In this document: piece by piece, positions 1 through 64,000 of the stretch
Layout of the letters: every line of letters begins with the position of its first letter
Position numbering within the stretch: the stretch's first letter is position 1
Assembly: GCF_005222835.1 (NCBI RefSeq)
Contig: NZ_STGA01000044.1
Location: forward strand, 1-64,000
Origin: Rhizobium sp. FKY42
GTDB lineage: Bacteria > Pseudomonadota > Alphaproteobacteria > Rhizobiales > Rhizobiaceae
DNA: 64,000 nt
Direction of reading: 5' to 3'
Position numbers and translations under genes: made by a program
The notes under the pieces: generated by a model
What the model was told of the DNA's origin: nothing
Database searches by the model: none
Seen by the model: the letters and a program-made list of their open reading frames with translations, nothing else

Positions 1-29
1 GGTTCACATGGCTCAATTCTCAATGGAAA

Positions 30-569
30 TTATGCGCCTAACCGGCTCAGTTTCGCGCGGAAACCAACAGTTTCAGTCAAAAAGCTGGAAATGCCGCTTG
101 AGTAGTTTGCGTTCTCTTTCGTCTTTTCAAAAAAATGTCTTAGAGCATCCATCCGGTCAGCCTTAGCCGATGTCCGTTGGTTGTAAATGTACTGCGCCAA
201 CCTCTCCCGCGCTAAAAAAAGCCGATCAAAGTTGGCCCATCTGTAAATTAGGTAATAGCAGCTCGAGTCGTATTTTAACTCAAGGGATCCTCGATATTGC
301 GTGTACTCAATCTCGTAGTTGGTCAGATCATTGTTTGGAATCATTACTATCGAGCGTTGTTCGGAACCAATCGAGAGAGCTTCTCCCTCAACGCCCGCTG
401 GAACAACCCTCTTAACAAATACAATGTTTGAAGGTCCGTTCCTGAGCAACGCGACTGTGTAGTCTCGCCGCCTTAAAACAGCAGGATCAGATAGGCTTAT
501 CTTCGTGGGCACCGGTGTACGCGTGGCCAATGATAACGCTTTACGAATTATAATAGACCTTATCCCCAT
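30..569 (-). CDS. hypothetical protein (179 aa)
   Basis: I do not recognise the family. The ATG at 569 has an AAGGG ribosome-binding site about six bases upstream. The protein is soluble-looking, has no signal peptide or membrane segment, and is rich in Tyr, Arg and Asn toward the C-terminus. The DNA is clearly more AT-rich than the core genes to the right, consistent with acquired DNA. It overlaps the 3' end of the small gene 541..759 by 29 bases, suggesting co-transcription from the right. It is downstream of a Com/ATPase-GNAT cassette and may belong to the same mobile element; function unknown. Confidence 0.55.
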   Translation of the reverse strand: MGIRSIIIRKALSLATRTPVPTKISLSDPAVLRRRDYTVALLRNGPSNIVFVKRVVPAGVEGEALSIGSEQRSIVMIPNNDLTNYEIEYTQYRGSLELKYDSSCYYLIYRWANFDRLFLARERLAQYIYNQRTSAKADRMDALRHFFEKTKENANYSSGISSFLTETVGFRAKLSRLGA

Positions 570-759
570 CGCTTACCCTTCGCGGCACATCGGAGTTCCA
601 ATCGACAGCTATCTTCATTACGGTATGCATTGAAACTAGTGGGTCAAGCCAGAGCATTTCTTGGAAGTGGCAACGTTCGCGATAGATAAGCGAGCCGGAC
701 TTCGTATGTAAAACAATGGAAGCTGACAGCGAGTGGCGATCAATCGCTCTTATCTTCAA
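541..759 (-). CDS. small hypothetical protein (72 aa), tentative
   Basis: An open frame runs without a stop into the preceding gene. The protein-like part starts near a TTG at 759 and ends at 541 inside the next gene. No family recognised. The start is uncertain: the upstream bases are a short direct repeat that also resembles a purine-rich ribosome-binding site. Supporting coding are the absence of stops, ordinary amino-acid composition and the overlap with 30..569. Against it are the weak start and the lack of any known domain. The two genes could form a bicistronic accessory unit. Confidence 0.35.
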   Translation of the reverse strand: MKIRAIDRHSLSASIVLHTKSGSLIYRERCHFQEMLWLDPLVSMHTVMKIAVDWNSDVPRRVSDGDKVYYNS

Positions 760-796
760 ACCTTCTTCAAACCCTCTTTGAAGCCTCTTCAAACCC
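754..796. repeat. short direct repeats CTTCAAACC(C) at the end of the formyltransferase gene
   Basis: CTTCAAACC occurs at 754-762, and CTTCAAACCC at 765-774 and 787-796. An inverted version, CTTTGAAG, lies at 776-783. The repeats span the stop codon of the formyltransferase gene and the start of the next open frame. They may mark a slippage or insertion junction at the cassette edge. Confidence 0.5.
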
Positions 797-1337
797 GCTC
801 CTGCTCCTCCGCCGGAATGAAGCCGTAGACTGCCAGATGGTCTGCGGCTTTGAGCAGTAGCTCCAGTCCCATCGGGCCGAGCGCCCTCCTCCACAGATCG
901 GCCGGTGTTTCGTCCGTTCCGATGAAGCACCAGTCCTGGAAAGCTATCGGCCCGCCATCCATGGCGTCGGTCAGATGATAGACCGTGCCGCCCGTAACAC
1001 GATCTCCTGCCGCAACAGCATCAGCCACCGCATGCCTGCCGGGATGAAGCGGCAGCAGCGACGGGTGATAGCCAATGCAGTATTTTGCCTGATCCCTTAT
1101 GTGGGCGGGCACGAAGACGAAGGCGTGGGCGCAGAGGATGAGATCAAACGCCTGCCCTGCCAGCGCATCCAGCCCACAACCGCCGTAACTATAGGCCGGA
1201 ATATCCGCCGCCATCGCCATCTGCCAGAGCCGGTCCTGCGGGTTCGGCACGGCGACGAATGCGACCTCATAAACAGGCAGCAGCGCCTTGAAGACTTCGG
1301 CTGCCAGCCACTTCTGGCCAATAATGCCAATCCTCAT
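789..1337 (-). CDS. formyltransferase-like protein (GART/Fmt N-domain fold), mobile-element cassette
   Basis: This 182-residue protein resembles the N10-formyl-tetrahydrofolate-dependent formyltransferase catalytic domain (GAR transformylase, Fmt). It has an N-terminal beta strand MRIGIIG, the loop GYHPSLLP at 89-96 and DAMDGGP at 124-130. Known enzymes use Asn, His and Asp; here His91 and Asp127 align, but the Asn position appears to be Gly89, so activity or substrate may differ. No C-terminal tRNA-binding domain is present. The ATG at 1337 overlaps the ATPase-GNAT stop as ATGA, showing translational coupling. Context suggests it acts with the Com/ATPase-GNAT genes, possibly on nucleotides or DNA; this is inference. 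Confidence 0.75.
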   Translation of the reverse strand: MRIGIIGQKWLAAEVFKALLPVYEVAFVAVPNPQDRLWQMAMAADIPAYSYGGCGLDALAGQAFDLILCAHAFVFVPAHIRDQAKYCIGYHPSLLPLHPGRHAVADAVAAGDRVTGGTVYHLTDAMDGGPIAFQDWCFIGTDETPADLWRRALGPMGLELLLKAADHLAVYGFIPAEEQERV

Positions 1338-2437
1338 GGCGCGTCCTCCGCACCCTCGACATAGCGGAAGCCTTGGATGGCTCGCAGATGCCCGCCATAT
1401 CCGGTTTTCATGCCGCGCCCGAGCGCGCTCTTCTGCTTGCCTGGACCATAGAGCACGGCAGAGACTTGAGCCCACATCCGATCCCGGCGCAGCGCCGCCG
1501 CCAAACCGGGATGTGAGGTATGGAACAGCGTCAGAAGCGGCTTGCCGTACCGGTTGTTTCCCCGTCGCCATTGCGCACAAACCGCATTGAGGAACCGCAC
1601 ACCGACACCCGCACCCTGCCATTCCGGCATCACCACAAGGCGGCAGGCTCTGGCTTCCGCCATTCCCGGCCGCGTGGAGAAAGCCACATGCGCCACCGGC
1701 TCGCCCTCCACAAAGCCGACATAGCAGGTGGCCGCAATCATGTGCGGCAGTTTCAGATAGTGATGCGGCTCAAAATGCGGCCACCATCGCCAGTTGGTTT
1801 CGCGGATCTCCAGCTGGATCTTGGGTCGTCGCCGAAGATACCTCCCGGTAAACGCACCCGTTGCCGTGTCATAGATCCAGTCCGGATCGAGCCAGTCGAT
1901 GATGTCATAATGGCAGGACAGCAGAACCGCCCTGCCACCCGTTCGCCGCCATGCCTTGCCAAAGGCCAGCGCACCAATGCGGGCGATCTGCCGATCGACC
2001 ACACTGGTGAACTCATCGATGACGACTTCGGACGGTTGTTCGCAGATGATCCGGGCAAGCTCCGCCCGGAACTTCTCACCATTGGACAGCACATGGAAGG
2101 GCCGCAGCCAGGCGGGCACAGAGCCCAGCCCGACTGCCGCCAACGCTGCCGTCACATCATCAAAGGCCCGCTCCGGCGCGATGGCCTCAATGATCGGCTG
2201 ATCGTCAGGCCAAGCCGCCTGATACCGCCGATCTTGCGAGAACACCCGCGCGCCGAGGCTTGTTTTGCCCGAACCCGACGGCCCGACGATGAGGCCAAGC
2301 GTCCAGTCCATGTCTTCAATCGGCAAGTCGGCGCTGATGGTAAACTGGTGCGCTTCCTCGACATTGAAGAGGGATTGAACCCGGCTGCTTCGATAGGTGT
2401 CGAACTCCGGGCTGGTGTGGGTGATCTCCAGCCTCAT
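1334..2437 (-). CDS. ABC-type ATPase fused to GNAT acetyltransferase domain (COG2401-like)
   Basis: A 367-residue two-domain protein. The N-terminal half is an ABC ATPase: Walker A GPSGSGKTS at 52-60, signature LSNGE at 117-121, Walker B VVIDEF at 138-143 and a switch histidine near 176. The C-terminal part (about 205-330) is a GNAT domain with the acetyl-CoA loop QGAGVG at 274-279. There are no membrane segments, so this is not a transporter ATPase. It is coupled by 4-bp ATGA overlaps to both neighbours. Mu Mom is a GNAT-like DNA-modifying enzyme controlled by Com, and a Com-like gene lies two genes upstream. A role in DNA or nucleotide modification is therefore a reasonable inference, not shown. 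Confidence 0.85.
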   Translation of the reverse strand: MRLEITHTSPEFDTYRSSRVQSLFNVEEAHQFTISADLPIEDMDWTLGLIVGPSGSGKTSLGARVFSQDRRYQAAWPDDQPIIEAIAPERAFDDVTAALAAVGLGSVPAWLRPFHVLSNGEKFRAELARIICEQPSEVVIDEFTSVVDRQIARIGALAFGKAWRRTGGRAVLLSCHYDIIDWLDPDWIYDTATGAFTGRYLRRRPKIQLEIRETNWRWWPHFEPHHYLKLPHMIAATCYVGFVEGEPVAHVAFSTRPGMAEARACRLVVMPEWQGAGVGVRFLNAVCAQWRRGNNRYGKPLLTLFHTSHPGLAAALRRDRMWAQVSAVLYGPGKQKSALGRGMKTGYGGHLRAIQGFRYVEGAEDAP

Positions 2438-2625
2438 GTTACCACCACCTTGATCCTGGTGGTTCGAATGGCCGTCAGCGCATTGAACAGTGCCTCCTGA
2501 GACGCCTGATCCGGGCAGATCAGGATCACCCCATATTGCGACCGATACCTGAAGCCGTTTCGTTTAGGAGCCTTTGCAGGCAAAGGCGGCAGTTCGTCTT
2601 TCTCGTCCATAAGAAGCCTCGTCAC
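2434..2625 (-). CDS. small cassette protein (63 aa) between Com and ATPase-GNAT
   Basis: A 63-residue basic protein. Its first 25 residues are rich in Lys, Pro and Glu, followed by a compact segment (YGVILICPDQASQEALF) that looks like a small alpha/beta unit. No family name is recognised. It overlaps the com-like gene by 62 bases in another frame and the ATPase-GNAT gene by 4 bases (ATGA). The overlap mirrors the com/mom arrangement of phage Mu. It is probably a partner or leader of the ATPase-GNAT protein. Confidence 0.6.
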   Translation of the reverse strand: MTRLLMDEKDELPPLPAKAPKRNGFRYRSQYGVILICPDQASQEALFNALTAIRTTRIKVVVT

Positions 2626-2779
2626 CCTGTCGCTCGCGGCGATCTGAGACGGGCTCCGCTGGCCTCAAATGGTTGACTGTACCGCATCGGCGGCACTTGA
2701 TTTCGATGGTGGCGGCAATCGCGCCACGATCCATTTTGAAGAGTAGTGCGCGGCAGCTGCCGCAGCGCATTTCCTGCAT
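2564..2779 (-). CDS. com: Com-like zinc-finger translational regulator (phage Mu Com family)
   Basis: A 71-residue protein with two CxxC pairs (Cys6/Cys9 and Cys29/Cys32) separated by a LLFK segment. This closely resembles Mu Com, an RNA-binding zinc-finger protein that opens a stem-loop to allow translation of the DNA-modification gene mom. The C-terminal third is charged and probably disordered. The next gene starts inside this one, as mom does in Mu. It most likely controls translation of the downstream cassette. Homology is strong for the cysteine core; the regulatory target here is inferred. Confidence 0.8.
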   Translation of the reverse strand: MQEMRCGSCRALLFKMDRGAIAATIEIKCRRCGTVNHLRPAEPVSDRRERQGDEASYGRERRTAAFACKGS

Positions 2780-2896
2780 TGTTTCAATGTCTCGACTCAG
2801 TCACTGATCTCCACCTCGGCTTTGCCGGGGTCGGATGTGACAGTTATCGATCAGATCCCGTCGAGCGAGTCTGTACGCCAATCTTAGTCCCGCTTT

Positions 2897-2912
2897 CGGA
2901 GCCTTGGCTCCG
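2897..2912. promoter_or_regulatory. perfect hairpin between gpD remnant and com-like gene
   Basis: CGGAGCC and GGCTCCG form a 7-bp stem with a 2-base spacer, in the untranslated stretch upstream of com. There is no T-run beside it. It may be a terminator core of the former tail-gene operon or an RNA element used by Com. Confidence 0.4.
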
Positions 2913-2931
2913 GCATCCGTCAACCGAATCT

Positions 2932-3183
2932 CTAAGTCTTTGCCGCCAGTTCCGGCGTCATCAGCCAGCCTCCCTGTTCGTCGAATGTGAACTCGTGGGT
3001 GATGGTCTGGGCGACGAGATCGCGCCCGCTCCATCCGCCAAACCCGATCAGCTGAACCGGCGCTCCGGCCATGGCCGCAGGATCGCCCTCAATGGTCAGG
3101 CTGCCGGTGATCGTGGCGCGTGCCAGTGCGGTGGCTTCAGCCTTGCTCTTCACCTTGGCCTCAGAACCGGATGCTGCCGGAAA
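2932..3183 (-). pseudogene. phage late control protein D (gpD) C-terminal fragment
   Basis: About 80 residues match the C-terminal end of phage late-control protein D, a baseplate/tail protein of Mu- and P2-like phages. The pattern is the SKAEATALA helix, then GSLTIEGDP, GAPVQLIGFGG and the strand pair ending in THEFTF...GGWLMTPELAAK. Intact gpD is several hundred residues. Here the frame is cut near 3183, where insertion-element leader sequence begins. This is direct evidence of a decayed prophage. Confidence 0.7.
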
Positions 3184-3341
3184 CAGGAGCCAGTATAACG
3201 AAACGACTCCGCCGCAACCACAGTCCTGCCTTTAAGGCGAAAGTCGTGCCGCCGTGATTAAGGGCGAAACTGGTCGAGCTCGCGCAGCAGTTCGACGTGC
3301 ATCAGAACCAGATCAGAGATCGCCACGTTCAAAGGCCATGA
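3184..3341 (+). mobile_element. IS3-family orfA transposase remnant
   Basis: On the plus strand an AGGAG site (3185-3189) is followed by ATA ACG AAA CGA at 3195. Translation reads KRLRRNHSPAFKAKV, a stop at 3255, then AKLVELAQQFDVHQNQI before another stop at 3339. This is the start of an IS3-group OrfA with its helix-turn-helix (usually HSPAFKAKVALAA...LAEQFDVHPNQI). The start codon has become ATA and a nonsense codon interrupts it. No orfB or terminal inverted repeats remain. Confidence 0.75.
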
Positions 3342-3364
3342 TTGTGCAGCTGTTGAAAGCGTCT

Positions 3365-4663
3365 TCAATCTTCTGAAGCCGGAGCGATTATGTTGCGGTT
3401 TTTATCTCCTTTAGAGACTGAGGCGTCCAAATCAATGAGACGCGGTCTGGGTACGGCTGAAAGAAATACCCAGTAGCCGACGACCGAGAACGCCGCGAGC
3501 GAACCTAAGGCAATCTGATAGGATTGCGTCACTCCGAACGTCGGTGACATTGCGGAAACGAGCAAACCAAATCCCCACTGCCAGATAAAAACTCCGACAA
3601 ACAACAACAAATTGAAAAATGCTATTGCACGCCCTGCTTCTGCTGGCTTGGATCGCTGGCCCACCAGTGGATGAGTGACCGATAACGGCCACGCGGCAAC
3701 GCAATAGAGGGCGAACATGTACCAATCGGCCTTGTCACCCATGATCGTGATAACAATCAAAATCGTGATGCTCGCCGGCGTCCATCTGCGCAACAGGCGC
3801 TCTGCGTCCTGGGCAGACGTGTTGAACTTCGGAGAAAGGTAGCCCATGAGTAAAAATGTCACGAGCATGATGATGTTGATGAACAGAAGTTCCAGCGATG
3901 CCCCGCGAGCATCTTCCCCCCTCAGCTGCGTCAACCAGGGACCAATCCATAAGGTCTGCACAGCCACAAGGATTGCATAGTTGAAGAACCCAAGGGCACC
4001 AATCTTCCAAGTATAGGAAGTGGACATGATATTTTTATAGCCGAGGAAGAAGCTTCGGATACCTGCTGTCCCTTGGGGATTATGCTTCGGTGCCTTAACC
4101 GCAACCAGCAGGGCAACCGCCGCGAACAAAAGGCCCAGGGCCACGAACAGAGACGGCCAGCCGAATGAGGTTGCAAGGCTTTCGGATGGTAGCGTGCCGA
4201 GTACAAGACCGAGCGCACCCGCCATCAACATCCATGAATTAAGGCGCTGTTGCTGGGCGGCCGCCGTCCAGAGGCGGGCTGCCGTGAGCGGCGCAATAAG
4301 ACAGGCGCTGACACCGATACCACTGAGCAATCGAGCGCCGAAAAGTCCATTGAATGAACTCGAATTGGCAAACAGGAAGCAGGACAGCGCGGCAACACTC
4401 AATGAAACCACGAGAACGAGCCGGACACCGAACCGATCCAGTAGTGCGCCCATAGGCAGCTGCATGATCGCAAAAGACACGAAATAAGATCCGGCAAGCA
4501 AACCTAGCTGGGCCGAAGATAAAGAAAACTCCGCCGTCAACATGGCCGCCAGCGCGGCTGTCACCCCCCGTAACTGGGATGACAGCAAATATCCAGCAGC
4601 AAAGACCACGAGGACGAAAATACCCAGCTGGCCGTTGGCCCGGTCTTGTTCTTTCAGCTCCAT
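3365..4663 (-). CDS. MFS transporter of the oxygenase island
   Basis: A 432-residue membrane protein of the major facilitator superfamily with about 12 hydrophobic segments. The A-motif-like loop MGALLDRFGVRLVL lies between segments 2 and 3. The ATG at 4663 is chosen because the protein begins MELKEQDRANGQ directly before the first membrane segment; it overlaps the preceding oxygenase stop by 10 bases. Coupling to two oxygenase genes suggests export or uptake of the oxygenase product or substrate. The substrate cannot be read from sequence. Confidence 0.85.
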   Translation of the reverse strand: MELKEQDRANGQLGIFVLVVFAAGYLLSSQLRGVTAALAAMLTAEFSLSSAQLGLLAGSYFVSFAIMQLPMGALLDRFGVRLVLVVSLSVAALSCFLFANSSSFNGLFGARLLSGIGVSACLIAPLTAARLWTAAAQQQRLNSWMLMAGALGLVLGTLPSESLATSFGWPSLFVALGLLFAAVALLVAVKAPKHNPQGTAGIRSFFLGYKNIMSTSYTWKIGALGFFNYAILVAVQTLWIGPWLTQLRGEDARGASLELLFINIIMLVTFLLMGYLSPKFNTSAQDAERLLRRWTPASITILIVITIMGDKADWYMFALYCVAAWPLSVTHPLVGQRSKPAEAGRAIAFFNLLLFVGVFIWQWGFGLLVSAMSPTFGVTQSYQIALGSLAAFSVVGYWVFLSAVPRPRLIDLDASVSKGDKNRNIIAPASED

Positions 4664-5469
4664 ACCGTCAAAGGCTCCTTCTCGCCTCGATAGCCAAGGA
4701 AACCAGATATGGTTAGTCGATCCACGCCTTCGCCGGGCAAAACTGCGTGGAGTTTTCGGGCATTGAAGAGGATCAAATCGCCGTTTTCGGGTTTGGCCGA
4801 ATAATCGCAAGGTCCGAGTTGTTCGAGCGGAATTGCATAATCGCCACCCCGCCGCTCCAGGAACTCGGCATCCGAAATCTCGTCGTTCCACATCCCTATT
4901 TCGCCGCCCTTCTCTGGCACATCAATGTAGATGTTGATCGCAAATTGGCTGATCAGGGATTCAGCTTCAGGCGTATTGGGTGCATGTCGTCCGAACATGT
5001 CATGATGCGCTTTGAGTGGAATTCCAGGCTTCATGCAGCGCGAAAGTCCTACAAACATTTTTTTCCCGAAGAGCGTTTGAAGCGTGCACCCCTGCGCCCA
5101 GGTTTCGTCCATCGCACAACGAAAGGTGTCCATCGGGCAAGGATAAGGCGCACAGGCGGCTCTCAGGAGATTGATGTTATCCATCGCCGTCTCAAAATAG
5201 TGGTCGATGATTTCCTGCTTCATGCCGGTCTCGAAATACGACATGCCGATACGGCCGACCTTCGGTGCGTTCAGATAGTCGTTATAGCCCGTGGACTTGA
5301 GCCCCTTGGTGATCTGCTTGCAGGCATCGCGCGAAATGAAATCAGGAATCCGGAGAACCTGAATTTCATTCCGGATCAATGCCCCCACGTCTTCAGCGGT
5401 CAGCCTGGAAGAGACACGGACCGGGTCTGTTGCGGATGCGGGAGCAGTCTTTTGAATAGCCACGTTCAT
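4654..5469 (-). CDS. Fe(II)/2-oxoglutarate-dependent oxygenase, paralog B
   Basis: A 271-residue protein with a likely facial triad His155-x-Asp157 (in AHHDMFG) and distal His241 (in RKLHAV). Arg251 (in RLTIS) is suited to bind 2-oxoglutarate. It carries Asp, not Gly/Ala, at the carboxylate ligand, so it should hydroxylate or desaturate rather than halogenate. It is a clear paralog of the gene just upstream (shared FGKKMFVGLSR, GYRGE, LTxWS). GGAG precedes the ATG, and the gap from the upstream stop is 4 bases. The substrate is unknown; small amino-acid-like compounds are a guess from size and fold. Confidence 0.75.
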   Translation of the reverse strand: MNVAIQKTAPASATDPVRVSSRLTAEDVGALIRNEIQVLRIPDFISRDACKQITKGLKSTGYNDYLNAPKVGRIGMSYFETGMKQEIIDHYFETAMDNINLLRAACAPYPCPMDTFRCAMDETWAQGCTLQTLFGKKMFVGLSRCMKPGIPLKAHHDMFGRHAPNTPEAESLISQFAINIYIDVPEKGGEIGMWNDEISDAEFLERRGGDYAIPLEQLGPCDYSAKPENGDLILFNARKLHAVLPGEGVDRLTISGFLGYRGEKEPLTVWS

Positions 5470-5473
5470 GGGT

Positions 5474-6316
5474 TCAGCTCCAATATGTGAGCGGGCATTC
5501 TTCCCCGCGATATCCGATGAAGAATGAGACCGCCATACGCGACGATCCGCGCGGAGATGCGACGGCGTGGATCTTGCGGGAGTCGAAAATCAAAAGATCG
5601 CCCCGACCCGGCTTGATGACCACATCGGGCGGCGGAAGGTCTTCTATGGCAATGCCATATTTGCCTTTGCGACGTTCATTGAACTCTTCAGTGGTCATGT
5701 TTTTGTGCCACATCAGGAGTTCACCCCCGATGTCTGGCACCTGGAAGTAGATGTTTGCGGCAAATTGCGCAGTGAGCGACTCTGCTTCCTCAATGCCGGG
5801 AGCATCTTCAGAAAAAATGTCATGATGCGCGAGGAAGGTCGTATTGGGTTCGACCATGCGCGAAAGGCCTACGAACATTTTCCGCCCAAATATCGTTTGG
5901 AGATTAGCACCTGCGGGCCAGATTTCGTCCAGCAGCGCGCGCAGCGTGTCCAGCGGAGAGCCGAACGGTTCACAGGCCTTGCGAAAATCGTTTTGGTGGA
6001 CACTGGCGACAGTGAAGTATTTGTCAATGAGTTCTGGTTTCATTTCGGTTTCGTAGAAGGCCATGCCGATTTTACGAACTTCCGAAACGTTTATATAAGG
6101 CTGAAAGCCAAGGCTCGTCTGCCCCTTGCTGATAAGGTCACAAGAAGGGCCGTTGGCAAACCCCTTCACCTTGACGACGCGCACTTCACCCCTGGCCAGC
6201 GCTGTAATATGATCCTTGTTAAGGCTATATTTGGTAGTCTCAATTACATAATCTCTATTGTCTGTTTCTTGGAAATCATGACAGTTTTCTTTTTTCACTG
6301 CCTGCAAATTATTCAT
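5474..6316 (-). CDS. Fe(II)/2-oxoglutarate-dependent oxygenase, paralog A
   Basis: A 280-residue paralog of the adjacent gene. It has putative iron ligands His164-x-Asp166 and His250, and Arg260 for 2-oxoglutarate. Both copies keep all ligands, so both are likely active and may act in sequence or on related substrates. An AGGAG site precedes the ATG at 6316. The upstream region is very AT-rich and shared with the divergent LysR gene, the usual layout for LysR control of a target operon. First gene of the three-gene minus-strand operon. Confidence 0.75.
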   Translation of the reverse strand: MNNLQAVKKENCHDFQETDNRDYVIETTKYSLNKDHITALARGEVRVVKVKGFANGPSCDLISKGQTSLGFQPYINVSEVRKIGMAFYETEMKPELIDKYFTVASVHQNDFRKACEPFGSPLDTLRALLDEIWPAGANLQTIFGRKMFVGLSRMVEPNTTFLAHHDIFSEDAPGIEEAESLTAQFAANIYFQVPDIGGELLMWHKNMTTEEFNERRKGKYGIAIEDLPPPDVVIKPGRGDLLIFDSRKIHAVASPRGSSRMAVSFFIGYRGEECPLTYWS

Positions 6317-6529
6317 ATCCTCTCCTGATAAAATATTTTTATTATAATAAAAATTTTTGATAACAATATTATAGGACGCTCACGGTAAACCCCCGGAGGT
6401 TTCCGTCTTCGATGTTCCGACTTTTTCCTTTTATTGATGAGCGCAACTCTTAGTGTAAATAGAAACTCTTGAAAATCGCTCCGGAGGCAACTCTGTTTGG
6501 CGTCTGCGTCACGAATGTAGAAAGCAAAG

Positions 6530-7408
6530 ATGCTTACATTAGAAATGCGTCTCTTTATTCGCCTTTCCGAACTAGGAACTTTCGCAGCCGTTTCCGACGA
6601 AGAAGGCATTAGTCCCTCTGCTGTGTCCCGAGTAATGACGCGGCTTGAAAATCGGCTGGGCGTAAAGCTGGTTCACCGCTCCACGCGAAGACTGGTGTTC
6701 ACGCCAGAAGGCCATGTTCTTTTAGGCTACGCTCGTCAGATGACTATTTTGGCTGACGCAGCGGCAGCGGACATCTATCAAAAGGCCGGGCAGGTCAAAG
6801 GCCACCTGCGGGTGAACTGCGGAACCGCTTTTGCGCACTACAAACTGGCCCCCATACTCCCCGAATTTCTATCGCGATTTCCGGATTTGACGATTGATGT
6901 GGCCGTTTCGGACCAGCGGATCGACCCGATGGAAGAGCAAATCGACGTCACAATTCGGGTCGGTTCCTTACAAGATAGCGATCTGGTTGTTGCGCGCCTG
7001 GGAACCGTGAAAAGGATCATCGCCGCAAGCCCGGCCTACCTTGAACGTAGAGGCGTCCCGAAAACTCCAGCCGCTCTGAAGAACCATAATTGCCTGCTGC
7101 TTACAGGATTTGCAGGGCAAGCATTGTGGCCGATGATCAGCGACGGGGTCGTAGAAAAAGTGGCCGTTAGCGGATCGGTTTCATCGGATAGCGCAGACAC
7201 ATTGCTCAAAATGGCGATAGCTGGTGTTGGAATAATCAGGTTGGGAGATTTTCTAGGCGAGCCCGCTCTGGCTGACGGTCGCTTGATCAAGCTTCTGGAG
7301 GGGCAACACGATCCGGACCCAAAACCCCTTTCCGCACTCATGTTGCCAGGACGCCAAAACATTCCGCGAGTGCGGGCCTTCGTCGATTTCCTGAAGAAAC
7401 ATGTTTAG
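6530..7408 (+). CDS. LysR-family regulator of the oxygenase-MFS operon
   Basis: A 292-residue LysR-type regulator. The N-terminal winged helix-turn-helix (about 1-60) contains GTFAAVSDEEGISPSAVSR, and the periplasmic-binding-like effector domain runs from about 90 to 290. It is transcribed away from the oxygenase operon across a 213-bp AT-rich gap. LysR proteins typically bind such shared promoter regions and respond to a pathway compound. The target assignment is from position only. Confidence 0.85.
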   Translation: MLTLEMRLFIRLSELGTFAAVSDEEGISPSAVSRVMTRLENRLGVKLVHRSTRRLVFTPEGHVLLGYARQMTILADAAAADIYQKAGQVKGHLRVNCGTAFAHYKLAPILPEFLSRFPDLTIDVAVSDQRIDPMEEQIDVTIRVGSLQDSDLVVARLGTVKRIIAASPAYLERRGVPKTPAALKNHNCLLLTGFAGQALWPMISDGVVEKVAVSGSVSSDSADTLLKMAIAGVGIIRLGDFLGEPALADGRLIKLLEGQHDPDPKPLSALMLPGRQNIPRVRAFVDFLKKHV

Positions 7409-7628
7409 GCGCTTTTTTTTGAGATATTGATTGAACTAAGCAGATACAAATATTGCGACTACATCGAAATAATTTCCGATCTCCCCTTCATAGACTTCCT
7501 TTATATTGTTGTACTTGTCCCAACAGACCGGCTTCTGATCCACCTTCTCGCGACAAGCACAATGCCGTCGACATAGGGCCGAAACCCTCGCTATCGACGG
7601 CAAGAACAGATCAAAACAAGCCCGTTGT

Positions 7629-8015
7629 TCAGCGGCTCACGACCGGGCAACCACGCTCGTTGGCGAAGATGATGCGGTTTGGTCCGCCGCGATCATAGCC
7701 GTTGACGACAACGACACGACGATTGACATCAACCACATGCGCGCGGCGAAGGCCCATGCGGGATGCCTTTTCCTCAGCCATCCAGGAAGCACAGCCCCGG
7801 TCGCGATCACGGTCGCGGCCCCAGTCACGGCCACGATCACGACCCCAATCACGATCCGGGCCACGGTCCCAGCGCGGTCCTTCATCACGACGACCATCGA
7901 AGAACTGAACCTGAATGCGCAGCTCGTCAGAAGCTGAAGCACTGGCAAACGGCGCCAGAGCAGCCGTGGTGACAACGGCTACAGCAAGAACGGTCTTGGT
8001 GATGATCTCTTTCAT
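7629..8015 (-). CDS. secreted protein with Arg/Asp-rich repeat
   Basis: A 128-residue protein with a Sec signal peptide (about 1-28, ending near ASAS-A). A central low-complexity stretch (about 42-75) is built from GRDRD/RDWG units, followed by a compact C-terminal region with two cysteines. The repeat is also visible in DNA as imperfect 12-24 bp units (7795-7875). Predicted periplasmic or exported; function unknown. The monocistronic layout suggests its own promoter. Confidence 0.7.
   Translation of the reverse strand: MKEIITKTVLAVAVVTTAALAPFASASASDELRIQVQFFDGRRDEGPRWDRGPDRDWGRDRGRDWGRDRDRDRGCASWMAEEKASRMGLRRAHVVDVNRRVVVVNGYDRGGPNRIIFANERGCPVVSR
7795..7875. repeat. imperfect tandem repeat coding Arg/Asp/Gly units
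   Basis: CGATCACGG/CACGATC-type units recur every 12-24 bases within the secreted-protein gene and translate as GRDRD/RDWG. Such repeats are prone to length change. Confidence 0.6.
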
Positions 8016-8120
8016 GAGCGGGCTCTCCGGCTATTCCTTGGCCTCTTCGGCGATGATGGAGAAATAGCACCAAACTTCTGAACAGGTTCCGAATTTCGCG
8101 TTCAGAAAACATTCATCTGC

Positions 8121-8543
8121 TCACGAAGACAAATGCAAGACAACCTCACGCTGATGCGGTCTGTCACGATGTTCGAAAAGATATATGCCCTGCCATGTAC
8201 CAAGCGCCAGACGACCGGCCATGACGGGAATTCCAATCGAAACCTGTGTCAGCGCCGATTTTACATGAGCAGGCATATCGTCCGGCCCCTCTGTCGTATG
8301 GATCATCCACCGCATTGAGGCATCGTCGCTGGGTGGAACCAGCCGCTGAAAGAAATGCTTCAAATCGGTCTGGACGTCAGGATCGGCATTCTCCTGAATG
8401 ATCAGCGAGCAGGACGTATGCCGGACAAAGACCGTCAACAGGCCTTCCAGGATGCCGGACTGCCGCACAAAAGCGCTCGCTTTCTCGGTAAACTCGTAAA
8501 GCCCCTGGCCCCGCGTGGGGATCCTCAGCGTCGTCTGCGGCAT
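8121..8543 (-). CDS. yjbQ: YjbQ-family protein (UPF0047)
   Basis: A 140-residue single-domain protein of the YjbQ/UPF0047 family. The signature HTSCSLIIQENADPDV is near 42-57, and the ending GTWQGIYLFEHRDRPHQR is typical. Some members have weak thiamine-phosphate synthase activity; the physiological role is not settled. Length equals the family norm. It lies 13 bases downstream of the DUF930 gene on the same strand, so the two are probably co-transcribed. Confidence 0.9.
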   Translation of the reverse strand: MPQTTLRIPTRGQGLYEFTEKASAFVRQSGILEGLLTVFVRHTSCSLIIQENADPDVQTDLKHFFQRLVPPSDDASMRWMIHTTEGPDDMPAHVKSALTQVSIGIPVMAGRLALGTWQGIYLFEHRDRPHQREVVLHLSS

Positions 8544-8556
8544 GCCTGCCCCTTTC

Positions 8557-9597
8557 TTAATGAACCGGAAATCGGCGCGCCGCCCATTGGCTGCGAGGCA
8601 CCTTGTCTCCCACGGCGAACTGGAAGCTCGTCACCCGCGTGGCGTCGCCATCCACCTCGCATCGATAGTGAATATCGTACCAGACGCCGGACGCACGAAA
8701 GGCTGCGAGATCGACCTGCATGACATTGCCTGTTTGCAGGCGGATATTCGGCAGATATTCCGGGTCGAACCTCTCTTTGCTGTGTTTCAACTGCTCACGC
8801 AATTCCGTTGCGCACAACTGCGATGCCCGCTGCTCACGCGGAACACCAGCCATTGCCATCATCGCTACCATTTCGCCGCTGGCGGAGGCGGAGTAGAGTT
8901 TCTTGGCCTCTCGCAGGGCAGTCTTGGTCTGGGCTGGCGGTGGCTTGCGTTCAGCATCGGCGGGCTTCTCCGGCTTTGCCTGCGGCAGGGGAACAACAGA
9001 GGCAAGAGCCTCACCCTGCCCCGCATTGGCCGGCGTGTCGACTTCCGGCAAAGCGATGTCCGGCTGTGCTGCAACAGGCTTTTCAACCTGATCGGCTGTC
9101 TTGGCGTCCGCGGGCGGCGGAGGTTCCTGCGACGCTTCGACGGGCTTGGCTTCAGCCTGTGCTTCGTGCGCCACAGGCGGCGCAGGCTCTGCCTTGGCTG
9201 CCTCGGCACCATCGCCATCAAGTGCCTTCTCCGGACCACTATCCTTTTCACCGAATTGGAATGCAGGTCGAAGCACCGGTGTCTGCATCGTAGTCACGGG
9301 CTTTTCCGGGTCTGGTTTTTCCTGCGGCGGCGGCGGCGGAGGCGGTGATGGAGGTTCTTTGGCCTTTGGTGCGGGAGGTTGCTCAGGCGACTTTTCCGGC
9401 TCAGGTTCTGGCGGCGGAACGATCTCGACTGAAACCGTCTCTTCCGTCGGCTGCGGCGGATCGGAATGAGGCAGACCGATCAGAATCACGCCAAGAACCA
9501 CCACATGAATGACAACAGACGCCACGGTTCCCAGCGGGTAACCGGGCTTTGGAGCGGCCTCATTCATTGGCGACTGATGGTCAGGTTCATCCTGCAT
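8557..9597 (-). CDS. DUF930 protein with TonB-like proline-rich anchor
   Basis: A 346-residue protein. A short cytoplasmic tail precedes one membrane segment (about 24-42). A long Pro/Glu/Lys-rich periplasmic linker (45-230) resembles TonB. The C-terminal DUF930 domain (about 245-346) has conserved cysteines (SQLCATEL, HYRCEV). DUF930 is common in Rhizobiales and has no known function. The architecture suggests an inner-membrane protein reaching through the periplasm. No TonB C-terminal domain is present, so I do not call it TonB. Confidence 0.8.
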   Translation of the reverse strand: MQDEPDHQSPMNEAAPKPGYPLGTVASVVIHVVVLGVILIGLPHSDPPQPTEETVSVEIVPPPEPEPEKSPEQPPAPKAKEPPSPPPPPPPQEKPDPEKPVTTMQTPVLRPAFQFGEKDSGPEKALDGDGAEAAKAEPAPPVAHEAQAEAKPVEASQEPPPPADAKTADQVEKPVAAQPDIALPEVDTPANAGQGEALASVVPLPQAKPEKPADAERKPPPAQTKTALREAKKLYSASASGEMVAMMAMAGVPREQRASQLCATELREQLKHSKERFDPEYLPNIRLQTGNVMQVDLAAFRASGVWYDIHYRCEVDGDATRVTSFQFAVGDKVPRSQWAARRFPVH

Positions 9598-9663
9598 GCA
9601 TCCACATGTAGGCGGATAGGCGCAGACAATCGAGAGCCTTGCGCATCAAAAGCAAGTGCACCA

Positions 9664-9698
9664 ACAAAAAACCCGGCGGAAGGTCAATTCCGCCGGGT
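9664..9698 (-). terminator. Rho-independent terminator of rpoD
   Basis: ACCCGGCGGAA and TTCCGCCGGGT (9671-9698) form an 11-bp stem. On the minus strand it is followed by a run of T (complement of 9664-9670). It lies 25 bp past the rpoD stop. Confidence 0.9.
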
Positions 9699-9722
9699 CG
9701 TAATCTTTCAGACAGGATCGGT

Positions 9723-11774
9723 TTAGCTATCCAGGAAGCTGCGCAGCTTGCGCGAGCGGCTTGGGTGCTTCAGCTTGCGAAGGGCCTTCGCTTCGATCTG
9801 GCGGATACGCTCGCGGGTAACCGAGAACTGCTGTCCGACTTCTTCCAGCGTGTGGTCCGTGTTCATGCCGATACCAAAGCGCATGCGCAGAACACGCTCC
9901 TCACGCGGCGTCAGCGACGCCAGAACGCGTGTCGTGGTTTCGCGCAGGTTTGCCTGAATGGCAGCATCGATCGGCAGAAGTGCATTCTTGTCCTCGATGA
10001 AGTCTCCGAGGTGGCTATCTTCTTCGTCGCCCACGGGGGTTTCGAGAGAGATCGGCTCCTTGGCGATCTTCAGAACCTTGCGCACCTTCTCCAGCGGCAT
10101 GGCCAGCTTTTCGGCCAGTTCTTCCGGGGTCGGCTCGCGACCGATTTCGTGCAGCATCTGGCGCGAGGTACGAACGATCTTGTTGATCGTTTCGATCATG
10201 TGCACCGGAATACGGATCGTGCGTGCCTGGTCAGCGATCGAACGCGTAATGGCCTGACGAATCCACCATGTCGCATAAGTGGAGAACTTGTAGCCACGAC
10301 GATATTCGAACTTGTCGACCGCCTTCATCAAGCCGATATTGCCTTCCTGAATAAGATCCAGGAACTGCAAGCCACGGTTTGTGTATTTCTTGGCGATGGA
10401 GATGACGAGACGCAGGTTTGCCTCGACCATTTCCTTCTTGGCAATGCGCGCCTCGCGCTCGCCCTTCTGCACCATATGCACGATACGGCGGAATTCCGTG
10501 ACCGAAATACCGGTTTCCGTCGCCAGATTCTGGATTTCCTGACGGATGTCGCGGATCGTCTGGTTTTCCGACTTGGCGAATTCCTTCCAGCCGCGCGCAG
10601 CGAGGTTGGCGATGGACTTCATCCAGTGCGGATCGAGTTCGGCACCCTGATACTGCTCCAGGAAGCTCTCGCGCTTCACGCCATAGGACTCGGCAAGACG
10701 CAGCAGGCGACCTTCGTTCTGCACGAGGCGCTTGTTGATGTCATAGAGCTGCTCGACAAGGCTGTCGATACGATTCTGGTTGAGCGACAGCGACTTGACC
10801 GCCGTGATCAGCTGATCCTTCAGTTCCTTGTAGCGACGCTCCTGACCGGAAGAAAGCGTACCCGTGCAGGACAGGCGGGCTTCCACCTGCTGGTCCTGCA
10901 GCTTGCGCAGCTTCTTGTAGGTATCGGCAATCAGATCGAGCGTTTCCATGACCTGCGGGCGAAGTTCCGCTTCCATGGCAGCAAGGGAAAGGCTCGATTC
11001 ATCATCGTCCTCTTCCTCTTCTTCCGGCATGGGCATGTCGCCGCCGACATTGGTGATATCGTCGTCATTGGCCGGAGAACGCGACCGGCGCGTCTTTTCC
11101 TTTTCCTCGGCAGCCTTACGGTCGGCCTCGATCTTTTCCGGGCTCTGGAACTGCGGCGCAGCCTTGGCTTCCGGACCAGAATAGGTGGTTTCCAGATCGA
11201 TGATTTCGCGAAGCAGCGTCGTGCCTTCGTTCAGCTCGTCACGCCAGATGATCAGAGCCTGGAAGGTCAGCGGGCTTTCGCACAGACCCGCGATCATGGT
11301 TTCGCGGCCAGCCTCGATGCGCTTGGCGATGGCAATTTCGCCCTCGCGCGACAGAAGCTCGACAGACCCCATTTCACGCAGATACATGCGCACCGGATCG
11401 TCGGTACGGTCTGTCGGCTCGCGCTTCTTGGTTGCGGCAACAGCTGTGCCGGTCGTGGTGGTCAGTTCGCCACCTTCGCTTTCGGCCTCGTCGTCGCTGC
11501 TGTCTTCCTCGGCTTCCTTTTCCTCGGCGTCATCGTCTTCCACAACGTTGATGCCCATGTCGGACAGCATCGCCATCGTGTCTTCGATCTGCTCGGAGGT
11601 CACTTCTTCCGAAGGAAGCACCGCGTTCAGCTCGTCCATGGTCACATAGCCGCGCTTCTTCGCGAGCTTGATCATTTTCTTGACCGCGTCATCCGAAAGG
11701 TCGAGAAGCGGACCGTCGCTTGCGCCGTCGCGTTCGTTTTCAGCTTCTTCGTTTTCTTTGACTTTTGTTGCCAT
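9723..11774 (-). CDS. rpoD: RNA polymerase primary sigma factor RpoD
   Basis: A 683-residue housekeeping sigma factor. Region 1.1 is at the N-terminus, followed by a long acidic spacer (Glu/Asp-rich, about 90-280) typical of proteobacterial RpoD. Region 2 contains [29 protein letters not shown]-type core sequence, and region 4 carries the helix-turn-helix [20 protein letters not shown] near the end. The ATG at 11774 is preferred over an upstream start because AAGGAAA precedes it and [10 protein letters not shown] is the usual rhizobial start. Downstream of dnaG, as in many bacteria, but with a 395-bp gap suggesting its own promoter. Confidence 0.97.
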
Positions 11775-12169
11775 GTATTTCGTCTTTCCTTGGACGTCAT
11801 TCGCAGCGCTTCGGCTAAGCCGCCACAACACAGTTAAAACAGCGTCGCGAATCGCACCAGAACACGTACCGGGTGGACAATTAATTCCCGATTAACCAAG
11901 GCGGAATTGAGCCACAAAACAAAAGCTGGTTATCGCGAAGGCGAAGGACCATGCTCGTATGTCGGTGTGCTTCACTCCGCCTATGAATGTCTAGGACGGT
12001 GATTCCCACAAATTTCCCTCCCGTCAAGCCTTTATCGGGCCAACACAGTGATTAAAGTGGAAAAATGCCTAACCACCGTGCTTCCTCACACCACATCACG
12101 GTTGTCGCTTAAATGGTGATCATTTTGCGTATGGCAAGATGCCCGAACGTACCAAGAACCGATCAGGCC
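11775..12169. other. intergenic region between dnaG and rpoD
   Basis: The 395-bp gap holds no convincing gene. On the minus strand a CTTGAC (complement of 12023-12028) could be a -35 box for rpoD, but the -10 match about 17 bases on is poor. I see no strong hairpin. Confidence 0.4.
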
Positions 12170-14206
12170 TCAATTTCCATGGCTGACCGCCGCACCTTTC
12201 ACGCGGCCTGACATGACACCGAACCCGTCGATAATAGCTTCCTGGTTTTCCATGCGGGTGATTTCCAGCTGAACTTCTGAAAGCGCACGTAACAAAGGCT
12301 CGATATTGTCTTCATCGCCGGCTTCCGTTGCGATCGCAATTTCGCGCTCAAGCCCCATTTTTTCGAAACGCAGAGCCTTGGTCCGTTTGTGCAGCGAAAG
12401 CGCCTGCCGATATCCCTCGCGTGCGTCTTCAATGGCGGCCTGTTCGGTTGCAATCCAGAGGCGCGCGTTACGAACCTGCTGATCCAGCGCCGCCACCAGT
12501 TGCTCGAAACCCTGGGCGCTCAGTTTTTCCAAAAGATAGTCCCGCGATAGATGCGGACCAGCCGTAGCTGCAACCGGCAGCATGGCGGACCAGAAGCGCT
12601 GGAGATCGCGATTCTCAAAATCGATGGCAGCGATCTCATCATATTCCTCCAGCAGCAATTGCGGGTGGTTGACGATGGTGATTGCCAGAACCACCTCGCG
12701 CAGAGCCGGAAGCTCCCGATATCCACGAACGACACCCGTCCGGGCCAAACGATCCGATACGCTCATGCCGCGGCTCGAGCCTGCCGCCTGCCCCTTGTTG
12801 CCGAAGCCACCGCCAGCACCACTCCCTGGCCGTCGGCCCTGCCCTCGCTGCGGCTGCCCGCCGAAGGCCTGTCCTCCAAACCCTTGCCCACCACCATATT
12901 GGGGGCGAAAAAGCGCGTTCAGCCGCTCGCGAACATCCTGCTGGTAAAGACGGCGCACGCTTTCGTCCGCAATCACCGAGACGATCTGCTTCAGGCGTGC
13001 CTCGAGCTCGGCCTTCTTCTCCGGCGTCTCGAAACCGCCACCCGCTGTCTCGCGCGACCAGATCATCTCGGAAAGCGGCTGGGCCTGTGCCATGACACGG
13101 TCGAACGGCTCCCGCCCCTCATGCCGCACGAGATCATCGGGATCCTTGCCATCGGGCAGAAGCGCAAAACGAACCGAGCGGCCGGGTTTCAAGTGCGGAA
13201 GCGCCAGATCGGCGGCACGATGGGCAGCACGAATACCGGCACCGTCGCCATCGAAGCAGAGAACAGGCTCCGATGTCATGCGCCAAAGCAGCTCGAGCTG
13301 GTTCTCCGTCAGCGCAGTGCCAAGAGGTGCCACGGCATTTTCAACACCCGCCTGATGCAGCGCAATGACATCCATATAGCCTTCGACGGCAATGATCGTG
13401 CCCTGCTCCGCCTGCCCTCGGGCGCCGATCTGCGCTGCCCTGCGGGCCCGCGTAAAGTTGTAGAGAACATTGCCCTTGTGGAAGAGCTCGGTCTCGTTGG
13501 AGTTCAGATATTTCGCAGGCGCATCCGGCGACATGGCGCGTCCGCCAAACGCTATCACCTTCTCGCGCGACGAGAGAATGGGAAACATGATGCGGTCACG
13601 AAACCGGTCGTAGGAAACGGCGATACCCTCGCCATGCACCACCAGGCCACAGGCTTCGATCTGATCCCTCGGAATGCCTTTGCTCGCCAGATGCTCCTTC
13701 AGCGCGTTGCGGCTGTCGGGAGCATAGCCGAGGCGGAACGTATCGATGGTCTTCGCACTCAGGCCACGGTCGCGCAGATAGGCCCGAGCCTTGGCTCCGA
13801 CAGCGCTCTGAAGCTGATCCTGGAAAAAGCGGGTCGCCATTTCCATGACATCGATGAGGGTGGCGCGTTCCTTTTCGCGCTTTTCCGCTTGCACATCCGG
13901 CTGCGGCATTGCGATGCCCGCGAGATCGGCGATGGTCTGGACCGATTCGACGAAGCTCATGCCCTCGATTTCCTGCAGAAAGCGGAAATGGTCGCCGGAG
14001 ACACCGCAACCGAAACAATGATAGCGTCCCTTGCGATCCTCGCAGTGGAAGCTCGGGCTCTTTTCACCATGAAATGGGCAGCACGCCCAGAAATCACCGC
14101 GAGAGACATTCGTCTTCTTGCGATCCCATGTGACGCGGCGCGCAATCACCGTCGAGATCGGCACCCGGTCGCGTATCTCGTCTAGGAAAGTGTTGGAAAA
14201 GCGCAT
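12170..14206 (-). CDS. dnaG: DNA primase DnaG
   Basis: A 678-residue primase that makes RNA primers at the replication fork. The N-terminal zinc ribbon has CPFHGEKSPSFHC and CFGCG at about 40-65. The catalytic TOPRIM core contains EGYMDVIAL and CFDGDGAG. A Gly/Gln-rich linker (about 430-475) precedes the C-terminal helicase-interaction domain. The ATG at 14206 is chosen because GAGGG sits seven bases upstream and MRFSNTFLDEIR is the conserved start; an ATG at 14227 lacks a ribosome-binding site. Followed by rpoD on the same strand. Confidence 0.96.
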   Translation of the reverse strand: MRFSNTFLDEIRDRVPISTVIARRVTWDRKKTNVSRGDFWACCPFHGEKSPSFHCEDRKGRYHCFGCGVSGDHFRFLQEIEGMSFVESVQTIADLAGIAMPQPDVQAEKREKERATLIDVMEMATRFFQDQLQSAVGAKARAYLRDRGLSAKTIDTFRLGYAPDSRNALKEHLASKGIPRDQIEACGLVVHGEGIAVSYDRFRDRIMFPILSSREKVIAFGGRAMSPDAPAKYLNSNETELFHKGNVLYNFTRARRAAQIGARGQAEQGTIIAVEGYMDVIALHQAGVENAVAPLGTALTENQLELLWRMTSEPVLCFDGDGAGIRAAHRAADLALPHLKPGRSVRFALLPDGKDPDDLVRHEGREPFDRVMAQAQPLSEMIWSRETAGGGFETPEKKAELEARLKQIVSVIADESVRRLYQQDVRERLNALFRPQYGGGQGFGGQAFGGQPQRGQGRRPGSGAGGGFGNKGQAAGSSRGMSVSDRLARTGVVRGYRELPALREVVLAITIVNHPQLLLEEYDEIAAIDFENRDLQRFWSAMLPVAATAGPHLSRDYLLEKLSAQGFEQLVAALDQQVRNARLWIATEQAAIEDAREGYRQALSLHKRTKALRFEKMGLEREIAIATEAGDEDNIEPLLRALSEVQLEITRMENQEAIIDGFGVMSGRVKGAAVSHGN

Positions 14207-14654
14207 CGGACCCTCAAGATTATCCATCCATGTAGTACGTGCCGGGGCAATGCGCCATCATCATCGACGGCAGCCCCCACTATCCACAGCTCCAAACGAG
14301 ATAACCTCTCACTTCTTACCCGGCTTGTGACAAAACTAAGGCACATGCTGCAGAGCAAAAATTATAATTTTGTAATTTGATTGTTGGCGGCTGCAGGCGT
14401 TTTCTACAAGTGCCTTCTCGACGTCCCACTCTCCATCGGGAAGGCTGACAGAAAAGGCGCAGATGCAGCCCCCCCCCCGCTCGCGCCTTTAGCAACCGCT
14501 CTTCCCTGGGGCGCGTTGCGAATGTCCAGGCGTAGAGAGGCAGGGCCATCCCTAAGCCCTGCCTCGCTTGCCTTTATGGAACGACCTCCAAACGAAAAGG
14601 CTGGATCCTTGTCCCCGGATCCAGCCTTTTCGTGTTTCTGAACGTAGAAAGTGC
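14207..14654. other. intergenic region between yqeY and dnaG
   Basis: No supported gene. It contains an AT-rich patch (14345-14390) that may hold the dnaG promoter and a run of ten C (14467-14476). A 10-bp hairpin GAGGCAGGGC/GCCCTGCCTC (14537-14565) and the yqeY terminator (14592-14633) are also present. Confidence 0.5.
14592..14633 (-). terminator. terminator downstream of yqeY
   Basis: ACGAAAAGGCTGGATCC and GGATCCAGCCTTTTCGT form a 17-bp near-perfect stem with an 8-base loop. The T-rich flank on the minus strand fits termination of yqeY transcription; the symmetric stem could act in both directions. Confidence 0.75.
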
Positions 14655-15107
14655 TTACTTCAAAAGCTCTTTGACCAGCCCCGATGCCTTTGCAAAATCC
14701 ATCTGGCCGGCATAGCGCTCCTTCAGGACACCGATGACCTTGCCCATGTCGCGCAGACCCTGAGCCCCAATTTCTGCAATCACCGCCTCGCAGGCAGCGC
14801 GCACGGCCTCGTCAGACATCTGTGCTGGCATGAAGGAACGAATGATTTCGATTTCCTCCCGCTCTTGCGCAGCAAGTTCCGCGCGACCGCCCTCGTCATA
14901 GATCTTGGCCGATTCCTCGCGCTGCTTGATCATCTTCTGCAGGATCTGCAGGATCTCATCGTCGGTTACCGGATCCTTGCCTACGCCACGATGGGCGATG
15001 TCGCGATCCTTGACCGCGGTCTGGATCAGGCGGACGGTGGAAAGGCGGCGACTATCCTTGGCCTTCAAGGCTTCCTTCATCGCATTGGAAAGTGTGTCGC
15101 GCATCAT
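14655..15107 (-). CDS. GatB/YqeY domain protein
   Basis: A 150-residue all-helical YqeY-type protein, related to the tail domain of the GatB amidotransferase subunit. The family signature includes REESAKIYDEGGRAELA and FMPAQMSDEA. It may bind tRNA or assist amidation, but the role of free YqeY is not established. Two ATGs occur at 15107 and 15104; the first is closer to AAGGAG. Divergent from carA, with a common hairpin-rich upstream region. Confidence 0.9.
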   Translation of the reverse strand: MMRDTLSNAMKEALKAKDSRRLSTVRLIQTAVKDRDIAHRGVGKDPVTDDEILQILQKMIKQREESAKIYDEGGRAELAAQEREEIEIIRSFMPAQMSDEAVRAACEAVIAEIGAQGLRDMGKVIGVLKERYAGQMDFAKASGLVKELLK

Positions 15108-15426
15108 CTTCTTCTTATCTCCTTATAAAGGCGTCCGCGCATTTCGTTTCGCTGAAGCAAGACGCCTTTGGTGGGCGATCTCTTAAACCACCCGGCGATG
15201 CGGATCAATTCGGAGGTTGGAATACTTGCGTCTACCCTGTTCAAATGACAGATTACCTGGAGAACTCGGATTGACCATCGCAAACACTTTCACTATTTTC
15301 CCGCACCTGCACGAGAATTGTATCCAAAGCCAGGCGCGACCTTCCGCGCGCCATTTTTCGCGACCATAGATGGCCCTATGGCTCTGCCGCTTGAAGTGGC
15401 CGGGCAACGGGCGGAGACAAACTGTT
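15108..15426. promoter_or_regulatory. divergent yqeY/carA leader with two inverted repeats
   Basis: AAAGGCGTC (15127-15135) pairs with GACGCCTTT (15161-15169). Immediately beside it GGTGG (15170-15174) pairs with CCACC (15188-15192). They lie between the two divergent starts and could be transcript-leader hairpins or an operator. No small gene is seen in the rest. Confidence 0.4.
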
Positions 15427-16632
15427 ATGACCAATACTGCACCCTGGACCTCTCGCAAGCCAACGGCTGTCCTTGTTCTCGCGGATGGCACGGTGATTGA
15501 GGGCGTCGGGATTGGCGCCACAGGCAAGGTGACGGCAGAAGTCTGCTTCAACACTGCGCTGACCGGCTATCAGGAAATCCTGACGGACCCCTCCTATCTC
15601 GGACAGATCGTTACCTTCACCTTCCCGCATATCGGCAATATCGGCACCAATGATGAAGATGTGGAAGACCTGACGCCCGCAGCACGCCGCGGCGCGGTCG
15701 GCACCATCTTCAAGGCGGATATCACCGAGCCATCGAACTATCGTACGGCGAAGCACCTGAACGACTGGCTGGCAAGCCGCGGCATCATCGGCCTTTCTGG
15801 TATCGATACACGCGCGCTGACCGCCTGGATCCGCGAGCATGGCGCTCCGAACGCAGTCATCGCCCACGATCCGAACGGCGTGTTCGACATCGAGGCGCTG
15901 AAGGCGGAAGCCCGCGCGTGGAGCGGTCTGGTGGATCTCGACCTCGCCAAGGAAGCGACCTCCGGTCAGTCTTCGCAGTGGACCGAAAAGCCATGGGTCT
16001 GGAATGAAGGTTATGACGAGCTGAAGGCCGAGGACGCCAAGTATCACATCGTCTGTGTGGACTACGGCGTGAAGCGCAACATTCTGCGCCTCTTCACGGG
16101 TCTTGATTGCAAGGTCACCGTTGTTCCTGCAAACACGACTGCAGAAGATATCATGGCGCTGAACCCGGATGGCGTGTTCCTGTCCAACGGTCCTGGCGAT
16201 CCGGCAGCAACTGGCAAGTATGCGGTGCCGGTCATCCAGCAGATCATCAAGACGGAAACGCCGACATTCGGCATATGCCTCGGCCACCAGATGCTGGGTC
16301 TGGCACTCGGTGCCAAGACCGAGAAGATGCATCAGGGCCACCATGGTGCAAACCATCCGGTCAAGGATCATACCACCGGCAAGGTCGAGATCGTTTCCAT
16401 GAACCACGGCTTCGCGATCGACTCGAAGTCGCTGCCGGAAGGTGTGGAAGAGACTCACATTTCTCTGTTCGACGGAAGCAACTGCGGCCTGCGTCTCGCA
16501 GGCAAGCCTGTCTTCTCGGTCCAGCATCACCCGGAAGCTTCGCCCGGCCCGCAGGACAGCCACTACCTGTTCCGCCGCTTCATCAACCTTGTGCGCGAGC
16601 GCAAGGGTGAGGCGGCACTGGCCGAACGGTAG
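15427..16632 (+). CDS. carA: carbamoyl-phosphate synthase small subunit CarA
   Basis: A 401-residue glutaminase subunit that releases ammonia from glutamine for CarB, feeding arginine and pyrimidine synthesis. The C-terminal class I amidotransferase domain has the nucleophile in FGICLGHQMLG and the His/Glu pair in QHHPEASPGP. The ATG at 15427 is preceded by GGAG; an in-frame upstream ATG adds an unlikely 19-residue Trp/Arg-rich extension. carB lies about 5.5 kb away, not adjacent as in enterics. Confidence 0.97.
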   Translation: MTNTAPWTSRKPTAVLVLADGTVIEGVGIGATGKVTAEVCFNTALTGYQEILTDPSYLGQIVTFTFPHIGNIGTNDEDVEDLTPAARRGAVGTIFKADITEPSNYRTAKHLNDWLASRGIIGLSGIDTRALTAWIREHGAPNAVIAHDPNGVFDIEALKAEARAWSGLVDLDLAKEATSGQSSQWTEKPWVWNEGYDELKAEDAKYHIVCVDYGVKRNILRLFTGLDCKVTVVPANTTAEDIMALNPDGVFLSNGPGDPAATGKYAVPVIQQIIKTETPTFGICLGHQMLGLALGAKTEKMHQGHHGANHPVKDHTTGKVEIVSMNHGFAIDSKSLPEGVEETHISLFDGSNCGLRLAGKPVFSVQHHPEASPGPQDSHYLFRRFINLVRERKGEAALAER

Positions 16633-16653
16633 AATTCATATTCATGAACCAAG

Positions 16654-16682
16654 ATGGCCCGGTTGTTCTTCCGGGCCATTTG
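16654..16682 (+). terminator. carA terminator
   Basis: ATGGCCCGG and CCGGGCCAT form a 9-bp stem with an 8-base loop, 21 bp after the carA stop. The T-run is short. Confidence 0.7.
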
Positions 16683-16701
16683 CATTCGAACTACCGGAAA
16701 A

Positions 16702-18090
16702 TCATCCCCAGCGCCTGACCAGAATGCGGAAGCGCACGCACAGCATCACGGCTGCTGCCGTTAGGCCCGTCACAAACCCGATCCAGACGCCCGGCCCGCG
16801 CCATTCCAGAGGAAAGGCAAAGACCCAGGCAAATACGAAACCGATGGGCCAGTAGGCGATCAGGGCGAGCACCATCGGCACCTGCGTATCTTTCAAGCCG
16901 CGCAGAAGCCCTGCAGCAACCGCCTGAAGGCCGTCGAATAACTGAAATGCGCCTGCCAGCATGATCAGCGGCACCGCAAGCTCCAGAACACGCTGGGCAT
17001 CAGGCAGGCTGGTATCGAGGAATAGCCTCCCAAGCGAAGCCGGCGTGACTGCGAAAACGGTACTTCCAATCGCAGAGAAGCCTAGGCCCACCACCAGCAC
17101 AGTCACCGCCGCGCGCTTGACGCCGAGATGGTCGCCGCGACCATAGGCAAGGCCGACGCGCACAGTGGCAACCTGCGCCAGGCCAAGCGGCACCATGAAG
17201 GCAATAGATGCCAGTTGCAGGGCGATGCCGTGCGCCGCCAGTTCCAGCTTTCCAAGCATGCCCATCAGCAGTGACGCTGCCGTAAACAGGCCCGCCTCGG
17301 CAAGAATGGTAAAGCCGATCGGCAAACCCACCGAAAAGATCTCTCGAAAGGCGCTCCAGTCCGGACGCCAGAAACGCACGAAAATCTCGTAGGCGCGCAT
17401 TTCCTTGCGGCTCTGGATATAGATCACCAGCAGCGCAAACCCCAGAAGGTTGGCGCTCAGCGAGGCGATCGCGGCACCGTTGAGCCCGAGTTTCGGCATG
17501 CCGAGATTGCCGAAGATAAGGCCGTAATCGACCACGGCATTGAAGGCGAACATGCCAAGCGTGACGTAAAGCACGATACCCGCCCGCTGCAAGGCACTGG
17601 CAAAGGAGCGCAGCACCATCACCAGCAGCGCCGGAAACATGCCCCATTGCAGGATGCGAAGATAGGATTGTGCAAGTTCAGCAACGTCAGGCGCCTGCCC
17701 CAGAGTCAGCAGAATCGCCTTGGAGAAGAACAGGATCGGTGCGGTGACGATGCCGTAGGCGATCACCACCCACATTCCCATCCGCACCGAACGGCGTGCC
17801 AGTTTCTGGTCCCCTCGCCCGACAGCCTGCGCCACGAGCGGAATCACAGCATTTGAAAAACCGCTGCCGAAAATGAAGACGACGAAGAACATCTGGCTTG
17901 CAAGCACCACAGCCGCCAGTTCGGTCGTTCCCAGCCAGCCAACCATTACCACGTCCGTCGTATTGATCGCCATCTGCGCCAATTGCGCGCCGACAAACGG
18001 AACGCCAAGCCCGATTGTCGACTTCACATGGGAGCCCCACGAATTATCAGACATCGATGAGGGCTGCGCTGACGCAAGAACGGTGGACAT
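16702..18090 (-). CDS. MATE-family multidrug exporter
   Basis: A 462-residue inner-membrane protein of the MATE family (NorM-like) with about 12 hydrophobic segments. The N-terminal half contains VPFVGAQLAQMAINTTDVVMVGWLG-type MATE sequence, and the repeat half resembles it. These proteins export cationic drugs using Na+ or H+. The ATG at 18090 is chosen over 18096 because GGAG is 8 bases upstream of it. Convergent with carA; substrate unknown. Confidence 0.92.
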   Translation of the reverse strand: MSTVLASAQPSSMSDNSWGSHVKSTIGLGVPFVGAQLAQMAINTTDVVMVGWLGTTELAAVVLASQMFFVVFIFGSGFSNAVIPLVAQAVGRGDQKLARRSVRMGMWVVIAYGIVTAPILFFSKAILLTLGQAPDVAELAQSYLRILQWGMFPALLVMVLRSFASALQRAGIVLYVTLGMFAFNAVVDYGLIFGNLGMPKLGLNGAAIASLSANLLGFALLVIYIQSRKEMRAYEIFVRFWRPDWSAFREIFSVGLPIGFTILAEAGLFTAASLLMGMLGKLELAAHGIALQLASIAFMVPLGLAQVATVRVGLAYGRGDHLGVKRAAVTVLVVGLGFSAIGSTVFAVTPASLGRLFLDTSLPDAQRVLELAVPLIMLAGAFQLFDGLQAVAAGLLRGLKDTQVPMVLALIAYWPIGFVFAWVFAFPLEWRGPGVWIGFVTGLTAAAVMLCVRFRILVRRWG

Positions 18091-18107
18091 GACCATGCTC
18101 CGGAAAC

Positions 18108-18146
18108 GAAAAAAGGCCGCTGCACGGAAATTGGGCAGTCGGCCTT
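18108..18146 (-). terminator. terminator of the DUF2306 gene
   Basis: AAGGCCG (18113-18119) and CGGCCTT (18140-18146) form the stem. On the minus strand it ends in a run of T (complement of 18109-18114). It separates the DUF2306 gene from the MATE gene. Confidence 0.75.
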
Positions 18147-18220
18147 AGCATGGACTTAGATCACGTCCTCCAGAGTAGCAACCCTTTTGCCTAATAAAGT
18201 AGAAACTTTGAATAAGGCCA

Positions 18221-18754
18221 TCAGTTTGCGTGATGGTTCGCTCGAACCGAGCCTCCATTCGAGAACGGTCTAATTTTCCGGTTCTGTTGAAGATAGAAAA
18301 CCAGCAAGGCAACAGCGGAAATCACAATCAGCATGGCCAGTTGCAGGGTCGAAGTGTCCTTGATGACAACAGCATGCATCAGTCTATGAGGAACAAGCGT
18401 GAACCCGCCGGCCACGACGATGCCCCAGAAATAGAGCTGACGAACGGTCGCGGTATGCGCGCGGATGTTTCCCGCACGCGCAGTACGGTAAACGCGCCAG
18501 CTGCTGAAAATCACCATGACCGACAACAGATGGATTGGAGAAAAGCCCCAGATCATATCAAGGCTATGGATGAAGAAACTGGAGCCCGCCGTAACGAGCA
18601 TCAGGATCAGCCAGATCTTGCCGAACAGCCTGTGAAGCGGTGTTCCTCGTCCTTTCCAGATGAGAAGGAAAGCGCCGAGAACTGCGGCCGGCAAAACAGC
18701 TGCCACGTGGATTTGGACGGCGAGAGGCGCTTCAAGAAGAGGGGCAAGCATCAT
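18221..18754 (-). CDS. DUF2306-like membrane protein
   Basis: A 177-residue protein with about five membrane segments and histidines at helix ends (QIHVAAVLPAAV, PLHRLFGKIW, FIHSLDMIW, IRAHTATVRQLYF, VPHRLMH). This matches the DUF2306 family of uncharacterised inner-membrane proteins. The spaced histidines suggest metal or heme binding, unproven. It is divergent from a membrane-bound LytTR regulator 90 bp away, an association that hints at shared control. Confidence 0.75.
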   Translation of the reverse strand: MMLAPLLEAPLAVQIHVAAVLPAAVLGAFLLIWKGRGTPLHRLFGKIWLILMLVTAGSSFFIHSLDMIWGFSPIHLLSVMVIFSSWRVYRTARAGNIRAHTATVRQLYFWGIVVAGGFTLVPHRLMHAVVIKDTSTLQLAMLIVISAVALLVFYLQQNRKIRPFSNGGSVRANHHAN

Positions 18755-18844
18755 GACGGCTGTTCTCCGGTTGAATTTGTCCCCGAGATTGGCGAAAACC
18801 TGGGTTCGGCCAACCGGATTGGCGTCAATGTGAGGGTAAAGTTC

Positions 18845-19708
18845 GTGAGAAGCGTCTATTTACAATCCACGCTTCGCGAATTGCAGCGCTTTTTCGGATC
18901 GCCACGCTTCTGGGCGACAATCGTGATTGTCAGTATCGTGTTCACGGTTGTCGGACCGTTCGGCACCGGCGCATCGATGCCCGTCCTCCGCCGCCTGGCA
19001 TTTTGGCTTTTCCTGCAGGTGACGGCCTTTTCCATCGCAAGCTTCGTCATCGTGCTGGCCCTCGCGATCTTGGGTCGTAGCGGCAGACACCGGCTAACCA
19101 TCATGATGATCGGCGCGATCATTGCAGCCTTGCCTATCGGCCTTGCGGTGGAAGTGTTGCAAGCCGGGTTTACGGGTCAGCCCATATCTGTCCGGAGCGC
19201 GATGGAGCAGATCACGGTTTCGCTCTTGCTCAGCCCCCTGCTCTGCGCCCTGACCTATCTGACGATGAGCCCGCCTGCCTCTGAGAGGCAATCCGACGAG
19301 CAGATGGATTTGCGGCACGAGAGCAAACCTCCCGCTGTTTCTCAGCCGGAATCGTCATCAGCATCCGGTGCAAAACATCCTGCCGATCCGGCAATCCTGT
19401 CGCGGCTGAAACCGCAAAACCGTGGCAGGCTGCTGAGGCTCGCCGTGCAGGATCATTATACGGAAGTGGTAACGTCACGCGGCAAGGAACTGATCCTGTT
19501 GCGCTTCAGCGACGCGCTGAACGAAACCACGCCGGTTGCGGGCCAGCGCATTCACCGCTCGCATTGGGTGGCCGACGACCATATCGCCCATCTGAAACGC
19601 GAAAACGGTAGGCTGTCGGTCGTGACAAAAAGTGGCGAGGAACTCCCCGTCAGCCGACCCAACGAAGCGGCGATCCGCCTCAAATTTTCTGACCGGCAAC
19701 CTTCATAG
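18845..19708 (+). CDS. membrane-anchored LytTR DNA-binding regulator
   Basis: A 287-residue protein. Its N-terminal half has four hydrophobic segments (about 20-140). A Ser/Pro/Gln-rich linker follows, then a C-terminal LytTR DNA-binding domain (about 185-285) with RLLRLAVQDHYTEVVT and RIHRSHWVADDHI. No receiver domain is present, so the membrane part may sense directly. A GTG start at 18845 is inferred from GAGGG eight bases upstream and the lack of an ATG. It overlaps the zinc peptidase gene tail-to-tail by 6 bp. Its target may be the divergent DUF2306 gene. Confidence 0.8.
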   Translation: MRSVYLQSTLRELQRFFGSPRFWATIVIVSIVFTVVGPFGTGASMPVLRRLAFWLFLQVTAFSIASFVIVLALAILGRSGRHRLTIMMIGAIIAALPIGLAVEVLQAGFTGQPISVRSAMEQITVSLLLSPLLCALTYLTMSPPASERQSDEQMDLRHESKPPAVSQPESSSASGAKHPADPAILSRLKPQNRGRLLRLAVQDHYTEVVTSRGKELILLRFSDALNETTPVAGQRIHRSHWVADDHIAHLKRENGRLSVVTKSGEELPVSRPNEAAIRLKFSDRQPS

Positions 19709-20611
19709 CTGCTGGTAGCTCGGCGTAAAGGTATCGCAGGACTGCATGTTGCCGCTTGCGAAACCCTTGCGGAACCATTTTACGCGCTGCGCCGAGGTTC
19801 CATGGTTGAAGCTATCCGGAACCACATAACCCTGCGAGCGGCGCTGCAATGTATCATCACCAATCTTCTGCGCTGCATTCAGGGCTTCTTCAAGATCACC
19901 CTTTTCGAGAATACCCTTCTGATCGGTGTACTTGCCCCAGACGCCGGCAAAACAATCTGCCTGAAGTTCGACACGCACAGACATCCTGTTCGCATCCATC
20001 TCGCTCATGGACTTGCGCATCTGGTTGAATTTGGGCAACACGCCGATCAGGTTCTGGACGTGGTGACCGACTTCATGAGCGATGACGTAGGCTTCGGCGA
20101 AATCGCCAGGAGCGCCAAACTGGTTTGATAACTGTTTGAAGAACGACGTATCGAGGTAGATCTTTCTGTCGCCCGGACAATAAAACGGGCCTGTTGCTGC
20201 CGACGCAAGTCCACAGGCAGATTCAACGCGTCCCGGAAAGAGCACAAGCTTCGGCTCGTCATACTGACCGCCACGCTGCTGGAAAATCTGCCTCCAGGTA
20301 TCTTCGGTTTCCGCCAGGACAGTCGAAATGAATGCTTTCATTTCATCGTTCTGCGAGGTGCGCTGAACCTGCTGCTGGCCGGATGAACCACTGCCAAGAT
20401 CGATATCGCCTCCGGAAAGAAGCGTGAGCGGATTGATGCCGAGGATGAGGCAGACAATCACGATAAAAATCAGCCCGCCGATCCCGATGCCACCGCCGCG
20501 ACCCCCGCCGCCGATTGGAATGCGAAAGCCCGGACCGGAACTGAACCCGCCGCCGCCATCCGCGCGGCGATCTTCGATATTGTCCGATTGCCGTCTGCCA
20601 CGCCATTCCAT
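19703..20611 (-). CDS. neutral zinc metallopeptidase (YpfJ family)
   Basis: A 302-residue membrane-anchored putative metallopeptidase. It begins MEWRGRRQSDNIEDRR, the family's usual start, followed by a Gly-rich stretch and one membrane segment (about 45-65). The zinc motif HEVGHHVQN is near 180, with DCFAGVW downstream. The ATG at 20611 is selected by GAGGG seven bases upstream. Proteolytic activity is predicted from the HExxH motif only. Confidence 0.9.
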   Translation of the reverse strand: MEWRGRRQSDNIEDRRADGGGGFSSGPGFRIPIGGGGRGGGIGIGGLIFIVIVCLILGINPLTLLSGGDIDLGSGSSGQQQVQRTSQNDEMKAFISTVLAETEDTWRQIFQQRGGQYDEPKLVLFPGRVESACGLASAATGPFYCPGDRKIYLDTSFFKQLSNQFGAPGDFAEAYVIAHEVGHHVQNLIGVLPKFNQMRKSMSEMDANRMSVRVELQADCFAGVWGKYTDQKGILEKGDLEEALNAAQKIGDDTLQRRSQGYVVPDSFNHGTSAQRVKWFRKGFASGNMQSCDTFTPSYQQL

Positions 20612-20810
20612 CGCTGCACCCTCTGCCGCTTTGCCGTATCCCGCGCGCACGATAATGGCGAAGTTAAATCATCGTTCCACATCGCCGCCTGCGATCTTCA
20701 TCGGGTCGATCAACAGAACCTTATCTGTGTTCTTGCGGCAGGGTAAAGAGGCCCAAAGGCAGCATTTCGGCCTACGCATACTGTCAATATCGATGTTGCA
20801 CCAACCCGGT

Positions 20811-22073
20811 TCAGAAAACGGACTCTGATCCCTGCCATTGCTGGCGTTGCGCAACCAAGCCCCGCCAACGGAATTTGAATGCCTGGTGAGCAACGATCAC
20901 GACCAGAGCAGATACGTAGCCATCCAGCGCATAGTGCCAGCCGAGATAGACGGAGCTTGCCAGTATCAGTGCGCAGTAAGCGAAAGCGATTGTGCCCAGC
21001 CGTCGGGAGTAATCCCACAAGTAAAGAGAGTTCATCACGATCAACCCGACATGCACGCTGGGAAAGGCGGAAATGCCACTGCCGAACGCGGCTAAACCGC
21101 TTTCGTGCAGGGACCACAGATACTCCTGAAAAAGACGGGCCGATATGGAGGAGGTATCCGTAGCGAGCGCTGCGAGAAGGGTTTCGAAGCACGCATGATC
21201 CTGCGTGACGAAACCGTAGAAGGCCGGACCGGCCGAGATCCAGATACCTGCAACAATGTTTCCGAGGAAAATCCAGGTAAAAAAGTAGGAGGCGAAATAC
21301 CTCACCCGGATACCATCGGCTTTGGGAGATGTCGCAACAAAAAACAATGCGCCAAAGCAGATCGCATACCACACGATGCCGTAGTTGAATTGTACGACAG
21401 GCAGGATCTGGCGGGCGTATGGAATTGACCAAAGCAATGACCACGGATGCACGCCCCCGTGAAGCCATCGATCAAGGTCCGCCAATTGACGATCATACAA
21501 AAATCCATGCGTCAGGGTTGGCAACAAGGTCTTGATGGAAGTGAACGCTCCGAAGAAAAGCGAAACTGAAAGCAACAGAATCATGCCGGCCAGGAGGCGT
21601 CCAATCCGGCGCAAACTGAACACGACCCGATAAGCAAGCCACCGTTTTTGATTATAACGCGTCACAACAAGAATCATGTCACCTGCCAGCACCAGGCAAG
21701 GCATGAAAAGAAAGAGAGTGCCCATCCGCTGCTGAACATAAACGAGCAATGACGCTGGGCTCTCGTTCGACAGGGAAAGTGTGATCGCAAGCGAAATCAG
21801 GCAATAGATCCATATGGCCACATGGACCGGGGCATCCTTGCGAACGGCGTCCCAGATGACGCTGGCAACTGATTTCGGTAGGAACACCTTGGCGCCTCTG
21901 GACTGATGAAGTACCTTTTTCACGAAATTGCCCGCCGACAATGAACTCTGACAGTTTATGAAATCTTGCACTCGCTGGGGATGAAGCAGAATAACAGCCC
22001 TCAGCCAGAATTTTGGGGGTTCCTTCCGCGGCAACATTTCCCTATAAGCCGCTTCTAGCCTTAAAAGACCCAT
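20811..22073 (-). CDS. PAP2-superfamily membrane phosphatase/transferase
   Basis: A protein of up to 420 residues with several membrane segments and a C-terminal PAP2_3-type domain. Conserved catalytic motifs are FPSVHVG (about 350) and [11 protein letters not shown] (about 385), corresponding to the SGH and SRxxxxxHxxxD blocks of lipid phosphatases. The first ~75 residues are hydrophilic, and the true start may be later. Such enzymes act on lipid phosphates or transfer inositol phosphate. Divergent from carB with a 70-bp gap. Confidence 0.75.
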
Positions 22074-22143
22074 CCATTGCGCCCGGCCGGTGTACCCTCA
22101 CCCTGGCCGGTTTTTCGCGCAAGCTGTTTATGGAATTGAGCCG

Positions 22144-25100
22144 ATGCCGAAGCGCCAAGATATTAAGTCAATCCTCATCATCGGAGCAGGACCGATTGTC
22201 ATCGGTCAGGCCTGCGAGTTCGACTATTCAGGCACCCAGGCCTGCAAGGCGCTGAAGGAAGAAGGCTACCGGGTCATTCTGGTCAACTCCAACCCGGCAA
22301 CGATCATGACTGATCCGGGCTTGGCCGACGCGACCTATGTCGAGCCCATTACGCCGGAAGTCGTGGCAAAGATCATCGCCAAGGAGCGTCCGGATGCGCT
22401 TCTGCCGACCATGGGCGGGCAGACCGCGCTCAACACCGCTCTCTCCCTGAAGCGCATGGGTGTTCTTGATCGCTACAATGTCGAAATGATCGGCGCAAAG
22501 CCGGAAGCGATCGACAAGGCCGAAGACCGCGCTCTCTTCCGTGAGGCCATGGCGAAGATCGGGCTGGAAACACCCCGCTCCATGCTGGCCAACGCGACAG
22601 AAATCAAGGACGCCGACCGCAAGAAGCACGAGGCAGAGCGCGCCAAGCTGCGCGAAACACTGTCCGGCGATGCGCTGGACAAGGCTCTGGACGAACTGGA
22701 GAACAAATGGAACCTGGGCGAGACAGACCGCAAACAGCGGTACATGGCGCATGCCATGGCAATTGCCGCGCAGGCGCTCGATCACGTTGGTCTGCCGGCC
22801 ATCATTCGCCCGTCCTTCACACTGGGCGGCACAGGTGGCGGCATTGCCTATAACCGTTCGGAATTCTTCGACATCATCAATGGCGGCCTCGACGCTTCGC
22901 CGACCACCGAAGTTCTGATCGAAGAATCGGTTCTCGGCTGGAAAGAGTACGAGATGGAGGTCATCCGCGACCGTGCGGATAACTGCATCATCATCTGCTC
23001 CATCGAAAACATCGATCCGATGGGCGTTCACACGGGTGACTCCATCACTGTCGCACCGGCCCTGACGCTGACGGACAAGGAATACCAGATCATGCGCAAC
23101 GCATCGATCGCGGTATTGCGCGAAATCGGTGTGGAAACCGGCGGATCGAACGTTCAGTTCGCCGTGAACCCGAAGGATGGCCGCCTCGTCGTCATCGAAA
23201 TGAATCCGCGTGTGTCCCGCTCCTCCGCGCTCGCTTCCAAGGCAACCGGCTTCCCGATTGCCAAGGTCGCGGCCAAGCTCGCCATCGGCTACACGCTGGA
23301 TGAGTTGGAGAACGATATCACCGGTGGCGCAACGCCCGCCTCTTTCGAACCATCCATCGACTATGTCGTCACCAAGATCCCGCGCTTTGCCTTCGAGAAG
23401 TTCCCGGGCGCAGAGCCGACGCTTACCACCGCCATGAAGTCGGTCGGTGAAGTCATGGCCATTGGTCGCACCTTTGCCGAATCGCTCCAGAAAGCTCTGC
23501 GTGGCATGGAAACAGGCCTGACGGGTCTGGATGAAATTGAAATTCCGGGTCTCGGCCAGGGTGACGACAAGAACGCCATCCGCGCCGCCATCGGCACTCC
23601 CACGCCGGACCGTCTGCGCATGGTGGTGCAGGCGCTTCGCCTCGGCATGTCGGAAGCCGAAGTACACGAAGGCTGCAAGATCGACCCGTGGTTCATTGCT
23701 CAGTTCAAGGCCATCGTGGACATGGAAGCGCGCGTGCGCGAACACGGCCTGCCGCAGGACGCAGACAACCTTCGCATGCTGAAAGCCATGGGCTTCTCTG
23801 ATGCCCGCCTCGCCTCGCTGACGAACGGCAAGCCGAAGGATGTGGCGATGCTGCGCAACAGTCTGAACGTTCGCCCGGTCTTCAAGCGCATCGACACCTG
23901 CGCGGCCGAATTCGCTTCGCCGACGGCTTACATGTATTCGACCTATGAGACACCCTTCGTCGGTGCTGCCCGCTCGGAAGCCGAAGTCTCCGACCGTAAG
24001 AAGGTCGTCATCCTCGGTGGTGGCCCGAACCGCATCGGCCAGGGCATCGAGTTTGATTATTGCTGCTGCCATGCGGCCTTCGCGCTGAAGGATGCAGGCT
24101 TTGAAGCGATCATGATCAACTGCAACCCGGAAACCGTATCCACCGACTACGATACCTCCGACCGTCTCTACTTCGAGCCTCTGACGGCCGAAGACGTGAT
24201 AGAGATTCTTCGTGCAGAACAGGAAAAGGGCGAAGTTGTTGGCGTCATCGTGCAGTTTGGTGGCCAGACGCCGCTGAAGCTCGCCGAAGCGCTGGAAAAG
24301 AACGGTATTCCGATCCTCGGCACGGCACCCGATGCCATCGATCTCGCTGAAGACCGCGATCGCTTCCAGAAACTACTGATGAAGCTCGATCTCGCCCAGC
24401 CGAACAACGGCATCGCCTACTCGGTCGAGCAGGCACGTCTGGTGGCGTCCGAAATCGGCTTCCCGCTGGTGGTTCGCCCGTCCTACGTTCTGGGTGGCCG
24501 CGCCATGCAGATCATCCACAACGAGACCATGCTCCAGGCCTACCTTCTGGACACGGTGCCGGAACTGGTGCCGGAAGACATCAAGCAGCGCTATCCGAAC
24601 GACAAGACGGGCCAGATCAACACGCTTCTCGGCAAGAACCCGCTGCTGTTCGACAGCTATCTGACCAACGCCATCGAAGTCGACGTGGATGCGCTGTGCG
24701 ACGGTGAAAACGTATTCGTCTCCGGCATCATGGAGCATATCGAGGAAGCCGGCATTCACTCCGGCGATAGCGCCTGCTCGCTGCCATCCCGCTCCTTCTC
24801 ACCGGAATTGCTGGACGAACTGGAGCGCCAGACGACCGCTCTTGCCAAGGCGCTGAATGTCGGCGGTCTGATGAACGTCCAGTACGCGATCAAGGACGGC
24901 ACGATCTACGTTCTGGAAGTCAACCCGCGCGCCTCGCGCACCGTGCCATTCGTCGCCAAGACCATCGGCGCGCCGATCGCCAAGATCGCCGCCCGCATCA
25001 TGGCCGGTGAAAAGCTGGATGCCGCTATCGCTGCATATGGCACAAAGCCCGACCCGCGCAACCTTAAGCATATTGCCGTCAAGGAAGCTGTGTTCCCGTT

Positions 25101-25626
25101 TGCCCGTTTCCCGGGTGTGGATACACTGCTCGGCCCGGAAATGCGTTCGACCGGCGAAGTCATCGGTTTGGACCGCAGCTTCCCGCTCGCCTTCGCCAAG
25201 AGCCAGTTGGGTGCGGGCGTGGAACTCCCACGCGAAGGCTCCGTTTTCGTCTCGGTCCGCGATGACGACAAGACCCGCGTCCTGCCGGCCATCAAACTGC
25301 TGGTCGAGATCGGCTTCAAGGTTCTGGCAACCGGCGGCACGCAGCGTTTCCTCGCTGAGAACGGCATCGAAGCTGTGAAGGTAAACAAGGTTCTGGAAGG
25401 TCGTCCGCATATCGAGGATTCAATCCGCAACCGTCAGGTTCAACTGGTCATCAACACGACCGATAGCAACAAGGCGATCTCGGACTCCAAGTCGCTTCGT
25501 CGTGCTGCCCTGATGCAGAAGGTGCCCTACTACACCACCATGGCCGGTGCCATGGCCGCCGCAGAAGCGATCGAAGCCCTGAAGAAGGGCCAGTTGGAAG
25601 TCGCACCGCTTCAGAGCTACTTCTGA
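22144..25626 (+). CDS. carB: carbamoyl-phosphate synthase large subunit CarB
   Basis: A 1160-residue synthase with two ATP-grasp halves: [17 protein letters not shown] at the N-terminus and [16 protein letters not shown] in the second half. A C-terminal MGS-like allosteric domain contains [11 protein letters not shown]. Compared with E. coli (1073 aa) it has a charged insertion near 155-205, known from rhizobial CarB. The ATG at 22144 starts the conserved [12 protein letters not shown]. It works with CarA encoded about 5.5 kb to the left on the same strand. Confidence 0.97.
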
Positions 25627-25636
25627 AACTGATAAT

Positions 25637-25682
25637 AGGAGCCCGGAGAGCTCAGTCATCGCCTCTCCGGGCTCCTTCCTCT
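25637..25682 (+). terminator. carB terminator
   Basis: AGGAGCCCGGAGAG and CTCTCCGGGCTCCT form a 14-bp stem with a 12-base loop, followed by TCCTCTT. It starts about 10 bp after the carB stop. Confidence 0.85.
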
Positions 25683-25725
25683 TGCGCCAAACCGAACCCG
25701 GCAAGCAGCCATCGCGACCCGTCAC

Positions 25726-26760
25726 TCAGGCCGTTCGACGATCGGCATACTGGGCGGTGTCCTTGATATTCCATTCGGACTGGAATGCTGGCCGCGGCTG
25801 GTCCTGCAGGTATAGCTCACCATTGATCAGCTTGCGTGTTGGCAAAGCGCGCCGATCAATCGCCCCCTCAAGGGTCATAGCCAGATCTCGTGCGAAAACA
25901 CGATCGCCGAAATGCCAGGAATGCGTCCAGCTTGATCCATCGCTGACAGCAGGCGGCTTGAGCCCGCTGAAATAATCAGAACAATTGACATTTACAGCCT
26001 TGGAAGAAGCGCCCTCAGGTAAACCGACGCGGCCAGTGCGTGGCGCCGTGCCGAGCCGCTTGGCATTCGAGACCGCCAAGGCAGCATCGTATGGCGAGGA
26101 ATAATTTGTCAGCCTCATGATGCGTCGGAACATCGGATTACTCCAGTCGCTGGTCTCGGTCAGGCTTCTTGCCGAAACATCTGCGCCGATGAAGGCGACC
26201 TGGCCGATACGCCAATCGCGCTTGAAGAGTTCGCCATTTTTTTCCGCCTGCACGAAGGCTTCCATGGTGACATAGGCGCCGGCAGAATGCGCCAGAACAT
26301 GAATGTTCGTTTCGCATTTGGCCTTCTGGCCTTCCGACAATAACCTGATGCCCTTCGTCACAAGCGATAGGGCAACCTCAGCACCATCGGCGCGGTCCTC
26401 CCGATAGTTGAGGACCTGATTGGCGCTTGGCCAGTCGAAGGAGATGATTTCCCCGCGCCAACCTTCCGCCCGAAGATTGTTTCGCAGACGTCGCATGCGA
26501 TTGAGGACTGCCTCGATCGTATTGTTATAGCCGTGGACAAAGATCAGGACATCGCCTTTCGGACTGATCGAGAGCGGGTTCTGATCGCCATCTGCGAGAC
26601 CCTGCACCTCGCGCATCCACTCCCCCGGCGACCCAATCACATCTTTCGGCCCATACTGGGACTGATCGGAAGGCACTTTGAGATAACGCACCGGTCCCGG
26701 CTCGCTGTCAAAAATGCCCCCAGTCAACTTTCGGGCAGTCATCACATAATCATAATGCAT
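25726..26760 (-). CDS. alpha/beta hydrolase (DUF900-like)
   Basis: A 344-residue cytoplasmic alpha/beta hydrolase of the DUF900 type. Key features are FVHGYNN (oxyanion strand, about 75), FDWPSA (about 108) and the nucleophile elbow HVLAHSAGAYV (Ser near 153). Asp and His candidates follow in the C-terminal half (THSWHFGD). The ATG at 26760 is chosen because GAGGGGG lies five bases upstream. No signal peptide. The substrate is unknown. Confidence 0.8.
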   Translation of the reverse strand: MHYDYVMTARKLTGGIFDSEPGPVRYLKVPSDQSQYGPKDVIGSPGEWMREVQGLADGDQNPLSISPKGDVLIFVHGYNNTIEAVLNRMRRLRNNLRAEGWRGEIISFDWPSANQVLNYREDRADGAEVALSLVTKGIRLLSEGQKAKCETNIHVLAHSAGAYVTMEAFVQAEKNGELFKRDWRIGQVAFIGADVSARSLTETSDWSNPMFRRIMRLTNYSSPYDAALAVSNAKRLGTAPRTGRVGLPEGASSKAVNVNCSDYFSGLKPPAVSDGSSWTHSWHFGDRVFARDLAMTLEGAIDRRALPTRKLINGELYLQDQPRPAFQSEWNIKDTAQYADRRTA

Positions 26761-26887
26761 TTTAGCCCCCTCAAACATAAGTTGAATTAACAAACTTATA
26801 ATTGCACAAGGACAAAGACTTGCAAGACCGTGGGCGCAAGCAGTTCATTGCAGGATTTGAAAACAGCTTCGACCTGGCTAGGGACTT

Positions 26888-28348
26888 TTACTGACGCTCC
26901 ATCAGCCGCCGGACCGACGCCATGTCAGACTTGAACTTTTCCAGTTCCGCCGCCTTTCTGGCCTCGTCTGGAATTCGCAATAGATAGGATGGATGGACAG
27001 TGACAAACAGCGTGCAGCCACTGCTCATGGCGATAGGCTTTCCCCGCACATCCTGAAGCTTTTCCTTGCGATCTGTCAGAGCGTAATAGGCCGTCGCCCC
27101 CATGGCCACCACCAGAGACGGCTTGATCAGTTCCACCTCTTTCGTCAGCCACCACCGACAGGCCTGTATTTCCCCTTGGGTCGGCTTCTGGTGAATACGG
27201 CGTTTCCCCCGCGGTTCGTATTTGAAGTGCTTCACCGCGTTCGTAACGTAAAGCGCACTGCGATCCAGGCTCACCTCATGGGCAACTGAATCGAAAAGCC
27301 TACCCGCCGGACCAACGAATGGACGGCCAGCCAGATCCTCCTGATCCCCGGGCTGTTCACCGACGAACATAACCTTGGCCGATTGCGAGCCTTCACCGAA
27401 AACGGTCTGGGTTGCCCGGCAATGCAATTCGCACCGGTTACAGTAACGGGCATCCTGACGCAGAGCTTCCAGTGTCCCCTCAGGAAATGATGGCTCATTT
27501 AGTTCGCCAGCAGCCATGCGGTCCTGAAGCCGCTGGTGAAACGCTGGCGGTTGGGAGGCGGCACGTTCGGCCATCTCGCGCACCTTGGCTTCCGCATTGG
27601 CAATGAGGTCGGGAATAAGGTCCGCCTCCGGAAGGTTCTTCCAGTATTTTTTCGGCATTTCTGCCGTCATTGCCTTCACCTTCAGCCGCGCAGGATTGAA
27701 GATATTGGCATAATAGATGCGCCAGAGCTCATCGGCGTCGTCGCGGATTTCCGGTTTCTCGGAGGGTTCGTCGGAAACTGTCAGTTCATCCCCATCCCAG
27801 GCAGCCGACCCCTTGGGCGTTGCGATCACCCAGTCCATGTCGAAAAACCGACGTTTGAAGAACGGTGCCATCCGGGCCACGATGTAATGATCCGGCTCGA
27901 ACCAGGCAAAGAACGCTCGTCGCCGCTCCATCGGATCGCGAGAAGGAACCTCCTTGAAACGCACGAAGGCCTTCATCTTGTGGCTGTCGCGGCGGACAGA
28001 TTTCTCCAGCTTCCGCGCAGCGATGACATCCGGGTCTGAAAGGATACCGATCAGATGACGCTCGAATCGAATGCGCCAGAGCACCCGATACAGCAGCGCA
28101 AAGCGGTCAGGATCCGAATGACAGATCACCGTCTGCGCCAGATCGAGGAACGCTGGTGGCACGCTGGGCGGACAGGCTGTTGGCGACGGAACGGGCAATT
28201 CGCTCTCGCCAAAACCCAGACCGCTCTCGAGGGATGAGCCGCTTTCCCACACCACATCGGCGGGGCTGACATCGCACATCAGAAGAATACGCGCCGCATT
28301 GCGCCATTCCGTAAAGTCGCCGCATCCATTGAGACGGATCTTCAGCAT
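26888..28348 (-). CDS. udgX: DUF4130-UdgX fusion, uracil-DNA binding/excision protein
   Basis: A 486-residue fusion. Residues 1-245 match the DUF4130 domain that accompanies radical-SAM repair proteins. Residues 295-486 are a UdgX-type uracil-DNA glycosylase: Cys303/Cys306 and Cys310 of the Fe-S cluster region, GEQPGDQEDLAG at 330-341, the UdgX-specific KRRIH at 382-386 and HPSYLLR at 452-458. In mycobacterial UdgX the His of KRRIH forms a covalent bond to the abasic site, so tight uracil-DNA capture is expected here. Its ATG shares one base with the radical-SAM stop (TGATG). Confidence 0.9.
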   Translation of the reverse strand: MLKIRLNGCGDFTEWRNAARILLMCDVSPADVVWESGSSLESGLGFGESELPVPSPTACPPSVPPAFLDLAQTVICHSDPDRFALLYRVLWRIRFERHLIGILSDPDVIAARKLEKSVRRDSHKMKAFVRFKEVPSRDPMERRRAFFAWFEPDHYIVARMAPFFKRRFFDMDWVIATPKGSAAWDGDELTVSDEPSEKPEIRDDADELWRIYYANIFNPARLKVKAMTAEMPKKYWKNLPEADLIPDLIANAEAKVREMAERAASQPPAFHQRLQDRMAAGELNEPSFPEGTLEALRQDARYCNRCELHCRATQTVFGEGSQSAKVMFVGEQPGDQEDLAGRPFVGPAGRLFDSVAHEVSLDRSALYVTNAVKHFKYEPRGKRRIHQKPTQGEIQACRWWLTKEVELIKPSLVVAMGATAYYALTDRKEKLQDVRGKPIAMSSGCTLFVTVHPSYLLRIPDEARKAAELEKFKSDMASVRRLMERQ

Positions 28349-29583
28349 CAGAATAATGTCAATTGCTCGGGCTGCGGCGAGAACATCTGTCGCAAATCAC
28401 TGCGATCGATCATCCGGTGCGGCGTCCAGCCATCTGCTACGATGAAGGGCTGCACCTTCCGCAAGGACACGCCGAGACGACCGAGATCTTCAATCCGAAG
28501 CCGACGGAAGCGCCGCGACGACAGGATGGACCTGACCGTCTTGGTACCGAAGCCCGGCACCCGGAGAAGCAGTTCCTTCGCCGCCTTGTTGACATCGACT
28601 GGGAAGCGATCCCGATGCGCAAGCGCCCAGGCCAGCTTCGGATCCAGTTCCAGGTCGAGGTTTCCGTCTTCGGTTGCAGATGTGATTTCGCCGATATCGA
28701 AGCCGTAGAAACGATAGAGCCAATCCGCCTGATAGAGACGATGCTCCCGCACGAGCGGCGGCTTGATGAGGGGCAGCTTGGAGGATGCATCCGGTATCGG
28801 ACTGAACGCCGAATAATAGACACGCTTCAGCCCATAACTTCCATAGAGACGGGCGCTCGTGCCGAGAATAGTCGCATCATTAGCGCCGTCTGCCCCGACG
28901 ATCATCTGTGTGCTTTGTCCGGCCGGCACGAACTTCTTCCGGCGTTTGGTCTTCAGAGTCGGCTCGGATGCATCCTCGATCTTCAAGCGAAGATCACCCA
29001 TGGCGCGGCGAATACCCTCGGGTTTCTTTTCCGGAGCAAACTGGCTGATGCCTTTGTCCGTGGGCAATTCGATGTTGATCGACAGACGGTCGGCATAAAG
29101 CCCCGCCTCCTCGATCAAGGCCGCAGACGCTTCCGGAATTGTCTTCAGGTGAATATAACCGCGAAAATTGTACACGGTGCGCAAGTCTCGCGCGATCTTG
29201 ACCATCTCTTCCATCGTATGGTCAGATGAGCGGATAATGCCGGAGGACAGAAACAGGCCCTCAATGTAATTCCGGCGATAGAACTCCATCGTCAGCCAGA
29301 CCACCTCTTCCGGCGTAAAGCGCGCGCGCTCTACATTCGAGGACGACCTATTGATGCAATAGGCGCAGTCATAGATACAGAAATTCGTCAGCAGTATTTT
29401 CAGAAGCGAGATACAGCGGCCATCGGGCGCATAGGCGTGGCAGATGCCAGACCCTTCTGTCGATCCCAAGCCGCCAGACGTCGTTGAATCGCGCCGCGTC
29501 GTGCCGCTGGATGCGCAGGACGCGTCATACTTTGCTGCATCGGAAAGGATGGCCAGACGTTCTTTCAGTGACTTCTTCATCAC
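28348..29583 (-). CDS. radical SAM putative DNA modification/repair protein
   Basis: A 411-residue radical SAM protein. The 4Fe-4S motif is Cys69-x3-Cys73-x2-Cys76 (CIYDCAYC). A helix-hairpin-helix segment near 330-360 (KAAKELLLRVPGFGTKTVRSIL) indicates DNA binding. It belongs to the family that is usually encoded next to DUF4130/UdgX proteins. The reaction is unknown; repair or modification of damaged bases is the standing guess. First gene of the two-gene coupled unit. Confidence 0.88.
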   Translation of the reverse strand: MMKKSLKERLAILSDAAKYDASCASSGTTRRDSTTSGGLGSTEGSGICHAYAPDGRCISLLKILLTNFCIYDCAYCINRSSSNVERARFTPEEVVWLTMEFYRRNYIEGLFLSSGIIRSSDHTMEEMVKIARDLRTVYNFRGYIHLKTIPEASAALIEEAGLYADRLSINIELPTDKGISQFAPEKKPEGIRRAMGDLRLKIEDASEPTLKTKRRKKFVPAGQSTQMIVGADGANDATILGTSARLYGSYGLKRVYYSAFSPIPDASSKLPLIKPPLVREHRLYQADWLYRFYGFDIGEITSATEDGNLDLELDPKLAWALAHRDRFPVDVNKAAKELLLRVPGFGTKTVRSILSSRRFRRLRIEDLGRLGVSLRKVQPFIVADGWTPHRMIDRSDLRQMFSPQPEQLTLF

Positions 29584-29665
29584 TGATGTTCACTAAACGT
29601 TCCAATCCTGACTGTCAATGCTGTCCGCAGGAACCAACTAATCGGGCTTGAACACGCGCCCTCAC

Positions 29666-30883
29666 CTATTGAACGAGGCGCACTTTCCCCATGACCTGAG
29701 AGTAGATTTTGTCCAACGCGGTTCCAATCGCTATTCCGTTGTCGGCCATGAAATGGTTTTCGGGCTTCGACGCACAGGCCTCTATCGCGGCTGGAATACG
29801 CTCGAACGCTTCCTGGACACCGACGTCGCCGGATGGCGGGTAATAGGTTTGAACCGTAAATATTTCGACTCCATCGCTGCGAAGCGCTGTGCACTCGTCA
29901 TCATAGAAGGGTCCAAAAGTTCTGGCCGGGACCGTGCTATCCAGTCCATCCGTCAGGAAGACAAAGTAGGTGTTGCGTTTGGCCGCCGAGGAACCGTCGC
30001 CAATGTTGCGGATTTTGGGACGCACGAGTCTCAACCCCTGCTCAAGGAAAGACCAGCCGTCATCCGTTTTAGAGCCTGGTCCAATGATCACACCGGGAGG
30101 GAAGGTCGGCTCCACCTCCAAGGCTGCGCCTATCGTCGCGAGTTGATCCGCACTGCTGGAATTTTCAAGCAATGCGTTGAATGTGGTTCCAACCGTATAG
30201 ACGCTATAAGTTTGCAGTCCTGTCTGGCCGGAGCTTTTCGCCCGGGCGGCGAAGGCAGCCATCGAACTGCGAATGAAATCCATCTTCAACTTAATGCCCA
30301 TTTCCTTTGCGACTTGAACTCCATCCTTGTAACCCGCTTTTCGTAGCAGACTGTCATGGCAAGCAAACTGACAACCACCGGAAACCGCCTGCCAGCGAAC
30401 CATATCTGAATCTGTACCGGGAATGGACATGGAGTTTGAAACATCGACCAGAAACACGATCTGAGAATAGGCGGAAGAACCGACCGAAGCTGACGCCGAG
30501 AAGGCTATATCTTTGGAAGGCATGTTCCAGAGGGAGCCAAAGTAAAGCGGCACATTGACCTTGCCAGTTACTTTGACCCTCCTATCGGTCGCGGTTGGAC
30601 GGGTAATTGCCATGTCTTTGATGGAGTAGCCAGATCCCATGTTTCCGACCACATGGGAGTTTGCCAGTGAAAGCAGGGCATCCTCTCCAGATATCCCTTT
30701 ATTATATGCAATCGCAGCGGCAAGCGCAGCCGCATCAGCACTCTCTTGCGCGCGCCTCAACTCAACAGTCAGAACACTATAATCGACGGCAAAACCTGCA
30801 CCTAGAAGTAGAATTGGTATCAAAAGCGCAGTTAGAATTCCAAAATTACCGTTAATACAGCAAATTATATTTCTTAACATCAT
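29666..30883 (-). CDS. TadG-like pilus-associated protein with vWA domain
   Basis: A 405-residue protein. The N-terminal TadE/G-type membrane segment (about 14-38, GILTALLIPILLLGAGFAVDY) is followed by an AQESADAAALAAA helix. A von Willebrand A domain begins near 142 with a MIDAS motif DVSNS at 147-151. Cysteines occur in GGCQFACHD. TadG proteins take part in Flp pilus assembly or surface attachment. No other tad genes are nearby, so it is an orphan copy. The gene and its upstream region are AT-rich relative to neighbours. AAGGTG precedes the ATG pair. Confidence 0.8.
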   Translation of the reverse strand: MMLRNIICCINGNFGILTALLIPILLLGAGFAVDYSVLTVELRRAQESADAAALAAAIAYNKGISGEDALLSLANSHVVGNMGSGYSIKDMAITRPTATDRRVKVTGKVNVPLYFGSLWNMPSKDIAFSASASVGSSAYSQIVFLVDVSNSMSIPGTDSDMVRWQAVSGGCQFACHDSLLRKAGYKDGVQVAKEMGIKLKMDFIRSSMAAFAARAKSSGQTGLQTYSVYTVGTTFNALLENSSSADQLATIGAALEVEPTFPPGVIIGPGSKTDDGWSFLEQGLRLVRPKIRNIGDGSSAAKRNTYFVFLTDGLDSTVPARTFGPFYDDECTALRSDGVEIFTVQTYYPPSGDVGVQEAFERIPAAIEACASKPENHFMADNGIAIGTALDKIYSQVMGKVRLVQ

Positions 30884-31249
30884 AATTCACCTTAAATAAC
30901 AAAATTGATCATGTATTACGAATATTAATCAATGGTAAAGTCGTGATTTTGACGAAATTATAATATAAACATCATAGACTTATTATATATTATTCTGATT
31001 ATATATTTATGAGTATAACAGAAATGACAATCGGCCTTTGCAACACAAATGCGGTCATGAGCGAATTCTATGAAGTCCTCCCCTGTTCGACCGCAGAAGA
31101 AACCCTATCTCGAATTTGCTGGCTTTCCGCTTTGCGATTCTGCTATGTTCAGGGTCAGAAGAGTTTTCACATGGTTCCGGAGTCCTGCTTCGGGACCTGT
31201 TTCTTTTTGTGTCTGCCAGTTGTAGGCATAAGACTGAGGAAAATGAGAA
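30884..31249. other. AT-rich divergent region between tadG-like gene and greA
   Basis: Bases 30890-31020 are strikingly AT-rich, with TATATA runs on both strands, and probably hold the tadG-like promoter. Nearer greA, TATGTT (31143-31148) could be part of its promoter. A terminator-like hairpin sits at 31173-31209. Confidence 0.4.
31173..31209 (+). promoter_or_regulatory. terminator-like hairpin in greA leader
   Basis: GGTTCCG (31173-31179) pairs with CGGGACC (31191-31197) and is followed by TGTTTCTTTTT, 40 bp before the greA start. It resembles an attenuator. In E. coli the greA leader also terminates early and yields small RNAs, so the parallel is suggestive. Confidence 0.4.
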
Positions 31250-31726
31250 ATGGTTGAAAAGGTACCGATGACGCCGTCTGGCTTCACCAAGCTGCAGGAA
31301 GAACTGCGCTGGCGCCAGCAGGAGGAACGTCCCCGCATTATCGAGGCCATTGCGGAGGCACGCGCCCACGGCGATCTTTCGGAAAACGCTGAATATCATG
31401 CCGCGAAGGAAGCGCAGAGCCACAACGAGGGCCGCATTACGGAACTCGAAGACCTGACGGCGCGCGCGGAAGTCATTGACCTGACCAAGATGTCTGGTTC
31501 CAAGATCAAGTTCGGCGCCAAGGTCAAACTCGTTGACGAAGACTCTGACGAAGAGAAGACCTATCAGATCGTTGGCGATCAGGAAGCTGACGTCAAGGAA
31601 GGCCGCATCTCGATCTCCTCACCGATTGCCCGAGCACTGATCGGCAAGGAAGTGGGTGATTCGATCGAGGTCAACGCGCCGGGCGGCTCGAAGGCTTACG
31701 AGATCCTCTCCGTTTCCTGGGGCTGA
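31250..31726 (+). CDS. greA: transcription elongation factor GreA
   Basis: A 158-residue cleavage factor that rescues backtracked RNA polymerase. The N-terminal coiled coil carries the acidic tip [18 protein letters not shown] at about 41-58, and the C-terminal FKBP-like domain ends ...YEILSV. Length equals E. coli GreA. It starts the greA-lpsB-GT25 gene run seen in related rhizobia. Confidence 0.97.
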
Positions 31727-31745
31727 TAGAAGGCGCAAAGCACTC

Positions 31746-32804
31746 GTGCCCTCACTTCTTTCTCAGGTCGAGATCATTGCCCCGCACTTCAAGCGAAGAT
31801 TGTCGGGCGTCACCTCGACCGTCATCCAGCTTGTCCCGGTCCAGAATGCACTCGGCCAGAAGGTCATTACCTTCGGGCCGGGACTGCCTTCGTCTTTACC
31901 TTCCATGAAGGCATGGCAAGTGCCTCAGCTTTGGAAGCCGCCTTCGGGCCAATCCTGTCGCGTCTGGCACGCCCGTCGCAACATCGAAATGCTGCCCGGC
32001 ATCATCCTGCGAGATGTGTTTCGAATGCCGCTCAGGCTCCTGTTCACCTCGGCCTCGCAACGGCATCATAGCGGCTGGACGAAGTGGTTGATCTCGCGCA
32101 TGGATGGCGTCATTGCCGTCTGCCAGAAAACGGCTTCATACCTTGAGCGTGAGAGCACGGTAATCCTTCACGGCATTAATCTCGAGCGGTTCTCACCGGC
32201 TCAGGACAAGGCTGCCGCAAAGTCGGCTGTCGGCCTTGATCCCGGTTTCCGCTATATCGGCTGCTTCGGTCGCGTCCGACATCAGAAGGGGACCGATCTT
32301 TTTGTCGACGCTCTGCTCCACCTACTGCCATCTCATCCGAATTGGAAAGGCGTGATTGCCGGTCGTGCCACTGCAAAGCACATAGCTTTCGAGGAACAGC
32401 TGAAGCAAAAGGTCAAAGCTGCCGGGCTTTCAGACCGTATCCTGTTCGTCGGTGAACACACGAATATTCCCGACTGGTATCGCGCTCTGGACCTGTTCGT
32501 TGCGCCGCAACGCTGGGAAGGCTTCGGCCTGACCCCGCTGGAAGCCATGGCGAGTGCGGTTCCGGTTATTGCATCCGATGTCGGTGCATTTCCGGAACTT
32601 GTCGTGGAAGGTCAAACCGGCCATATCGTTGGGCGCGGCTCCGTCGAGAATTTTGTGAAGGCTCTCGCTCCATACCTCGAAGATGATGGAAGCCTGGCGC
32701 AGGCGAGCAGCAATGCCCTGATCCATGCGCGCCAGAATTTCTCCGTAGAAGGAGAAGCGCGGGCAATCGGCGAAGTCTATGCTCGCCTGCTGGCGCGCGG
32801 TTGA
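31746..32804 (+). CDS. lpsB: LPS core mannosyltransferase LpsB/LpcC (GT4)
   Basis: A 352-residue GT-B fold glycosyltransferase of family 4. The donor-binding C-terminal domain includes GCFGRVRHQKGTDLFVDA (about 177) and the EX7E-type motif APQRWEGFGLTPLEAMA (about 250). Length and position directly after greA match LpsB of Sinorhizobium and LpcC of Rhizobium leguminosarum, which add mannose to the LPS core. No ATG fits; a GTG at 31746 with an upstream AGAAGG is used. Cytoplasmic face of the inner membrane. Confidence 0.85.
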   Translation: MPSLLSQVEIIAPHFKRRLSGVTSTVIQLVPVQNALGQKVITFGPGLPSSLPSMKAWQVPQLWKPPSGQSCRVWHARRNIEMLPGIILRDVFRMPLRLLFTSASQRHHSGWTKWLISRMDGVIAVCQKTASYLERESTVILHGINLERFSPAQDKAAAKSAVGLDPGFRYIGCFGRVRHQKGTDLFVDALLHLLPSHPNWKGVIAGRATAKHIAFEEQLKQKVKAAGLSDRILFVGEHTNIPDWYRALDLFVAPQRWEGFGLTPLEAMASAVPVIASDVGAFPELVVEGQTGHIVGRGSVENFVKALAPYLEDDGSLAQASSNALIHARQNFSVEGEARAIGEVYARLLARG

Positions 32805-32809
32805 TCCCG

Positions 32810-33619
32810 ATGCAGGTCTTCGTCATCAATCTGGACCGCGCCACAGATCGCATGCAGCGCATGCAGACTCTGCTGGACGGTCTCGGTCTCACTTGGACCA
32901 GAATTCCGGCGGTGGATGGCAAGGCACTTGAGGCAGAAGCCTTACGCACGTGGTCTGCCGTGCGAAACGACGGAAGCCTGATCCTGACACCCGGCGAAGT
33001 GGGCATTCTGCTGAGCCAGAGACAGGCTTGGCAAAATACCGTTGAGCAAGGCGAGCCCTGTGTCGTGCTGGAAGATGATGTCCATATTGCAGACAGCGCG
33101 CGTCACTGGCTGGCGCGTACGAACTGGCTGCCAGCCGATGCGGATATTGTCAAATTCGAAACCACCTTGCGTCCCGTCGCGGTTGATCGCCAGGAGGTCG
33201 ATGCGGGGTCTGGCCTACGGCTGGCGCGTTTGAGATCGGGCCATCTGGGTCTGGCGGGTTACATCATCACGCCCAAAGCTGGACACCGACTTCTGAAAGC
33301 CATCGGACAAAGCGCGCATGCGGTTGATCATCTGGTCTTCGATCCGGTCTCGCCTCTGTTTGACGAGCTGGTGATCTACCAGACGCTTCCAGCCCTCTGC
33401 ATCCAGGATCAGTTCCTGCCCAGCAAGCAGGTTGGGCTTGGCGGCGAAATCGAGCGGGCGTGGGCCGTGGAGAAGAAAAAACAGAAGAGAACGCTTCTTC
33501 GGAAACTTGACCGCGAAGTTCGGCGCCTCGCATTGCAGGCGGCGTTTGCCTGGCGCGGCAATCGGTTCAACCCGTTCAGCCGGGTTCGCAATCTTCGCGT
33601 TCCTTTTGCGCCAGACTGA
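32810..33619 (+). CDS. glycosyltransferase family 25, LPS biosynthesis
   Basis: A 269-residue family 25 glycosyltransferase. The N-terminus is VFVINLDRATDRMQRM, EVGILLSQRQAW lies near 67 and the DxD-like metal site CVVLEDDVHI is near 85. The C-terminal tail is basic. The ATG at 32810 is five bases after the lpsB stop, so it is co-transcribed with lpsB. Its place matches the lpsE-type gene of the Sinorhizobium lps cluster; the sugar it transfers is not known. Confidence 0.85.
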   Translation: MQVFVINLDRATDRMQRMQTLLDGLGLTWTRIPAVDGKALEAEALRTWSAVRNDGSLILTPGEVGILLSQRQAWQNTVEQGEPCVVLEDDVHIADSARHWLARTNWLPADADIVKFETTLRPVAVDRQEVDAGSGLRLARLRSGHLGLAGYIITPKAGHRLLKAIGQSAHAVDHLVFDPVSPLFDELVIYQTLPALCIQDQFLPSKQVGLGGEIERAWAVEKKKQKRTLLRKLDREVRRLALQAAFAWRGNRFNPFSRVRNLRVPFAPD

Positions 33620-33625
33620 GAGAGA

Positions 33626-34093
33626 TCAGATCTCGACCAGCCCCAGTTTCTTGACCTGTCGAATGGTCAACATGGTGCGGACCGTGTCCACATGCTCGTT
33701 GGCCGCCAGGACCTCGATGACGAAATCCTGGAACTTGGTCAGATTTTCGGCCGTGCAACGCAGCAGAAAATCGCTGTCGCCGGACACCATCCATGCTTCG
33801 CGCACGATCGGCCAGCTTTCGGCCAGAGCAGCGAAGGCCTTCAGATTGGCTTCTGACTGATGCTTTAGACCGATGAGACAAAAAGCCACCAGATCATATC
33901 CGAGTTTTGGACCATTCAGGATGGCGGCATAACCTTCAATGATCCCCATCTCCTCGAGCTTGCGAACGCGTCGCAGGCAAGGAGGCGCAGAAATGCCAAC
34001 GCGCTCAGCCAGTTCCACATTGGTCATGCGGCCATCACGCTGCAATTCACGCAAGATCTTGATGTCAGTGGTGTCGAGTTCGACTCGCAGCAC
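33626..34093 (-). CDS. lrp: Lrp/AsnC-family transcriptional regulator
   Basis: A 155-residue leucine-responsive type regulator: an N-terminal helix-turn-helix (LDTTDIKILRELQRDGRMTN) and a C-terminal RAM ligand-binding domain (about 65-150). A GTG start at 34093 is chosen because GAGGAG lies six bases upstream; a longer frame to 34171 adds an unrelated extension. Convergent with the GT25 gene (6-bp gap) and divergent from trxB. Effector amino acid not predictable. Confidence 0.88.
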   Translation of the reverse strand: MLRVELDTTDIKILRELQRDGRMTNVELAERVGISAPPCLRRVRKLEEMGIIEGYAAILNGPKLGYDLVAFCLIGLKHQSEANLKAFAALAESWPIVREAWMVSGDSDFLLRCTAENLTKFQDFVIEVLAANEHVDTVRTMLTIRQVKKLGLVEI

Positions 34094-34343
34094 GCGGAAC
34101 TCCTCTGATATGTTTTCCAGTGGTATTAGCCATTGCGGCCCCGAACGCAAGAAATTCACGCCAATGTGCACCGAAAGACGCGCCTAATATTGTGCAGAAC
34201 GCAAAGCTGGCCTGCCTGTGATGCAAGGCTGCCCTTGAACTGGCGCGGTGTTCGATCATAAATGGGGGCGAGTTCATATAATCGATGGATTGCCGCTGCT
34301 GAAACAGCGCTCTTCCCACTGCAATCCCTGAAGGATAAAAATC

Positions 34344-35318
34344 ATGTCTGCCCGTCACACGCAGGTCCTGATCATCGGCTCCGGCCCCGCAGGATACACT
34401 GCCGCCATCTACGCCGCCCGCGCCATGCTGAAGCCCGTTCTCATTGCCGGCATGGAACAGGGTGGCCAGTTGATGATCACCACCGATGTCGAAAATTATC
34501 CCGGCTTTGCCGACCCTATCCAGGGTCCATGGCTGATGGAACAGATGCTCAAGCAGGCGCACCATGTCGGCACGGAAATCGTAAACGATCTGGTAACGAA
34601 GGTTGAGCTGTCGCAGCGCCCATTCGTTGTCAGCACCGATTCCGGCCAGACCTGGACGGCCGACACGCTGGTGATCGCAACCGGTGCCAAAGCAAAGTGG
34701 CTGGGCATTGAAAGCGAACAGCAGTTCCAGGGCTTCGGCGTTTCGGCCTGCGCAACCTGCGACGGCTTCTTCTATCGCAACAGGGATGTGATCGTGGTTG
34801 GAGGCGGCAATTCCGCCGTCGAAGAGGCGCTATACCTCTCCAACATCGCAAAGTCTGTCACGGTGGTTCACCGCCGGGATAGCTTCCGCTCGGAAAAGAT
34901 CCTGCAGGAGCGCCTGTTCCAGCGTCCCAACGTCAATGTTCTCTGGAACTCGGAGATTGCGGAAATCATAGGCGAGCCTGCCAAGCCGCCAATGCCCCCA
35001 TCGGTCACCGGTGCCCGGATCCGCGACACCAGAACCGGAGCGATAACCGAGATGCCGATCCACGGCGTTTTCGTGGCTATCGGCCACGCTCCGGCAACGG
35101 AACTGTTCAAGGATCAATTGAAGCTGAAATCCAACGGCTATCTTTGGACAGCGCCAGATTCGACAGCGACCAGCATTCCCGGCGTCTTCGCTGCGGGCGA
35201 CGTGACCGACGACACCTTCCGCCAGGCTATCACGGCTGCTGGCATGGGCTGTATGGCTGCCCTTGAAGCAGAAAGGTTCCTTGCCGGAATTCAACCTATG
35301 GCTCAGGCTGCGGAGTAA
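34344..35318 (+). CDS. trxB: thioredoxin reductase TrxB
   Basis: A 324-residue flavoprotein that reduces thioredoxin with NADPH. The FAD motif GSGPAGYTAAIYAARA is at about 11-26, the redox CATC at about 137-140, an NADPH motif GGGNSAVEEALYL follows, and a C-terminal FAD motif is FAAGDVTD. Length is standard. Followed after 2 bases by the LysR gene lsrB, so the two form an operon, in keeping with LsrB's known redox role in rhizobia. Confidence 0.96.
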   Translation: MSARHTQVLIIGSGPAGYTAAIYAARAMLKPVLIAGMEQGGQLMITTDVENYPGFADPIQGPWLMEQMLKQAHHVGTEIVNDLVTKVELSQRPFVVSTDSGQTWTADTLVIATGAKAKWLGIESEQQFQGFGVSACATCDGFFYRNRDVIVVGGGNSAVEEALYLSNIAKSVTVVHRRDSFRSEKILQERLFQRPNVNVLWNSEIAEIIGEPAKPPMPPSVTGARIRDTRTGAITEMPIHGVFVAIGHAPATELFKDQLKLKSNGYLWTAPDSTATSIPGVFAAGDVTDDTFRQAITAAGMGCMAALEAERFLAGIQPMAQAAE

Positions 35319-35320
35319 AT

Positions 35321-36223
35321 ATGGGAGCGCCACTCGATTGGGATAAATTGCGTATCTTCCACGCGGCAGCGGAGGCGGGTTCTTTCACGCATGCGGCGGA
35401 TAAATTGCACCTATCCCAGTCGGCTATCAGCCGTCAGGTCAGCGCGCTGGAACAGGATGTGGGCGTCAAGCTCTTCCACCGCCATGCGCGCGGCCTGATC
35501 CTGACGGAACAGGGCGAGCTGCTCTACCGGACGGCACACGATGTCTTGCTCAAACTGGAATCCGTTAAGGTTCAGCTGACCGAGACAACGGAAAAGCCGA
35601 GCGGGAAGCTGCGTGTCACCACCACGGTTGGCCTCGGCCAAGGCTGGCTGACCGACAAGGTGCAGGAGTTTCTGCAGCTTTACCCGGAAATGTCGATCCA
35701 GCTCATCCTCGATAACGAGGAGCTGGATGTGAACATGCGCCACGCCGACTGCGCCATCCGTCTGCGTCAGCCGCAGCAATCGGATCTTATCCAGCGCAAG
35801 CTCTTCACCGTGCACATGCATGTCTATGCAGCGCCCTCCTACATCAATCGTTTCGGAGAGCCGCAGACCATCGAGGATCTGGACACCCACCGCATCATCA
35901 CCTTCGGTGAACCGGCGCCAAACTACCTGCTGGACGTAAACTGGCTCGAATATGCCGGTCGCTCGTCCGATAATCCCCGCCTGCCGCACCTGCAGATCAA
36001 CAGCCAGACTTCCATCAAGCGCGCTTGCCTGCTCGGCATCGGTATCGCCGTCCTGCCGGATTACATCGTCGGTCGCGACCCGGGCCTTATCCAGCTTGCC
36101 ATCAATGCAGATATTCCGTCGTTCGATACCTATTTCTGCTATCCCGACGAGATGAAAAACGCGGCAAAGCTGAAGGTCTTCCGCGACTTTATCGTCGCCA
36201 AGGCGAGGAATTGGAACTTCTGA
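35321..36223 (+). CDS. lsrB: LysR-family regulator LsrB/VtlR
   Basis: A 300-residue LysR regulator starting MGAPLDWDKLRIFHAAAEAG. The helix-turn-helix is at about 20-45 (TLTHAADKLHLSQSAIS-like) and the effector domain at 95-295. Its place directly behind trxB and near lrp and lps genes matches LsrB of Sinorhizobium and VtlR of Brucella/Agrobacterium. These control LPS, redox response and, in Brucella and Agrobacterium, the sRNA AbcR2. Tandem AbcR-like sRNAs lie 3.5 kb downstream. Orthology is inferred from context and sequence resemblance. Confidence 0.85.
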   Translation: MGAPLDWDKLRIFHAAAEAGSFTHAADKLHLSQSAISRQVSALEQDVGVKLFHRHARGLILTEQGELLYRTAHDVLLKLESVKVQLTETTEKPSGKLRVTTTVGLGQGWLTDKVQEFLQLYPEMSIQLILDNEELDVNMRHADCAIRLRQPQQSDLIQRKLFTVHMHVYAAPSYINRFGEPQTIEDLDTHRIITFGEPAPNYLLDVNWLEYAGRSSDNPRLPHLQINSQTSIKRACLLGIGIAVLPDYIVGRDPGLIQLAINADIPSFDTYFCYPDEMKNAAKLKVFRDFIVAKARNWNF

Positions 36224-36562
36224 AGCATCAAACCGCAGGCTTTCCGTTTTCCGCTGCGTGAGAGTAAAAGACGCACCCGCGCAAACTCTTGTCAAAGTTG
36301 CAAAATTAAACCCGAGTTTTGTCGCGACGTCCGCTCAACATTAGGCTTGCAGCATATTTTATTTCGTATCTTATAGAATAAAGGGAGAAGATTGGAGTAA
36401 TGCGTCTTTCTGATGCAATATATTCAATTTCTTTTAACTCGCCTCTCCTAAAGTCCTCGAATGAATTGCCGAAATGCTCCGATCTACAAGATGTTACCGG
36501 AGCAAGATGCTTGAATTTTCGGCAATCCCGAGTGTTCGCTGTCTTTGGAGAATTGGACCGGT
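36224..36562. other. AT-rich intergenic region upstream of the FIST operon
   Basis: A 339-bp gap with no supported gene. It is AT-rich from 36340 to 36450 and ends in a large nested inverted repeat (36465-36526) just before the FIST start. Confidence 0.5.
36465..36526. promoter_or_regulatory. nested inverted repeat upstream of FIST/GGDEF-EAL operon
   Basis: ATTGCCGAAA (36465-36474) pairs perfectly with TTTCGGCAAT (36517-36526). Inside it, GCTCCG (36476-36481) pairs with CGGAGC (36498-36503). The cruciform-like element ends 36 bp before the FIST ATG. It may be an operator or an RNA structure in the leader. Confidence 0.5.
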
Positions 36563-37729
36563 ATGTGGGTTGAGCGGTTGACATGGGCGGATGAAGGTCA
36601 CTCGAAGCATCTGACCGGTACCTTCAGCCGCAGTCCCCAGCTTGTTTTCTGCTTTGGTACTTTGGCAAGCCTGACAAGCGGCAGCCCTTACCTTTCCGCC
36701 ATCGCAGACCTCAAGAACAAATATCCGGATTGCCTCATCATGGGGTGCTCCACCGGAGCCTTTATCGACAAAACCGAACTCGGTGACGAAGGCATGTCAG
36801 CGATTATGGTTGGATTTGAGAAAACACGTCTGCGAGCAGCAAGCAGGCAAATCGACAGCTTTCCCGACAATCGCGAACTCGGTCTGGCTTTGGCGAACGA
36901 TCTTGCCGAGCCGGACCTTGCTGCCATCTTTGTTCTGGCCGATGGTTTGAACCTGCAAGGCTCTGCCCTTCTCAGGGGCATCAACGAAGTGTTTTCCGGC
37001 AAGGTTGTCGTGACCGGCGGGATGGCAGGAGATGGTGTCGATTTTGCCCAGACGCGCGTGCTTCTGGGCGATGACTCTGTAGAGAGGACCGTTGTCGCAA
37101 TCGGCTTCTATGGTCACAGTATCAGGGTTTCCAGCGGAAGCGCAGGCGGCTGGGCTGCCTTCGGACCAGAGCGTATCGTTACGCGCGGCGAAGATAATAC
37201 GCTGTTCACGCTCGATGGGGTTCCGGCACTGGATGTGTATGAGCGCTATCTTGGAGAGGAGGCAGCCATGTTGCCGGCATCGGCCTTGCTCTATCCTCTG
37301 ATGATCTGGGACCCAGCCAAGCCTGACAAGACGGTAATTCGAACCGTTCTGGGTATCAACAGGGAGGCGCGCACCATGACCTTTGCGGGCGACATGCCCA
37401 CAGGATGGCGCGCACGACTGATGCAGGGGCGCGCGCAAAGCCTGATTGATGGCGCAGCGGATGCGGCCTATGCTGCCATTGCAAACCCCGCTTCGGCGGA
37501 CACGGCGCATGCGAGCCGCCTTTGCCTGATGGTTTCCTGCATTGGCCGTCAGCTCGCTCTTGGTCAGCGCACATCAGAAGAAATTGCCAGTGTCGCAAAC
37601 GTGCTTGGTGAAGGTACAGTACTGGCAGGCTTCTATTCGAATGGCGAATTCTCCCCGCCGAAAAGCGGCGATGAATGCCATCTGCACAATCAGACCGTGA
37701 CACTAACCCTGTTGTCTGAAACGGCATGA
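36563..37729 (+). CDS. FIST sensor domain protein
   Basis: A 388-residue protein with FIST_N (about 20-200) and FIST_C (about 215-350) domains, thought to sense small ligands such as amino acids. Typical elements are LIMGCSTGAFI and the C-terminal SCIGRQLALGQRTSEE. No membrane segment. The ATG at 36563 has GGAG 12 bases upstream; a TTG at 36545 is an alternative. The stop overlaps the GGDEF-EAL start by 4 bp (ATGA), so FIST probably feeds a signal into cyclic-di-GMP turnover by that partner. Confidence 0.88.
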   Translation: MWVERLTWADEGHSKHLTGTFSRSPQLVFCFGTLASLTSGSPYLSAIADLKNKYPDCLIMGCSTGAFIDKTELGDEGMSAIMVGFEKTRLRAASRQIDSFPDNRELGLALANDLAEPDLAAIFVLADGLNLQGSALLRGINEVFSGKVVVTGGMAGDGVDFAQTRVLLGDDSVERTVVAIGFYGHSIRVSSGSAGGWAAFGPERIVTRGEDNTLFTLDGVPALDVYERYLGEEAAMLPASALLYPLMIWDPAKPDKTVIRTVLGINREARTMTFAGDMPTGWRARLMQGRAQSLIDGAADAAYAAIANPASADTAHASRLCLMVSCIGRQLALGQRTSEEIASVANVLGEGTVLAGFYSNGEFSPPKSGDECHLHNQTVTLTLLSETA

Positions 37730-39636
37730 CGGATCGACACCCTCTCCTTTTGAAACAGCTGGAGCGCGTTACAGCGGGTGACACCGTTGACCTGCCCCGT
37801 TTGCTCTCCCTGATCAGCGACGCCTATTTCGACCATGAACGGGAGCTGAAGCGCGCAGACCGCGCCCACAGGATCATGTCGGATGAGCTGGAGGAGGCCA
37901 ATCGCAGTCTTCGCGAAGCAATGTGCGAAGATGTCCAGAACAAGCGGTTCTCGCAGTCGCTAGACCATATGCCGCAAGGACTGGCGCTCTACGACAGAAG
38001 CGGCCTGCTGATCTACGCCAACAAACAGTTCATCGCGCACTATTGCCTGCCGAGCGATTTCAATCCTCTGGCGAAACCGCTCGATGAAATACTGCGTCGA
38101 AGCAAAGCCCTTTCCGGCGCGGGTGAGCAGGAACATGTGCGCCTGATACAGGAATGCCTTTCACTGCCAATCGTGCGGTCGTCGGTGATCGAGCAAAGAT
38201 GGCCGGACGGCCGCACGATAGCAATTTCTCGCGATCCCATAGAAGGCGGCGGTTATCTGGATACCCAAACAGATGTATCCGAGAGCCATCGCGCACGGCA
38301 GCAGATTGCGCACCTGGCAAATTATGATGTGTTGACCAACATCCCCAACCGGCGCCTTTTCCAGCAGCGGCTGGAGGAAAGTGCTGAGGCCGCGTCGGCA
38401 GGTGAACTGGTTGGTATTCTCTGCATTGATCTCGATCGCTTCAAAGCGGTCAACGATACGCTGGGCCACGCGGTGGGAGACGACCTCCTGTTGGCGGTTA
38501 CCAGGCGATTGCGCAACCGACTGCGAAAGACCGACATGATCGCGAGGTTGGGCGGTGATGAATTCGCAGTCATTCTTCGCGATCTGCAAAGCAAGGATCA
38601 GGCATCAAAACTTGCAAGTCGTCTGATCACCAGTCTGTCCAGTCCCTTCAGCATCAAGGGATACCGGATCAGCATTGGTGCCAGCATTGGCATCGATTTC
38701 CTTGAAGAAGGGAGATCCTCAGCAGAGGCCGCTCTTCGTAATGCTGATCTTGCGCTTTATGAATCGAAGAACAACGGACGCAATTCTCACCACCTTTTTC
38801 AGCCAAACATGCATGACCGGCTGACAGAAAAACACCGCCTTGAGCAGGAGCTTCGGGAAGCTCTGGTGAAGGATGAATTTACTGTCCATTACCAGCCTCA
38901 ATTCGATGCAAAGACAGGTCGGTTGAAAGGGTTCGAGGCCCTTGTTCGCTGGCACTCGCGGACAGGAAAGCTGATACCACCGGATGTCTTCATTCCACTG
39001 AGCGAAGAGATTGGCCTGATCAACGAACTCGGAGAATGGGTCATGCGCCGCGCCTGCCAGGATGCAGCCCAATGGCCTGAACCGGTTACCATCGCGGTCA
39101 ACGTATCTCCGGTACAATTTCACGGAGGTCGCCTCACCCAGATCGTACGCGACATTCTGAAGGAAACGGGCCTCGATCCTTGCAGACTGGAGATCGAGGT
39201 TACCGAGAGCGTCACGATCGCTGATATTTCGAGTACGCGCCACGTTCTGGACGAACTGAGGGAGCTGGGTATCTCAATCTCGCTGGATGATTTCGGCACC
39301 GGCTATTCTTCTCTCAGCCAGCTGCGGAATTTTCCATTCAGCAAAATCAAGATCGACAGAGGTTTCATCAACGACCTTGGCAAGACGGATGACAGCCTTG
39401 CGATCATTCGTGCCGTTGCAAGCCTCTGCGGGGCGCTTGGCCTTGTCTCTGTTGCCGAAGGCGTGGAAACCGATGAGCAATTGCAGATCCTGAAGGATGA
39501 GCATTGCGACATCATTCAGGGATACCTCACCGGCAGACCCATGAATCTCGAGGCAACGCTTGCTCTTCTGGCCGATCACTTTTCAGAGCAGAACGAGGGC
39601 CCCCGCGCCAAGGGCCAGGCTCAGCACGCGCGGTAA
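37726..39636 (+). CDS. PAS-GGDEF-EAL cyclic-di-GMP enzyme coupled to FIST
   Basis: A 636-residue cytoplasmic protein: an N-terminal coiled region (35-70), a PAS domain (75-190), GGDEF (about 195-360) and EAL (about 370-625). The GGDEF motif at 276-280 is intact, with an inhibitory I-site RKTD at 267-270. The EAL domain keeps EALVRW, EVTES, DDFGTGYSS and KIDRGF. Both synthesis and breakdown of cyclic-di-GMP are therefore possible. With no membrane segment of its own, sensing likely comes from PAS and the coupled FIST protein. Confidence 0.92.
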   Translation: MTDRHPLLLKQLERVTAGDTVDLPRLLSLISDAYFDHERELKRADRAHRIMSDELEEANRSLREAMCEDVQNKRFSQSLDHMPQGLALYDRSGLLIYANKQFIAHYCLPSDFNPLAKPLDEILRRSKALSGAGEQEHVRLIQECLSLPIVRSSVIEQRWPDGRTIAISRDPIEGGGYLDTQTDVSESHRARQQIAHLANYDVLTNIPNRRLFQQRLEESAEAASAGELVGILCIDLDRFKAVNDTLGHAVGDDLLLAVTRRLRNRLRKTDMIARLGGDEFAVILRDLQSKDQASKLASRLITSLSSPFSIKGYRISIGASIGIDFLEEGRSSAEAALRNADLALYESKNNGRNSHHLFQPNMHDRLTEKHRLEQELREALVKDEFTVHYQPQFDAKTGRLKGFEALVRWHSRTGKLIPPDVFIPLSEEIGLINELGEWVMRRACQDAAQWPEPVTIAVNVSPVQFHGGRLTQIVRDILKETGLDPCRLEIEVTESVTIADISSTRHVLDELRELGISISLDDFGTGYSSLSQLRNFPFSKIKIDRGFINDLGKTDDSLAIIRAVASLCGALGLVSVAEGVETDEQLQILKDEHCDIIQGYLTGRPMNLEATLALLADHFSEQNEGPRAKGQAQHAR

Positions 39637-39696
39637 AAAAGACGGGCATGTCAAGAGTGATGCAGTATCAGCATAGCTGCCCTGCACAGAAAAGCA

Positions 39697-39724
39697 TTGC
39701 TCCCTGCTCAAGAAAGCATCATAT
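39697..39724 (+). promoter_or_regulatory. promoter of first AbcR-like sRNA
   Basis: TTGCTC (39697-39702) and TCATAT (39719-39724) are 16 bases apart, placing the start near 39730. The second sRNA has a matching pair at the same distance, which supports both. Confidence 0.5.
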
Positions 39725-39729
39725 CGCAC

Positions 39730-39848
39730 ACAGCTGATGCACATGGCGGCTTTCCTCCCAGTTCCGCCGCAGCAGCTGTTCCCCTCTGGAGGTTTATTGA
39801 CCTTCACACTTACAAGGGCCCTGGAGCGATCCGGCGGCCCTCTTTTTT
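39730..39848 (+). ncRNA. tandem trans-acting sRNA 1 (AbcR-like, alpha-r15 family)
   Basis: About 119 nt. A first hairpin GGCGG...CCGCC has a pyrimidine loop containing CTCCCA. Next come the unpaired TGTTCCCCTCT and a second hairpin GGAGGT/ACCTTC. The 3' end is a Rho-independent terminator (GGGCC...GGCCC then seven T, ending 39848). The exposed anti-Shine-Dalgarno CUCC motif and tandem arrangement match AbcR1/AbcR2, Hfq-dependent repressors of ABC transporter mRNAs in Agrobacterium and Sinorhizobium. Exact family assignment needs a covariance model. Confidence 0.7.
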
Positions 39849-39903
39849 TAAGCTTCCATTGCCCTTGTTGAACAAAATTCTTGCCTCAGACGATCACGGC
39901 CCC

Positions 39904-39931
39904 TTGCTGTGGACGAGTGCAGCTTCCATAT
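39904..39931 (+). promoter_or_regulatory. promoter of second AbcR-like sRNA
   Basis: CTTGCT (39904-39909) and CCATAT (39926-39931) are separated by 16 bases, with the expected start at about 39937. Confidence 0.5.
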
Positions 39932-39936
39932 TCTGA

Positions 39937-40040
39937 ACAGCTGTCCCGGCGGCCTCCTGTCGCCCCTCAGCTGTTCCCCTCTGGAGGTTTGGTAAACCTT
40001 CATCCTCACGGGCCCGAAGAAATTCGAGGCCCTTTTTTTT
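39937..40040 (+). ncRNA. tandem trans-acting sRNA 2 (AbcR-like, alpha-r15 family)
   Basis: About 104 nt, with the same plan as the first copy. Hairpin GGCG...CGCC has loop GCCTCCTGT. The shared segment CAGCTGTTCCCCTCTGGAGG follows, then hairpin GGAGGTTT/AAACCTTC. The terminator is GGGCC...GGCCC with eight T. The bases between the conserved blocks have diverged while the stems are kept, as expected for paralogous structured RNAs. Confidence 0.7.
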
Positions 40041-40054
40041 GCCCAGTCGCCTTT

Positions 40055-40096
40055 AAATCGTAAAATAACGATCTATATATCGCTCAGAAACGATTT
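40055..40096. promoter_or_regulatory. probable ArsR operator with ATCGT/ACGAT half-sites
   Basis: AAATCGT (40055-40061) and ACGATTT (40090-40096) are inverted copies. An inner CGAT (40069-40072) and ATCG (40078-40081) flank TATATA. The cluster overlaps the likely promoter of the ArsR gene 29 bp downstream and fits autoregulation. Confidence 0.55.
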
Positions 40097-40124
40097 ATCC
40101 GGTCAGAGAACAGGAGGGCTAGGA

Positions 40125-40421
40125 ATGGACAAGACAGAAATTCTGAAAGCGCTCTCTCACCCTGCCCGTGTCGAGTTTCTGGAATGGATGCGCGAACCGG
40201 AGGCACATTTCTCCTCCCAGGCTCATCCCCTGGAGATGGGCATCTGCGCCAAACAGTTTGAAATGCGCTGCGGCTTGTCCCAATCCACCGTATCCGCCCA
40301 TCTGGCCACGCTTGAGAAGGTCGGCCTCGTGAAAACGAACAAGGTGGGCCAGTGGACCTTTTATCATCGTGATGAGGACAGAATTCGGTCCTTCATCGAT
40401 CACCTGAAGACCTCGCTCTGA
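40125..40421 (+). CDS. ArsR-family regulator of the OYE gene
   Basis: A 98-residue winged helix-turn-helix regulator. ILKALSHPARVEFLEWM is the ArsR N-terminal signature, and CGLSQSTVSAHLATLEKVGLV is the recognition region. Cys at about 43 and 50 could sense thiol-reactive compounds. AGGAGG precedes the start. It lies 34 bases ahead of an Old Yellow Enzyme gene, so it probably represses that reductase until an electrophile appears. Confidence 0.88.
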   Translation: MDKTEILKALSHPARVEFLEWMREPEAHFSSQAHPLEMGICAKQFEMRCGLSQSTVSAHLATLEKVGLVKTNKVGQWTFYHRDEDRIRSFIDHLKTSL

Positions 40422-40455
40422 GGCAACCTCCCCTTTTCAATCTATGAGGAATATC

Positions 40456-41577
40456 ATGCCTACACTGTTCGACAGCGTGAAGTTTGGCGATATCGAGCTT
40501 CGCAACCGCATCGTCATGGCGCCCCTGACTCGCAATCGCTCCCCGAAGGCGGTCCCGAACGACCTGAATGTCGTCTATTATGAGCAGCGCGCAACAGCCG
40601 GCCTCATCGTATCAGAAGGAACCGCCATCACGCATCAGGGCCAAGGTTACGCCGATGTCCCCGGGCTCTACAAGCCGGAAGCCCTGGCTGGCTGGAAAAA
40701 GGTCACTGACGCCGTCCACTCGCGTGGCGGCAAGATCGCTGCACAACTCTGGCATGTCGGTCGTATTTCCCACGTGTCTCTGCAGCCAAACGGTGCGGCG
40801 CCCGTCGCTCCCTCTGCGATCCCTGCGAAGTCGAAAACCTATATTCTGAACGAAGACGGCACAGGCGCCTTTGCCGAAACCTCGCAACCCCGTGCGCTGG
40901 AACTTTCCGAGCTGCCGGGTATCGTGGATGATTTCCGCAAGGCGGCCCGCAATGCCGTCGACGCCGGTTTCGATGGTGTCGAAATTCACGCGGCCAATGG
41001 CTACCTGCTCGATCAGTTCATGAAGGATGGCGCCAACCATCGGACCGATGCCTATGGCGGCTCCATCGAGAACCGTATCCGGCTGACCCTTGAGGTGGTC
41101 GATGCCGTGGCGTCGGAGATTGGCGCGGGCAAGACCGGCATTCGCCTGTCTCCGACAACGCCCGCCAACGACATCAGCGACAGTGATCCGCAGGCCGTGT
41201 TCAATGCCGTCGTCAAGGAACTGGCCAAGCACGATCTGTCGTTTATCCATGTGATTGAAGGCGCAACAGGCGGCCCGCGTGACCACCAGTACGCAGGCAC
41301 ATCGTTCGACTACGCCGCCTTCAAGGCAGCCTATATCGAAGCCGGCGGCAAGGGTGCCTGGATGGTCAACAATGGCTATGACGCAGAGACTGCCGCCAAG
41401 GCAATCGAGACCGGCCATGCGGATCTGGTCTCCTTCGGCAAGCCATTCATCGCCAACCCAGATCTCGTCCGCCGCATCAAAGATGGCGCTGCCTGGAACG
41501 ACGTGAACCCGCAGACGCTCTATGGCGGGGGTGCCGAGGGCTATACCGACTACCCGACACTGGAAGCAGCCGAGTAA
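40456..41577 (+). CDS. Old Yellow Enzyme-family alkene reductase
   Basis: A 373-residue FMN oxidoreductase with a TIM barrel, NemA/N-ethylmaleimide-reductase-like. Motifs are MAPLTRNRS, AAQLWHVGRIS, the substrate pair in GVEIHAANGYLLDQF and YGGSIENR. It reduces activated C=C bonds with NAD(P)H. The ATG at 40456 is chosen for its GAGGAA site. Control by the upstream ArsR protein is likely. Confidence 0.93.
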   Translation: MPTLFDSVKFGDIELRNRIVMAPLTRNRSPKAVPNDLNVVYYEQRATAGLIVSEGTAITHQGQGYADVPGLYKPEALAGWKKVTDAVHSRGGKIAAQLWHVGRISHVSLQPNGAAPVAPSAIPAKSKTYILNEDGTGAFAETSQPRALELSELPGIVDDFRKAARNAVDAGFDGVEIHAANGYLLDQFMKDGANHRTDAYGGSIENRIRLTLEVVDAVASEIGAGKTGIRLSPTTPANDISDSDPQAVFNAVVKELAKHDLSFIHVIEGATGGPRDHQYAGTSFDYAAFKAAYIEAGGKGAWMVNNGYDAETAAKAIETGHADLVSFGKPFIANPDLVRRIKDGAAWNDVNPQTLYGGGAEGYTDYPTLEAAE

Positions 41578-41589
41578 GGCGCTTTAGGA

Positions 41590-41609
41590 AGGCCCGCTCC
41601 GGCGGGCCT
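41590..41609. terminator. hairpin between convergent OYE and DUF2188 genes
   Basis: AGGCCCGC and GCGGGCCT form an 8-bp stem with a 4-base loop between two converging genes. There is no strong T-run, so terminator activity is tentative. Confidence 0.5.
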
Positions 41610-41626
41610 CACCGACCCCCAAAGCA

Positions 41627-41890
41627 TCACCGCATCGGGCGGCCTTCGCCGATGTCTTCCACCTCGGCCTCGGGCCTGTCTCCGCCATCACTATGCTCGA
41701 CATGCCAGATGCCCTTGGCATCCTGCCAGCTGATCTCCTCTGAATCCCCACCGACCTGCTGCTCCGCGGCGACGATCTTGGCCGCCTGTAGGGCATCGGA
41801 ATGCGTGGCAAAGGTCTCGGAATAGACGTCACCTTGGCGATAGGCCCAGCCACCGTCATGCTGCACCACCTGATAGACGACTTTGGTCAT
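41627..41890 (-). CDS. DUF2188 protein
   Basis: An 87-residue protein of the DUF2188 type. It has the pattern VVQHDGGWAYRQGDVYSETFATHSDALQAA, then an acidic tail (WHVEHSDGGDRPEAEVEDIG). The fold is a small beta-rich unit that may bind nucleic acid or act in stress response; the function is unknown. The ATG at 41890 has AGGAGG five bases upstream. Confidence 0.8.
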   Translation of the reverse strand: MTKVVYQVVQHDGGWAYRQGDVYSETFATHSDALQAAKIVAAEQQVGGDSEEISWQDAKGIWHVEHSDGGDRPEAEVEDIGEGRPMR

Positions 41891-42084
41891 GGTTTCCTCC
41901 TGATCGAGTTCGTTTTGGGTTGCACCTGCCGGAAATCGAAAAGCAGCACTTCCGGTTCCGGAAGAATGCGACAGGCAGAAATTCAATACCCTAGGAGCAG
42001 GCTGAATAGACGCTAACCTGCTCGCTTGATGGTTATGCGCACTGCCATAGATATTGCTCCCATCACACCGGAGCACATCTCAGC

Positions 42085-42523
42085 ATGCCATCTCTTCTCA
42101 GCCGCGAAAAGTTTCTTGTTCTGGCAACACTGGTCGCAGTGTCAGGCTTCTTTGCGGAGCACACTATTCTGGAGATGGGCAAGCTGGCGGCCATCATCGC
42201 CGCGATTGCAATGATCGGCGGCACCCGAAATTCTCACAGCGCTTCGAGCAGCGCTCAGAAACCGCATGCAGGCCACCGTCAACATTGCCATGGGCGCGTC
42301 GCTCTCAACGGTGCTCCTGACGGCGCCAGTGATGGAGGGCATTGCCCTCTACAGTGGTCAGCCCTTCGTGATGGCGATGACGCCCGTTCAGACGGTGATG
42401 GTCACCATCACGCTGATTGCCGCAGCGATCAACCTCAATGACGGCGAGACAAACGCCATCGAAGGCATGACGCATTTCGTTCTTTTTGCCACTTGCGTCA
42501 TGCTGACAGTCCTGGGACTTTGA
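42085..42523 (+). pseudogene. chaA: ChaA-type calcium/proton antiporter, internally deleted and frameshifted
   Basis: From 42085 the frame reads the N-terminus of a ChaA antiporter (MPSLLSREKFLVLATLVAV... to about residue 45). The continuation is then in another frame: APEILTALRAALRNRMQATVN starting near 42223, through to the normal C-terminal membrane segments and the stop at 42523. Intact ChaA is about 350-370 residues; roughly the middle 220 are missing and the frame shifts at the joint. GGAG precedes the old start. Confidence 0.8.
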
Positions 42524-42709
42524 GAATGATTTGAGCATGTTACCGGCAGGCGTGGATTCTGGCCCGGAACAACCTGAATCAGAACATGAAGAAATGTTTT
42601 CGATAAAACAAACTTGAACGCTTCGTGTAGAGCAAAAGGCGACACCTGACCCTAGATCAGATCAAACGTCGCGGAAGCGGCAGTCCATTGATTGATTTGG
42701 GAGAACATG

Positions 42710-43942
42710 ATGAACCGCTTCAAAGTCCTGGCCGCAGCGACCTTCCTCGGCATGACAGCAGTCGCGCCGATGTCCGTGCAGGCGCAGACCGCAACCGCGA
42801 AACCCGCAGAGACCAAGCCCGCCAATGCGCCAGACCAGAAGCCAGCCTTCGCCGGTCAGACGCGCGCACCGCAGCCAGCACAGATGGTGAAGGTCAAAAA
42901 AGAAGTGGTGGCGCAAGGCCTCCCACATCTCTGGGCCATGGAGTTTCTGCCTGACGGCCGGATGCTGGTAACCGCGAAACAGGGCAAGATGCATATCATC
43001 TCGAAGGACGGGAAGCCCGGCCCTGCCATTGACGGCGTCCCGAAAGTTCTGGCAAGCGGTCAGGGTGGCTTGCTGGACGTAGCACTTGCGCCAGATTTTG
43101 CCTCATCCGGCATAATCTTCTTCTCGTTCTCCGAAGAGCGGGAAGATGGCAATGGCACCTCCGTCGCCTCCGCCAAACTCGTTCCCGACGCAAATGGCGG
43201 CGCGAAGCTGGAAAACGTGAAGGTCATTTTCCGCCAGACGCCAAGTTATGACGGCAACAAGCATTTCGGCTCTCGCCTCGCATTCGGGGCTAAAAACGAA
43301 CTCTACGTGACGGTCGGCGAGCGTTCGGACCCGGAACCCCGCGTCCAGGCGCAGGATCTTTCAAGCGGTCTTGGCAAGATCTTCCGCATCACGACGGATG
43401 GCAAACCATTCGCTGGCAATCCGTTCGCGAACCAGAAGGACGCACTCCCGGAAATCTGGTCACTGGGCCATCGTAACTTGCAATCCGCAACAATCGACGA
43501 CAAGGGCCGCCTATGGACAGTGGAGCACGGCCCGCGCGGCGGGGATGAGTTGAACCGGCCCGTAGCTGGCAAGAACTATGGCTGGCCGGAAGTAACCTAT
43601 GGTGTGGAATACAGTGGTAGACCAGTCGGTGAAGGCATCACTCAAACATCAAAGACCGAGCAGCCGGTTTACTACTGGGATCCGGTCATCGCGCCTTCAG
43701 GCATGGCTTTCTACAATGGCAATGCCATTCCTGAATGGAAAGGCGCCTTCCTCGTTGGCGGCCTTGTCAGCCAGGGTGTTGTTGTCCTGCACATGGAAGG
43801 CGACAAGGTGAAATCCGAAGAGCGCGTGCCGCTGGACGCGCGCATCCGCGATGTCAAGGTCGGTCCCGATGGCGCGGTCTATGCCGTCACCGAGCAGCGC
43901 GGCGGTGGAGCTTCAACCATCATCAAACTGACGAAGGCTTGA
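42710..43942 (+). CDS. PQQ-dependent aldose sugar dehydrogenase-like protein (YliI family)
   Basis: A 410-residue periplasmic protein with a signal peptide (about 1-26, ending VQAQ). A Pro/Ala/Lys-rich linker precedes the six-bladed propeller of the GSDH family. Conserved pieces are HLWAMEFLPDGRMLVT, GGLLDVALAPDF, GHRNLQSATID and EHGPRGGDELN. These enzymes oxidise aldoses using PQQ. ATGs occur at 42707 and 42710; the second is better spaced from GGAG. Confidence 0.9.
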   Translation: MNRFKVLAAATFLGMTAVAPMSVQAQTATAKPAETKPANAPDQKPAFAGQTRAPQPAQMVKVKKEVVAQGLPHLWAMEFLPDGRMLVTAKQGKMHIISKDGKPGPAIDGVPKVLASGQGGLLDVALAPDFASSGIIFFSFSEEREDGNGTSVASAKLVPDANGGAKLENVKVIFRQTPSYDGNKHFGSRLAFGAKNELYVTVGERSDPEPRVQAQDLSSGLGKIFRITTDGKPFAGNPFANQKDALPEIWSLGHRNLQSATIDDKGRLWTVEHGPRGGDELNRPVAGKNYGWPEVTYGVEYSGRPVGEGITQTSKTEQPVYYWDPVIAPSGMAFYNGNAIPEWKGAFLVGGLVSQGVVVLHMEGDKVKSEERVPLDARIRDVKVGPDGAVYAVTEQRGGGASTIIKLTKA

Positions 43943-43953
43943 CCCATACAATA

Positions 43954-43984
43954 AAGGGCTCGTCGCACTGACGAGCCCTTGATT
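43954..43984. terminator. bidirectional terminator between sugar dehydrogenase and aatA
   Basis: AAGGGCTCGTC and GACGAGCCCTT form an 11-bp stem with a 5-base loop between the two converging genes. T-rich ends on both strands support two-way use. Confidence 0.8.
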
Positions 43985-44003
43985 TCAAGGCAACACGCAA
44001 GGC

Positions 44004-45518
<1,515 letters not shown>

Positions 45519-45854
45519 ATGTTTCTGGATGATGAGGAAGCGACGGTTCGCATTCGTATCCGGCAAAGCTTCTCGACGCTTTGGGTTGCCGCAACAGCGC
45601 TTCTTGCCTGCGTGGTGATGATGCTGGCCATGATCGGCAATGCCCGCGCCGCGGACATGCGAAGCATAAGCGAGATCGTCACCCCACAACTACTACTGGG
45701 TAATACCGCTGGCTTTGATACGCGTGCGATTTTTTCGGCCCTGATTGTGGTATTCTCTGTCGCTGCGGCGGGACTGTGGCTCCGGATCTTTCGGATGCCT
45801 GTCCCCGGCACATCTCTGGATCGGTTCGACGATCAGACCAGCAAGTCACGATAG
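45519..45854 (+). CDS. small membrane protein (111 aa)
   Basis: A 111-residue protein with two predicted membrane segments (about 20-43 and 70-92). The first ends in NARAADM, which also looks like a signal-peptide cleavage site. No family recognised. The ATG at 45519 follows AAGGGAAGAG at good spacing. It is isolated between aatA and an EamA transporter. Confidence 0.6.
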   Translation: MFLDDEEATVRIRIRQSFSTLWVAATALLACVVMMLAMIGNARAADMRSISEIVTPQLLLGNTAGFDTRAIFSALIVVFSVAAAGLWLRIFRMPVPGTSLDRFDDQTSKSR

Positions 45855-46006
45855 CCCGCCCTCTCTCGCTTGAACCTTATCCGCACTCCTGCTAAAGCCC
45901 GGCACAACACAGGGCGCGCCGCAGACAGACGAAGCGGCATCCATATTCCCGGTCTTATCTGATCGGTGAATGTTCCGGCGCCTGACCTCCAGGTATCAGG
46001 CCCGCA

Positions 46007-46918
46007 ATGACACGCGTACAGGCAAATCTCGTTCTTCTTCTCGCCGCAGCCATTTGGGGCGGCGGCTTCGTGGCCCAGGCAACGGCCATGGATGCGATCG
46101 GCCCGTTCTGGTTCGTGGGCCTGCGCTTCGCCATCGCCGCCCTTGCCTGCCTTCCCTTCGCGCTGCTTGAGCACCGCAAACTCGGCAAGCCTGCCCAAGG
46201 CCGCGATTTCGGCGCCTTCGTGCTCGTCGGGCTTGCGCTGTTCGGAGGCGCAATAACGCAGCAGATCGGATTGCAGACGACGACCGTCACAAACTCCAGC
46301 TTTCTGACCGGACTGTATGTCGTCTTCGTCCCTGTCATCTCTATTATTCTGTTTCGCAAGGCCCCTCACTGGATCATCTGGCCAGTTGCATTAATGGCGC
46401 TTGCGGGGATCTTCCTTCTGAGCGGTGGCACGCTGGCACATATGACCGTTGGCGATCTCTGGAGCATTGTCTGCGCTGCCTTCTGGGCCATGCAGATTGT
46501 GCTCGCCGGCCACTTCATCGCACGCTCGCCGCGTCCGCTTGGACTGTCGGCAACGCAATTTGCCACCTGCTCCGTTCTGTCGCTGTCAATGGCAGTCGCA
46601 CTCGAGCCGATTTCGCTCGCCGCCATCGAAGGCGCCTTGATCGAAATCCTGTATGTCGGACTGATATCCTCTGGTCTCGCCTTCGTACTCCAGGTCATTG
46701 GGCAGCGCTATACGACTGCACCGCAGGCAGCCATTTTCCTGTCTTCAGAAGCACTGTTCGGCTCGTTTTTCGGCGCCCTTTTCCTCGGGGAAAAACTGCC
46801 TGCTATCGGTTATGTCGGCTGTGCCCTCATCTTTGCGGCCATGCTAATCGTGGAAGTTGTGCCGGAACTGCTAAAGCGGAGACGGGGCGGCAAAAGCATC
46901 GGCGCAGACTTCACTTAA
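46007..46918 (+). CDS. EamA/DMT-family transporter
   Basis: A 303-residue protein with ten membrane segments in two EamA repeats. The first begins LLAAAIWGGGFVAQATAMDAIGP; the second has FLSSEALFGSFFGALFLGEKLP, the usual end of the repeat. The family exports small metabolites. The C-terminus is basic and cytoplasmic. Substrate unknown. Confidence 0.9.
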   Translation: MTRVQANLVLLLAAAIWGGGFVAQATAMDAIGPFWFVGLRFAIAALACLPFALLEHRKLGKPAQGRDFGAFVLVGLALFGGAITQQIGLQTTTVTNSSFLTGLYVVFVPVISIILFRKAPHWIIWPVALMALAGIFLLSGGTLAHMTVGDLWSIVCAAFWAMQIVLAGHFIARSPRPLGLSATQFATCSVLSLSMAVALEPISLAAIEGALIEILYVGLISSGLAFVLQVIGQRYTTAPQAAIFLSSEALFGSFFGALFLGEKLPAIGYVGCALIFAAMLIVEVVPELLKRRRGGKSIGADFT

Positions 46919-47333
46919 GCCGAATCGCGTTGCATCTTTTTGGCACGAAATCGACCGCAAGATACAGTTCCGACACACAATCTCATCCTTTGGTTGCGGT
47001 AATTTCGCTGATTTTTCAGCATGAAGAGCAATAGTTCATGTGTTGCTAATTAGTTGCACAAAAGTTTTTCTTGCCAAGTAGCGATTTACACAGCACTCTG
47101 TGCATGTTCGGGCAATTTACGAGCATGGGAAGAGCTATAATAAGCGCTCCGGAAGCGCCAAAACTTCCGGGTAGGAGATAGGAGGCAGATCTGCAATGAT
47201 CCTTACTCATATTTCCTGCGGTAACACGGGCCCCTTTCCTCCATTTTCGAAATGCCTGCCGCCAAGCCCCTCGTGGGCAATATCGTGATGCTGTCCGCCG
47301 CTGAACACGGACAGAGGAAAAAGGACCTGATGC
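46919..47333. promoter_or_regulatory. long cspA leader with alternative hairpins
   Basis: A 415-bp region upstream of cspA. TATAAT at 47136-47141 could be its -10, giving a leader of about 185 nt. In the leader GCGCT/AGCGC (47144-47148/47154-47158) and CCGGAA/TTCCGG (47149-47154/47165-47170) are mutually exclusive stems. A 30-codon open frame with an AGGAGG site lies at 47196-47288. Long structured leaders are typical of cold-shock mRNAs. Confidence 0.5.
47196..47288 (+). CDS. possible leader peptide (30 aa) upstream of cspA
   Basis: The ATG at 47196 is preceded by AGGAGG ten bases upstream and reads MILTHISCGNTGPFPPF... to a TGA at 47286-47288. It is Pro- and Ser-rich. The strong ribosome-binding site inside a leader suggests it may be translated, perhaps for control of cspA. 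It could also be chance. Confidence 0.3.
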   Translation: MILTHISCGNTGPFPPFSKCLPPSPSWAIS

Positions 47334-47549
47334 ATGGCCGAGACTGGCACTGTAAAATTCTTCAATACGGACAAGGGCTTTGGTTTTATCAAGCCAGATA
47401 ACGGCGGCGCCGATATCTTCGTCCACATCTCTGCTGTACAGGCTTCTGGCCTGTCCGGACTTACCGAAAACCAAAAAGTAAGCTTCGACACGGAACCGGA
47501 TCGTCGCGGCAAGGGCCCGAAGGCAGTCAACCTGCAGATTTCTGGCTGA
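47334..47549 (+). CDS. cspA: cold-shock protein CspA family
   Basis: A 71-residue OB-fold nucleic-acid-binding protein. RNP1 is KGFGFIKPD and RNP2 is DIFVHIS. The family binds RNA and single-stranded DNA as a chaperone, often at low temperature or in growth transitions. Length is standard. The long leader and a strong terminator make it monocistronic. Confidence 0.96.
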   Translation: MAETGTVKFFNTDKGFGFIKPDNGGADIFVHISAVQASGLSGLTENQKVSFDTEPDRRGKGPKAVNLQISG

Positions 47550-47577
47550 TATCCGCTACGGATCTCACGAGTTGAAG

Positions 47578-47602
47578 CCCGGCAGGAATGCCGGGTTTTT
47601 TT
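47578..47602 (+). terminator. cspA terminator
   Basis: CCCGGCA and TGCCGGG form the stem with loop GGAA, followed by seven T. Confidence 0.92.
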
Positions 47603-47652
47603 ATGCCCGATTGAGAGATATCCGGCGCCCTTGAGGGCACCGGAGGATCAAG

Positions 47653-48300
47653 TCAAATTCCTTGAAGGAATGGATTGCTGCGGCGTTCGTCGCCAATTCG
47701 GCTGCCGGGACCGTGACCGCAGATAAAGCCGAAGTCATCGCCCAGAGGCAGAACCTTGTCGCGGATCGATGCCAGCAGCTGATCGTGGTTGCCGCCCGGA
47801 AGATCGGTACGCCCAATCGAACCATTGAACAGCACATCTCCCATGACAATGAAGCGCATGTCCTTGTTGACGAAGATGACATGGCCTGGCGCATGTCCCG
47901 GGCAGTGCAGCACATCGAAGCTATGGCTGCCGAGCGTCACCACATCACCGTCCTCGAGATAGCGGTCGGAAACCAGATTTCGTGCTGGCGCCTTATAGCC
48001 GAATTCCTTGGCTCGGCTTTCGAGCGCATCGAGAAGATACTGGTCATCCTGATGCGGACCAATCACGGGAGCCCCAGTCATTTCCCTCAATTCATCGGCA
48101 CCGCCCGCATGGTCGATATGGCCATGCGTGATCCAGATTTCCTTGATGGTTATGCCTTCCCGACGGGCAGTTTCGGCAATGCGGTCTGCATCGCCACCCG
48201 GATCGACGACAACGCCTTCCTTCGTTTCGGTATCGAAAATGATCGTGCAATTCTGCTGGAAGGGAGTGACGGGAATAATCCCTGCTTGGAGCTGTCCCAT
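47653..48300 (-). CDS. metallo-beta-lactamase-fold hydrolase (glyoxalase II-like)
   Basis: A 215-residue MBL-fold enzyme with the two-metal motif THGHIDHAGG (about 60), HCPGHAPGH (about 132) and a terminal CGHGPGS. The short length and NxxxDPGGDAD strand resemble glyoxalase II-type or YcbL-like thioester hydrolases. The substrate cannot be settled from sequence. Confidence 0.88.
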   Translation of the reverse strand: MGQLQAGIIPVTPFQQNCTIIFDTETKEGVVVDPGGDADRIAETARREGITIKEIWITHGHIDHAGGADELREMTGAPVIGPHQDDQYLLDALESRAKEFGYKAPARNLVSDRYLEDGDVVTLGSHSFDVLHCPGHAPGHVIFVNKDMRFIVMGDVLFNGSIGRTDLPGGNHDQLLASIRDKVLPLGDDFGFICGHGPGSRIGDERRSNPFLQGI

Positions 48301-48370
48301 GATGCCTCACTGAAGGATGCTTGCGAAAGGTTCCCTATAGCGCCCTTCGCACTGCCCTGCAGCGAAAAAA

Positions 48371-48562
48371 TCACTCGGAGACGAAGTAGCTGCCTTCGGC
48401 GGATACGGAGGGAGCAAAGGCGGCCGCACCGATCAGGAGAGAAGCAACCGCGATCTTCAGCGCGAATACGGCAACGAAAACGGGGCGAAGCGGGTGATGT
48501 GTTGTTTCGGTCATGCTGCGGTCGTCCAATTGCTCCGCTATATCGCTTGTGATCAGGGCCAT
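48371..48562 (-). CDS. small membrane protein (63 aa)
   Basis: A 63-residue protein with one hydrophobic segment (about 33-55) ending in an ASxSA-like cleavage context. The ATG at 48562 has AAGGAG seven bases upstream, which favours it over flanking ATGs. No family recognised. Located upstream of the MBL hydrolase on the same strand. Confidence 0.5.
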   Translation of the reverse strand: MALITSDIAEQLDDRSMTETTHHPLRPVFVAVFALKIAVASLLIGAAAFAPSVSAEGSYFVSE

Positions 48563-48844
48563 GGTCTCTCTCCTTATTCCGGCCAAAAAACGGCAGAGCG
48601 CAGAGAAAGGTTCCGCTAATGATCCAACTCAAAATATGATGTTGCATGAATTCAACACGTGCCTTGAGCCAGGCTGACGTGCGCTTTGTCCTTGTGGGTT
48701 GGCAGGATACTGACAATCCGGAGAGGAGCCCATAATCCTGTTGATTCTGGAGGCACTTCGCGCTTTATCAGGCGCGATGAAACCAGAAAGACAACCGTGA
48801 CGCGGAAAGCGCCGCCATCGGTTTGCCGAAGAGGAAACATAAAC

Positions 48845-49360
48845 GTGCCATCGGGTTCGACAGGGAAAGCCGCTGCAAAGGTTCACCCGCCAATGCCTGC
48901 CGTCGATGAGGCGCAGATCGATTTCGAAACGATAGAGCTGTTCTTCTTCGCCTATCGGGATTTCGTGTCCGATCCCGACGCTATTCTCTCCAAGATTGGC
49001 ATGGGGCGTGCCCACCACCGCGTGGTTTACTTCGTCTGCCGTCAACCCGGCATGATGGTGACGGATCTTCTCGATACCTTGCAGATCACCAAACAGAGCC
49101 TTGCGCGCGTTCTCAAGCAATTGATTGATAGTGGCTATATCCGGCAGATGGCAGGCGCAAAAGACCGGCGCCAGCGACGGCTTTATCCCACATTGGCGGG
49201 GCGCGAACTGGCGCTGGCTCTTTCGGAACCGCAATCCCGCCGCATAGCGCGCGCATTGGAAGAGTTGACGCCGGAGCAACGCGGTGGTGTGCTAGCGTTT
49301 CTAAAGGCTATGCGTGGTCGCGAAGAAGGCGTAGTGCCGGTTGAAACCGAGGTAGAGTGA
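48845..49360 (+). CDS. petP: MarR-family regulator PetP
   Basis: A 171-residue MarR-type winged-helix regulator (MVTDLLDTLQITKQSLARVLKQLIDSGYIRQ, then the DRRQRRLYPT wing). A GTG start at 48845 is chosen for GAGGAA eight bases upstream. It overlaps the region just before a response regulator, the petP-petR order known from Rhodobacter and conserved in Rhizobiales. PetP is needed with PetR for cytochrome bc1 expression in Rhodobacter; the role here is assumed similar. Confidence 0.85.
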   Translation: MPSGSTGKAAAKVHPPMPAVDEAQIDFETIELFFFAYRDFVSDPDAILSKIGMGRAHHRVVYFVCRQPGMMVTDLLDTLQITKQSLARVLKQLIDSGYIRQMAGAKDRRQRRLYPTLAGRELALALSEPQSRRIARALEELTPEQRGGVLAFLKAMRGREEGVVPVETEVE

Positions 49361-49362
49361 GT

Positions 49363-50067
49363 ATGGCGAATGCAGCAGTGTCACCATCCGATGACGCCGC
49401 CCACCTGCTGGTGGTCGATGATGACCGGCGTATTCGCGATCTCCTCCATCGCTACCTGATGGAACAGGGCTTTCGCGTCACGGTGGCGGGCGATGCTGCC
49501 GAAGCCAGACGCCGGCTCGAAGGAATAGAGTTCGACCTCATCATTCTCGATGTCATGATGCCGGGCGAGACGGGCATATCGCTCACCCAGTCCATGCGCG
49601 AAAAGCGGGCAATCCCGATCATTCTACTCACAGCACGGGCCGAAGCGGAATCACGTATAGCCGGACTGGAAGCGGGTGCCGACGACTACCTGCCGAAGCC
49701 CTTCGATCCGCGCGAACTCGTCCTGCGTATCAACAACATCCTGCGACGCAACTCCAATCCCGAGGTTCCCAAGATCGATCAGATCATGTTCGGTCCCTTT
49801 ACCTTCTCCATTGCCCGCAAGGAACTGCGCCGCGCCGCCGAGACGATTCGTCTGACGGACCGCGAACAGGAAATCATGCTTCTGTTTGCGCTGCGCGCGG
49901 GAGATACGATTCCGCGCCATGAACTGATCGGTGACGATGCCGAGGTGGGAGAGCGAACGATAGACGTGCAGATCAACCGACTGCGCCGGAAGATCGAAGA
50001 TGATCCGGCCAACCCGGTCTACCTTCAGACCGTTCGCGGCATAGGCTACCGCCTGAGCATTGACTGA
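49363..50067 (+). CDS. petR: OmpR-family response regulator PetR
   Basis: A 234-residue response regulator. The receiver domain (about 15-130) has the acidic pair VVDDD, phospho-Asp in LDVMMPG (about 66) and Lys in PKPFDP. The C-terminal winged helix covers about 140-230. The ATG at 49363 is used; a GTG at 49357 is too close to GAGG. It is coupled with petP upstream and overlaps the kinase gene by 8 bp. Confidence 0.93.
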   Translation: MANAAVSPSDDAAHLLVVDDDRRIRDLLHRYLMEQGFRVTVAGDAAEARRRLEGIEFDLIILDVMMPGETGISLTQSMREKRAIPIILLTARAEAESRIAGLEAGADDYLPKPFDPRELVLRINNILRRNSNPEVPKIDQIMFGPFTFSIARKELRRAAETIRLTDREQEIMLLFALRAGDTIPRHELIGDDAEVGERTIDVQINRLRRKIEDDPANPVYLQTVRGIGYRLSID

Positions 50068-51520
50068 TCTTCGTCCACCACTCAACCGCTCTCTCGATCA
50101 GGTCAAGCGGCTTTCCGCAACCCTATCCCACGCAGCCGGTAGCCTGAAGCAGCGGGTGGAGCCTGTGATGGACCGTCTCCAGCCTCCCGGCTGGACGAAA
50201 GCAACCCGATGGCTGAAACGTCGCATGCCAACCGGTCTCTACACCCGGTCTGTTCTGATCGTCATCATTCCGATGCTTCTATTGCAGACTGTTGTATCCG
50301 CCGTTTTCATGGAGCGGCACTGGAGAAACGTGACCGAGCGCCTGTCGCAGGCCGTAACGCGTGACATCGCGGCAATCATCGAGATCATCAAGACCTATCC
50401 ACCCGCCAATGGCGATTATTCCGAGATAACCCGCATCGCCCGTGACCAGCTATCGCTGAACATATCGGTTCTGGCCGATACCCAGCTGCCGCCTCCACGC
50501 CCGAAGCCGTTCTTTTCGATCCTGGATGATATCCTTGCGGACCAGATCAATCAGCAGATCCGCCTGCCCTACTGGATCGATACGGTCGGCGACAGCCGTC
50601 TGGTGGAGATCCGTATCCAACTGGATGACAAGGTCCTGCGCGTCTTCACCATTCGCAACCAGACCTATGCCTCCAACACACACATCTTCCTGGTCTGGAT
50701 GTTCGGCACATCGCTTCTTCTGATCGGAATTTCCATCCTGTTCCTGCGCGGTCAGATCCGGCCCATCCTCATGCTGGCGGATGCCGCCGAAAGCTTTGGC
50801 AAGGGCCAGCGCAATGATGGCTTCGTGCCGCGTGGGGCCGATGAAATTCGCCGCGCAGGCATTGCCTTCAACCAGATGCGCGAGCGCATCGAGCGGCAGA
50901 TTGAGCAACGCACTGCCATGCTGACCGGCATCAGCCACGACCTTCGAACGATCCTCACCCGCTTCAAGCTGCAATTGGCACTGGCTGGCAACAATCCGGA
51001 TCTGCATGGCATGGAGGCGGATGTCGAGGATATGCAGAGCATGCTGGAAGGCTATCTCGCCTTTGCGCGTGGCGAGGCCGAGGAGGATTTTGGTGAACTT
51101 CGCCTGAGCGAATTGCTGGAAAAGATCAAGACTGACTTCAGTCTTTACGGGAAAGAAATGAGCTACACGATTGACGGTGAGGATCTTCTGTCCGTGCGCC
51201 CGAATGCCTTTATGCGCCTGGTCGGCAATCTCGCGTCCAACAGCCAGCGCTATGCGAACCGCCTGACAATCGAAGCCCGACACAGCGCCAAATGGCTGAC
51301 ATTGATCTTCGATGACGATGGCCCCGGCATTCCGGAAGCCTCACGCGAGGATGTGTTCAAGCCTTTCTACCGGCTGGATGAAGCACGCAACCTCAATGCA
51401 TCCGGCACGGGACTCGGGCTTGCCATCGCCAGAGACATTGCCCGTGGCCATGGTGGCAATGTCACGCTGTCGGATAGCCCTCTCGGTGGCTTGCGCGCCG
51501 TGGTGCGCGTACCAGCCTGA
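50060..51520 (+). CDS. EnvZ-like sensor histidine kinase
   Basis: A membrane kinase of up to 486 residues. Two membrane segments (about 60-85 and 212-232) flank a periplasmic domain, and HAMP follows. The H-box is GISHDLRT (about 295), the N-box LASNSQRYA, G1 DDDGPGIP and G2 GTGLGLA. A TTG start overlaps PetR; an ATG at 50168 with GGAG is a good alternative that would shorten the N-terminus by 36 residues. It presumably phosphorylates PetR. Confidence 0.92.
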   Translation: MTDLRPPLNRSLDQVKRLSATLSHAAGSLKQRVEPVMDRLQPPGWTKATRWLKRRMPTGLYTRSVLIVIIPMLLLQTVVSAVFMERHWRNVTERLSQAVTRDIAAIIEIIKTYPPANGDYSEITRIARDQLSLNISVLADTQLPPPRPKPFFSILDDILADQINQQIRLPYWIDTVGDSRLVEIRIQLDDKVLRVFTIRNQTYASNTHIFLVWMFGTSLLLIGISILFLRGQIRPILMLADAAESFGKGQRNDGFVPRGADEIRRAGIAFNQMRERIERQIEQRTAMLTGISHDLRTILTRFKLQLALAGNNPDLHGMEADVEDMQSMLEGYLAFARGEAEEDFGELRLSELLEKIKTDFSLYGKEMSYTIDGEDLLSVRPNAFMRLVGNLASNSQRYANRLTIEARHSAKWLTLIFDDDGPGIPEASREDVFKPFYRLDEARNLNASGTGLGLAIARDIARGHGGNVTLSDSPLGGLRAVVRVPA

Positions 51521-51533
51521 AGACTGGACAAGA

Positions 51534-51872
51534 TCACATCATCTTCTTGCCGTCCGGCACACCGCGCTCGACGCTGGCCAGTACGATTGCGCCATTCTCA
51601 TCGGCAAAACCAAGCGTCAGCACTTCGGAACGCACCGGCCCGATCTGACGCGGCGGAAAATTCACGACGCCTAGAACCTGCCGCCCGAGCAGGGTTTCAG
51701 GCGTGTAATGCACGGTGATCTGTGCCGAGGAACGCTTCACGCCGATCTCTGGACCAAAGTCGATCCGCAGCTTGTAGGCGGGTTTGCGCGCTTCTGGAAA
51801 ATCCTCGACCTCGACAATGGTGCCGACACGGATATCGACCTTTTCGAAGTCGTCGAAGGTGATCTCGGCCAT
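51534..51872 (-). CDS. csaA: tRNA-binding protein CsaA-like
   Basis: A 112-residue single EMAP/tRNA-binding OB domain: [54 protein letters not shown]. The family binds tRNA and has chaperone-like effects in Bacillus. Dimer expected. It is the last gene of ybjN-proC-csaA, three bases after proC. Confidence 0.92.
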
Positions 51873-51875
51873 GTT

Positions 51876-52694
51876 TCAGCTTCCGAGTTCCTGCGCCCGC
51901 GTGCGCGCCGCTTCAATTGCCTTGTCGAACAGCGGCTGCATGGCATCATCCGCCATCAGCACCGAAAGGGCCGCCGCCGTCGTTCCGCCGGGAGACGTCA
52001 CGTTCTTGCGCAGTTGAGCCGCCTCGTCGGGCGATTGATGCAGCAGTTCCCCTGCCCCTGCCACGGTTTCCCGCGCCAGGCGCATAGCAAGATCTGCGGG
52101 AAGACCAAGCTTGCGGCCTGCTTCCGCCATGCATTCAACGAGATAGAACACATAAGCCGGACCGCTGCCTGAAACCGCCGTGACGGAATCGATATCTGCT
52201 TCCGTCGCGACCCACTCGACAGGACCGCTGACCTTCAGAAGATCATGCACGGATTGCTTCTGCTCGGCGGAAACCTTGGCATTGGCGAAGGCACCCGTCA
52301 CGCCGCGACCGACCATCGCAGGCGTGTTCGGCATGGCGCGAACCATGCCCGCATCTCCAAGCGCATCTTCGATCGATTTCAAGGTTTTGCCAGCCGCGAC
52401 CGATACCACAACGGTTTCAGGCCCCAGCAGGCCTTTCAGCGGCGGCAGGACCGCATCCATCACCTGCGGCTTGACCGCAATGAACAGGACCGAAGCGGAA
52501 AGACCCGCAGGCGCTTGCGTGGCATGGCGTACACCGGCCTCAGCCAGTCGGCCCTTTGTCGCATCGGAGGGCGCCGGATCGATCACCAGAATGGTATCCG
52601 GTGAAACGCCATTCTTCAGCCAGCCAAACAACATGGCGCCACCCATGTTGCCGGCGCCAACCAGCACGATAGGATTTTGGGCAGACACGGGCAT
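51876..52694 (-). CDS. proC: pyrroline-5-carboxylate reductase ProC
   Basis: A 272-residue enzyme for the last step of proline synthesis. The NAD(P)-binding motif GAGNMGGAML is near the start and the C-terminal signature VSGSGPAYVF...TSPGGTTAAAL is intact. The ATG at 52694 overlaps the ybjN stop (TGATG); a GTG at 52700 is also possible. Confidence 0.95.
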   Translation of the reverse strand: MPVSAQNPIVLVGAGNMGGAMLFGWLKNGVSPDTILVIDPAPSDATKGRLAEAGVRHATQAPAGLSASVLFIAVKPQVMDAVLPPLKGLLGPETVVVSVAAGKTLKSIEDALGDAGMVRAMPNTPAMVGRGVTGAFANAKVSAEQKQSVHDLLKVSGPVEWVATEADIDSVTAVSGSGPAYVFYLVECMAEAGRKLGLPADLAMRLARETVAGAGELLHQSPDEAAQLRKNVTSPGGTTAAALSVLMADDAMQPLFDKAIEAARTRAQELGS

Positions 52695-53194
52695 CAGCAC
52701 TCACCAACAGTCTCGAACAGCACGGCCTCCATGGCCGATTTTGCATCGAGCCCGGACCAGACGACGAACTGGAAAGCCTGATAATAGGTTTCGCAGGTCT
52801 CCAGCGCGTTGGAGAGCAGAACCTCGACCTGCTGGTTTGTCGGCTCCGCGCCGCCTGCCAAAAGCAGAGATTGGCGGAAAATGACCACATCCTCCTGCCG
52901 CCACAGATCGAAGTGCCCCATCAACACCTGACCGTTGACCTGTGACAACAGCCGGATAACCTCGTTCACACGAATTTCGGGCACTTTCAGATCGAAGGCA
53001 CAGGCCAGATGCAACGCTTCGAACTCTTCCATCCAGGAAAAGGAAACGTGATAATCCGTCCAGTGACCCTCTACGGTCATGGCAATCTCGTCTTCGCCGG
53101 AACGCTCGAACGTCCAGTCGTTCGAGGCGGCGACGAACTCGATCATGTCGACCGGGTTCGAGTGACGTTCCGTCTGGATCTCAATTAGGCTCAT
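52694..53194 (-). CDS. YbjN-domain protein
   Basis: A 166-residue protein of the YbjN family, related in fold to type III secretion chaperones. Typical features are DWTFERSGEDEIAMTVEG, FSWMEEFEALHLACAF and FRQSLLLAGG. In enterobacteria YbjN affects motility and stress responses; the rhizobial role is unknown. AGAAGG precedes the ATG. Coupled to proC by one shared base. Confidence 0.88.
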   Translation of the reverse strand: MSLIEIQTERHSNPVDMIEFVAASNDWTFERSGEDEIAMTVEGHWTDYHVSFSWMEEFEALHLACAFDLKVPEIRVNEVIRLLSQVNGQVLMGHFDLWRQEDVVIFRQSLLLAGGAEPTNQQVEVLLSNALETCETYYQAFQFVVWSGLDAKSAMEAVLFETVGEC

Positions 53195-53611
53195 GCGGCA
53201 CCTTCTAAACCGGAATGGAAGCGGCATTCGTGCAAGGACTACGCACCAACAGACGCACACACAATAACCGGAAACTGATAGTCTCGATGTTCCCCGCAAC
53301 GACCACACTAGAGCGTCAGCCCTGTCTGGAGCTTGTGGCCGCTGTTTCGAATCATCATTTAAAATCAGTGTATAGGCACAGAATCCGAGTACCAGTCCCT
53401 CGTGCCACATTTTGCGGGGACGACTCAAAAATCACCCTCTCACGAGGGTTAAGATTTCATGATTAAGCGACTCTGTGACTTGCGTTTTTCCAAGCTGTCC
53501 ACAGGCCCGAAATTTGTTTGTACGAGCTGCTGGATGAGGCCGGTCAACACTAAAAAAGGCGCATCCCCTGTTAACAGGAATGCGCCTTCGAATTTTGCTC
53601 GGCGAAACGTT
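53195..53611. other. intergenic region between ubiK and ybjN
   Basis: A 417-bp gap. It contains the ubiK terminator (53552-53588) and, to its left, presumed ybjN promoter sequence. No gene is supported. Confidence 0.5.
53552..53588 (-). terminator. ubiK terminator
   Basis: AAGGCGCAT and ATGCGCCTT form a stem extended by CCTG/CAGG around TTAA. On the minus strand six T follow. Confidence 0.9.
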
Positions 53612-53869
53612 TCAGCCGTTATTGGCGAGCCTGGCTTCCAGCGCCTCGATCCGCGCCTTCAGGGCGTCGTTCTCGTCGCGCGCCTTGATTGCCATTTCGC
53701 GCACGACCTCAAATTCCTCGCGTTTCACCACGTCCAGCGAGTTGATGAAACGCTCCATCTGCGCATGGATTGCCGTTTCTGCTTCCTTGCGCACACTTTG
53801 CGCCGCTCCCGCCGCATCCGTCATCAGGCGGGCGAATTCATCGAGAATGCGATTGCTGCCGGTCGACAT
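53612..53869 (-). CDS. ubiK: UbiK/BMFP-family accessory factor
   Basis: An 85-residue BMFP-domain protein. It begins with a membrane-associating helix ([22 protein letters not shown]) and ends in a coiled coil (DALKARIEALEARL). In E. coli UbiK assists aerobic ubiquinone synthesis through UbiJ; Brucella BMFP is membrane-fusogenic. It overlaps the end of the small gene 53824..54051 on the same strand. Confidence 0.88.
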   Translation of the reverse strand: MSTGSNRILDEFARLMTDAAGAAQSVRKEAETAIHAQMERFINSLDVVKREEFEVVREMAIKARDENDALKARIEALEARLANNG

Positions 53870-54051
53870 GGATCTCTACTCCTTATGCGGGCCGCCGCCG
53901 CGGCAAGCCGTTGATCTTCCCAACTGAGGTAGGCGCAGACGAACCTGCTTGCAAGATTTTTGGCACTCTGCGGATCGGATTCCTGTAATTGTCTGAGGAT
54001 GACCAGAGCTTTGGCGAGATAGGCCTTGACCCGTTCCGGCACGAAAGTCAT
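53824..54051 (-). CDS. small hypothetical protein (75 aa) upstream of ubiK
   Basis: An open frame starting [19 protein letters not shown] with a helix-rich, natural-looking composition and GC-rich third codon positions. It ends 46 bases inside the ubiK gene in another frame. No family recognised. An ATG at 54105 would lengthen it by 18 residues but would run into the lgt start. GGAA immediately before the ATG is a weak ribosome-binding site. Confidence 0.45.
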
Positions 54052-54092
54052 CTTCCGCGAAAGAAATGGCTTTCCGGCCGAGGTATTTTCAT

Positions 54093-54935
54093 TTGTACTC
54101 AGCACCTGGTCTTCTCGCCATACTACCCTATCCGAACATAGACCCGATCGCTTTCTCGATCGGCCCTCTTGCCGTGCACTGGTATGGTATCGCCTATGTC
54201 GTCGGCATCATGCTGGGCTGGCACTATGCCAAGCGCATGGTTGCCAGGCCGGAGCTATGGCCGAATGGAACATCGCCGATGACCGCGGAAAAACTGGACG
54301 ATTTCCTCGTCTGGGTTGCCGCTGGTATCATTCTGGGCGGACGGATCGGCTACATCCTCTTCTACGATATGGGCGCCGTGATCGAGAATCCGGTCCGGGC
54401 CATCCAGATCTGGAATGGTGGCATGTCCTTCCACGGAGGATTGATCGGCACCACTCTGGCGATGATCTTCTTTGCCAGACGCAACGCCATCCCGGTCTGG
54501 AGCATGTTCGATACGGTCGCGACCGTTGCGCCCTTCGGGCTCTTCTTTGGTCGCCTCGCGAATTTCGTCAATGGCGAACTTTGGGGCCGTATCAGCGATG
54601 TTCCATGGGCCATGGTCTTCCCAACGGGTGGGCCGTTTGCACGCCACCCCAGCCAGCTGTATGAGGCCGTGCTCGAAGGCATCGTTCTTCTGCTCGTTCT
54701 TCGTGTCCTGACCCATCGCGTCAAAGCACTGCGGAAGCCCGGTACGGTGGCAGGTGCCTTTGCCTGCGGCTATGCGCTGTCGCGCATTTTCGTCGAATTC
54801 TTCCGGGAGCCAGACCCGCAGCTCGGTTATCTCGCGTTCGGCTGGCTGACCATGGGAATGGTGCTTTCCCTGCCCATGCTGGCCATCGGCATCTGGGCAA
54901 TCCTCCGCGCACGTGTCGCGGTTCCCACTCCTTGA
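54093..54935 (+). CDS. lgt: prolipoprotein diacylglyceryl transferase Lgt
   Basis: A 280-residue inner-membrane enzyme that adds diacylglycerol to prolipoprotein cysteines. Seven membrane segments; the signature is [14 protein letters not shown] (about 165), with the HGGLIGT motif (about 117). A TTG at 54093 is favoured by GAGG nine bases upstream; an ATG at 54066 would add nine residues with a weaker site. The first gene of a run with midA, pgeF and an M24 peptidase. Confidence 0.93.
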
Positions 54936-54953
54936 GGCGAAGACGAGGCAAGC

Positions 54954-56057
54954 ATGACCACGCCGCTCGCAGACAAAATCAAGAACCTGATCAAGCTCAA
55001 CGGCCCCATCAGCGTTACAGACTATTTCGCCCTGTGCCTTGCCGATCCGGAACACGGCTACTACCGGACGCGCGAGCCTTTCGGCCAGTCGGGTGATTTC
55101 ATCACGGCTCCGGAGATCAGCCAGCTTTTCGGGGAAATGATCGGCGTCTTCCTGGTTCACGCATGGCAGCAGCACGGCAGCCCGACACCCGTCAATCTGG
55201 TGGAGATCGGGCCGGGACGCGGCACGATGATGCTGGACATCATGCGAGTCGTGCGGCGGCTTGCGCCGGCACTGTTTGACGGACTTCAGATCCATCTTGT
55301 GGAAACCAGCGATCGTCTGCGCGGTGTACAGAGGGTGACGCTGGAAGCCTTTTCCGCAAAGATCAACTGGCATCGCGGTTTTGACGATGTCCCGCCCGGT
55401 TTCACGCTGATTGCCGCCAACGAGCTGTTCGATGCCATACCCATCCGTCAGTTCGTGAAAACCGGCACCGGTTTCCGCGAACGCCTTGTCGGCCTCGACG
55501 CGGATGATGAATTGGCCTTTGGCGTTGGCATGGCCACCATCGATCCTGCCCTTCTTCCGCAGGGAAGTGGGGGCGAACCGGAAGGCACGGTCTATGAGAT
55601 TGCCCCTGCACGGCAGGCGGTGATGCAGGCCTTGTGCGACCGGCTGACACAAAACGGCGGCACCGCAGTCATCATCGATTATGGCCACATGGCAACCTCC
55701 TTCGGCGATACGCTGCAGGCGGTCCTTCGTCATGAATATGATCATCCCCTCGCCCATCCCGGCGAAGCGGATCTGACCAGCCATGTGGATTTCGAGGATC
55801 TGGCGCGTGTTGCTCGCAGCTCGAACCTGCAGATCAACGGCTGCCTTCATCAGGGCGATTTCCTCTACGGCCTGGGCCTGGCTCAGCGTGCGCAGGCGCT
55901 GGCCTCCGGCAAGGCCGAGCAGGAGCAAAGAGCAATCGCGCTGGCGGCAGACCGCCTGGCAGGTGCCGGTGAAGGCAAGATGGGCGAGTTGTTCAAGGTC
56001 ATGGCAGTCTCCTCGCCCAAGGTAGCGCTGGCCCCGTTCAAGCCGGTCACCCGCTGA
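54954..56057 (+). CDS. MidA/NDUFAF7-family SAM-dependent methyltransferase
   Basis: A 367-residue methyltransferase of the MidA family. The N-terminal signature is PISVTDYFALCLADPEHGYY, and the SAM site is EIGPGRGTMMLDI (about 83). EFFDALPI-type sequence appears as ELFDAIPIRQF. The mitochondrial homolog methylates an arginine of complex I subunit NDUFS2; a similar role in NADH dehydrogenase assembly is inferred. 18 bp after lgt. Confidence 0.92.
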   Translation: MTTPLADKIKNLIKLNGPISVTDYFALCLADPEHGYYRTREPFGQSGDFITAPEISQLFGEMIGVFLVHAWQQHGSPTPVNLVEIGPGRGTMMLDIMRVVRRLAPALFDGLQIHLVETSDRLRGVQRVTLEAFSAKINWHRGFDDVPPGFTLIAANELFDAIPIRQFVKTGTGFRERLVGLDADDELAFGVGMATIDPALLPQGSGGEPEGTVYEIAPARQAVMQALCDRLTQNGGTAVIIDYGHMATSFGDTLQAVLRHEYDHPLAHPGEADLTSHVDFEDLARVARSSNLQINGCLHQGDFLYGLGLAQRAQALASGKAEQEQRAIALAADRLAGAGEGKMGELFKVMAVSSPKVALAPFKPVTR

Positions 56058-56223
56058 CTTTGATCTTCTGAACTGAGCGGTTGACAGGTTCGCAGCGGTC
56101 GGGCCAGAGTCCGCACCGAACGAAGCAGTGAACGGCGTATCGAGATACATCCGCCTGCCTCGCATGTTGAGCGCAACTTTTGGCTCAAGCCGCGTCGGAT
56201 CACACCTCAAGCAGCGGAAACCC

Positions 56224-57015
56224 ATGCCAGATCACGTCCTATCGCCCATCCAAAGCCCGCTCCTGTCGCAACTCGAAACCCACGGCATTCGCCACGGCTT
56301 CTTCACGAAGGGAGGCGGCGTCTCAGATGGCATCTATGCCAGTTTGAATGTCGGCCTCGGCTCGAATGACGACGCCAACAAGGTGCTGGAAAACAGACGC
56401 CGTGTCGCCGCCTGGTTCGGGCAACCACTGGAACGGCTGGCGACCGTGCATCAGATCCATTCGACCGATGTCATCGTCATGGATGACCGATATGACGGAT
56501 CGCGCCCTCAAGGCGACGCCATGGTGACGGCAACACCCGGACTGATTCTCGGCGTCCTTGCCGCCGATTGCGGTCCCATCCTGTTTGCAGATGCTAAGGC
56601 CGGGATAATTGGCGCGGCCCATGCCGGTTGGAAAGGCGCGCTCGGCGGGATCGCGGAAAACGTCATCGGCGCGATGATGTCGCTGGGCGCGAGCCTTGAG
56701 AACATCACGGCGGCACTTGGCCCATCCATAGGCCCGGCGAGTTATGAAGTCGGCCCGGAATTTGTGGAGCGCTTTGTCACGCAGGATGCACGGTTTCAGC
56801 GTTACTTCACACCATCGACCAAGGCGGGGCACGCCATGTTCGATCTGCCATCGCTCACGACGCAGCGGCTTCTCGACGCGGGCATCCGGGCTGAAAATCT
56901 CGCAATCGATACCTATCCCGATCAGGATCGCTTCTTTTCCTACCGTCGAACGACACATGCCATGGAACCGGATTACGGCAGACAGATTTCAGCCATTGCA
57001 ATAATGGAGACGTGA
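56224..57015 (+). CDS. pgeF: peptidoglycan editing factor PgeF (YfiH, laccase domain)
   Basis: A 263-residue DUF152/laccase-domain protein. Typical pieces are RHGFFTKGGGVSDGIYASLNVG, HQIHSTDV, AADCGPILFAD and the zinc ligands in GAAHAGWKGALGGI. In E. coli PgeF removes wrongly incorporated serine from peptidoglycan precursors. The start at 56224 is set by GCGGAAACCC and the conserved N-terminus. One base precedes the M24 gene. Confidence 0.93.
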   Translation: MPDHVLSPIQSPLLSQLETHGIRHGFFTKGGGVSDGIYASLNVGLGSNDDANKVLENRRRVAAWFGQPLERLATVHQIHSTDVIVMDDRYDGSRPQGDAMVTATPGLILGVLAADCGPILFADAKAGIIGAAHAGWKGALGGIAENVIGAMMSLGASLENITAALGPSIGPASYEVGPEFVERFVTQDARFQRYFTPSTKAGHAMFDLPSLTTQRLLDAGIRAENLAIDTYPDQDRFFSYRRTTHAMEPDYGRQISAIAIMET

Positions 57016-57016
57016 C

Positions 57017-58171
57017 ATGGCGCTGCATTTCGACAGAGGCGAATATACCGAGCGCCTTCGACGCCTGACAGAGGTCATGGAAACGCAGAAGCTGGACGCG
57101 CTTTTGCTATTTGCGCAGGAGAGCATGTACTGGCTGACTGGCTACGACACCTTCGGCTACTGCTTTTTTCAGTGCATGGTCGTGAAGGCAGACGGCTCTA
57201 TTTCGCTCCTCACCCGTTCTGCGGACATGCGGCAGGCTCGACATACGTCGACGGTCGAAAACATTGTCATCTGGGTGGACCGGGTGAATGCTGATCCGAC
57301 GCTGGACTTGAAGAACCTGCTAAGCGATCTCGACCTTTTGGGCGCAAGGATCGGCGTCGAATACGATACGCATGGCATGACGGGCCGGGTTGCGCGGCTT
57401 CTCGATAACCAGCTTTCCACGTTTGCATCCTTGAGCGATGCGTCCAATCTCGTCGGCGAACTGCGCCTCATCAAGAGCCCCGCAGAGATCGCGCATATCG
57501 TTCGCGCGGCCGAACTGGCGGATGATGCGCTGGATGCCGCGCTCGATCTGATCGCTCCCGGCGCAGATGAGGCAGAGATTCTGGCTGCCATGCAGGGCGC
57601 GGTTCTGAAGGGTGGCGGAGACTATCCCGCCAACGAATTCATCATCGGCTCTGGATCAGACGCGCTTCTCTGCCGCTACAAGGCAGGTCGCCGCAGACTG
57701 GATGCCATCGATCAATTGACGCTGAAATGGGCGGGCGTTTCCGCACACTATCACGCTGCGATGATGCGCACCGTACTCATCGGCGAGGCAAGCAGCCGCC
57801 ATCGCGAACTTTATAATGCATGCCGGGAAACCCTGCTCGCAATCGAAGATGTTCTGAAACCCGGCAACACGTTCGCGGACGTATTCGACGTGCACGCCCG
57901 CATCATCGATGAGCGGGGCCTGACACGGCATCGCCTGAACAGCTGCGGCTACTCGCTCGGTGCGCGCTTTTCGCCGTCCTGGATGGAGCAGCAGATGTTC
58001 CATGCCGGAAACGAACAGGAGATTCGGGCCGATATGTCGCTGTTCGTGCATATGATCATCATGGATTCCGATAGCGGTGCCGCCATGTCGCTCGGCCAGA
58101 CCTATCTCACCACAAATGACACACCGCGTAGCCTTTCGCGACACAGTCTGGATCTCATTGTGCGTGAATGA
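57017..58171 (+). CDS. M24-family (pita-bread) peptidase-like protein, metal ligands apparently lost
   Basis: A 384-residue protein with the creatinase N-terminal domain (1-140) and M24 catalytic-fold domain (160-384). The family's two Asp, one His and two Glu metal ligands are not evident. Where DxG...D is expected it reads TLKWAGVSAHYHAAMMRT, and the C-terminal Glu region reads HMIIMDSDSG. This is more like metal-free creatinase relatives than Xaa-Pro aminopeptidase. The gene follows pgeF directly. The substrate is unknown. Confidence 0.85.
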   Translation: MALHFDRGEYTERLRRLTEVMETQKLDALLLFAQESMYWLTGYDTFGYCFFQCMVVKADGSISLLTRSADMRQARHTSTVENIVIWVDRVNADPTLDLKNLLSDLDLLGARIGVEYDTHGMTGRVARLLDNQLSTFASLSDASNLVGELRLIKSPAEIAHIVRAAELADDALDAALDLIAPGADEAEILAAMQGAVLKGGGDYPANEFIIGSGSDALLCRYKAGRRRLDAIDQLTLKWAGVSAHYHAAMMRTVLIGEASSRHRELYNACRETLLAIEDVLKPGNTFADVFDVHARIIDERGLTRHRLNSCGYSLGARFSPSWMEQQMFHAGNEQEIRADMSLFVHMIIMDSDSGAAMSLGQTYLTTNDTPRSLSRHSLDLIVRE

Positions 58172-58241
58172 GACACCGGCGTTGACTTGAAGCTTTTCTC
58201 GCCTCTACTCTCTTTTCCCGGGAGACGGCAGGAGGAACGGG

Positions 58242-58979
58242 ATGCGAAAGCACCAACTGCAGGTTTGGGCACCGCTGGCGGCCATTCTTCTCTGTGGCTG
58301 CAACACGTCCGATGCTCTGACACCCAAGGTCGATGTTGGTGGTGGATTGCATCCGACAAGCCCGGTGACTCAAGCCGAAGCGCAGCGCATGGCCGGAAGC
58401 CCCGGACCGCAGGCAAGATCATTCCCGCCAGCCCCCTCCTATCCGGCCGGACCGCAAAATTCCCAGCAGGCGCAATCCCGTGCCATGATTGAAGGCGCTT
58501 CGGGCTCAAGCCAGACCACGGTCCAGAGCGCACCTCTTTCATCTCCGCAGCCACCCGCTTCCGCGCAAAGCGCACCAGCCGTTGCATCTGTCCCCGCCGC
58601 CTCGACAGCGGAGACAGAAAGCATCCGTTTTCTTCCCATCATCGGTGCTCCCGTTCAGGCCGTCACCCCCTTGTCGAAAGAGCTCGGCTCCTCGGCTCGC
58701 GCGGCTGGCCTGACCATCAAGGCCGCGGCGGATTCCTCTGCCGGACATATCCTCAAAGGCTATCTCTCCGCTTTTGAGGACGGTGGCAAGGTGACGGTCG
58801 TCTATGTCTGGGATGTGCTGGACGGCGCAGGTGCTCGCCTCAACCGGATCCAGGGACAGTTATCCACACCCTCGCGCGGCGGCGCGGATCCGTGGACCTC
58901 TGTTCCAGCTGAACTCATGCAATTGGTCGGCCAAACCACGATAAAGAGCTATCTTGAGTGGCGAAACAATCGAGCCTGA
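58242..58979 (+). CDS. lipoprotein with Ser/Pro/Ala-rich linker
   Basis: A 245-residue predicted lipoprotein with lipobox LLCGC at 16-20. A disordered Pro/Ser/Ala/Gln stretch (about 45-125) follows, then a C-terminal domain with FLPIIGAPVQAVTPLS and GYLSAFEDGGKVTVVYVWDVLD. No named family is recognised; it resembles uncharacterised rhizobial lipoproteins. Lgt, needed for its lipidation, is encoded a few genes upstream. Confidence 0.8.
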   Translation: MRKHQLQVWAPLAAILLCGCNTSDALTPKVDVGGGLHPTSPVTQAEAQRMAGSPGPQARSFPPAPSYPAGPQNSQQAQSRAMIEGASGSSQTTVQSAPLSSPQPPASAQSAPAVASVPAASTAETESIRFLPIIGAPVQAVTPLSKELGSSARAAGLTIKAAADSSAGHILKGYLSAFEDGGKVTVVYVWDVLDGAGARLNRIQGQLSTPSRGGADPWTSVPAELMQLVGQTTIKSYLEWRNNRA

Positions 58980-58993
58980 GCATTCTGAGTTGA

Positions 58994-59005
58994 GGTAAAT
59001 TTACC
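58994..59005. promoter_or_regulatory. perfect 12-bp palindrome upstream of prs
   Basis: GGTAAATTTACC lies 110 bp before the prs start, within the flanking GAGG...CCTC context. It may be an operator; no matching known regulator is recognised. Confidence 0.4.
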
Positions 59006-59115
59006 ACCTCTAACACTGGTTACATAAAAATCCAGCCTCTGAAGCTGAACAGTCTTGCATTCGAGGCACGCCTCGGTAAAAGGCCCGCATCCAGCGTCAA
59101 AATAGGCGGACCCAA

Positions 59116-60048
59116 ATGAAGGTTTTCGCAGGCAATTCGAACCGGCATCTGGCCGACGCGATCTGTTCTTACCTTAATGTACCTCTTGGAAGAGCCAGCG
59201 TACGGCGGTTTGCCGACCAGGAAATCTTCGTGGAGATCCAGGAAAATGTACGTGGTGAGGACGTTTTCGTCGTCCAGTCCACATCGTTTCCCGCAAACGA
59301 CCACCTGATGGAACTGCTCATCATGATTGATGCGTTCCGTCGCTCCTCCGCACGGCGCATCACCGCAGTGCTGCCCTATTTCGGTTATGCCCGCCAGGAC
59401 CGCAAGGCGGGTCCGCGCACGCCGATCTCGGCCAAGCTGGTCGCAAACCTGATCACGGAAGCCGGTGCGGACCGCGTTCTGACGCTTGATCTTCATGCGG
59501 GGCAGATCCAAGGCTTCTTCGATATCCCGACGGACAATCTTTACGCCGTGCCGATCCTGGCGCGTGACGTGAAGGAACACTATGACCTGAAGAACGTCAT
59601 GGTCGTTTCGCCGGATGTCGGCGGTGTGGTTCGCGCCCGCTCGCTTGCGAAGCGCCTGGATTGCCAGCTGGCGATTGTCGACAAGCGCCGTGAGCGTGCT
59701 GGCGAATCCGAAGTCATGAATGTCATCGGTGACGTGACCGGCAAGGACTGTTTGCTGATCGACGATATCGTCGATTCCGGCGGCACCCTGTGCAACGCCG
59801 CCGAAGCACTGTTGAAGAACGGCGCAACCAGCGTTACCGCCTACATCACACATGGCGTTCTGTCGGGCGGCGCAGTCGCCCGCGTCAGTTCGTCGAAGCT
59901 GAAGGAACTGGTGATCACGGACTCCATTCAGCCGACGACGGCGGTCCAGTCCGCTCCCAATATCCGCGTCGTGACCACAGCCGGCCTGCTGGGCGAAGCC
60001 ATCAACCGGACGGCGCTTGAAGAGTCGGTCTCCAGCCTGTTCGACTAA
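59116..60048 (+). CDS. prs: ribose-phosphate pyrophosphokinase Prs
   Basis: A 310-residue enzyme making PRPP from ribose 5-phosphate and ATP for nucleotide, His and Trp synthesis. Motifs are [27 protein letters not shown] (ATP), [14 protein letters not shown] and the PRPP loop [14 protein letters not shown]. The length is normal. It is probably monocistronic. Confidence 0.97.
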
Positions 60049-60128
60049 TGTAATCACGACCCGATGTTAGCATCATTGGCCGCACGGCGCTTGAAGCACC
60101 GTGCGGCCAATGTGTTTATGGGCTCTCG

Positions 60129-60893
60129 TCAGGCCACGTGCGGCAGGGCATTTACATCCGCAAATTCTTCAACCGGATTGACCAGACCATTGATGCCGGA
60201 ATGGGGCAAAGGCTTGCCGAAGAAGAAGCCCTGCATTTGCTCGCATCCCTCTTTGCGTAGAAAATCCGCGTGTTCAGCCGTCTCAACCCCTTCCGCCAGG
60301 ACAGGGATGTTGAGGCTGTGCGCAAGAATGACCGTAGAGCGAACGATTGCTGCAGCCAGACGATCATGGTTGACCCGATCCACGAAGGAGCGATCGATCT
60401 TGATCTTGTCGAAAGGAAAGCTCATCAGGGTCGAAAGGGATGAATAGCCGGTGCCATAATCATCCATGGCGATCTTTACGCCGAGATCCTTCAACTGTCG
60501 GATGATGATCAGCGCCCGCTCCTGCTCCTCAATGAGGCCGGACTCAGTTATCTCCAGTTCAAGGCGATGCGGCGAAAGGCCAGTCTTTTCGAGCACCGTC
60601 GCGACCTTGAGCGGGAATTGCGGATCGGAGAGCTGCTGAACCGCAGCGATGCCCGGCAGATAACCAAGCATCGCGAGAAAATGGGTGGTCCATATCGCGC
60701 CTCCACTGACAAAGCCCGTCAGCAGGACCCATACCAGCCGTTCGCTGCGGCTGGATGCTTTAAACGAGCGTGCGAAAAGGCGCATGCTGAGGTAGGATCC
60801 GAAGATACAGACCAGGGCAACAGCCGCAACATAACGAAGGTCGTGATCCTGGATCAGGCAGGAGATTACATACAGCATTGAACCGACACACAT
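60129..60893 (-). pseudogene. MHYT-EAL chimera: internally deleted cyclic-di-GMP protein
   Basis: A 254-residue continuous frame. Residues 1-80 are the first membrane segments of an MHYT sensor (IWTTHFLAMLGYLPG). The sequence then jumps into the second half of an EAL domain (AVQQLSDPQFPLKV, LEITES, DDYGTGYSS, KIDRSF, AEGVET). The remaining MHYT helices, any GGDEF and the catalytic EAL motif are absent. The natural protein of this family is about 600-750 residues, so about 1.2-1.5 kb appears deleted in frame. The product should be inactive as a phosphodiesterase. Confidence 0.8.
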
Positions 60894-61147
60894 TTTAACA
60901 TTTTAAACATCTAATAAAATGTAAAAAGCTTTCGAGAGAAGGGTAACCGAATTATCATGTTATAATTCGTTGACTTGGGAGCGCACGGCCAGCGCTTGCA
61001 CATTGAGGACATATCGTCTATAGCGCGGGCGTCCGCGTAGACACCCTTGGAGGCAACGCGGATGAAGCGCGTCGGACGATGCCCTTCAAATCCGGCAGGG
61101 ACTGGTTCCCGGTCCGGGTTCTCCAATAACCTCGAAAAGGATATGCC

Positions 61148-61735
61148 ATGAGCAACGCTACTTATGAGCTCAAGGCCGAGGCGCGCGATCGGGTTGGTAA
61201 GGGGTCCTCCCGCGAACTTCGCCGCAACGGTTTGATTCCTGCTGTCATCTATGGCGACAAGCAGGCCCCGATTTCTATCGCACTGTCCACGAACGAAGTA
61301 ACCAAGCGTATCCACGCTGGCGGTTTCATGACCACCGTTGCTACGATCGATGTGAACGGCCAGAAGATCTCGGTTCTCCCGAAGGACTACCAGCTGGACC
61401 CGGTTCGCGATTTCACGATGCACGTCGACTTCCTGCGCGTTTCCGCAGACAGCCGCGTTACCGTTGAAGTCCCGGTTCACTTCATCAACGAAGACAAGTC
61501 CGCCATCAAGACCGGTGGTGTGCTGAACATCGTTCGCCACGAAGTCGAACTCGTATGCCCGGCAAACGACATTCCGGAATTCCTGACGGCTGACCTCACA
61601 GGTCTGCAGCTCGGCGATTCCATCCACATCTCCAACATCAAGCTTCCCAAGGGCGTAGAGCCGACGATCGACCGCGACTTCACCATCGCTTCCATCGTTG
61701 CTCCGGTTGCTGCAGAAGGCGAAGCTTCAGAATAA
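61148..61735 (+). CDS. rplY: 50S ribosomal protein L25/Ctc
   Basis: A 195-residue long-form L25 (Ctc type) that binds 5S rRNA. The N-terminal L25 domain ([24 protein letters not shown]) is followed by the TL5 C-terminal domain. The start ATG at 61148 follows GAAAAGGA. The upstream 250 bp are the likely promoter and leader. Confidence 0.96.
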
Positions 61736-61763
61736 GCTTCATTATCAACTTCTGATTGATTTT

Positions 61764-61795
61764 AACCCGCCAGGCGACAGCCGGGCGGGTTTTTT
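61764..61795 (+). terminator. rplY terminator
   Basis: AACCCGCC and GGCGGGTT form the stem around a 12-base loop, followed by a run of T. Confidence 0.9.
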
Positions 61796-61992
61796 GCTGT
61801 TTACCACCGCTTAAGGCTCTTGCGTCGAAACATTTCCAAAATCGCAATACTGCACGTTAAGGTGACGCTTGATCGTGCCATCATTGAACGGGATTCGCCC
61901 GGTTTCAGTGAAATTTAAAGAATACATGCCACGGTCCGGGAAGCTTACGTCGAGATCCGGCGACACTGCTGGAACGCGCGAGGGAGAAACTG

Positions 61993-64000
61993 ATGACACG
62001 ATCTGTCGAAAGCCGCTTCATTGCGATCATTTCTGCAGCTCTGGTCATCGTTGTTGCTCCGCTTTTCTCCCTGTTTCTTGCTTTGTCTTCCCAGCAGGCC
62101 AGCGAGAGCCAGCATGAGCGTATTCAGGTTCTGATCGGGGCCAATGCCCAGGCGCTTTCCAAACCGCTCTGGGATCTCGACATCGAGAGTATCCGCCAGA
62201 TTACCGAGCAGCTTGTGGGCGAAGGTGCGATCCGCGTCGTTCAGGTCACTGACACGATCGGCAAATTCGATGTCACGGAAAGCAACCTTCGCGATAGCGG
62301 CGAAGATCTGGAGAAGATGTCGCGGCCTATCGTCTACCGTGCGCCCGACAGTATCCAGCGCATTGGCACCATCACCATCCATTATGATAGGGTTGGGCTG
62401 TTTTCGGCATTGAACCGGATGGAGATCACATTGATCTCCATATTCGCGGTCGCGATCCTGGTGGTATTCGCAGCGGCGATCGTGGGCAACCGGCTCATGG
62501 TCATAAGGCCCCTCCTCCGCCTGACGGCAGCAGTGGAGGCGACGCGTCGCCTTGGCTCGCGCCACCACGTCGACTGGCGCTCGAAGGACGAGATGGGCCG
62601 GTTGGCGAAAAGCTTCAATGAAATGCAGATCCAGCTGGACCGTGAGGAGCGGGAACTCAAGCGCGCCCACCAACAGACAACCGAGATCTACAATCTGACT
62701 CCGGCCATGCTCTTCTCGCTGGATGCCGATGGCATGATCTGGGCGGTCAGCGATTATTGGCTACTTGCTACAGGCTACAGCCGTCGCCATGTCCTGGGCC
62801 GGCACTTCGTTGATCTCATCATTCCGGAAGATCGCCGTACCTATCTCGACCGCGGGACAGGAACCAACGGCAGCAACGCCAGCCATGGCGTAACAGTACG
62901 TTTTCAATGTGCAGATGATCGCATCATCGACGTCTTGATCATGGAAACGCTCCTCAAGTCGACATCCGCCGAACTACCGACCTCTCTCAGCGTCATGACA
63001 GATGTCACAGAACTAAAGCAGTCTGAAATCCGCAACCATCATCAAGCCATCACCGATCACTTGACCGGCCTTCTAAACCGTCAGGGGTTCGAGATCGCGC
63101 TCGACGAAAAGATCGCCGAGGCCGACGAAAGCAAGACCGATGTCGCCTGCCTGTTCATTGATCTCGACCGATTCAAGTCGATCAACGATACGTTGGGACA
63201 TGCGGCCGGAGACCGTGTGCTGTGCGAATTCGTGGAGCGTGTGTCTCCGCTGATCACCGCCGAAGATTGCGCCTCCCGTTTGGGCGGGGACGAATTTGCT
63301 CTTCTCATTACCGGCAAGGATGCAAAAGCGAGAGCATCGCGGATCTGTACGCAGGTCGTCGCGGCTTTCGACACCCCTTTCGAGCTCGACAGCGCCTCGG
63401 TGCGCCTTAGCGCCAGCATCGGCCTTGCGGTCTATCCGGAGCACGCCCAAAGCGCCGCAGAACTTCTTCAGCGGTCCGACATGGCCATGTACGCCCGCAA
63501 ACGCGATGGCAAGAACGGCGCCAGCATCTATGATGAGGCAATACTGGATCGCACACGCCAGAGGGCCGAAATCGAGGCTGATATCGAGGCGGCACTCGCG
63601 AACAGCTGGTTCGAAGCGCATTTCCAGCCCATCGTCGATACGCGTACCCGCTCTACCATGGGCTTCGAGGCCCTGATGCGCCTGCGCCATCCCCGCAAAG
63701 GTTTGCAGTCTCCAGCCGCCATTGTCAGCGTTGCCGAAGAAACCGGCTCGATCGATAGGATTGGCAATGAGATCCTCGAGGATGCGCTGGAAAATCTCGC
63801 AAAGGTATGCCGCATACCAGGCATGGAACGCTGCTACGTGGCCGTGAACTTCTCGCCACTACAGTTCGAACACAGCCTGCCGACACGCATCGCAGCCCAT
63901 GCGTCACGTTTCGGCCTCAGTCCCAGCCAGGTCGTGATAGAGATCACCGAAGCGGTTCTGATGCACGACAACCCGGAAATCCGTACAATCCTGGATCAGT
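61993..64000 (+). CDS. HAMP-PAS-GGDEF-EAL membrane signalling protein (3' end outside window)
   Basis: At least 669 residues, cut by the window edge. An N-terminal membrane segment (about 8-32) and a second (about 140-162) flank a periplasmic sensor domain. HAMP (about 165-215), PAS (about 230-335), GGDEF with SRLGGDEFALL (about 430) and the start of EAL (GFEALMRLRHP, about 557; EITEAVL) follow. No I-site RxxD is seen before GGDEF. GGGAG precedes the ATG at 61993. Probably both makes and degrades cyclic-di-GMP in response to a periplasmic signal. Confidence 0.9.
   Translation, partial: MTRSVESRFIAIISAALVIVVAPLFSLFLALSSQQASESQHERIQVLIGANAQALSKPLWDLDIESIRQITEQLVGEGAIRVVQVTDTIGKFDVTESNLRDSGEDLEKMSRPIVYRAPDSIQRIGTITIHYDRVGLFSALNRMEITLISIFAVAILVVFAAAIVGNRLMVIRPLLRLTAAVEATRRLGSRHHVDWRSKDEMGRLAKSFNEMQIQLDREERELKRAHQQTTEIYNLTPAMLFSLDADGMIWAVSDYWLLATGYSRRHVLGRHFVDLIIPEDRRTYLDRGTGTNGSNASHGVTVRFQCADDRIIDVLIMETLLKSTSAELPTSLSVMTDVTELKQSEIRNHHQAITDHLTGLLNRQGFEIALDEKIAEADESKTDVACLFIDLDRFKSINDTLGHAAGDRVLCEFVERVSPLITAEDCASRLGGDEFALLITGKDAKARASRICTQVVAAFDTPFELDSASVRLSASIGLAVYPEHAQSAAELLQRSDMAMYARKRDGKNGASIYDEAILDRTRQRAEIEADIEAALANSWFEAHFQPIVDTRTRSTMGFEALMRLRHPRKGLQSPAAIVSVAEETGSIDRIGNEILEDALENLAKVCRIPGMERCYVAVNFSPLQFEHSLPTRIAAHASRFGLSPSQVVIEITEAVLMHDNPEIRTILDQ

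Follow-up and report, generated by a model that had tools for sequence, protein, structure and literature searches.

A Com-linked ABC ATPase-GNAT cassette in a Rhizobium prophage remnant, with predicted roles in phage DNA modification

What would four overlapping genes, coding for a Com-like zinc-ribbon protein, a small protein, an ABC ATPase-GNAT fusion and a formyltransferase (FT), do together in a bacterial genome? The window analysed here (64,000 nucleotides of contig NZ_STGA01000044.1 from Rhizobium sp. FKY42) raises this question, and the original prediction had answered it with a GNAT-dependent base modification. The four minus-strand genes and their coordinates were confirmed, and the reported overlaps (62, 4 and 4 bp) hold provided that FT starts at ATG 1337; its mechanical open reading frame (ORF) starts further out, at 1622. 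The grouping of these genes goes well beyond what chance would give: in a set of 129 related loci, not dereplicated, that extend 700 bp or more to either side, the small-protein domain is found in 128, FT in 114 and Com in 88.

The first gene (2564..2779, minus strand) encodes P0003, a Com-like zinc-ribbon protein that matches Pfam Zn_ribbon_Com (PF10122; 1.1e-13, 50.8 bits where the cut-off is 22.9) and PHROG 6417, a translational regulator family (1.1e-11). Inside com, on the same strand, lies a hairpin (2630..2642, with a stem pairing 2642-2639 with 2633-2630), approximately 20 nt ahead of the start codon of the next gene; at 2639-2633 it contains CC(N)2GAG, the motif targeted by Mu Com. 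The available text of PMC6483171 gives CC(N)2-3GAG as the target that emerged from selection experiments with Mu Com. Across 28 distinct sequences 94.6% of the stem cells are paired, as compared to 13-51% in slid controls, and 16 cells changed on both sides, versus 4.4 in shuffled alignments; two of the four stem pairs are constant in this alignment because its rows were chosen for those pairs. Of 148 distinct Com loci, 88 have the motif with a stem of at least 4 bp, where codon shuffles gave a mean of 2.8; the motif with a 4-bp stem is absent from the other 60. Single-sequence folds around the end of com presented no shared larger structure by eye. The PF10122 match and the hairpin carrying the Mu Com motif bear out the original assignment of this gene as Com; the gene appears to be a true Com switch, and P0003 is predicted to be an RNA-binding translational activator of the genes downstream.

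The kinds of genes that follow Com elsewhere, counted by profiles (the largest raw ORF cluster being partly composed of shadow reading frames), provide a further clue. A DNA methyltransferase or ABC-GNAT gene comes after Com in 71 of the 80 close loci. In the host genome gpD-Com occurs twice more in prophage-like copies (95% and 82% identical), followed there by a cytosine methyltransferase, and the cassette therefore sits in an exchangeable DNA-modification slot. Positions 2626-3186 are 95.2% identical to a prophage-like region on contig C32, and the ATG of P0004 lies 169 nt past the com ATG, the commonest offset for C5-methyltransferase ORF starts (17/47). The originally proposed GNAT-dependent DNA modification is upheld, as a probable role, by this slot, which mostly holds DNA methyltransferases, and by the earlier prediction that the ABC-GNAT family acylates a base. 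As to the phage and Com association expected for its homologs, all 66 ABC-GNAT homolog matches in one search were phage records, yet Com is absent from 50 of 165 ABC-GNAT loci.

The upstream neighbour of com is the C-terminal remainder of gene D, a late/tail gene of phages (2932..3186, minus strand; phrog_52), and the locus is therefore a prophage remnant. The chances are about equal that the cassette is here a decaying, silent part of this remnant with no present function, a possibility compatible with any other reading of its chemistry. Gene D survives only as a 3' piece next to the cassette, and in a relative (G016) a deletion of approximately 0.86 kb took out Com and the small gene together with the beginning of the ABC-GNAT gene; on the other hand, all four cassette frames are open, and the dN/dS values of 0.06 and 0.13 versus the ortholog in G016 indicate purifying selection, though this selection may predate the remnant.

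The third gene (1334..2437, minus strand) encodes P0002, in which an ABC domain (residues ~1-203) is followed by a GNAT domain (~205-361). Both Pfam ABC_tran and Acetyltransf_1 are above their cut-offs, the residues of the GNAT CoA loop are invariant, and P0002 matches PHROG 11143 at 3.1e-147. ABC ATPase-GNAT systems were reportedly predicted by Iyer et al. in 2013 to acylate a DNA base. P0002 carries an ABC ATPase and then a GNAT in one protein and is homologous to QAX98348.1 of Aeromonas phage AsFcp_2 (35.1%, 6e-42), the example named for the predicted DNA-base acylation family in the accessible part of Iyer et al. 2021 (PMC7824862). P0002 is predicted to be an ATP-dependent DNA-base acyltransferase. 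The ABC transporter labels found in public records were rejected for the ABC-GNAT; Pfam gave no permease match among the four cassette proteins, and the C-terminal half of P0002 is the GNAT. PADLOC reported for P0002 a short ABC match (mad3) and a trace (mad8), nothing more. A search with phrog_11143 gave matches in 14 of 14 control genomes, indistinguishable there from ordinary ABC and GNAT domains. COG2401 may be an archaeal link of the ABC-GNAT; a literature search for COG2401 found no paper.

Membership of this GNAT in the Mom family, as first suggested, was rejected by Pfam: P0002 has no match to PF25680 at E<=1, and Mu Mom scores 2.4e-75. Comparison of the ABC-GNAT with Mom alignments by hhalign (P-value 0.005, probability 7%) gave a short, weak match containing H-Y, with a shallow Mom set, and a wider Mom search across 398 genomes gave four matches above the cut-off. 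The Mom structure 8bv8 is not among the fold matches listed for P0002, which weighs neither way. The possibility that the GNAT groups with ordinary acetyltransferases, which would count against the original reading, is partly realized, as its best solved fold matches are of that kind, including the protein acetyltransferase RimI. This match to RimI, together with the phage GNATs known to modify RNA polymerase (PMC7824862, in the text available), favours a host protein or RNA as the target, in counter-defence or takeover, as with the phage GNAT Rac and RNA polymerase. We consider such a target quite improbable, in view of the exchange with DNA methyltransferases behind Com and of a ParB-like partner, a type that also occurs fused to methyltransferases of phages.

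Such a partner is represented in the cassette by the small protein P0004 (2434..2610, minus strand), which was first read from a GTG at 2625, kept as an alternative, and has a better start at ATG 2610, with GAGG at 2620-2617. P0004 matches PHROG 28816 (1.4e-12), and its domain is present in 162 of 165 loci, in 21 of them fused behind a ParB-like domain. By its profile relationships P0004 is the C-terminal domain, here orphaned, of a ParB-like protein encoded ahead of ABC-GNAT in other phages, and we propose that it serves as an adaptor for the ABC-GNAT. Serratia phage eta is described, in the portion of PMC3918226 at hand, as having a ParB homolog and no modified base.

The fourth gene (789..1337, minus strand) encodes the formyltransferase, P0001. 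Its original description as GART/Fmt-like holds at the level of the superfamily, with matches to Formyl_trans_N (4e-17) and PHROG 9240 (6.5e-41) and a Formyl_trans_N fold with the catalytic His and Asp; kinship with PurN/GART or Fmt does not hold, as the nearest solved relative by both sequence profile and fold is the hydrolase domain of ALDH1L1, with which FT groups, apart from PurN, Fmt and ArnA. PurN/GART and Fmt functions were rejected on NCBIfam scores (45.9 vs 150.1 and 45.5 vs 201.5 bits) and the lack of the catalytic Asn (N-x-H). At positions taken from a domain-trimmed profile, this Asn is missing from all 126 FT ORFs with the HPS motif that were read, and from 80 of 80 in a second scan sharing part of its contigs with the first. 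The accessible text of PMC4388273 places Ile104 at the Asn position of ALDH1L1, where a change to Asn leaves less than 10% of the activity, and the formyl acceptor proposed there and in the available part of PMC8748788 is a thiol, mercaptoethanol or 4'-phosphopantetheine. The missing Asn and the likeness to an enzyme that gives formyl to a thiol therefore point to the making of an acyl donor, and we propose that FT produces formyl-CoA; the same two features speak against the formylated Mom glycinamide suggested earlier.

They also bear on a different order of events, in which DNA is acylated by the ABC-GNAT from an ordinary or aminoacyl donor, with FT working afterwards on the product or substrate, for example by formylating the amino group of an attached aminoacyl. 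We regard this as fairly unlikely: the solved relatives in the superfamily include many amine formyltransferases, and a glycyl-CoA donor was suggested for Mom (PMC7824862, as far as available), but the amine-formyltransferase Asn is missing in every FT member read and the nearest FT relative is a thiol-transfer enzyme.

FT is closely associated with the ABC-GNAT among phages. Of the 132 loci that reach 700 bp or more downstream, 115 have FT, which was not found in the other 17. It lies directly after ABC-GNAT in 11 of 11 phage records with an FT match, and all 80 viral FT loci kept out of 328 hits have ABC-GNAT inside the 3-kb flank, on the same strand. Within the same order, 36 of 397 genomes, own row included, have a relative of FT at E<=1e-25, and 16 of 20 fetched FT-relative loci (one being the window's own) have no ABC-GNAT within ~1.5 kb; the FT family therefore has other uses. 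Such stand-alone chromosomal relatives, and the 17 loci without FT despite room for it, would fit a one-carbon accessory (a 10-formyl-THF hydrolase) that contributes nothing to the modification, the DNA being acylated from acetyl-CoA or another host acyl-CoA. This is an unlikely explanation given the overlapping genes, the invariable co-occurrence in viral contigs, and the CoA-linked genes that fill the same place in a sister clade.

In that sister ABC-GNAT clade, an aspartate decarboxylase (PanD) and a CoA-transferase-III-like protein stand in FT's place. Two Gordonia phages show both arrangements: AnClar has ParB, ABC-GNAT and FT, and Jace has ParB, ABC-GNAT, PanD and the CoA-transferase-like protein. 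The CoA-transferase-like proteins are half-size, and the catalytic Asp usual in CoA-transferases of this type is not evident in them; among more distant ABC-GNATs, 35 of 55 loci have no FT, PanD or CoA-transferase-like gene in the stretch examined. It is conceivable, though doubtful, that ABC-GNAT phages bring their own donor factories, with formyl-CoA made via FT and beta-alanyl-CoA via PanD and the CoA-transferase-like protein, and bases carrying N-formyl or N-beta-alanyl groups. If true, these would be new DNA modifications, with formyl-CoA serving for the first time as an acyl donor to a nucleic acid, and in part of the family they would be under a Com RNA switch.

The reading that we tentatively favour, at slightly under an even chance, is a phage DNA-modification cassette in a prophage remnant, with FT-made formyl-CoA feeding an ABC-GNAT that acylates a base, all of its chemistry being deduced from the genes. 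Com, presumably late in the phage cycle, would bind the hairpin in the 3' end of com, by analogy with Mu, and this binding would open translation of the following genes. The ABC-GNAT, held by the small ParB-tail adaptor, is predicted to engage DNA using ATP and to acylate an amino group of a base, with acyl-CoA as the donor. Like the ALDH1L1 hydrolase domain, FT would take formyl from 10-formyl-THF and place it on a thiol of the pantetheine type, in this case that of CoA, and since FT would thereby yield formyl-CoA, the most likely product would be an N-formylated base. N-formyl amides on bases are not very stable, which counts against formyl as the final product. The likely purpose would be to shield phage DNA from restriction.

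That the family acylates a DNA base has already been predicted in print; the Com hairpin, the exchangeable slot, the ParB-tail origin, the partnership and kinship of FT and the sister-clade genes are new here. The available portion of PMC7824862 names no formyltransferase, ParB tail or Com for the ABC-GNAT family, and a literature search found no paper combining ABC ATPase, formyltransferase, phage and acetyltransferase. For what has stood as a predicted DNA-acylation system, the partner genes suggest formyl-CoA and beta-alanyl-CoA as donors, slot exchange ties the ABC-GNAT to DNA modification by substitution, and the ParB tail is a likely adaptor. If these suggestions are correct, acylated bases would join the known phage DNA chemistry, and Com control would extend from Mom to DNA methyltransferases and ABC-GNAT.

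Among known systems, P0002 belongs to the same protein family as the ABC ATPase-GNATs of Iyer et al. P0001 has its superfamily and fold in common with PurN/GART and Fmt, but not N-x-H. Like the ALDH1L1 hydrolase domain, it keeps the His and Asp and lacks the Asn at the same place; unlike ALDH1L1, it is a stand-alone protein (182 residues) that lacks the carrier and dehydrogenase domains, and its proposed acceptor is free CoA. With Mu com-mom the cassette shares a Com-like switch near late genes, a CC(N)2-3GAG hairpin before the next start, the overlap of com with the next gene, and a GNAT-fold enzyme predicted to modify a base. It differs from com-mom in that its GNAT is fused to an ABC ATPase, lies outside the Pfam Mom family, and is accompanied by a ParB-tail protein and a formyltransferase.

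Profile searches matched each of the four cassette genes, which lie on the minus strand with the order and overlaps that the original prediction had given, all at the claimed coordinates: a Com-like zinc ribbon protein (2564-2779; Pfam PF10122), a small protein (2434-2625 with the GTG start as read, or 2434-2610 from a better ATG start; PHROG 28816), an ABC ATPase-GNAT fusion (1334-2437; PHROG 11143) and a formyltransferase (789-1337; PF00551 and PHROG 9240, the latter labelled 'cyanobacterial phosphoribosylglycinamide formyltransferase'). Window position 1 is the first base of contig C68, and at this contig start, 3' of the formyltransferase, a 179-residue minus-strand ORF (30-569) gave no convincing family match in profile searches.

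Relatives of the ABC-GNAT protein were found by tblastn in 66 of 50,697 phage records, and scans retained 80 of 488 viral and 80 of 163 genome relatives. Together with the window's own locus and four phage records these make 165 loci, in which the small-protein domain was counted 162 times, the formyltransferase 132, Com 115 and a fusion of a ParB-like protein with the small domain 21 times, although the viral and genome sets partly comprise the same contigs and the counts are not dereplicated. Among the 129 loci with at least 700 bp on both sides, the corresponding numbers are 128, 114, 88 and 19.

The formyltransferase belongs with ABC-GNAT in phages. It lies directly 3' of ABC-GNAT in all 11 phage records with a formyltransferase match, and in a viral scan with the formyltransferase alignment all 80 loci kept (of 328) had a co-directional ABC-GNAT gene inside the 3-kb flank; it was not found at 17 of 132 ABC-GNAT loci with at least 700 bp downstream. 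Relatives at E<=1e-25 also occur in 36 of the 397 same-order genomes, counting the host's own row. Since in 16 of 20 fetched same-order loci (one being the window's own) no ABC-GNAT lies nearer than about 1.5 kb, a stand-alone cellular branch of the family exists. Same-order chromosomal relatives (L446-L461), mostly 195-200 residues long, also carry G-Y-H-P-S, and ABC-GNAT was absent from the 3.5 kb examined around them. Gene 3 of Gordonia phage AnClar (L006) and its relatives, annotated 'tRNA-methyltransferase', are actually members of this family (PF00551, 5e-10 for AnClar).

Across the 165 loci Com and the ParB-like fusion are mutually exclusive, except in L144, whose Com sits 4.5 kb downstream. 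This exclusion, and the fusion of the small-protein domain behind ParB elsewhere, identify the small protein, at the sequence level, as a ParB-like protein's tail that has been orphaned. The ParB domain of these fusions in turn resembles the start of phage methyltransferases: the ParB-like protein of L166 matches PADLOC MTase_II at 4.7e-40, although two of three tested ParB-like proteins score slightly below the Pfam ParB_N cut-off. According to passages of a 2025 paper (PMC12783734), ParBc proteins adjoin phage modification enzymes and are also fused to DNA methyltransferases.

A second ABC-GNAT clade comprises Gordonia phage Jace and its viral relatives (55 loci, L168-L222, Jace being counted twice). 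Here ABC-GNAT is followed by aspartate decarboxylase (PanD) at 15 loci and by a CoA-transferase-III-like protein at 19, several of these loci being near-copies; neither was matched in L001-L167, and 35 of the 55 loci have no formyltransferase, PanD or CoA-transferase-like gene in the stretch examined. The formyltransferase occurs once in this clade, in L209, with the same sequence as that of L166. In a tree of 102 ABC-GNAT proteins a 100/100 branch splits 59 formyltransferase rows from 10 CoA-transferase rows, with the bootstrap unsettled and long branches meeting at this split. The CoA-transferase-III-like proteins are half-size and their active site is uncertain; the PanD sequences shown retain the G-S cleavage site. 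In viral contigs L181-L186 and L191 a PanD and CoA-transferase-like pair apparently lies between two ABC-GNAT genes, an arrangement seen for L181, of which the others look like near-copies. Phages of Oenococcus, Streptococcus and Enterococcus (L170, L178, L179) carry ABC and GNAT in two consecutive ORFs, not one.

The place after com is exchanged between ABC-GNAT and DNA methyltransferase genes. A scan with the Com-like protein kept 80 of 87 viral loci, and profiles were run on the same strand over about 1.6 kb from the com start. Of these 80 loci, 47 have a C5 methyltransferase (9 of them carry a D12 adenine methyltransferase as well), 6 have only D12 and 12 have ABC-GNAT, one representative per methyltransferase class being confirmed by Pfam. 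Six of the remaining 15 (L266, L278, L292, L296, L302, L307) hold N6/N4 methyltransferases by Pfam, so that one or the other type occupies 71 of the 80 loci altogether. Beyond these, L265 has a generic methyltransferase domain preceded by an apparent ParB domain; L267-L269, L274 and L275 have an ORF placed as in L266 (that of L268 was read); and the remaining three are L257, L311 and L316. The commonest offset of the C5 methyltransferase start is 169 nt past the com ATG (17 of 47), the same as that of the small-gene ATG at 2610 in the window.

The exchange is also visible within the host genome. The cassette locus is a prophage remnant, with only the final portion of the tail gene D left upstream of com, and window 2626-3186 matches prophage-like regions on contigs C32 (95.2% identity) and C29 (81.7%). 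In both, the same gpD-Com pair precedes a frame for a C5-cytosine DNA methyltransferase, supported on C29 by Pfam DNA_methylase (6.2e-23) and identified on C32 by eye only, both copies containing masked stretches. The match to C32 ends at 2626, 16 bases ahead of the small-gene ATG. A related genome, G016, has the right-hand flank in common (3118-3937, 95.9%) and no match to the window on the left; it retains the formyltransferase and most of ABC-GNAT and lacks about 0.86 kb holding Com, the small gene and the ABC-GNAT start. Low dN/dS between the window and G016 (0.061 over 305 codons for ABC-GNAT, 0.126 over 180 codons for the formyltransferase) indicates that purifying selection acted on both genes for much of the period separating the two. 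Beside the remnant, at 3365-6316 on the minus strand, an MFS transporter adjoins two tandem 2OG-Fe(II) enzymes with WelO5-like matches of 7.8e-10 and 1.4e-5, the latter under its cut-off; these genes are possibly a small-molecule oxidation cluster.

Near the end of 54 of 195 Com ORFs (28 distinct) a D/E-R-x-x-R codon run marks the hairpin. Since sequences were chosen for this run its two middle C-G pairs are constant, and the test lies in the other two, one outer and one inner. Standard pairing is seen in 25 of 28 sequences at the outer pair (13.4 expected; 0/10,000 shuffles), which shows six pair types, and likewise in 25 at the inner (18.3 expected; 3/10,000); three of four mispaired controls were unremarkable, and the fourth, positions 3 and 9, reached 425/10,000. 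Cells changed on both sides numbered 16 versus 4.4 in shuffles (0/500) and pairs with such changes 2 versus 1.7, which is no excess, counts of this kind being inflated by the relatedness of the sequences. Paired cells made up 94.6% in register versus 13-51% when slid, the +3 slide having 13 both-side cells. Within the 15-mer, 19 of the 28 sequences contain CC(N)2GAG, which PMC6483171 gives as the motif selected by Mu Com in hairpin loops. This motif occurs in 132 of 148 distinct Com loci versus 55.5 in codon shuffles, and with a stem of at least 4 bp in 88 versus 2.8 (maximum 9), namely in 64 of 91 loci with ABC-GNAT and 24 of 57 others.

Gene content, gene partnerships, exchange of the slot, the hairpin and the kinship of the formyltransferase are observed here. 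From them a route can be proposed in which Com would open translation of the small protein, as an adaptor, and of ABC-GNAT; the ABC part, driven by ATP, would present DNA; the GNAT would move an acyl group from acyl-CoA; and the formyltransferase would produce formyl-CoA. That the cassette acts on DNA is quite probable, and donor making by the formyltransferase is a tentative assignment that falls a little short of an even chance. Formyl as the final group on the base is rated lower still, given the limited stability of N-formyl bases. A literature search, with Iyer et al. 2013 outside it, found no published account of the formyltransferase partner, the ParB tail, the slot exchange or the donor genes; the ABC-GNAT prediction and Com were already known.
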